A model generated the notes under the pieces. That model was not told where the DNA came from. It ran no database searches and saw nothing but the letters and a program-made list of their open reading frames with translations. The position numbers and the translations under genes are program-made. Below, one piece after another: positions 1 to 32,261 of a stretch of DNA of 32,261 nucleotides. How positions within the stretch are numbered: position 1 is the first letter of the stretch; each line of letters opens with the position of its first letter. The stretch covers positions 1 through 32,261 of the forward strand of contig JADFMB010000008.1 in the NCBI GenBank assembly GCA_022564115.1, read 5' to 3'. Source of the DNA: Pseudomonadota bacterium. Its GTDB lineage: Bacteria > Pseudomonadota > Alphaproteobacteria > Rhodospirillales > Casp-alpha2.

Positions 1-313
1 TGTAGACCGACTTCACCATGCGCTCGTTGATGTTGGTCTTCAGCTCATCAAGGCTGTCGACCCAGTCACCGGCATAGAAATCGGAAAGCGTACATTCCAC
101 CGGTGTGTGATCGACGTTCATCACAGGAACTTTGCCGTGCCGCGCCTTGGTCGAGGCCGTGCCCTTGCCGACTTTTTGGAAAGTCGTCGAGGAGCCAAGG
201 ATGTTGTTCTTGACCCGTACCGTGTTGCGCAGCTTGGTGCCCATCCGCTGGTATTGCAGATGGACATCCGACTGAAAGTTCTTGATGAACGACGATTCGA
301 TAGTAATCGACAT
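1..313 (-). CDS. Phage major capsid protein, N-terminal part (gene continues beyond the left edge)
   Basis: Open minus frame from ATG at 313: MSITIESSFIKNFQSDVHLQYQRMGTKLRNTVRVKNNILGSSTTFQKVGKGTASTKARHGKVPVMNVDHTPVECTLSDFYAGDWVDSLDELKTNINERMVKSVY..., typical of podovirus capsid proteins. RBS AAAGGAG 8 nt upstream. Not in the ORF track because it has no stop inside the window. Confidence 0.87.
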   Translation of the reverse strand, partial: MSITIESSFIKNFQSDVHLQYQRMGTKLRNTVRVKNNILGSSTTFQKVGKGTASTKARHGKVPVMNVDHTPVECTLSDFYAGDWVDSLDELKTNINERMVKSVY

Positions 314-349
314 CGATCATTCTCCTTTCATGGATGAAAGAGGGTTTGG

Positions 350-374
350 AAAAAACCCGCCGGCGCGGTTATGG
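350..374 (-). terminator. Possible weak intrinsic terminator in the capsid leader
   Basis: Minus strand reads AACCGCGCCGGCGGGTTTTTTCC: short bulged stem followed by six T, about 37-60 nt upstream of the capsid ATG. Confidence 0.35.
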
Positions 375-699
375 TCGGGCCAAAGGCCGGACCGCCAGTT
401 GACGGGAATGGCTGCCGGCCGGGCCGCAATCGGGTGCCTGTCAAAGGCATCCGGTCGCGGTTCTCCGGCGGGGAAAAACGTTGGGAAGGTAATAAAAAAA
501 AATTAAAAAACGCCGGCCCGTCCGAATAGGCTCGCCCCCGTTTGGGAACGTGTGAGGACCATCACTGCCATAGGTCGGAAAGCGCGGTTAAAAGGTGCAA
601 GCAAACAAAACTTAACCTGCCCCGGTAAAACGATTATTATTCGCCCCAACTAGGGGGGCATGAATGCCCACATAACGGCAATCAGGAGTAGGCGTTACA

Positions 700-1635
700 A
701 TGTCAACAGATGAAAAATTCCGCTTAGTCACCCGAAGTGATTTCGACGGCCTGGTCTGCGCCGTCCTGCTCGAGGATATGGACTTGATCGACGATATCCT
801 GTTCGTCCACCCGAAGGACATGCAGGCAGGCACCGTGCCGATTTCAAAAATAGATATCACTACCAACCTGCCCTACGTTTCGGGCTGCCATCTGGCCTTC
901 GACCACCACGAAAGCGAAGTCGTCCGGCTGGGCGAGAAATTCGACAACCATATCATCGACCCCGATGCGCTGTCGGCGGCACGGGTGGTCTATGATTATT
1001 ACGGCGGCAAGGAAGCCTTCCCCAACGTCGATGAGGATTTGTTGGAAGCGGTGGACAAGGGCGATTCCGCCCAGTTCACGATGGAAGAAGTGCTCAGGCC
1101 CACGGGCTGGGCGCTGTTGAACTTCCTCATGGACGCCCGCACCGGGCTGGGCCGGTTCCGGGGCTTCCGCATTCCCAATTACGAGCTGATGATGGAACTG
1201 ATCGAGCGCTGCCACGATCATAACATCGACCAGATCCTCGAACTGCCCGACGTCAAGGAGCGGGTGGACCTCTATTTCGAGCAGCAGGAAAAATTCATCG
1301 AACAGGTCAAGCGTTGCACCACCATCCATCAAAATCTGGTTGTTCTGGACCTGCGCGATGAGGAAACCATCCATGCCGGCAATAGGTTCATAATTTACAC
1401 GCTCTTCCCCGACTGCAATATCTCCATGCACGTGATGATGGGGCGCGAACAGTTGAATACCGTTTTTGCCGTCGGCAAATCCATTTTCGACAAAAGCTCG
1501 AAAACCGATATCGGCCAGTTGATGCTTGAATACGGCGGCGGCGGGCACCACGCGGCGGGGACCTGTCAGATAGACACGTCCGAGGCCGAAAAGGTGCAGC
1601 GCGAGCTGACCGCCAGGATCACCGCCGACGGCTGA
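700..1635 (+). CDS. DHH/DHHA1-family phosphoesterase (exopolyphosphatase-like)
   Basis: 311 aa; N-terminal SDFDGLVCAVLL, FDHHES (DHH motif), C-terminal GGGGHHAAGTCQ (DHHA1-type). SD-like AGGAG upstream. Confidence 0.88.
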   Translation: MSTDEKFRLVTRSDFDGLVCAVLLEDMDLIDDILFVHPKDMQAGTVPISKIDITTNLPYVSGCHLAFDHHESEVVRLGEKFDNHIIDPDALSAARVVYDYYGGKEAFPNVDEDLLEAVDKGDSAQFTMEEVLRPTGWALLNFLMDARTGLGRFRGFRIPNYELMMELIERCHDHNIDQILELPDVKERVDLYFEQQEKFIEQVKRCTTIHQNLVVLDLRDEETIHAGNRFIIYTLFPDCNISMHVMMGREQLNTVFAVGKSIFDKSSKTDIGQLMLEYGGGGHHAAGTCQIDTSEAEKVQRELTARITADG

Positions 1636-1664
1636 ACGTTTGCGGGCGTCTCCGACCCTTAGCC

Positions 1665-2312
1665 TTATAGGAAATCGGCGAAGTTGATGGCGTAGTGCGC
1701 GGCGATGCCCGGCAGCACCGAGCCCGTGCGCAGATAAAGCGCCATCAGCGCCACCCCGGCGATGCCGGCGACGACCATCGACGTCAGTCCGTGCGACCAG
1801 TGGATCAAGGCAAAGACGACCGCCGATACGACGATCAAGGCGGCGGTTCCGGGCAGATAGCGGACTACCATGACGGCGAAGACGCCGCGAAAGACGAATT
1901 CCTCGCTCACCGCCGTCAACGCCAGCCCGAAGGTGATGTCCGTCCAGTAAAGAAGCCCCGGGGTCAACGGCGGATAGCGGAACAGCACCAGGCTTTCGAT
2001 CTCGATCGGCACCAGGACGCGGAAGAAATAATCGGCGAAGATCACCGCCCCGGTGCAGAGCAGGGCCAAGGTCACGGCGTCCTTTAGGGGGGCCTTCAGC
2101 TTTATCGTGCTTGCGGCGGCCCGGCGAAGCGGAACCACCGCGAAAAGAATAATCAGGGCCAATATCTTCGATCCGTAATCGGCGGCCAGCCACTGGGGCG
2201 CGGTCTCGATGTTCAGAAAGATAAAATCGTTGAGAAAAAAGGGCGCCGTCAAGAGCGCCAGCAATCCCATGTCGGGCCAAAATGACGGTGTTTTCGGTTT
2301 TTCCTCGATCAT
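1665..2312 (-). CDS. CPBP-family intramembrane metalloprotease
   Basis: 215 aa multi-TM protein with SEEFVFRG (EExxxR), ALIHW and AAHYAINF motifs of CPBP (Abi) proteases. Confidence 0.85.
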   Translation of the reverse strand: MIEEKPKTPSFWPDMGLLALLTAPFFLNDFIFLNIETAPQWLAADYGSKILALIILFAVVPLRRAAASTIKLKAPLKDAVTLALLCTGAVIFADYFFRVLVPIEIESLVLFRYPPLTPGLLYWTDITFGLALTAVSEEFVFRGVFAVMVVRYLPGTAALIVVSAVVFALIHWSHGLTSMVVAGIAGVALMALYLRTGSVLPGIAAHYAINFADFL

Positions 2313-2382
2313 TCGCCGCTCCCTAACGGACGTCCATCTTGTCCTAAATCTGGGAACTTAACGAGGGTTTAGATCGCCCGGC

Positions 2383-2619
2383 TTACTTCGAACCCCGGGG
2401 GGATTTGCGCCAATTAGTCGGTTTACAATAAACCGTCGGGCGAAACACACTGGGTTCAAATGTATGCGTGTCTGGGCCCATATCCAAAAAATAAACCCCT
2501 TTTGTTTCTGCGGCTATTTTTTTGGCGGTCTCGACGCATTTTTCCCTGTCGGCATAGATGACGGGCGGGGGCTTTTCCGCTCCTGCTATCCCGAGATTGA
2601 TAATCAGCAACCAATACAT
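2383..2619 (-). CDS. Small secreted or membrane-anchored two-Cys protein, copy 2 of tandem pair
   Basis: MYWLLIINLGIAGAEKPPPVIYADREKCVETAKKIAAETKGVYFLDMGPDTHTFEPSVFRPTVYCKPTNWRKSPRGSK from ATG 2619. The track ORF starts at a TTG at 2655. Clear paralogue of 2674-2913. Confidence 0.7.
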   Translation of the reverse strand: MYWLLIINLGIAGAEKPPPVIYADREKCVETAKKIAAETKGVYFLDMGPDTHTFEPSVFRPTVYCKPTNWRKSPRGSK

Positions 2620-2673
2620 GAATTGAAGTTTGTGCCACTTCTTGGGAAGTATCAAGCGGGTCCATCGCCCGGT

Positions 2674-2913
2674 TCACTTGGAAGGCTTGTAAGATTTTCT
2701 CCGCCATTTCGCGGGTTTGCAAAAAACCGTCGGGCGAAATACCGCGGGTTCAGTCCTATGGGTTTCCGGCCCCATCTCCTGGTAGTAAAGCCATTTATTT
2801 TCGCCGGCGATTTTCTTGGCCATTTGTACACAATTTTCCCTGTCGGCATAGATGACGGGCGGCGGACTTTCCACTCCAACTAGCCCAAGATAAACTATTA
2901 ACAACCATTCCAT
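2674..2913 (-). CDS. Small secreted or membrane-anchored two-Cys protein, copy 1 of tandem pair
   Basis: MEWLLIVYLGLVGVESPPPVIYADRENCVQMAKKIAGENKWLYYQEMGPETHRTEPAVFRPTVFCKPAKWRRKSYKPSK from ATG 2913 (track ORF from TTG 2949). Hydrophobic N-terminus plus conserved C and CKP. Confidence 0.7.
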   Translation of the reverse strand: MEWLLIVYLGLVGVESPPPVIYADRENCVQMAKKIAGENKWLYYQEMGPETHRTEPAVFRPTVFCKPAKWRRKSYKPSK

Positions 2914-2945
2914 GAATTGAAGTGTGTGCCACTTCTTGGGAAGTA

Positions 2946-3476
2946 TCAAGCGCGTCTTTCGCGCCGTTTTTTGGGAAGCCGGAGGTTGCCGTCGGGATCT
3001 TGAATAATGATTTCATTGTTATCGAGGGTTCCGGGGACGGTCGGTATAGATTCCATACGGTCGCGAGTTTCAAAGGGCCGTTTGGGCAGCACAGGTTCTT
3101 TTCGATCGGGTGGCCGGTCGCTTCCGTCGTTGGTATCCGCATCCGATTCCGGTTCGGCGGCGAGGGTCGCGCCCAGGGTGGTAAGGGTCTCGCCGCCGGG
3201 GTTGATTTGACCGTCGACCCGAAGCCGGTTGCGTTTCTGGAATCGCCGGATCGCCTCGTCCATGCGAAGACCAACGAAACCCGTCACGCCGTCGGTTTCA
3301 TCGAGGTTAAGATCGCCGGCGCGGCCCAGAAGGCTTTCCACCTTGGCGACGTCGCGCCGGCCATTCCGCCCTTCCGTGCCGACGGAATCTTGGATTCGGA
3401 AGGGGTTGTTGAAATTCATGATTTCGGGCTCGGTTTTGGGCGCGGCCAATACGCGGCCGAAAGGATCGGGATGCAT
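2946..3476 (-). CDS. Peptidoglycan-binding-domain protein of the phage module
   Basis: VAKVESLLGRAGDLNLDETDGVTGFVGLRMDEAIRRFQKRNRLRVDGQINPGGETLTTLG matches the PG_binding_1 repeat pattern (AIRxFQxxNxLxVDG). RBS AGGAGA before ATG 3476. Confidence 0.78.
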   Translation of the reverse strand: MHPDPFGRVLAAPKTEPEIMNFNNPFRIQDSVGTEGRNGRRDVAKVESLLGRAGDLNLDETDGVTGFVGLRMDEAIRRFQKRNRLRVDGQINPGGETLTTLGATLAAEPESDADTNDGSDRPPDRKEPVLPKRPFETRDRMESIPTVPGTLDNNEIIIQDPDGNLRLPKKRRERRA

Positions 3477-3489
3477 AGGGTGTTCTCCT

Positions 3490-3530
3490 ATATATAAAGA
3501 AAAGGACGCCGGCCCCCGGGGGCCGGCGCC
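3490..3530 (-). terminator. Intrinsic terminator downstream of the scaffold gene
   Basis: Perfect 22-bp palindrome CGCCGGCCCCCGGGGGCCGGCG (3507-3528), followed on the minus strand by TCCTTTTCTTTATATA. Confidence 0.7.
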
Positions 3531-3586
3531 CGAAGGGGGAGCGCGCCAGGGAAGGGGACGCGCTCAACCCCAAACCGGGCAATCGC

Positions 3587-4336
3587 TCAGTCCGGAAAAA
3601 GGCGCTTGAAACCGTCCTGCACCCGCTGAACGAAACTGGGGTCATGGTCGCGCCAATAGCGGGGGTCCTGCATCATCCGTTTCAGGCCCTCCTCGCTTGA
3701 GCCTTCATCGCCGGCTCCGGCGCCTTCGATCAGGCCCGGCTCACCGGAACTCATCATCTTGTGCATGGTCAATACTCCTTCATAGGTGCTGGAAAGGGCC
3801 TGGAAGACTTCATCGGGGAACTTGGCCCGGCCCCATTGCTTGAGTTGCCCCGCCATCTCGCGCCATTTCTCCTCGCCGCCGAAGCGCTGCGCCAAGCGGT
3901 CGATCTGGGCCTGGGCGTGAAACTCGGACGCCACCCCGGTCACCAAGGGCAGCATGTGCTCCGCCGCCAGGTCATAGACGGTCTGCGCCTGTTCCTGGCT
4001 GAACCCGGCCGCGTGCAGTTGGGCGTTGACGGCCGGGTCACTGGCGAAAAGCTCGTTTTCCGTCTTGATGTCGTAACCCTCGGCGTCGTCGGGGACGCCC
4101 TGCCCCGCCAGCGCCCCCAACTTTTGCTCAAGCGACCGATAGGACTTCACCAGGCTGTCGGTGCGCACTTCGCCCTTGTCCTGGTCCCAGAATTTGTCCG
4201 GCAGGCCGGGCGGCGGTGTCGGCCCCGCCCCGTTTTCCGGGGCCTCGCCTTGGGGGGGAATTGCGGAGGGCGGTTGCGCGGCAGCGCCGGACCCCGCTCC
4301 GTCCTCGGGCATGGTTTCAAGCAAGTTGTTGGTCAT
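3587..4336 (-). CDS. Phage capsid assembly (scaffolding) protein, T7 gp9-like
   Basis: 249 aa from ATG 4336: acidic, Pro/Gly-rich N-terminus, PDKFWDQDKGEVRTDSLVKSYRSLEQKLG, coiled central region. Position between connector and capsid genes is typical for scaffold. Confidence 0.8.
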   Translation of the reverse strand: MTNNLLETMPEDGAGSGAAAQPPSAIPPQGEAPENGAGPTPPPGLPDKFWDQDKGEVRTDSLVKSYRSLEQKLGALAGQGVPDDAEGYDIKTENELFASDPAVNAQLHAAGFSQEQAQTVYDLAAEHMLPLVTGVASEFHAQAQIDRLAQRFGGEEKWREMAGQLKQWGRAKFPDEVFQALSSTYEGVLTMHKMMSSGEPGLIEGAGAGDEGSSEEGLKRMMQDPRYWRDHDPSFVQRVQDGFKRLFPD

Positions 4337-4386
4337 GGGGTATCTCCCTTTTGTGGTGGTCGTGAAAAGATTTAAGGAAAAGCCGT

Positions 4387-4674
4387 TTAGCCGCCGTCCC
4401 GTCCGCGGGTGACGAGCATGGCGATATGGGCGACCAGTTGTCTTTGGCCTTCCAGGTGGCGGAGAAGGGTGTCGGGCGCACCGGGACCGAGGGCACGCTC
4501 GAGGGTGATGGCGCGAAGATACGCCAGCACCTTGTCGCCGTCGGTGCCGCGAAAACAACGGGCGGCGGCAAGGGCGAGCGCCTTGTCGTCTTCGAGGGTT
4601 TCGGCGGACAAAGGGGTGTTTCCCGATTCGAACCAGTCCCAGCCCGGGTCTTGCCTTGTGTCATCCCTCGCCAT
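4387..4674 (-). CDS. Bbp19-like phage protein
   Basis: 95 aa; DDKALALAAARCFRGTDGDKVLAYLRAITLERALGPGAPDTLLRHLEGQRQLVAHIAMLV resembles the Bbp19 family next to podophage connectors; overlaps the portal stop. Confidence 0.7.
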   Translation of the reverse strand: MARDDTRQDPGWDWFESGNTPLSAETLEDDKALALAAARCFRGTDGDKVLAYLRAITLERALGPGAPDTLLRHLEGQRQLVAHIAMLVTRGRDGG

Positions 4675-6250
4675 CGGTTGTCTCCAGTTCGACTTCGGTT
4701 ACGGCGCCGGTCAGATCCTCGATCACGTCGCCGATGTCTTGGGCCAGGGTCTCGTTGTCCAACAGACCGTCCAACCCGTCGGCAACCGGGTCGGAAAGCT
4801 CGCGGATCAGCTCGCCGGGGACGCCGAAGGCGCGCCCCAGCCAGCGGGCGGCCGCGCCCTGGTCGACGGCGGCCAAACCTTCCGGTCCGAGGGCGCGGAC
4901 GGATTCGAGCCACTGCAGGGTATTCTGGGCGTCCTGGATGGCCTGATGACGGGCCAGCGGCGATTGGTATTCGAGATCGACAAGACGGCCGTCGACCCGG
5001 AACTCGGCGATTTCTCCGCGCCGGCCGAGGATGCTCAAAGCGCGGTCGACCAAGGGGGTCAACAGTTCCGATTGTAGCCGGCCGTAAGTGGCGCCCAACA
5101 CCCGCACCATGTCGGATGACCGTTCCAGGACTTCCGTGGCGGTCATTTTGGGGCTGTCCACCGGCCCCAGGTTGTTGGCCAGAAGCGCTTGTCGGATGCG
5201 GCCGCGAAGATCGGTCAGCACGATCTCGGAAACGTCGAAGCGGCCGGGAGCCTCCAGCGGCGTCAGCCCGGCCGAGCCGACGGCCTTGGGAATGATGGTC
5301 CCTGGCGTCAATTTGATGGTCGCCGGGTTCAGCACTCCGTCGTCGTCGGCCTGCCATATCCCGGTGACGGCGATGGAGGCGTTTTTCAGCACCAGCTCCA
5401 CCACCTTGTTGGCGGTCTTGATGTCCGGCAGCGCCTTCATCACCGGGGATCGGCCGTATATTTCCCCCGGCGTCTTGAGCCAGCGGAAATTGATGAACGG
5501 CGACTGCGAAAACCGTCCCTCGGCGAGCACGCTGGGATCGCCCATGGATACGGAGTCGGTCTCGGCCACCGCCAGGTAGGCGAAACCGAAGTCATCGGGG
5601 ATCACGGCTTCGATCACCGGCACCTGGGAGTCGGGGTCCTTGGCCACGCGGTTCCAAAATTCCTCGGGAAGGTTGGCCTTTGGAAAACGGCTTTTCAATT
5701 GCCCCGGCGTCAGCTCCGAGCGCCGGTAGGTGGTGTCCAGCCGCCCGAAGGCGCTTTCTTCGAAAACCACATGGCTCAACGGGATGGCGGTAAAGCGGAA
5801 TGCTGAAGGCTCGCCGGGGGGCGCTTCCTCGAACAACAGCGACGCCGTGCCGGCCGTCACCAGGTCCAGGTAGCATTGATGCATTTCGACGGCGAAATTG
5901 GAACGGTCGAAGTGGGATTTTAGCGCTCTCGCGGAGCGCTCCAGTTCTTCGGCCATGGCTTCGCGTTCGGCATCGGTGGCATCGGGGCCTGGGGTGAAAC
6001 CGAACCAGCGCGCCCAGGGCGGCGTCAATTGGGCGAGCAGGCTGGCCGCGAGCTGATCGACCGCATCAGGCGCGGTGCCGTCAAACAGTTTGTCGGTTTT
6101 CTTCTCGCCCGGTTGCGTCTGGCGGATGATTCCGTCCCGTTGCGGCAGCGCATAGTCATAACATTCCTGCCAATGGCTTTCCCAAACCCCCCGCCGGTCC
6201 TTGGCATGGCGGTAGCGTTCGATGACGCCTTTCGGTGTGATGTCAGTCAT
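4661..6250 (-). CDS. Phage head-tail connector / portal protein (T7 gp8-like)
   Basis: 529 aa from ATG 6250: MTDITPKGVIERYRHAKDRRGVWESHWQECYDYALPQRD... LFDGTAPDAVDQLAASLLAQLTPPWARWF..., characteristic of podovirus head-tail connecting proteins. Confidence 0.92.
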   Translation of the reverse strand: MTDITPKGVIERYRHAKDRRGVWESHWQECYDYALPQRDGIIRQTQPGEKKTDKLFDGTAPDAVDQLAASLLAQLTPPWARWFGFTPGPDATDAEREAMAEELERSARALKSHFDRSNFAVEMHQCYLDLVTAGTASLLFEEAPPGEPSAFRFTAIPLSHVVFEESAFGRLDTTYRRSELTPGQLKSRFPKANLPEEFWNRVAKDPDSQVPVIEAVIPDDFGFAYLAVAETDSVSMGDPSVLAEGRFSQSPFINFRWLKTPGEIYGRSPVMKALPDIKTANKVVELVLKNASIAVTGIWQADDDGVLNPATIKLTPGTIIPKAVGSAGLTPLEAPGRFDVSEIVLTDLRGRIRQALLANNLGPVDSPKMTATEVLERSSDMVRVLGATYGRLQSELLTPLVDRALSILGRRGEIAEFRVDGRLVDLEYQSPLARHQAIQDAQNTLQWLESVRALGPEGLAAVDQGAAARWLGRAFGVPGELIRELSDPVADGLDGLLDNETLAQDIGDVIEDLTGAVTEVELETTDGEG

Positions 6251-6252
6251 CT

Positions 6253-6462
6253 CTATTCTCCCAACAAGGATTTCCGGCGCGGCGCCTTGTCGCCGAGGCT
6301 CAAAAGCCCCCGGGCCGACGTGGCAATGGTTCCGGCGCGCCCGCGGCGGCGGCGTTCGATGTTTTCGAGGCGCCGTTTCCTGTTCTCTTCCTCCGGGTCC
6401 GGCAGGGGCGGCGGCGGTGGGGGTGGCGGCGGTGGTTTCGGGGCGCTGAAGAATCCACCCAT
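6253..6462 (-). CDS. Small Pro-rich phage protein
   Basis: MGGFFSAPKPPPPPPPPPPLPDPEEENRKRRLENIERRRRGRAGTIATSARGLLSLGDKAPRRKSLLGE; AGGAGG RBS; immediately upstream of portal; C-terminal RRRGRAGTI...KSLLG as in small podophage proteins. Confidence 0.75.
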   Translation of the reverse strand: MGGFFSAPKPPPPPPPPPPLPDPEEENRKRRLENIERRRRGRAGTIATSARGLLSLGDKAPRRKSLLGE

Positions 6463-6502
6463 GGATCATTCCTCCTAAAAAAAAGTCTTGGGATTGGTCA
6501 CG

Positions 6503-6543
6503 AAAAAACCCGCCGGAAGACCGAAGGGTCTGCGAGAGGCGGG
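6503..6543 (-). terminator. Intrinsic terminator in the head-module leader
   Basis: Minus strand CCCGCC(TCTCGC)AGACC-CTTC-GGTCT(TCC)GGCGGGTTTTTT: 6-bp outer stem (6538-6543/6509-6514), 5-bp inner stem with tetraloop, six T. Confidence 0.75.
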
Positions 6544-6575
6544 CTCTGGACACACGTGTGGTGTTCGTTGAAGCC

Positions 6576-6604
6576 TATTTAATCAGATTTTTTGCAGATG
6601 TCAA
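6576..6604 (-). promoter_or_regulatory. Sigma70-like promoter for the head module
   Basis: Minus strand TTGACA (6604-6599), 16 nt, TTAAAT (6582-6577); located just after the stop of 6618-7013 and before the 6503-6543 terminator. Confidence 0.55.
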
Positions 6605-6617
6605 GGTTTTTTTTCAA

Positions 6618-7013
6618 TTATTTATAATTTTTTAGGAATTTATAAAGATTCCAGGGGGTTATGATCCAATGGGCATGGATGCCGAGAATGCGCTTGATCG
6701 CCTCGACGCAAGTGTAGAGTCCCCAAGGGGCGGATTTTTTGCAAACCGGACAAAGGAGCCAAGGGACGACTCGGAATCCCTGGCCCCGATAACATTTCAT
6801 GAGCTCCATGCCGGTGACGCCTTCGAGCACGGCGATCTCGGTTCGGTGCGAAAGGGGGTTGTATAGGATCCACCGGTCGCGGTTTTCGATCACCACGAAG
6901 CAATGACGAAAACCGGGTTTCAGTATCCTCAGCCATTTGAGATCGGCCTGGCCCGAGAACACCACCAGGGCGAATCCTGGTTCGAAATGACCGCTGGCCG
7001 CCGTGGCGGTCAT
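6618..7013 (-). CDS. Phage-module conserved protein of unknown function (possible papain-like fold)
   Basis: 131 aa; GFRHCFVVIENRDRWILYNPL ... SAPWGLYTCVEAIKRILGIHAHWIITPWNLYKFLK; 4-nt overlap with the upstream gene. Confidence 0.65.
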   Translation of the reverse strand: MTATAASGHFEPGFALVVFSGQADLKWLRILKPGFRHCFVVIENRDRWILYNPLSHRTEIAVLEGVTGMELMKCYRGQGFRVVPWLLCPVCKKSAPWGLYTCVEAIKRILGIHAHWIITPWNLYKFLKNYK

Positions 7014-7375
7014 TCGATAATTCCCTTTTTTTTCAATACGGTGGTCAGTTTATCCAGGGCTTCGTCCCAGAGGCGCGCTGGACGTTCCTCGTCCCGGCAG
7101 CGGGGATCGGGTGGCCGTTCGCAAACACCGAAGAAAGCCAACACCCGCAAATGCTCGGCAGTGATCTGGTGTTTCCTCAAAAGGCCAACCGCAGCCCGGT
7201 AAAGGTCATCGGGGTCGCAGGGCCGGGTAATGGAACCGGGGGTTTCTTTGAAACGGGCCCCTTCTTCGCGGGCCCGCTGGCACCGCATGAACCAGAACCA
7301 GGCTTCCTCCGCATCGACGAAAGGGGCCGTCGGGGTGTCGTAATAGGGCCGGGGGATAAAGCGGGTGCGGGGCAT
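7010..7375 (-). CDS. Phage-module conserved protein of unknown function
   Basis: 121 aa; MPRTRFIPRPYYDTPTAPFVDAEEAWFWFMRCQRAREEGARF...; translationally coupled to 6618-7013. Confidence 0.65.
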   Translation of the reverse strand: MPRTRFIPRPYYDTPTAPFVDAEEAWFWFMRCQRAREEGARFKETPGSITRPCDPDDLYRAAVGLLRKHQITAEHLRVLAFFGVCERPPDPRCRDEERPARLWDEALDKLTTVLKKKGIIE

Positions 7376-7424
7376 TGAAGGGCTCCAATTTAGAAATGAG
7401 GTAACCTAATACATGAACAAAGAA

Positions 7425-7521
7425 GGAACATTATTTATATATCAGGGTTAAGTCCTACGTCAATAGATAAAAAGAAAAATGTTCCTAATGACGGAAGGGC
7501 GCTTATATATGACAATGTTCC
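7425..7521. promoter_or_regulatory. Three copies of AATGTTCC (candidate operators) in the divergent intergenic region
   Basis: GGAACATT 7425-7432 (inverted), AATGTTCC 7478-7485, AATGTTCC 7514-7521, the last ending 1 nt before the ATG at 7523. Confidence 0.5.
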
Positions 7522-7522
7522 C

Positions 7523-8155
7523 ATGTTGAAACACGCCGATGTCTGGAGAGCCATCGACCGGCTGGCCCGGGAGTACGGGTACTCCGCCTCCGGGCTGGCC
7601 CGGCAGGCCGGCCTTGACCCGACGACTTTCAACAAGAGCAAACGGGTCACCCGTGAGGGCAAGCTCCGTTGGCCGAGCACGGAAAGCGTTTCCAAGGTGC
7701 TCGCGGCGACGGGCGCCAGCTTTGCTGAATTTGTTTCATTCACGAGCGACAGCGAAAGCGCCGGCGTCTACCGGAATATTCCGTTAATCGGTTTTGTTCA
7801 GGCGGGCGTTTCGGGATTTTTCGACGATGCCGGTTATCCCACGGGCGGGGCTTGGGATGAGATCCCGTTTCCCGGTCTCGGCGATCCCTACGCCTATGCC
7901 CTGGAGGTCACGGGCGACAGCATGGAGCCGGTGTTCCGTGACGGCGATTCGATCATCGTTTCACCCCAGGCCAATATCCGCCGCGGCGACCGTGTCGTTG
8001 TCAAAACCAAGGGCGGTGAGGTCATGGTCAAAGTGCTGCTTCGCCAATCGGCCCGCAAGGTGGACCTGCAATCCCTCAATCCCAACCACGAAGACCGTAG
8101 CCTGTCGATAGAAGAAATTGACTGGATGTCCCGCGTGGTTTGGGCGAGCAAATAG
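7523..8155 (+). CDS. HTH + S24 peptidase-domain regulator (LexA/CI-like)
   Basis: N-terminal HTH (YGYSASGLARQAGLDPTTFNKSKR); C-terminal GFVQAGVSGFF (Ala-Gly site), VTGDSMEPVFRDGDSIIV (Ser), VMVKVLLR (Lys). Confidence 0.88.
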   Translation: MLKHADVWRAIDRLAREYGYSASGLARQAGLDPTTFNKSKRVTREGKLRWPSTESVSKVLAATGASFAEFVSFTSDSESAGVYRNIPLIGFVQAGVSGFFDDAGYPTGGAWDEIPFPGLGDPYAYALEVTGDSMEPVFRDGDSIIVSPQANIRRGDRVVVKTKGGEVMVKVLLRQSARKVDLQSLNPNHEDRSLSIEEIDWMSRVVWASK

Positions 8156-8227
8156 GCCGCCTCTTCCGCATCTGACAATCTAAAAAAATGATACCGCCGT
8201 CGGCAGTTTCCCCGGCTGAAGCGCCGT

Positions 8228-9811
8228 TCAGTGGGCGAGGTCTTCACCGGCGATGGCGCGCTTGATCAGATTCCGTGTTTCCTGCAACCCGTAAAGGGCG
8301 ATGAAGGAACCCATCCGGGGCCCTTGGGATTGGCCGAGAAGGATCTCGTAGAGCGCCTTGAACCAGGCCTTAAGGTCGGGGAAGGGGTGGCGCTTGCCGA
8401 CTTCATAGACTTCCGTTTGGATGGTTTCGGCGTCGGCGTCGTCGGCAATTCCGCCCAGCACCGATAACAGATCCTCGAGCGCCGCCTTCTCGTCGTCGGT
8501 CGCCTTTCGGTAATTCTTCGCCGGCTTGACGAAATCCCTGTAATAGTTGATGGCGTAATCGAGGAGCCTGTCCAGGATGGGCGCCGCTTCCAGCGAAGCA
8601 TCGGACCGGTAGCGGGAAATAAAATGCCAAAGCACCGCCTTGTCCTCGGTATGACAGACGCTGGCTAGGTTGAGGAGAATGCTGAAACTTAAGTAAGCTT
8701 CCTCGTGCGGCGGGGCACCCTGATGAATGTGCCAGGCGGGATTATCCAGCTTCTTGGCGTCGTCCTGTTGGGGCAAACTCGAAAGATGGCTTAGATAATC
8801 GTCGACGGTACGGGGGATGATGTCGAAAAACAACCGCTTCGCCGTTTTCGGCTTCTGGTACATGAACAGCGACAGGCTTTCCGGCGGCGCGTAGCGCAAC
8901 CATTCCTCCACCATCAGCCCGTTGCCCCGGGATTTCGAAATCTTCTCGCCGTTTTCGTCGAGGAAAAGCTCATAGGTGAATCCCACCGGCGGCTCGCCAC
9001 CCAGGATGCGGCAGATTTTCCCCGACAGCTTCACCGAATCGATCAGGTCCTTGCCCGACATCTCGTAATCCACGTCGAGCGCCGTCCAGCGCATGGCCCA
9101 GTCGGCCTTCCATTGCAGCTTGCAATGGCCGCCGGTGACCGGCACCTCGGTCTTGGCGCCGTCCTCGTCCTCATAGACGATGGTCCCGGCATCGGTGTCG
9201 CGCTCGACCACCGGCGCCTGCAGCACTTGGCCCGTTTTCGGGCACACCGGCAAAAAGGGGCTGTAGGTGGCGCGGCGTTCCTCGCCCAAGGTCGGCAGGA
9301 TGACGTTGATGACCGCGTCATAGCGTTCCAGCACCCCAAGCAGCGCTTCGTCGAAGCGGCCGCTCTTGTAACATTCGGTAGAGCTCAGGAATTCATAATC
9401 GAACCCGAAATCATCCAGGAACGCCTTCAGCCGGGCGTTGTTATGGTGGCCAAAGCTTTCGTGCGTCCCGAAAGGATCGGGGATGGTGGTCAGCGGCATG
9501 CCCAGGTGCTCGGCCATCATGTCGGGGTTGGGGATGTTGTCGGGTACCTTCCTGAGCCCGTCCATGTCGTCGGAAAAAGTGATCAGTTTGCTCGGCAGGT
9601 CGGACAGCAGCGAAAAAGCGTGACGCACCATGGACGTCCGGGCGACCTCGCCGAAGGTGCCGATGTGCGGCAGGCCCGAAGGCCCGTACCCGGTTTCGAA
9701 CAGCACAAAGCCCTTTTCCGGCGTCTTGCCGCCGACGCGCTTCAACAGGCTTCGCGCCTCGGCGAAAGGCCAGGTCTTGGCGTTCTGGGCGTGGTCCTTG
9801 AGGTCGGTCAT
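8228..9811 (-). CDS. lysK: Lysine--tRNA ligase, class I
   Basis: 527 aa from ATG 9811; [21 protein letters not shown] (HIGH-like) and KISKSRGNG (KMSKS-like); class I LysRS signature. Confidence 0.95.
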
Positions 9812-9813
9812 GG

Positions 9814-11337
9814 TTATTTCCAGATCGGCTTGCCCGTGCCGAGCAGGCCGTAGGCTTCCCACTTGCGGGTTACTTCGTCGATGATGTCGTCGGTCATGCG
9901 GATCTTGCGGCCCCAATCGCGGCGGGTTTCGGGCGGTATCTTGGTCGTCGCGTCGATCCCCATTTTGGAGCCCAGCCCCGATTCCGGCGACGCGAAATCC
10001 AGATAGTCGATAGGCGTGTTCTCGATCACCGTGATGTCGCGGGCGGGGTCGACGTTGGTGGAAATCGCCCAGATCACGTCTTTCCAATCGCGGGCGTCGA
10101 TGTCGTCGTCAACGACGATGACGAACTTGGTGTACATGAACTGCCTCAGGTACGACCACACCGCCATCATGATCCGCTTGGCATGGCCGGGGTAGGCCTT
10201 CTTGATGGAAACGACTCCGACCCGGTACGAACACCCCTCGGGCGGCAACCAGAAATCGACGATTTCGGGGAACTGCTGTTGGAGCAAAGGCACGAAAACA
10301 TCATTAAGGGCCTCGCCCAGCACCGAAGGCTCATCGGGCGGGCGGCCGGTAAAAGTCGAGAGGTAAATCGGGTCCTTGCGCATGGTGATGGCGCTGATGG
10401 TAAAGACCGGGAACGGCTCGACGGCGTTGTAATAACCGGTGTGGTCCCCATAGGGGCCTTCGTCGCCGTAATCATCCAGCGACACGTGGCCTTCGAGCAC
10501 AATCTCGGCCTCGGCCGGCACCTTCAAGGGCACGGTCTTGCAGTTCACCAATTCCACCTTCTTGCCCCGGAGCAGCCCGGCGAACTGGTATTCCGACAAC
10601 GTATCGGGAACCGGGGTGACGGCGGCCAGGATAGTCCCCGGATCGGCGCCGATGACGGCGGCGGCGGGCAGGGGCTCGGTCTTTTTGTCCTTCCACCGGG
10701 CGTGATGCTGCGCCCCCCCCCGGTGCTTGAGCCAGCGCATGTAGGTGGTGTCGGGGCCGGTGACCTGCATGCGGTAGATGCCGAGGTTGTAGTTGTCCCG
10801 GGCGTCGCCGCCTTTCTTGCCGGCCTCGGGGCCCAAGGTCACCACCAGCGGCCAGGTGATCACCGGGGCCGGTTCACCGGGCCAGCAGGTTTGAACCGGC
10901 AGCCGCGAAAGGTCGATGTCGGCCCCTTTCAACACCACTTCCTGGCACGGCGCCTTGGTGACCGTTTTCGGCTTCATGGCCATGACGGTCTTCACCATTG
11001 GCAGCGCCTTTACCGCGTCCCGCCAGCCTTCCGGGGGGTCGGGCTGGCGTAGAAAAGCCAGGGTCTCGCCGATTTCGCGAAGCTGGTCCGGTTCCCGGTT
11101 CATCCCCCAGGCGACCCTCTCGATGGTGCCGAAAAGGTTGACCAGTACCGGCATGCCGAAAGGCGCTCCTTCGTCGTCGACGACGTTTTCGAACAGGACC
11201 GCCGGCCCGCCTTCGGCAAGCAAGCGGGTCTGGATTTCGGTCATCTCTAGGTTGGGGGAAACCGGCTCGCCGACGCGTACCAAACGGCCGTCCTTCTCTA
11301 GGCGGTCGATAAAATCTCTCAAGGAAGAAAAGGCCAT
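9814..11337 (-). CDS. ubiD: UbiD-family decarboxylase
   Basis: 507 aa; [72 protein letters not shown]. Confidence 0.93.
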
Positions 11338-11601
11338 AATGCCAGTTCCTTATGCATTTATTGGCCTATTGACACAGCATGGGAGCGGGAGCGTCAAGGC
11401 ACTTGGCCGTCCCTCCAGTTGTTTTCGGGTAAAAAGACCGATACCCTTTTCCGCCGCCCGCCTAGATCGAAAGATGGGGTGCCAAACGGCTTAATTAGCG
11501 GGTACCCTTTGCATTAAACCGTAGACAGGAATACCCGTTCTGAGCATTAAGTCCCTTTGGCATAAGACCTTAAAGCGTTGTCTGGGGTGATATAAAACAC
11601 C

Positions 11602-13398
11602 ATGGCGAAGAAAACGAAAAAAACGTCTGAACAAAACCAAGCCTCGAGTTTTGAGAGGCTGATCGAAATCGGCATCGCCCTTTCGGCGGAGAAGGATCCC
11701 AGCCGCCTTATGGAAACCATTCTTCTCGAGGCCAAGGAACTCTCCAATGCCGACGGCGGGACACTTTACCTCAAGACCGAAGACAACAACCTGAAATTCG
11801 AGATCGTGCGTACGGATTCCCTCAAGATCGCCATGGGCGGAACCACCGGCAAGGAAATCACCTTTCCGCCGGTGCTCCTCTATGATCCGGAAACGGGCAG
11901 GGAAAACAAAGCCAACGTCGCCAGTTGCGCCGCCCTGACGGGGAAATCCATCAACATCCCCGATGCCTACGATTCGAAGGACTTCGATTTCTCCGGCACG
12001 CGGAAATTCGACGAGGGGACGGGATATCGGTCGAAATCGTTCCTGACCGTGCCGATGAAGAATTCCCAGGACGAGATAATCGGCGTCCTTCAGCTTCTCA
12101 ATGCCCTGGACAAAGATACCGGCGAGGTTATCCCCTTCAGCAGCGATATCCAGCCCTTGATCGAAGCCCTGGCGTCGCAGGCCGCCGTGGCGCTGGACAA
12201 CAAGCAGCTTTTGGACGCGCAAAAGCTTTTACTTGATTCGTTCATCAAATTGATTGCGTCCGCCATCGACGCCAAATCGCCCTATACGGGCGGACACTGC
12301 CAACGGGTTCCGGAATTGACCATGATGCTGGTCAAGGCCGTATGCGAGGTCAAAGATGGACCGTACGCCGATTTCGATCTCAACGCGGACGATTGGTACG
12401 AATTGCAAATTGCCGCGCTGCTTCACGATTGCGGCAAGGTGACGACGCCTGAATACGTGGTCGACAAGGCGACCAAGCTTGAAACCATCTATGACCGCAT
12501 CCATGAAATCCGCACCCGTTTCGAAGTTGTCAAACGCGAAGCGGAGATCGATTACCTGAAGGCCGTGGCGGACGGCAAAGGGGATCCGGAGAAGCGCCGC
12601 GCAGAATTGGATGAACGGCTGACCAAGCTGGACGATGACTTCGCCTTTATCGCCGAATCCAACATCGGCGGTGAATTCATGGCCCCGGAAAAAATAGAAC
12701 GGGTCAAGGAAATCGCCAACATCCAATGGACCCGAACTCTCGATGACCGGCTCGGCATTTCCTATGAAGAAAAGAAACGCAAGAACAGGACCAAGGCGGA
12801 AAAATTGCCGGTTGTCGAAAACCTGCTCAGCGACCGGGACGACCACATCATTTACCGCGAAGAGGAGACAGTCGCGGCCCAGGACGACCATTACGGTTTC
12901 AAGCTCGATGTGCCGGAACTCAAGTTCAATCTCGGCGAGGTCTACAACCTTTCCATCGCCCGGGGCACCTTGACCGCCGAGGAACGCTTCAAAATCAACG
13001 ACCATATCGTGCAGACGATCGTCATGCTGGAGCAGCTTCCGTTCCCCGAACATTTGAAACGGGTTCCCGAATATGCCGGCGGCCACCACGAAAAGATGGA
13101 CGGCACCGGGTACCCGAAGAAGCTCAATAAAGACGACATGTCGATTCCGGCCCGGATCATGGCCATTGCCGATATCTTCGAGGCGTTGACCGCCGCCGAC
13201 CGCCCCTACAAGGCGGCGAAGACCCTGAGCGCAAGCGTCAAGATCATGTCGTTCATGAAAAAGGACTCCCATATCGACGGCGATCTGTTCGAGATTTTTT
13301 TGACTTCCGGCGTTTACAAGGATTACGCCGATCAGTTCCTGGAAAAGGACCAGATCGACGAGGTCGATATCTCCGAGTACCTTGAAGGCGACGACTGA
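11602..13398 (+). CDS. GAF + HD-GYP domain phosphohydrolase (cyclic-di-GMP phosphodiesterase-like)
   Basis: N-terminal GAF-like region (ADGGTLYLKTEDN...), SPYTGGHCQRVPELT, LLHDCGKVTTPEYV, GGHHEKMDGTGYPKKL, MAIADIFEALTAADRPYK. Confidence 0.9.
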   Translation: MAKKTKKTSEQNQASSFERLIEIGIALSAEKDPSRLMETILLEAKELSNADGGTLYLKTEDNNLKFEIVRTDSLKIAMGGTTGKEITFPPVLLYDPETGRENKANVASCAALTGKSINIPDAYDSKDFDFSGTRKFDEGTGYRSKSFLTVPMKNSQDEIIGVLQLLNALDKDTGEVIPFSSDIQPLIEALASQAAVALDNKQLLDAQKLLLDSFIKLIASAIDAKSPYTGGHCQRVPELTMMLVKAVCEVKDGPYADFDLNADDWYELQIAALLHDCGKVTTPEYVVDKATKLETIYDRIHEIRTRFEVVKREAEIDYLKAVADGKGDPEKRRAELDERLTKLDDDFAFIAESNIGGEFMAPEKIERVKEIANIQWTRTLDDRLGISYEEKKRKNRTKAEKLPVVENLLSDRDDHIIYREEETVAAQDDHYGFKLDVPELKFNLGEVYNLSIARGTLTAEERFKINDHIVQTIVMLEQLPFPEHLKRVPEYAGGHHEKMDGTGYPKKLNKDDMSIPARIMAIADIFEALTAADRPYKAAKTLSASVKIMSFMKKDSHIDGDLFEIFLTSGVYKDYADQFLEKDQIDEVDISEYLEGDD

Positions 13399-13415
13399 GG
13401 CCGGAGATTTTCCAA

Positions 13416-14141
13416 ATGTCCCCGGACACCCTTCGCCGCGCCCTGTCCTATCCTTATGAAATCCCTGCGAATTCCTACGTCGTTAACGGAAAGACGCACC
13501 AAGTGCTTAACCCCTCGGCCCCGATGCCCGACGTTTCCGGAAGGCGCCCGGTCCTTGCCGTCGGCTCCAATCAATCCCCCGAACAATTGATCCGCAAATT
13601 CTACGGATCGGACCTGGGCCCGATCCCGGTGATTCGGGCCCGGCTGAAGGATTTCGATATCGTCTATTCGCCGCACGTGGCTTCCTATGGGTCGATCCCG
13701 GCCACCCTCGGGCATTCCCCCGGCACCCGGGTCACGCTTTTCGTAACCTGGCTGACGCCGGAACAGGAAGCCCGCATGCATGAAACCGAAATCCCCACGG
13801 GGAATTACCATTTCGGGAAATTGGACGCCATAGAACTGCAATTGGACTTCGGCCCCGCCATGACGTCGGCTTATGTTTATTCGTCCCGCCGCGGATCTCT
13901 AACTCGGGACGGCTTACCAGTCGCACTGGCCGCCGTTCGGGCCGAAAACCGGATATGGCCTTCGCTCAACCAGGAAGAAATCCAGAACCACGCCCGGGAC
14001 CTAACGGCCGCCGGCCAACCTCTCGAAGCCTTTATTAGAGCGGCGATAGAGGATGTTTCGGCCAGGCGGGAAAGGACTCGGGCCCTGATGTCGGACGGCC
14101 TGCGGTTAAATTATTCCGGTTTTACCCCGATAGAAATTTGA
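13416..14141 (+). CDS. Conserved hypothetical protein, possible gamma-glutamylcyclotransferase-like fold
   Basis: LAVGSNQSPEQLIRKF ... ARLKDFDIVYSPHVASYGSIPATLGHSPGTRVTLFVTWLTPEQEARMHETEIPTGNYHF resembles the GGCT pattern YGSNLS...PGxxVxGxxxxLtxexxxxLxxxE...Y. Confidence 0.7.
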   Translation: MSPDTLRRALSYPYEIPANSYVVNGKTHQVLNPSAPMPDVSGRRPVLAVGSNQSPEQLIRKFYGSDLGPIPVIRARLKDFDIVYSPHVASYGSIPATLGHSPGTRVTLFVTWLTPEQEARMHETEIPTGNYHFGKLDAIELQLDFGPAMTSAYVYSSRRGSLTRDGLPVALAAVRAENRIWPSLNQEEIQNHARDLTAAGQPLEAFIRAAIEDVSARRERTRALMSDGLRLNYSGFTPIEI

Positions 14142-14208
14142 CCCGGCCCAAAAGGGTAATAATATTAAAAGAAGTAGGGGAGATCGTCTCAAGCCCGAGG
14201 AGACGGCT

Positions 14209-14703
14209 ATGAGCTTTATGTCGACGACAGCGCCCCCGGATTTCTCCGCTGCCATGAAAGCGGCCGAGACCTTGGGCGTATCCGAATATGATTTTTTCCG
14301 TCTCGCCTTTCGTCGTTGGTCAGGTCGCGAAGCGGATGAAAAGGCATTGGAACGTTACTTCGTCGCCTACATGTTTCATCAAGACGTTCCGGTTTGGGTC
14401 CGGCATTTCAGCCGCGATGTCCTTTCCCGGGATGCCGCCGGGAAACTGGATGCCGCCGAACTCGGTGCGCTTAAGTATCGGCATCATCCGCCGCCTCACC
14501 GCAACGGCCCGCTTTATATAGGTCTCATGGGAGCGATGATGGTGCTTTATTGCGTGGCTTTGCTGGATATCAGCTACGATCCCCAGACGTCGGCGCCGAT
14601 GACGTGTTATGGCGGCCCGGGGTTCAAGGTGATTGCCGGGATGGCCTATGCGGTCAGCGGTAAGGAGCCGACGAATTGCGAGAATTTTAACAACCCTCGC
14701 TGA
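14209..14703 (+). CDS. Hypothetical protein with one predicted TM segment
   Basis: 164 aa; hydrophobic LYIGLMGAMMVLYCVALLDI; no family recognised; GAGGAG upstream of ATG. Confidence 0.6.
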   Translation: MSFMSTTAPPDFSAAMKAAETLGVSEYDFFRLAFRRWSGREADEKALERYFVAYMFHQDVPVWVRHFSRDVLSRDAAGKLDAAELGALKYRHHPPPHRNGPLYIGLMGAMMVLYCVALLDISYDPQTSAPMTCYGGPGFKVIAGMAYAVSGKEPTNCENFNNPR

Positions 14704-14710
14704 GCCCCAG

Positions 14711-15631
14711 TCAGCTCATCACCTGTCCGGCGACAATCCCGGCCAGGATGATCAAGCCGAAATCCCGGTTGGATTTAAACTTCGCCAAGCAGTTCTTGGG
14801 ATCGGTAATATCGACGGCCTTGATTTGCCACGCCAGTTGAGAGCCACCCATGCCAAGCGCCAGATAAAACGGCCACGGCAATTCCGCAAGATATCCGGCC
14901 ATAGCCAGCAAGCAGACGGTGATGGCGTAAAAACCGATAAGCCACGGCCCGGTCGCGGCGCCGAACTTCAATGCCGTCGATTTGACCCCAATCAGGATGT
15001 CGTCTTCCTTGTCCTGATGGGCGTAAATGGTGTCGTAACCGAGGGTCCAGAAAATTCCCGCCGCGTAAAGCGCCGCCGCCGGAAAACCCAGGCTTCCCTT
15101 GACCGCCGCCCAGCCCAGCAGGGCGCCCCAATTGAACGTCAGGCCCAGAAACAATTGCGGCCAATAGGTTATCCGCTTCATGAACGGATATAGGGCAACC
15201 AAAACAAGAGAGCCGATACCCAGTCCTATGGCGAAGGCATTGAACTGCAACAGCACCACCAACCCCAACAGAAGCTGAAAGCCCAAAAAAACCACTGCTT
15301 GGCGGACGCTGACTTGACCGCTGGGGATCGGCCGGGCCGCGGTGCGGGCGACGCGGGCATCGAAATCCCGGTCGACGATATCATTGACAGTGCATCCGGC
15401 GCCGCGCATGACCAGTGACCCGATGACGAACAAAACCAGCATTTTTCCATCCGGCCACGAAGGCGTAGCCAAGGAAAGGCTCCACCAGCAGGGGAGCAAT
15501 AACAGCCAGGTTCCGATGGGCCGGTCCGCCCGGGCCAATCGAAGGTAGGGGCGCGTTCCCTCGGGCGCCAGCCGGTCGATCCAGCTTTCATCGGGAACGT
15601 CGGTGGCACTGCTGTCGGGATTATCCATCAT
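14711..15631 (-). CDS. ubiA: 4-hydroxybenzoate polyprenyltransferase
   Basis: 306 aa multi-TM; RADRPIGTWLLLLPCWWSL, GCTVNDIVDRDFDARVARTAARPIPSG, GYDTIYAHQDKEDD. Confidence 0.95.
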   Translation of the reverse strand: MMDNPDSSATDVPDESWIDRLAPEGTRPYLRLARADRPIGTWLLLLPCWWSLSLATPSWPDGKMLVLFVIGSLVMRGAGCTVNDIVDRDFDARVARTAARPIPSGQVSVRQAVVFLGFQLLLGLVVLLQFNAFAIGLGIGSLVLVALYPFMKRITYWPQLFLGLTFNWGALLGWAAVKGSLGFPAAALYAAGIFWTLGYDTIYAHQDKEDDILIGVKSTALKFGAATGPWLIGFYAITVCLLAMAGYLAELPWPFYLALGMGGSQLAWQIKAVDITDPKNCLAKFKSNRDFGLIILAGIVAGQVMS

Positions 15632-15754
15632 GGCCGAAACTATAACCGAAACCAGCTCCGGTTCGGGAAACAGAACCCGGGGAACCTTTCCGCCTTCCTT
15701 GCCGAAAGCGGCCCGAACCGTATGATGATAACAAGGTAATTACATTTTCCCGCC

Positions 15755-16510
15755 ATGACCCCATACAAACCCAAAACCCGTTTGTTCGTGGATGTTGGCC
15801 TGACCGCGGGCGGCGGCCTGGATGTCAGCGAAGCCCAGGCCCATTACCTGGGCCATGTCATGCGTCTCGGCGCCGGCGATGGTGTCGTGCTGTTCAACGG
15901 CCGAGACGGCGAATGGTCGGCGGTGATCGATAGCCTGGCCAAGAAACGGGGTGCGCTGACGGTCGAAAAATTGTTGCGGCCGCAATCGGCGGAACCCGGC
16001 CCGTGGCTGGCCTTCGCGCCGATTAAAAAGGCGTCGACCGATTTCATCATCGAAAAGGCGACGGAATTGGGTGTTTCCCGGCTTTGCCCGGTTTTTACCA
16101 AAAACACCAATACCACCCGTATCAACTCGGACCGCTTTCGCGCCCACGCCATCGAAGCGGCGGAACAGTCCCAACGTCTGACGGTCCCCGAAATCATGGA
16201 GCCGCAAACGCTGGACCAATTAATCGCCGGGTGGCCGCCCGGCAGGATTCTCCTTCATCTTGACGAAAGCGGCGGCGGCCGGCCCATTGCCGAGGTGCTG
16301 GCCGGATTGCGGGATCAAGGCGGGGGCGATGAAATATCATGCGGGTTCCTCAGCGGTCCCGAAGGCGGCTTTGAGGCGAGTGAGCTTGACGCCCTCGGTA
16401 AACTGGACTTTGTTACCGGCGTCGATTTGGGCCCGCGTGTTTTGCGAGCGGATACGGCGGCACTGTCGGCGCTGGCCTGCTGGCAGGCCTTCCTCGGCGG
16501 CGGTCCCTAA
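15755..16510 (+). CDS. rsmE: 16S rRNA (uracil-1498-N3)-methyltransferase
   Basis: Ends [17 protein letters not shown]...[22 protein letters not shown], the RsmE signature; [16 protein letters not shown]. Confidence 0.93.
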
Positions 16511-16544
16511 GCCTGTTCCTTATCAATACGAAAAAGAGAAACCC

Positions 16545-17912
16545 ATGGCCGGCGAAACCCTATCCTCCCAACAGCCCATTGAGGGGAAAGAACAGCTAAT
16601 CAGCTATCTGGAAGCCGGATGCAAGCCCGAGGAAAACTGGCGTATCGGCACCGAGCACGAAAAGTTCGCCTATCACCTAGCCGATCTGAAACCTCTGGAG
16701 TACGAAGGCCCGGCCGGGGTGCGGGCGCTATTGGAAGGCCTGACCCGTTTCGATTGGCAGCCGGTGCTGGAGAACGGCAACCCGATCGCGCTATCGAAAC
16801 CCGACGGCAGTTTCATCAGCCTCGAGCCGGCCGGACAAATCGAGCTTTCCGGCGCCCCGGTGGAAACCATTCATCAGACCTGCGACGAAGTCACAGGCCA
16901 CCTGCAACAGGTGAAGGCCATCGCCCGTGAGTTGGGGATCGGCTTTCTCGGGTTGGGGTACAGGGCCAAGTGGCCGACAAAGGACATGCCGTGGATGCCC
17001 AAGGGCCGCTACAAGATCATGCGCGAATACATGCCCAAGAAAGGCAAGCTGGGGCTGGAAATGATGCAGTCCACGTGCACGGTGCAGGTCAACCTGGATT
17101 TCGATTCCGAAGCCTCCATGGTGCAAATGTTCAGGATCGCGCTGGCATTGCAACCGGTCGCCACGGCGCTTTGGGCGAATTCACCCTTCAAGGAAGGCAA
17201 GCCCGCCGGGTTCCTGTCCTACCGCAGCCACATCTGGACCGACACCGATCCCGACCGCTGCGGCATGCTGTCGTTCGTTTTCGAAGACGGCTTCGGTTTC
17301 GAACGTTACGTCGATTACCTGCTCGATATGCCCATGTACTTCGTTTACCGGGACGGAACCTATATCGACGCCTCGGGGCAATCGTTTCGGGATTTCATGG
17401 AAGGCGATCTGCCGGCGCTTCCCGGCGAAAAGCCCACGATGTCCGATTGGATCGACCATATGAGCACTGCCTTCCCTGAAGTGCGGCTGAAACAGTTTCT
17501 TGAGATGCGGGGCGCTGATGGCGGGCCGTGGAGCCGCCTTTGCGCCTTACCCGCCTTTTGGGTCGGGCTGTTATACGACAAAGAGGCCCGCGACGCCGCT
17601 TGGGACTTGGTCAAGGACTGGACGATCGAGGAATTACAGACCTTGCGGGATGAAGTGCCGCGGACCGCGCTCAAAACAACCTTCAGGAACAAGACCGTCA
17701 GGGACGTGGGGCTAGACGCCCTGCAGATTTCCCACCGCGGACTTTGCAACAGAGGCCGTTTCGACAGCGTCGGCATGGACGAGGCCCATTTTCTGAAGCC
17801 CCTTTTCCAGATCGCTCATTCGGGTTTGACCCCGGCCGAGGAGCTTCTGGCCGCCTACGAGGAACGCTGGAACCACTCCGTCGATCCGGTGTTCAAGGAA
17901 TACGCTTACTAA
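16545..17912 (+). CDS. gshA: Glutamate--cysteine ligase (GCS2/plant-type)
   Basis: 455 aa from ATG 16545; [67 protein letters not shown]. Confidence 0.93.
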
Positions 17913-19339
17913 ACCGCCGTGCCGCCGACCGTCAGGTTGTCGATCTTGAGCGTCGGTTGGCCGACGCCGACGGGCACGCTCTGGCCGTCCTTGCCGCAGG
18001 TGCCGATGCCGGGGTCCAGCGCCATATCGTTGCCGATCATGGAAACCCGGGTCAAAACGTCGGGCCCGTTGCCGATCAGCGTCGCGCCCTTGACCGGCGG
18101 CCCCTTTTTTCCGTCCTCGATCAGATAGGCCTCGGTGCAAGTGAAAACGAACTTGCCCGACGTGATATCCACCTGGCCGCCGCCGAAGCTGACGGCGTAA
18201 AGGCCTTTTTTCACCGATTGCAGGATTTCCTCCGGCTCGTGCTCGCCGGCCAGCATATAGGTATTGGTCATTCTCGGCATCGGGGCGTGGGCGTAACTTT
18301 CCCGCCGGCCGTTGCCGGTGCTGGCTTCGCCCATCAAATGCGCGTTCATGCGGTCCTGCATATAGCCCGTGAGGATGCCGTCCTCGATCAGCACCGTGCG
18401 TTCCGTCGGCGTACCCTCGTCGTCGATGGTCAACGACCCGCGCCGGTCGTCCATGGTGCCGTCGTCGATCACCGTCACCCCCGGGCTGGCGACCCGTTCG
18501 CCCATCAGCCCGGCAAAGGCGGAGGTCTTCTTACGGTTGAAGTCGCCTTCCAGCCCGTGGCCGATGGCTTCGTGCAGCAGGATACCCGGCCAGCCGGGAC
18601 CCAGGACCACCGGCACTTCGCCGGCCGGAGCGGCGATCGATTCCAAGTTGACCAGGGCTTGGCGCAACGCCTCGTCGACGACGGCCTTCCAGGCATCGGG
18701 CTCAAGGTAGCGATCATAGGCGACCCGGCCGCCAACCCCGTACGAGCCGGATTCCATGTGTCCGTCCTTTTCCACCACCACCGATACGTTGAGCCGCACC
18801 AGGGGCCGGATATCGGCGGCCCGGGCTCCGCCGGCGCGGATGATTTCCACCGCCTGCCAGTTGCCGGAAAGGGACGCCGAAACCTGGGCCACCCGGTCGT
18901 CCTTGCCGCGGGCATAGGCATCCATGTCGGTCAGCAGCTTGACCTTGGTCTCGAAGTCGACCAGGGCCAGTGGGTTGTCGTCCCGGTAAAAGTTCCGATT
19001 GGTACCCGGTGGCTCGGCAAAGGTTCCGCCCTTGCCGGTGCGGATCGTCTTCACCGTGTCGGCGGCGCGGCGGATGGCGTCTTCGCTGAGCTCGGAGGCG
19101 TGCGAATATCCCGTTGTCTCGCCGGAAATGGCGCGAAGCCCGAAACCCTGCGTGGTGTCGAAGGCGGCGCTTTTGATTTTCCCGTCGTCAAAGACGAGGC
19201 TTTCCGATTGGCGGTATTCCAGGAACAATTCACCGTCGTCGGTCCCCTTCAGCGCATCGTCGACGATGGCCTGAACGCGGTTTCGGTCCAGCCCGGCGTG
19301 GGTGAAAAACAACTCATCGGTAGTGGCAAGGTCAGTCAT
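17909..19339 (-). CDS. tldD: Metalloprotease TldD
   Basis: 476 aa; [40 protein letters not shown] (HExxxH), [18 protein letters not shown]. Confidence 0.94.
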
Positions 19340-19473
19340 GAAATCGTCCTTTGTTAAGACAGTTATATAGGGAGTTTCCTGCCGAAAGGCGATGGCTTCG
19401 ATGAAATTGACACTCTCCCAATTAAGAATTGTTCTTGACCTTTCCGGGCGCCAGGGCTTTATTTTCCGCTGTT

Positions 19474-19532
19474 ACGTGGTGATTTGGTCGACCGGCTTGC
19501 GCCCACGTTAAAAAAACCCGCTAAAAGGTCGG
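19474..19532 (+). ncRNA. SAM-II (metA-type) riboswitch aptamer
   Basis: ACGTGG-TGATTTGG-TCGACCGGCTTGCGC-CCACGT-TAAAAAAACCCGCTAAAAGGTCGG: P1 19474-19479/19503-19508, conserved GUGAUUUG and GCUAAA, pseudoknot strands CGACC (19489-19493)/GGTCG (19527-19531). Directly upstream of metZ. Confidence 0.87.
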
Positions 19533-19541
19533 AGCCATCGG

Positions 19542-19572
19542 AGCCCTGACCCCCAGCGGTTGGGGCTTTTTT
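19542..19572 (+). terminator. Intrinsic terminator in the metZ leader (riboswitch expression platform)
   Basis: AGCCCTGACC-CCCAGC-GGTTGGGGCT-TTTTT: 10-bp stem with two GU pairs, T tract 19567-19572, upstream of the metZ ATG. Confidence 0.8.
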
Positions 19573-19606
19573 CTTGCCGGTCCGATATAAAACGGAGGAC
19601 GCTCCC

Positions 19607-20812
19607 ATGGGTGGCAAGAAATCTGATCCGGCAAATTGGCGCCAAAGCACTCGGCTTGTCCGGGGCGGGACGGAGCGCTCGGCATTTGGCGAAACCAGCG
19701 AAGGACTGTTTCTGACGTCCGGCTACGTTTACGAGTCGGCCGAAGAAGCCGAGCAGGCCTTCAAGGGCGAAAAACAGCGCTACATGTATTCGCGCTACGC
19801 CAACCCGACCGTGACGATGTTCGAAAATCGCCTGGCGCTCCTGGAGAGGGCGGAGACTTGCGTTGCGACGGCGACCGGCATGGCGGCGGTGTTCGCCGCG
19901 CTGGCTAGCCAGCTCAAGGCCGGGGACCGGGTTGTCTCTTCCAGGGCGCTGTTTGGGTCGTGCCTTTACATCATTGCCGAACAGCTTCCTAAATTCGGCA
20001 TCGAAACCGTCCTCGTCGACGGCATCGACCTGGAGGAGTGGAAGGCCGCGCTGTCGACCAAAACTCAGTGCGTGTTTCTGGAGACGCCGTCCAACCCGAT
20101 CCTTGAAATCATCGACATTCAAGCGGTCAGCGATTTGGCCCACGAGGCGGGAGCCAGGATTATCGTCGATAATGTGTTCGCGACGCCAATACTGCAAAGG
20201 CCGTTGGAACTGGGCGCCGATATCGTCATGTATTCCGCCACCAAGCATATCGACGGACAGGGCCGGACGATGGGCGGCGCGATCCTCACCAACGACGCCG
20301 ACTTCATCGAAAACGACTTGACCCCGTTCTTGCGTCACACCGGCCCGAGTTTAAGCCCGTTCAATGCCTGGGTCATGTTGAAGGGGCTGGAGACCCTGGA
20401 TATCCGGGTTAAGCGCCATTGCCAAAACGCCCGCGCCATGGCCGATTTTTTAAACGGTCGGAAGGAAATCACCCAGGTCCACTACCCCGGACTCAAAACC
20501 CACCCGCAGCACGACCTTGCCATGGCGCAAATGGGCGACGGCGGAACCATGGTTTCGTTCGACATCGACGGCGGCAAGGAAGCGGCCTTCCGCTTCCTGA
20601 ATGCGCTGAGGCTGATCGATATTTCCAATAACCTGGGTGACGCCAAAAGCCTGGCCACTCATCCGGCGACGACGACCCATCATCGCCTGAGCCCCGAGGA
20701 AAGGGCGGACTTGAACATCACCGAAGGACTTGTCCGCTTGTCGGTGGGCCTGGAAGACGCCGAAGACCTTAAGGAAGACCTGGACCGGGCCTTGTCGGCG
20801 GCCGGAAAGTAA
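19607..20812 (+). CDS. metZ: O-succinylhomoserine sulfhydrylase
   Basis: 401 aa from ATG 19607 (RBS GGAGGA 19594-19599); Cys/Met PLP enzyme: SRYANPTVTMFENRLALLE, ETPSNPILEI, YSATKHIDGQGRTMGGAI. Confidence 0.93.
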   Translation: MGGKKSDPANWRQSTRLVRGGTERSAFGETSEGLFLTSGYVYESAEEAEQAFKGEKQRYMYSRYANPTVTMFENRLALLERAETCVATATGMAAVFAALASQLKAGDRVVSSRALFGSCLYIIAEQLPKFGIETVLVDGIDLEEWKAALSTKTQCVFLETPSNPILEIIDIQAVSDLAHEAGARIIVDNVFATPILQRPLELGADIVMYSATKHIDGQGRTMGGAILTNDADFIENDLTPFLRHTGPSLSPFNAWVMLKGLETLDIRVKRHCQNARAMADFLNGRKEITQVHYPGLKTHPQHDLAMAQMGDGGTMVSFDIDGGKEAAFRFLNALRLIDISNNLGDAKSLATHPATTTHHRLSPEERADLNITEGLVRLSVGLEDAEDLKEDLDRALSAAGK

Positions 20813-20822
20813 AACGGCCGGC

Positions 20823-21248
20823 TTATCCCTGCCGCCAGGGCAGGCCGTCCACTTTCCAGCCGTTGACGGTGCCCCGGTGCCCGTTGTCGTCGTGCTTGCC
20901 TTCAAACCCGCCGGCAAGGTTGTAGCACTTCGTAAAACCGGCCTTGGTCATCGCTTCGGCGGCCTGAAGCGAACGTACACCCGACCGGCACATGAACATT
21001 AACGGCGTATCCTTGCCGGGGGCGGCCCCGGAAACGTGGTCGACAAAGTCCGGGTTGAGCGCCATGTCCGGAAACATCTTCCACGGAACGTTAAGGGCAT
21101 CCTTGCCAAGGCTGGAAAGATCGGGAGTGCCGACCCAGGCATACTCAGCCTCGGTGCGCACATCGATCAAGACGGCATCCGGGTTTTCGGCAAGCATCTC
21201 CCAGGTCTGCTTGGGTGTCAGATCGCCAGCATAGGTTTCATCGGACAT
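20823..21248 (-). CDS. Rhodanese-like domain protein
   Basis: LIDVRTEAEYAWVG..., MFMCRSGVRSLQAAEAMTKAGF, LAGGFEG; active-site loop CRSGVRS. Confidence 0.9.
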   Translation of the reverse strand: MSDETYAGDLTPKQTWEMLAENPDAVLIDVRTEAEYAWVGTPDLSSLGKDALNVPWKMFPDMALNPDFVDHVSGAAPGKDTPLMFMCRSGVRSLQAAEAMTKAGFTKCYNLAGGFEGKHDDNGHRGTVNGWKVDGLPWRQG

Positions 21249-21283
21249 GGCCCATTGTGCCCTGTTCTTAGTGAATTTTCAAT

Positions 21284-22588
21284 TTACGGACGGTCAAGGA
21301 CGTCCAGCATCTCTTTTACGGTGACGAATTTCTTTCTCGGGTGTTCGCCCTCGGCATTTTCGATTTCCGCGGCCTCGATCTTCTTCCAATCCTCATAGCT
21401 GATAAATCGAACGTTGCGTTCCTTCAGAATCTTTTCAAACGCTTCGCGTCCCGCTTTGTCACCCCCGCCACAATCGTCGATGATGTACCCGGCAACGGCA
21501 ATACCGTCCGGCCGGTTTGTGGAAATCACCCCGGAAGGGCCGCGTTTGATCCAACCGACGGCGTAAAGCCGGTCATCGACGCGGCCGTCGTCATTGGGAA
21601 CAATCCCTTGTTTTTCATCGAAGGGCGCGCCTTCCAAGGGGTCGGATCGGTAGCCGATGGCGGCGACGACCAAACCGCATTCGACATCGAAAAATTCCCC
21701 TGTTCCGACAGCGCGGCCGTCCTCGACCCGGGTGCGTTCCAACCTCAACCCCTCGACCCGGTCCCCGCCCAGGATCTCCGCCGGCGACGCATAGAATTCG
21801 AAATGGACCCGCTTAGGCAGTTCATCGGGCTGACGCCCGGCGAATTCCCGGAGCGTCGCCAGATTGCGTTCCTTCAGCCGTTTTTCCCTATCCACCAGAT
21901 CGCCGACCCCGTCCGGGAGGACCTCGGACTTAACCTGGGGCACCGATTGTTCGAGCTTGCCCATTTCGCGCAGTTCGACATTGGTGAACTTGGCTTCCAC
22001 CGGGCCACGACGGCCGAAGATATAGACGTCGTCGATGGGCGAATCGAGGATGGCCTTCTCCGCGTATCCGGGAATATCGCCGCCGGCCAACTCGTTCTTG
22101 GTGCGGACGAGTAGGCGGGCGACATCAATAGCGACGTTGCCGACGCCGATGACGGCGGCGGCGGAAACGTTCAGATCAGGATCGAGGTCGCAAAAATCAG
22201 GATGGCCGTTGTACCAACCGACAAAATCGGCGGAACCGAAAACCCCGATCTTGTCCTCGCCGGGGATATTCATTTTCCGGTCACGAGGGGCGCCGATAGC
22301 CAGGACCACGGCGTCATAGATTCCCCGGAGCTCCACCAAGCTTACGTCACGTCCGACTTCGACGTTGCCGTAATAGCGCACCTGATCCATTAATGCGGTT
22401 TTTTCGTATTTCTTGGATATTTTCTTGGTCGTTTGGTGATCAGGGGCGACTCCGCCCCGGATGAGGCCGAACGGCGTCGGCAGCCGTTCGATGATGTCGA
22501 TGCTTAGATCAATGCCGGAATTGACAAGAGCGTCGGCTGTATAGAATCCGGCTGGACCGGATCCTATGACCGCAACACTGACCGGCAT
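21284..22588 (-). CDS. Ferredoxin--NADP+ reductase, adrenodoxin reductase family (FprA-like)
   Basis: VAVIGSGPAGFYTADALV, LPTPFGLIRGGVAPDHQTTKKI, VIGVGNVAIDVARLL, FGRRGPVEAKFTNVELREM. Confidence 0.92.
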   Translation of the reverse strand: MPVSVAVIGSGPAGFYTADALVNSGIDLSIDIIERLPTPFGLIRGGVAPDHQTTKKISKKYEKTALMDQVRYYGNVEVGRDVSLVELRGIYDAVVLAIGAPRDRKMNIPGEDKIGVFGSADFVGWYNGHPDFCDLDPDLNVSAAAVIGVGNVAIDVARLLVRTKNELAGGDIPGYAEKAILDSPIDDVYIFGRRGPVEAKFTNVELREMGKLEQSVPQVKSEVLPDGVGDLVDREKRLKERNLATLREFAGRQPDELPKRVHFEFYASPAEILGGDRVEGLRLERTRVEDGRAVGTGEFFDVECGLVVAAIGYRSDPLEGAPFDEKQGIVPNDDGRVDDRLYAVGWIKRGPSGVISTNRPDGIAVAGYIIDDCGGGDKAGREAFEKILKERNVRFISYEDWKKIEAAEIENAEGEHPRKKFVTVKEMLDVLDRP

Positions 22589-22613
22589 GGCCCCCCCTAG
22601 AGTAAAGTTCGTA

Positions 22614-23642
22614 TCAGTCAGTTATGGTCCAGGTATGGCCGCGCCTCAAGAGCGCGTTGATGTCATGGCCTGAAGAATGTTTCAGTGCTTCGTCCATATG
22701 GTCCTTGACGCCGTCATCATAGCTGGGCCTGGGGTCGCAATAGAGGACGCCGATGGCGACGGGCATGGAAGGCGGCTCCAACAGCGCCAGCATGCCGGCC
22801 AGCGCCCTGTTGGTTTCGTCATGAACCAAAATATCCTCTTCCGTCACGCCGTCCTCGCCGATTATCACGGTTTCCAGTTCGATGAAACCCGGCTTGACCC
22901 TGAGGCCCTGGTTTTTTTGCTTACCGAAAATCAAGGGCTGGCCGTGCTCGAGGATGATTTCGGCATCGTCGGCGACGTCCTTGGCGGTAAATTCCGCGAA
23001 CACTTCGTCGTTGTAGACGATGCAGTTCTGGAAAATCTCGACGAACGACGTGCCGTTGTGATCGTGGGCGCGTTTGAAGATAACGGGCAAATGCTTTTGC
23101 ATGGTATCCACGGATCGGGCGACGAACCGGGCGCCGGCGCCAAGCGCCAGGGCGACGGCGGAAACCGGGTTTTCAATCGATCCCATGGGCGTTGACGGCG
23201 AACGGGTCCCGGCGCGCGACGTCGGGGAATATTGACCCTTGGTGAGGCCGTATGTTTCGTTATTGAACAACAAAACCTGCAAATTCACGTTGCGGCGAAG
23301 CACGTGCAGCAGATGGTTGCCGCCGATGGACAACGCATCCCCGTCGCCGGTAATCACCCAGACATCCAAATCCGGATTGGCCAGTTTGATGCCTGTGCCA
23401 ACCGCCGGCGCCCGCCCGTGGATGGTGTGGAAGCCATAAGTGGCCATGTAATAAGGGAACCTGGCGGCACAGCCGATGCCGGAAACGAACACCGTGTTTT
23501 CCTTGGTGGCGCCGATGTCGGCAAGGGTCCGTTGCATCGCCTTCAGGATCGCGTAATCGCCACAGCCGGGGCACCAGCGGACTTCCTGATCGGTGGCGAA
23601 ATCGGCCGGTGTGAGTTTATTGAGCGGCGTTACGACATTCAT
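22614..23642 (-). CDS. korB: 2-oxoacid:ferredoxin oxidoreductase, beta subunit
   Basis: RWCPGCGDYAILKAMQ, FVSGIGCAARFPYYM, GDGDALSIGGNHLLHVLRRN (TPP motif), YGLTKGQYSPTS. Confidence 0.93.
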   Translation of the reverse strand: MNVVTPLNKLTPADFATDQEVRWCPGCGDYAILKAMQRTLADIGATKENTVFVSGIGCAARFPYYMATYGFHTIHGRAPAVGTGIKLANPDLDVWVITGDGDALSIGGNHLLHVLRRNVNLQVLLFNNETYGLTKGQYSPTSRAGTRSPSTPMGSIENPVSAVALALGAGARFVARSVDTMQKHLPVIFKRAHDHNGTSFVEIFQNCIVYNDEVFAEFTAKDVADDAEIILEHGQPLIFGKQKNQGLRVKPGFIELETVIIGEDGVTEEDILVHDETNRALAGMLALLEPPSMPVAIGVLYCDPRPSYDDGVKDHMDEALKHSSGHDINALLRRGHTWTITD

Positions 23643-23643
23643 G

Positions 23644-25530
23644 TCATTTCTCCAACCTGTCGCGGATCGCGGCTTCGATCTCGGAAATCTTGAATGGCTG
23701 GCCGCTGACCTTGGACAAGGTCTGGGCGTCCGTCAGGTATTGGCTCCTGAGCAGGGTCGACAATTGGCCCTTGTTCAACTCCGGCACCAGAACCTGATCG
23801 AAGCCTTCCAACAGATCGCCCAGGTTCTTCGGCAATGGCCAAATATGGCGGATGTGGATGTGCGAGACTTTCTTCCCCTCGTCCCTGAGGGCGCTGACGG
23901 CGCGATTGATGGGGCCATAAGTCGATCCCCAACCAACGACGGCTAATTCGCCCTTGCCGTCTCCTTCCTCGACTGTTTGCAAGGGGATATCGTCGGCGAT
24001 GCCGTTGATCTTGGCGGCGCGAATTTCGGTCATGCGCTGGTGGTTGGCCGAATCATAGGAGATATGGCCGGTATCGAAATCCTTTTCCAGGCCGCCGATC
24101 CGGTGCTCCAGCCCCGGCGTTCCGGGGGTCGCCCAGGGCCGGGCCAGCGTTTTTTCATCCCTTAAGAAAGGCTGATATCCTTCCGGGTCGATGCGAAATT
24201 CAACCGGGAATGATTCGAAGGAATCAAAATCAGGGATCAACCAGAGTTCCGCGGCATTTCCGATATAGCCATCGGTTAGCAGGATCGCCGGGGTCATGTA
24301 TTTGACCGCCAGACGGATGGTCTCGATGGCGACGTAAAAACAATCGGATGGCGATCGGGAGGCAACCACCACCAACGGGCTGTCGGCGTTGCGTCCGAAC
24401 ACCGCCTGGTGAAGGTCCGATTGTTCGGTCTTCGTCGGCATCCCTGTCGAGGGACCGGCGCGTTGCGAATTAACCACGATCAGCGGCAATTCGGCGCTGA
24501 TGGCAAGACCCATGGCTTCGGCTTTTAGCGCGATCCCGGGGCCGGAGCTGGACGTGATCCCCAACGAGCCGGCATAGGACGCGCCGATGGCCGTGCAAAC
24601 GGCGGCGATTTCGTCTTCGGCCTGGAACGTGACGACATCATAATCCATAAGATTGGAAAGGGTGTGCAACAACGACGACGCCGGGGTAATGGGGTATGAA
24701 CAGAACGTCATCTTCAAACCCGCCAGCTTGGCCCCGGCAACCAGTCCCCAGGACAGTGCCTCGGCGCCTGTGACCGTCCGGTATTCGCCCGGGGCGATAT
24801 TCGCCTTGCCGATCGAAAACCCGTGCACGCCGTCCGGAATTTCAGCCGTCTCGCCAAACGCGTGACCGGCGTTCAACGCCGCGATATTGGCCGCCGCCAA
24901 GTCGGGCAGGTTGGCGAATTTTTCGTTCAGCCAATCAATGGTCACCTGCCGGTCGCGATCGTACATCCAGTAGACTAACCCCAACGTCCACATATTCTTG
25001 CAGCGAAGCGCCTCTTTTTTGCCAAGGCCGAATTCCTTTACCGCCTCCAAGGTCATTGCGGATATGTCGAGCTCGATAAGGCGGTAGGGGCTCAGGCTTC
25101 CGTCTTCGAGGGGGTTGGTGTCGAAATGCGCCTTGTGCAGGTTTCTTTCCGTGAAGGTGCCGGCATCGACGAGAATTAGTCCACCCAGTTTCAGTTCCGG
25201 CAGCTCGACCTTCAACGCCGCCGGGTTCATGGCGACTACCATGTCGCAGTCATCGCCGGAGGTTTTGATCACGCTGGCGCCGAAATTGATTTGAAACGCC
25301 GATACCCCGAACGTGGTGCCGGCGGGGGCGCGAATTTCAGCCGGGAAATCCGGGAAGGTGGCGAGGTCGTTGCCGCAAAGCGCCGTCGATTGAGTGAACT
25401 GATTGCCGATGAACTGCATGCCGTCGCCGGAATCGCCGGCAAAGCGAACAACAGCAGACCCCAGTTCTTGACGCTGAAGGGATTCAGGCGGGTCTTCTTT
25501 TAAAGCTGTTACCCTTGGCATGGTCTTCAC
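23644..25530 (-). CDS. korA: 2-oxoacid:ferredoxin oxidoreductase, alpha (alpha/gamma fused) subunit
   Basis: 628 aa; RFAGDSGDGMQFIGNQFTQSTALCGNDLATFPDFPAEIRAPAGT, YPITPASSLLHTLSNL, ITSSSGPGIALKAEAMGLAI. Confidence 0.93.
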   Translation of the reverse strand: MKTMPRVTALKEDPPESLQRQELGSAVVRFAGDSGDGMQFIGNQFTQSTALCGNDLATFPDFPAEIRAPAGTTFGVSAFQINFGASVIKTSGDDCDMVVAMNPAALKVELPELKLGGLILVDAGTFTERNLHKAHFDTNPLEDGSLSPYRLIELDISAMTLEAVKEFGLGKKEALRCKNMWTLGLVYWMYDRDRQVTIDWLNEKFANLPDLAAANIAALNAGHAFGETAEIPDGVHGFSIGKANIAPGEYRTVTGAEALSWGLVAGAKLAGLKMTFCSYPITPASSLLHTLSNLMDYDVVTFQAEDEIAAVCTAIGASYAGSLGITSSSGPGIALKAEAMGLAISAELPLIVVNSQRAGPSTGMPTKTEQSDLHQAVFGRNADSPLVVVASRSPSDCFYVAIETIRLAVKYMTPAILLTDGYIGNAAELWLIPDFDSFESFPVEFRIDPEGYQPFLRDEKTLARPWATPGTPGLEHRIGGLEKDFDTGHISYDSANHQRMTEIRAAKINGIADDIPLQTVEEGDGKGELAVVGWGSTYGPINRAVSALRDEGKKVSHIHIRHIWPLPKNLGDLLEGFDQVLVPELNKGQLSTLLRSQYLTDAQTLSKVSGQPFKISEIEAAIRDRLEK

Positions 25531-25808
25531 GTTGGGAAGTCAATTTACCGCCGATGCGCCCTGGACGATGCTTGCGTTCAGCGTGCCAGCGCATCATAAC
25601 GAGACAACTTATATTTAAATGATATTTATCTCCCATTGCGCCAACATCACAACTCTTAATTCACAGGAAATTGAATGTTTTTTGGGTGTTACATTCGAAA
25701 CTAAATGAAGCAATCCGACGCTTTTGGGAAAACACTGACCGACTTGATAACCCCGTCGGGCTTTATTTAGGGTTCCGCGATTCGCATAACTGAACGGCAA
25801 AAAAAAGC

Positions 25809-27152
25809 ATGAATGAAAAAAACGGAACACTGGAGGTGCTTGACGACCTTATCGGCAAGGCTCTGAGGGCCGGCGCCGATGCCGCCGATGCCGTCTTCGT
25901 CGAAGGGGTGTCGCTTTCCTTGACCCAGAGGTTGGGCGAAAGGGAACACCTGGAACGCTCGGAAGGGGCCGATCTGGGTCTTCGCGTTTTCGTCGGCTCC
26001 CGCCAGGCCATCGTTTCGTCTTCGGACACGTCCGAGACGGCCTTGGATGAACTGGTCGGGCGCGTCGTGGCCATGGCCCGATCGGTGCCCGAAGATCCCT
26101 ATTGCGGACTGGCCGATCCGGAACAGTTGGCCGGCGATTTCCCCGATCTGGAAGTCTGTGACGACGCCGAGCCCGATAGCGACATGTTGAACGAACGCGC
26201 CGCCAGGGCGGAAGAAGCGGCACTGAGCGTTTCCGGCGTCACCAATTCCGAGGGCGCCGAAGCCGGTTGGGGCCGGAACAATATCGCCATGGTCAGCAGC
26301 AACGGTTTCGCCCAGACCCGTTCCGGGTCCAGCCATTCGATCAGCGTTTCGGTTGTCGCCGGCGAGGATGCCGGCATGGAGCGCGATTACGATTATGCCA
26401 CCGCCGTCTACGGGGACGATCTTCCTTCTCCGGAAGAAATCGGCCTCAGCGCCGGGGAAAAAGCCGTCGGCCGCTTGAATCCTCAAAAGGCCCGGTCGGC
26501 GGAAGTCCCCGTCGTTTACGACCCCAGGGTCGCCAACTCGCTGCTTGGCCATTTGGCCGGCGCCATCAACGGTAATTCCGTGACCCGCGGCACTACCTTC
26601 CTGAAAGACAAAATGGAAGAGAAAATATTTCCCGATTCGGTCACCGTCGTTGACGATCCGCTCCGCCGTCGCGGTCTCCGTTCGAAATGCTTCGACGGCG
26701 AAGGCGTCGGCACCAAGCGCATGGACATTATTGAAAACGGCGTCCTGAAGACGTGGATCCTGGATCTGCGCTCGGCCCGGCAACTGGGATTGAAGACAAC
26801 GGGCCACGCCGCCCGGGGCACGTCGTCCCCGCCGTCGCCGTCGTCGACGAACCTTTACCTCGAAGCCGGCGACGTAACCCCGAAAGCCTTAATGGCCGAC
26901 ATCAAGGAAGGGTTCTATATCACCGAGCTCATGGGGTTCGGGGTCAATGGCATAACCGGCGATTACAGCCGGGGCGCCAGCGGATTCTGGATCGAAAACG
27001 GTGAATTGGCCTATCCGGTCACTGAAGTGACCATTGCCGGGAACTTGACGGATATGTTCCGGAAATTGACCGCCGCCGACGACTTGGTTTTCCGGTATGG
27101 AACCAACGCGCCGACGATCAGGATTGAAGGAATGACCGTTGCCGGGAGTTGA
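25809..27152 (+). CDS. pmbA: Metalloprotease PmbA/TldE
   Basis: 447 aa; TldD/PmbA family: FVGSRQAIVSSSDTSETALDELVGRVVAMARSVPEDPY, GRLNPQKARSAEVPVVYDPRVANSLLGHLAGAINGNSV. Confidence 0.93.
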   Translation: MNEKNGTLEVLDDLIGKALRAGADAADAVFVEGVSLSLTQRLGEREHLERSEGADLGLRVFVGSRQAIVSSSDTSETALDELVGRVVAMARSVPEDPYCGLADPEQLAGDFPDLEVCDDAEPDSDMLNERAARAEEAALSVSGVTNSEGAEAGWGRNNIAMVSSNGFAQTRSGSSHSISVSVVAGEDAGMERDYDYATAVYGDDLPSPEEIGLSAGEKAVGRLNPQKARSAEVPVVYDPRVANSLLGHLAGAINGNSVTRGTTFLKDKMEEKIFPDSVTVVDDPLRRRGLRSKCFDGEGVGTKRMDIIENGVLKTWILDLRSARQLGLKTTGHAARGTSSPPSPSSTNLYLEAGDVTPKALMADIKEGFYITELMGFGVNGITGDYSRGASGFWIENGELAYPVTEVTIAGNLTDMFRKLTAADDLVFRYGTNAPTIRIEGMTVAGS

Positions 27153-27226
27153 TAAAATGGGCAAACGTTGGCCCCCGGGTCTGCCGCGTGTTAATGTCCG
27201 CTTCGTCAAACACGGGTTGCTAAACC

Positions 27227-29035
27227 TTGAACGACATAACCGTTAAAAATCCGCCACGGCATGATTCCACCCAGGCGCTGATGCACCGGCTTTGGCGGGA
27301 AAGCATCCATCATTATTTAGGCTGGATCATGCTTGCCGTCGTCTGCATGGCGGTCATGGCCGCCGCCACCGCGTTCAGTGCCTGGCTGATGGAGCCCGTG
27401 GTCAACGAAGTATTCATTGGCGAAAATCAGGACATGCTGTGGCCCCTGGGCCTGGCCGTGTTCGCGACGTTTTTTATCAAAGGCCTGGCCAATTACGGCC
27501 AGTCGGTATTGATGAGCATTGTCGGCTTTCGCATCATCGCGGATAACCAGAATCGCCTGTTCGCCCACTTGGCGCGCATGGACCTGAGCTTTTTCCACAA
27601 CCACGCGACGGGAGGCCTGATTTCCCGCTTCACCGTGGATATCAATCAGATGCGAACGGCGGTGTCGAATGCGTTGACCGGGTTCGGCAAGGATCTGCTG
27701 TCACTTATCGGCCTGATAGCGGTGATGTTCGCCAAGGACTGGCAACTGGCGGCGATCTGTATTTTTATTTTCCCCATGGCGGCGTTGCCGATCCTGCGCC
27801 TCGGGCGGCGGATGCGGAAAGTCACGGCCAACACCCAGGAGGAAATGGGCCTGTTCACCACGTTGCTGGAACAGGCTTTCCAGGGCATCCGGTTGGTCAA
27901 GGCCTATGGCATGGAAGGGTACGAAAAAAGCAGGATTGCCGGTATCGTCGAAAGAATCTTCAGCCTCAATCTCAAATCGGCGCGGACCCGGGCGCTGTCC
28001 AGCCCGATCATGGAGACCCTGGGCGGGGTGGCGGTTTGCATCGTTATCATTTACGGCGGCTACCGGGTAATCGAAGGCGCCACCACGTCGGGCGCCTTTT
28101 TCTCATTCATCATGGCGTTGTTGCTGGCGTATGAACCGATGAAACGGCTGGCCAATCTGAACGCCAGCCTTCAGGAAGGTTTAGCCGGGGCCGAACGCAT
28201 GTTCAAGCTCCTGGATACGGAGCCGGCCATTCACGAGAAACCTGATGCGGTGGACCTGGGATCCGTTAAAGGCCACATCCAACTCGAAGATGTCCGTTTT
28301 TCCTATGTGCCCGGAAAGGCGGCCCTGAATGGGATCACTCTGGAGGTGCCGGCCGGGAAAAGAGTGGCGTTGGTCGGTGCCTCGGGGGCCGGCAAATCGA
28401 CCATCCTCAACCTGATCCCCCGTTTCTACGATGTCGATGAAGGCCGCGTCACCGTTGACGGTACCGATGTCCGCGACGTCACCTTCGCTTCGCTTTTTGG
28501 CGGCTTCGCCCTGGTCAGCCAGGAAATCACCCTTTTTGACGACACCGTCCGCGCCAATATCGCCTACGGCCGGGCCGGGGCCGAAGAGGATGAAATCATC
28601 GAGGCGGCGAAAAACGCCGCCGCCCACGATTTTATCGTCGACCTGCCCGACGGTTACGACACCCTGGTCGGTGAACAGGGGATCAAGCTTTCGGGAGGGC
28701 AGCGCCAGCGCCTCGCCATCGCCCGGGCGATGTTGAAAAACGCGTCGGTTCTTCTTTTGGATGAGGCGACCTCGGCGCTGGATACGGAATCCGAACGCCA
28801 AATTCAGGCCGCCATGGACAAACTGATGCAGGGACGGACGACCCTGGTGATCGCCCATCGGCTGTCCACGGTGACCGGCGCCGACCTGATATACGTAATC
28901 GACAAGGGGTGCGTTATCGAACAGGGGACTCACGTGGAACTGATGGCCCGGGGCGGTAATTACCAGCGGCTGTACAACCTTCAATTCGCCGAAGAGGCCG
29001 AGACTTCGGATGCGGTCCGGGCGGCGGAAGCCTGA
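27227..29035 (+). CDS. ABC transporter ATP-binding/permease (MsbA-like lipid A exporter)
   Basis: 602 aa; TM domain plus Walker A VGASGAGKSTIL, LSGGQRQRLAIARAML, LLLDEATSALD; heads a lipid A gene cluster. The predicted start is TTG. Confidence 0.9.
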   Translation: MNDITVKNPPRHDSTQALMHRLWRESIHHYLGWIMLAVVCMAVMAAATAFSAWLMEPVVNEVFIGENQDMLWPLGLAVFATFFIKGLANYGQSVLMSIVGFRIIADNQNRLFAHLARMDLSFFHNHATGGLISRFTVDINQMRTAVSNALTGFGKDLLSLIGLIAVMFAKDWQLAAICIFIFPMAALPILRLGRRMRKVTANTQEEMGLFTTLLEQAFQGIRLVKAYGMEGYEKSRIAGIVERIFSLNLKSARTRALSSPIMETLGGVAVCIVIIYGGYRVIEGATTSGAFFSFIMALLLAYEPMKRLANLNASLQEGLAGAERMFKLLDTEPAIHEKPDAVDLGSVKGHIQLEDVRFSYVPGKAALNGITLEVPAGKRVALVGASGAGKSTILNLIPRFYDVDEGRVTVDGTDVRDVTFASLFGGFALVSQEITLFDDTVRANIAYGRAGAEEDEIIEAAKNAAAHDFIVDLPDGYDTLVGEQGIKLSGGQRQRLAIARAMLKNASVLLLDEATSALDTESERQIQAAMDKLMQGRTTLVIAHRLSTVTGADLIYVIDKGCVIEQGTHVELMARGGNYQRLYNLQFAEEAETSDAVRAAEA

Positions 29036-29059
29036 ATTTAAAACAGGGGTTCCCTCAAC

Positions 29060-29794
29060 GTGAGGCCATTGAAGCGCGTCCTCCAGTCTGAAACCGTGCG
29101 CCGGTTTTTCTGCTGGCTGGCGTCGCTCTATATTCGCCTAGTCTATCACACCGGCCGTTGGGCGGTTGTCGGCGGCGAGATCCCAAAGCGGTTCTGGGAC
29201 GAGGGAAAGCCCTTTATCCTCGTGTTTTGGCACGGCAGGCTGCTGCTGATGCCGTATTGTTGGGACCATCGGAAAACCATCCACATGCTTATTTCCGAGC
29301 ACCGGGACGGCCAACTCATTGCCCATACGGTCGGTCATTTCGGGATCAAGTGGGCGGCCGGGTCTTCCACCCGCGGCGGCGCTCAGGCGCTCCGCACCAT
29401 GGTCAAGGCGATGAAGCAAGGCGATTACGTCGGCATCACTCCCGACGGGCCGCGCGGTCCCCGCATGCGGGCCAGCGATGGGGTCGTCAACGTGGCTCGC
29501 CTTTCCGGCGTTCCAGTCATTCCCGTCGCTTTCGGCACCACCCGGGGCCACTGCCTTTCGACCTGGGACCGGTTCCTCTTGGCTTGGCCTTTCGGCCGCG
29601 GAGTCATCGTCTGGGGCGATCCCATTCGCGTTGACCGCAAGGCCGGGTCCGAGGCCCTGGAGTCGGTCCGGCGTCAAGTCGAAGTCGGGCTCAACGCCGT
29701 CACCGCCGAAGCCGACCGGCTTTCGGGCCGGCCCCCCGTCGAGCCGGCCCCGGGACGCGGGCCCCGGCCCGGCGATGAAGGGGGTGCGTCATGA
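29060..29794 (+). CDS. DUF374-type lysophospholipid acyltransferase family protein
   Basis: FWHGRLLLMPY, GSSTRGGAQALRTMVKAMKQGDYVGITPDGPRGPR, GVPVIPVAFGTTRG. Confidence 0.88.
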   Translation: MRPLKRVLQSETVRRFFCWLASLYIRLVYHTGRWAVVGGEIPKRFWDEGKPFILVFWHGRLLLMPYCWDHRKTIHMLISEHRDGQLIAHTVGHFGIKWAAGSSTRGGAQALRTMVKAMKQGDYVGITPDGPRGPRMRASDGVVNVARLSGVPVIPVAFGTTRGHCLSTWDRFLLAWPFGRGVIVWGDPIRVDRKAGSEALESVRRQVEVGLNAVTAEADRLSGRPPVEPAPGRGPRPGDEGGAS

Positions 29795-31086
29795 TGCTTC
29801 TCCTTTACCGTCTTGTTTCGGGCATCGGTGCGCCGGCGATCAGTCTTTACCTGGCGGTCCGCAAGGCGCGGGGCAAGGAGGACCGAGACCGGTTCGCCGA
29901 ACGCCTGGGTCGCCCCGGACGGGACCGCCCTTCGGGCCCTTTGATCTGGACCCACGCCGCCAGCATCGGCGAATCGATTTCCCTGCTGCCGTTGATCGGG
30001 CGTCTGGTCACGGAAATATCCGGCGTCAGCGTCCTGGTGACCACCGGCACCTTGACGTCGGCCCGGCTGATGGCGGAGCGGCTGCCTGAGGGTGCTTTCC
30101 ACCAGTACGTTCCGGTCGACCGCGTTCCTTATGTCCGGCGGTTTCTCGACCACTGGCGTCCGGACCTGACGCTGTGGGCGGAATCGGAATTCTGGCCCAA
30201 CCTGATCACCGAAACGGTGGCCCGGAAAATACCGATGGTCCTGATCAACGGCAGAATATCGCCGCGGTCGTTCTCGGGCTGGCAACGCTTCGGCGGCTTG
30301 ATCAAAAGGCTGCTCGAAGGGTTCGACCTGTGTCTGGGACAGACCGAAGCGGACGCCGAACGCCTCCGTCGTCTCGGCGCCGGCGACGCCAGGTACGTCG
30401 GCAATTTGAAGTTCGCCGTTCCGCCCCTGCCCGCCGATGGCGAGATATTGGCGAAATTCAAGAAAGGCCTCGGCGACCGGCCATTGTGGCTGGCGGCCAG
30501 CACCCACCCCGGCGAGGAAGAAATAGCGGCGCGCGTGCACCGGCGGCTCAAGGACCTGTTTTCGGGGTTGTTGACCGTCATTGTCCCGCGCCATCCGGAC
30601 CGGGGTTCTGAAATCGCCACCCGGATTAGCGCACTGGGCCTGACCGTCAGCCGCCGCTCGGCCGGTGACGCCATCGGTCCCGATACGGACGTTTATGTGG
30701 CCGACACCCTGGGCGAACTTGGGCTTTTCTATCGTCTGGCGGGGATCGCCTTCATGGGCAAGTCCCTGGTACCCCTGGGCGGTCAGAACCCGTTGGAGGC
30801 GGCGCGGCTCGATTGCGCCATCGTCCACGGGCCCCACATGATGAATTTCGAGGACATCGCGGAACACTTGAAGGCGGCCGGCGCCTCCATCGAGGTCGCC
30901 GACGAAGAAGCATTGGAAGCCGCCGTTGCCCGGTTGCTGGCCGATCCTTCGGAACGCGACCGCATGGCCGCCGCCGCTGACGCTTTCGCCGCCGCCGAAG
31001 CCGGTGTGCTGGACGCGGTTTTCGGTGAACTGCAACCGTTTCTTGAGCCCTTGTCCCGGAAGGACGCCCCCCATGCGGGCACCTGA
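29791..31086 (+). CDS. waaA: 3-deoxy-D-manno-octulosonic acid (Kdo) transferase
   Basis: 431 aa; IWTHAASIGESISLLPLI, VTTGTLTSARLM, WAESEFWPNLI, LINGRISPRSF, MGKSLVPLGGQNPLEAARL. Confidence 0.94.
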   Translation: MMLLLYRLVSGIGAPAISLYLAVRKARGKEDRDRFAERLGRPGRDRPSGPLIWTHAASIGESISLLPLIGRLVTEISGVSVLVTTGTLTSARLMAERLPEGAFHQYVPVDRVPYVRRFLDHWRPDLTLWAESEFWPNLITETVARKIPMVLINGRISPRSFSGWQRFGGLIKRLLEGFDLCLGQTEADAERLRRLGAGDARYVGNLKFAVPPLPADGEILAKFKKGLGDRPLWLAASTHPGEEEIAARVHRRLKDLFSGLLTVIVPRHPDRGSEIATRISALGLTVSRRSAGDAIGPDTDVYVADTLGELGLFYRLAGIAFMGKSLVPLGGQNPLEAARLDCAIVHGPHMMNFEDIAEHLKAAGASIEVADEEALEAAVARLLADPSERDRMAAAADAFAAAEAGVLDAVFGELQPFLEPLSRKDAPHAGT

Positions 31087-32053
31087 TTTCTGGCGCCGGG
31101 GCGGCGGCCCCTTGGGCGCGTTCCTGACGCCGTTGGGTTGGGGTTACGGCTTGGCGACCCGTCTCCGGTTGGCCATGGCAAATCCCTTCAAGGCGTCGGT
31201 TCCGATTCTTTGCGTCGGCAACCTGGTCGCCGGCGGGGCCGGCAAGACACCGGTGGCGTTGAGCCTGGGTAAGCGATTGATGGACCAGGGACGAAAGGTG
31301 CATTTCCTTAGCCGCGGCTACGGCGGTTCCCAAGCCGGACCGCTTCGGGTCGATCCGGATTCTCACTGGGCGGTTGACGTCGGCGAAGAAGCCCTGCTTT
31401 TGGCCGCCGCCGCGCCGACTTGGATTTCCCGCGACCGGGCCTTGGGCGCCCGCGCCGCCGCCGACGGGGCCGACATCATCATCATGGACGATGGGTTTCA
31501 GAACCCCTCGGTTGTAAAGGACCTGTCGCTGTTGGTCGTCGATGGCGGTTTCGGTTTTGGCAACGGCCGCATGATCCCGGCTGGCCCCTTGCGCGAACCG
31601 GTGGCCCCGGCTTTGGGCCGCGCCGGTGCCCTGGTGGTGATCGGCGAAGACGAGACGGGCATCGCCAGCCGGCACGATGTCTTGGCCAGCGGCCTTCCGG
31701 TCCTCAAAGCCGGCGTCGAACCGGGGCCGGAGGCCGAAGGTTTGAAGGGCAACCCCGTGGTTGCCTTTGCCGGCATCGGGTCGCCGGAGAAGTTTTTCGA
31801 CACCCTCGGGAGAATCGGTTGCGACGTCGTTGCCGTGCACGCCTTTCCCGACCATGGCCCCTATTCGGCGGGCGACATCCGGCATCTCAAGACCGAAGCG
31901 GAGGAAAGGAAGGCCGCCCTGGTGACCACCGAGAAGGACTTTCAACGGCTGCCCGAAAACGAACGTGACGGCATCCGGGTCTTGACAATCACCCTGCAAT
32001 GGGCGGACGAAGCGTCCCTGGACGCGGTTTTGCGCCCGCTTTTTGATGATTGA
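31073..32053 (+). CDS. lpxK: Tetraacyldisaccharide 4'-kinase
   Basis: 326 aa from ATG 31073; CVGNLVAGGAGKTPVALSLG (Walker A-like), LSRGYGGS, IMDDGFQNPSVVKDLSLLVVD. Confidence 0.94.
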   Translation: MRAPDFWRRGGGPLGAFLTPLGWGYGLATRLRLAMANPFKASVPILCVGNLVAGGAGKTPVALSLGKRLMDQGRKVHFLSRGYGGSQAGPLRVDPDSHWAVDVGEEALLLAAAAPTWISRDRALGARAAADGADIIIMDDGFQNPSVVKDLSLLVVDGGFGFGNGRMIPAGPLREPVAPALGRAGALVVIGEDETGIASRHDVLASGLPVLKAGVEPGPEAEGLKGNPVVAFAGIGSPEKFFDTLGRIGCDVVAVHAFPDHGPYSAGDIRHLKTEAEERKAALVTTEKDFQRLPENERDGIRVLTITLQWADEASLDAVLRPLFDD

Positions 32054-32061
32054 CGCCCGCC

Positions 32062-32261
32062 ATGCCCAAATTACCGCCCCCCATAAACCGTTACCTCTTT
32101 CACCCCCTTGAGGCGGCGGCGGCGATGATGGCCTATAGCCTGATGCGGGTCCTGCCGATCGACATGGCCTCGGCCTTGGGGGGTTGGCTGGGCCGGACCG
32201 TGGGACCCCACATACCGGTATCGGCCCGGGCGGTGAAGAACCTGAGCGCCGCCTTTCCGGA
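32062..32261 (+). CDS. Lipid A biosynthesis lauroyl acyltransferase (HtrB/LpxL-like), N-terminal fragment
   Basis: MPKLPPPINRYLFHPLEAAAAMMAYSLMRVLPIDMASALGGWLGRTVGPHIPVSARAVKNLSAAFP..., runs off the right edge; typical LpxL N-terminus and context. Confidence 0.78.
   Translation, partial: MPKLPPPINRYLFHPLEAAAAMMAYSLMRVLPIDMASALGGWLGRTVGPHIPVSARAVKNLSAAFP

Follow-up and report, generated by a model that had tools for sequence, protein, structure and literature searches.

A podovirus-derived particle gene cluster of Alphaproteobacteria that is probably kept as a gene transfer agent

The window analysed here is a stretch of 32,261 nucleotides that represents an entire contig (C67) of an alphaproteobacterial assembly, with its start falling within a capsid gene. 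The genes and features of its left part are listed below together with the rest of the capsid gene, which is located on a second contig (C219) of the same genome.

2..313, minus: major capsid protein, N-terminal 104 codons (PF19821, 1.5e-28; phrog_3437)
C219 13274-13741, minus: remainder of the capsid gene (alignment to the 272-aa capsid of locus L040)
700..1635, plus: DHH-type phosphoesterase, interleaved host gene (DHH motif; in Pfam a sub-threshold DHHA1 match only)
1665..2312, minus: CPBP (Rce1-like) membrane protease, host gene (PF02517, 1.5e-16)
2383..2655, minus: small ORF A, paralogue of 2674-2949 and of L038:6683-6931
2674..2949, minus: small ORF B, paralogue
2946..3476, minus: peptidoglycan-binding protein PGB1 (PG_binding_1; PF01471, 3.7e-07)
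3587..4345, minus: scaffold/capsid assembly protein of the T7 gp9 type (PF05396, 5.3e-20)
4387..4674, minus: Bbp19-like protein (PF25181, 6.8e-14)
4661..6253, minus: portal (head-tail connector) of the T7/BPP-1 type (PF12236, 5.8e-143)
6253..6462, minus: small Pro-rich protein before the portal, kept there in 69 of 100 loci
6618..7013, minus: up131, operon gene 2 (alignment; structure model)
7010..7375, minus: up121, operon gene 1, all-helical, candidate regulator (cluster linkage; structure model)
7415..7429, minus: LexA (SOS) box GTTCCTTCTTTGTTC at the up121 operon promoter (sequence match)
7434..7463, minus: promoter-like TTGACG (7458-7463) and TATAAA (7434-7439), adjoining the LexA box
7523..8155, plus: HTH and S24 autoprotease regulator, divergent, conserved left neighbour (PF00717, 1.1e-24)
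8228..9990, minus: LysRS-like gene, conserved host flank (named from reading the sequence, not from a family search)

All genes named in the initial annotation were recovered where it had placed them, by Pfam family matches and, for the DHH gene, by its motif. The DHH gene has paralogues on contigs C210 and C194 of the same genome, and a second copy of PGB1 with 64% identity is present at L038:6964-7563. That no terminase was visible is true for the contig but not for the genome, and reflects a limit of the assembly: following the proposed leftward extension, contig C219 was found to carry the capsid C-terminus, tail, fibre and lysis genes and a T7-type terminase (TerL). Compared to the 272-aa capsid of relatives, residues 1-100 are encoded on C67 and residues 118-272 on C219, with approximately 13-17 codons missing in the gap between them. 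The two contigs together, like the loci of complete relatives, thus hold the complete particle set of portal, scaffold, capsid, tail tube proteins, gp14-like protein, fibre, TerL, holin-like protein and cell-wall hydrolase, which is the caudoviricete-derived gene set expected of a gene transfer agent (GTA, a viriform). TerL has retained its ATPase and nuclease residues, and in 49 TerL sequences the Walker A motif FRNAGKS and the catalytic acids are at least 97% conserved. Family searches of the own cluster, in which several small ORFs have no assigned function, gave no match to integrase or replication genes, nor to the phage RNA polymerase and DNA replication genes of a T7-like podovirus (Autographiviridae), so that it fits a viriform also in carrying no genes for autonomous replication or integration; relatives were compared for this by synteny only.

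The cluster has a conserved address. It reads S24 regulator / up121, up131, portal, Bbp19, scaffold, capsid, tail, TerL and cell-wall hydrolase, and both the S24 neighbour on the left and the gene order are constant across genomes with a GC content of 0.31-0.70, with the LysRS-like gene syntenic upstream of S24 whether the cluster is present or not. A strong portal match, mostly in single copy, was found in 58 of 119 relatives, 46 of which also have TerL. About half of the relatives have no cluster, remnants are visible in some (G030, G050, G108), and the S24 regulator is retained where the cluster was lost. In some relatives (G015, G026) the modules are unlinked or permuted. In a class-wide sample of 385 genomes, 47 have a portal with 55-74% identity (cut-off at least 55%), and a scan of the GTDB r220 contigs gave 503 matches confirmed by tblastn, the best 80 of them belonging to Azospirillum, Magnetospirillum, Terasakiella, Skermanella, Caenispirillum, Telmatospirillum, Defluviicoccus, Micavibrio and others. 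Plasmid records contained only portals of 24-31% identity.

The vertical phylogeny asked for in the initial annotation was borne out with few conflicts. Portal and rpoB trees of 65 genomes agree with a Mantel r of 0.73 (0 of 5000 permutations) and have 27 of 60 splits in common versus 0.2 expected, and a concatenate of three genes reaches r 0.86. Five supported portal splits are in conflict with rpoB, pointing to some transfer or tree error. The phages fall outside the 72-member clade of the cluster (support 93); the nearest phage homologues of the portal and tail tube proteins, with 30-36% identity, come from Pelagibacter/HTVC010P-like and other T7-type podoviruses with genomes of 34-39 kb. 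Such co-evolution with the host in a clade distinct from phages is a further property of viriforms, as is maintenance by selection: the GC3 of the cluster follows that of host rpoB (r = 0.95, range 0.17 to 0.96), and dN/dS is 0.03-0.20 for the portal and 0.03-0.18 for TerL, the fibre being variable and fast-evolving (0.10-0.45). On these sequence comparisons the cluster behaves as a host gene set that is passed down largely with the cell.

The LexA box GTTCCTTCTTTGTTC is the sole exact match in the window. Of 156 loci, 82 have an exact box at the up121 promoter position, a 109-fold enrichment, and 36 more have one with a single mismatch; TTGAC precedes the box in 51 loci. S24 loci without the up121 operon show no box, and lexA itself is preceded by the identical box in 12 of 12 relatives. 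CtrA boxes were not found in the promoter region (0 versus 1.2 expected). RcGTA is not known to have an operon promoter that carries a LexA box directly. The first gene of the operon, up121, is present in 54 of 58 portal-positive but only 13 of 61 portal-negative relatives (Fisher 2e-16) and is a candidate regulator; its structure model (pLDDT 80) is all-helical and has no significant match in the PDB. Among its best weak structural similarities is the Q21 antiterminator (TM about 0.4, E 2-3), which serves as a lead only. The model of up131 (pLDDT 89) has no PDB match either, and its alignment shows H37, C38, C102 and E104 to be invariant.

The best explanation, to which we assign a probability of roughly 0.78, is that the Alphaproteobacteria, early in their evolution, domesticated a podovirus-derived gene set and have retained it as a gene transfer agent, the window containing its left part. 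Best read as SOS-induced and independent of RcGTA and BaGTA, this GTA would work as follows. DNA damage would lead to RecA-stimulated cleavage of LexA, the freed promoter would allow expression of up121 as regulator and of the structural genes, and, there being no phage replicon, TerL would fill the heads with cellular DNA in place of a viral genome. Short-tailed particles would then leave the cell through the action of the lysis pair, and their DNA would pass to neighbouring cells. That particles form, that they package DNA and that they transfer it is inferred. Somewhat beyond this, we lean towards a class-wide, ancient, LexA/SOS-controlled GTA of podovirus type that predates many order splits and was later replaced or excluded by RcGTA elsewhere.

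The initial annotation had been struck by the CPBP and DHH genes between scaffold and capsid, an arrangement that we confirm, and had offered a moron, a rearranged prophage or a domesticated GTA-like particle with interleaved cellular genes, of which the last is now strongly supported. An assembly error in 313-2383 could be ruled out, as the DHH gene occupies the same place in two congeners (G003, G006) and other relatives, and CPBP and DHH come directly after S24 in a congener that lacks the cluster. A recent moron or cargo insertion of both genes into a standard phage might be read from the 35 of 102 loci in which scaffold and capsid lie within 400 bp, but the comparison with the empty site makes it unlikely and we give it hardly any credence: a congener without the cluster (G001) reads LysRS-S24-CPBP-DHH, and two genes that adjoin S24 in cluster-free congeners belong to the host neighbourhood. 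Across these 102 loci with the capsid downstream, scaffold and capsid are separated by a median of 1.1 kb (51 bp to 12.2 kb), with filler genes that vary by lineage; the supposed 2-kb insertion is a spot where host and phage-derived genes have come to be interdigitated. Relatives with contiguous scaffold and capsid and without DHH/CPBP, named beforehand as a counter-argument, do exist and the interruption is thus a lineage-specific state, which leaves domestication intact since this rests on class-wide co-inheritance. An ordinary decaying prophage remnant broken up by host genes would explain the host genes inside and the remnants in some genomes. Yet, in line with the early impression that simple decay is not obvious, the frames are open nearly everywhere without frequent frameshifts, dN/dS is far below 1 and the order is constant across many families and GC contents, so that this explanation has a negligible probability.

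A temperate podovirus family integrating repeatedly at one conserved site would account for the address, for the SOS control, which is a common habit of prophages too and to this extent counts against the GTA reading, and for the hundreds of such contigs classed as viral in IMG/VR. However, the best 80 of these contigs are at most 25.6 kb long and 43 of them have the S24 neighbour, family searches of the own cluster detected neither an integrase nor a replication gene, and the cluster resembles host genes in its tree, GC3 and copy number. With an unannotated 5-kb scaffold of faecal origin as the one exception, no phage relative exceeds 36% identity. We regard such a family as very improbable. 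Unlikely, but to a lesser degree, is a domesticated podovirus acting as a PBSX-like, bacteriocin-like killer that is SOS-induced and packages host DNA incidentally, with no role in transfer. The LexA box at the promoter, the variable fibre and the lysis genes would all suit a killer, whereas the conservation of the TerL catalytic residues and of portal, scaffold and capsid, with strong purifying selection where measured, exceeds the need of a head-independent killer and counts against it. A PBSX-like killer or another use of DNA-filled heads would give the same sequence signals as a GTA.

The cluster resembles RcGTA (Rhodogtaviriformidae, type I) in being a phage-derived alphaproteobacterial head-tail cluster with largely vertical inheritance, purifying selection and no genes for autonomous replication, but RcGTA is siphovirus-like, whereas the present cluster has a T7-type portal, scaffold, PF19821 capsid, tail tube and TerL. 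The RcGTA marker GTA_TIM (PF13547) is absent from the own genome and occurs in 0 of 47 cluster carriers versus 36 of 338 others among the 385 class genomes (p = 0.013), a modest difference confounded by phylogeny. A published survey (PMC6821227) recorded 0 RcGTA-like clusters for Rhodospirillales, Azospirillales and Acetobacterales, and the present cluster occupies that section of the class from which RcGTA is absent. BaGTA (Bartogtaviriformidae, type II), likewise an independent domestication in this class, is found in Bartonella only and has an HK97-type capsid and a linked run-off replication origin (PMC9662315), in contrast to the PF19821 (Phage_capsid_2) capsid here, which does not fit the BaGTA definition. 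For FpGTA of Faecalibacterium, which has two operons, it has been claimed that no podovirus-like GTA-like element was known before (PMC12946183); it belongs to a Gram-positive host and was compared with the present cluster by description only.

If our reading is correct, this would be a further independent phage-to-GTA domestication after RcGTA, BaGTA and the spirochaete GTA, and, going by the literature searched, the first podovirus-type GTA in Proteobacteria. The open literature searched, with subscription papers and preprints outside its scope, holds no description of the cluster, and the GTA type apparently has not been described there. Rhodospirillales-like bacteria, among them gut and genome-reduced lineages, could have in it their main route of GTA-mediated exchange, and it would link gene exchange to DNA damage. 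Many "viral" contigs in IMG/VR and at least one GenBank "phage" are then pieces of a cellular gene cluster.

The long-standing suspicion that Azospirillum has a GTA can now also be linked to named genes and a named promoter. Species of this genus, including A. doebereinerae, carry the S24-up121-up131-portal-scaffold module. The original electron microscopy reportedly called the Azospirillum particles siphovirus-like, which argues against their identity with the present cluster. These ~10-kb mitomycin-induced particles are a suspected GTA of A. lipoferum and strain B510, both compared here by description only (PMC3899980). A. brasilense CBG497 did not lyse with mitomycin C, and further phage ORFs were not reported for it by the authors (PMC3899980), although the GTDB r220 scan shows the cluster in other strains of A. 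brasilense.

The left half of the particle gene cluster lies on C67, the contig that as a whole makes up the window, in our own draft genome (2.66 Mb, 236 contigs, 85% complete), and its remainder was found on a second contig, C219.

Features of the cluster, reading the window from right to left
Right end of the cluster side: LysRS-like gene, then divergent HTH-S24 regulator (S24)
Window 7415-7429: exact LexA box (predicted)
Minus strand, successive after S24: up121, up131 (small), Pro-rich ORF, portal, Bbp19-like, scaffold
Minus strand, after scaffold: peptidoglycan-binding protein, two paralogous small ORFs, CPBP protease
Opposite strand, between CPBP protease and capsid: DHH-type gene
Minus strand, at the end of C67: capsid, first 104 codons
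C219: remainder of capsid gene, phrog_18004, tail tube A and B (TTA, TTB), gp14-like protein, fibre
C219, after fibre: peptidoglycan-binding gene and small ORF, each in a second copy
C219: T7-type TerL (NF033889, 427 bits)
C219, beyond TerL: holin-like small protein, cell-wall hydrolase (SleB)

As C219 resumes the same capsid gene and brings the tail, TerL and lysis genes that the initial annotation proposed to look for further leftward, the particle gene set is complete apart from the assembly gap; alignment with a congener's capsid of 272 residues shows 13–17 residues absent between the two capsid pieces. That annotation had seen neither terminase nor integrase: TerL is now located on C219, and the cluster yielded no recognisable integrase or replication gene. 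The peptidoglycan-binding gene and its small ORF are doubled (window 2383-3476 near scaffold; locus L038 6683-7563 before TerL), and homologues of either copy occur in about 13 of 100 loci. In up131 (window 6618-7013) His and Cys residues are invariant, and its confident AlphaFold model (pLDDT 89) gave no PDB match.

The CPBP protease and the opposite-strand DHH gene do separate the capsid from the scaffold module, as first described, and their arrival as moron cargo, one of the possibilities then named, was not borne out. A congener with a 96% identical S24 (G001) shows the order UbiD - LysRS - S24 - CPBP - DHH, where its contig stops, without cluster genes in between, and in G005, G011 and G024 DHH directly follows S24; both are therefore host genes native to this neighbourhood. 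In G030 remnants of up121/up131 precede DHH. The scaffold–capsid gap (51 bp to 12.2 kb, median 1.1 kb) is the loosest among the short joints of the cluster, the medians being 6–78 bp for portal–Bbp19, Bbp19–scaffold, capsid–dec89 (the gene after capsid) and TTA–TTB. DHH-gene paralogues are found elsewhere in our genome (G000:C210 7525-8441, 74% DNA identity; G000:C194 9733-10574, 67%).

A portal search identified 58 strong carriers among 119 relatives, mostly with a single copy and 55–80% identical, and both TerL (Fisher 4e-16) and up121 (Fisher 2e-16) co-occur with it. A GTDB contig scan gave 503 tblastn-confirmed relatives, the best 80 of which include Azospirillum, Magnetospirillum, Terasakiella, Skermanella, Caenispirillum, Telmatospirillum, Defluviicoccus, Marivibrio, Micavibrio and many further Rhodospirillales. 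In an even class sample 47/385 genomes carry a portal at 55–74% identity (identity bands were counted by hand from the tables), covering by our own count about 26 family codes beyond the order to which the window belongs. The order S24 | up121 - up131 - portal - Bbp19 - scaffold - capsid - dec89 - TTA - TTB - fibre - TerL - SleB recurs in genome segments up to 20 kb long across GC contents of 0.31–0.70 and genome sizes of 1.1–5.9 Mb, as seen by tblastn with a single query set, which diverged small genes escape; in a few genomes, e.g. G015, modules are permuted or unlinked. A more divergent portal (44–47% identity) occurs in 0.9-Mb genomes (G398, locus L260; G305, locus L262; also G186 and G475), with most cluster genes retained within 14 kb in G398.

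Six phage portals were placed outside the 72-member cluster clade (support 93), and identities to phages are 30–36%. Only one phage record, MT838907.1 (L147), goes above 36%: this 5-kb faecal scaffold bears no annotation, and its portal shares 74% identity with the portal of a class-sample genome of 1.6 Mb. Among the 80 best IMG/VR contigs none exceeds 25.6 kb and 43 have the S24 neighbour. These 'viral' loci (L288-L367) and the GenBank 'Bacteriophage sp.' MT838907.1 are pieces of the cellular cluster.

The comparison of phylogeny across relatives proposed at the outset showed that the portal largely tracks rpoB. For 65 genomes the Mantel r between both trees was 0.73 (0/5000 permutations as high, maximum 0.45), 27/60 splits were in common versus 0.2 at random, and rpoB recovered 22 of 29 supported portal splits with 5 conflicts; the portal+TerL+TTB concatenate of 31 genomes reached 0.86, again with 5 conflicts. 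Between portal and rpoB, GC3 shows a correlation of 0.95. dN/dS (NG86) was 0.03–0.20 for portal and 0.03–0.18 for TerL, where the argument rests on the less diverged pairs (Azospirillum, Defluviicoccus, Magnetospirillum) because dS is >1 in many pairs. The portals of G016, G027 and G417 cluster together contrary to rpoB (support 98), a candidate case of horizontal transfer; G016 and G027 gave no S24 match at the cut-off applied.

The alphaproteobacterial LexA site has been described as GTTC-N7-GTTC or GAAC-N7-GAAC (PMC3091678). Between S24 and up121 an exact box is present in 82 of 156 loci, partly the same contig taken twice and thus not all independent, and 36 others carry a form with one mismatch, versus 1 and 12 in shuffled intervals. 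The box is 109x as dense here as elsewhere in these loci, and the forward box lies a median of 38 bp upstream of the up121 start, with TTGAC further upstream in 51 loci. Since S24 loci without up121 have no box, it is a property of the operon and not of S24. All 12 lexA loci used as positive control have exactly one exact box, placed just 5' of lexA on the same strand as the gene (derived from box coordinates where lexA is on the minus strand, in seven loci). One exact box per 32 kb is not significant by itself (1.6 expected); it is the conserved position and not the single window match that argues for the predicted site. An intact lexA was not found in our 85%-complete draft and is present in 12/12 relatives tested. 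The motif GGGAACATTGTCATATA adjoining the S24 start (window 7506-7522) is conserved whether the cluster is present or absent and is possibly S24's own operator.

For a podovirus gene set with the replicon lost, one address, host-like evolution, the packaging motor kept and LexA control, the reading that fits best is a gene transfer agent, which would package host DNA, be released as particles and deliver the DNA; its chief competitor is a PBSX-like killer particle, packaging host DNA incidentally. For the gene transfer agent suspected in Azospirillum (A. lipoferum and B510, known here from the literature), the present cluster is a candidate only, and the particles there are reportedly siphovirus-like. 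Mitomycin releases ~10-kb DNA from both, and a GTA of unknown genes has been suspected (PMC3899980). The marker of the siphovirus-like RcGTA, PF13547, was found in 0/47 carriers of our cluster in the class sample versus 36/338 other genomes (p=0.013, a statistic that ignores phylogeny), which agrees with a published survey in which Rhodospirillales, Azospirillales and Acetobacterales had no RcGTA-like clusters (PMC6821227).
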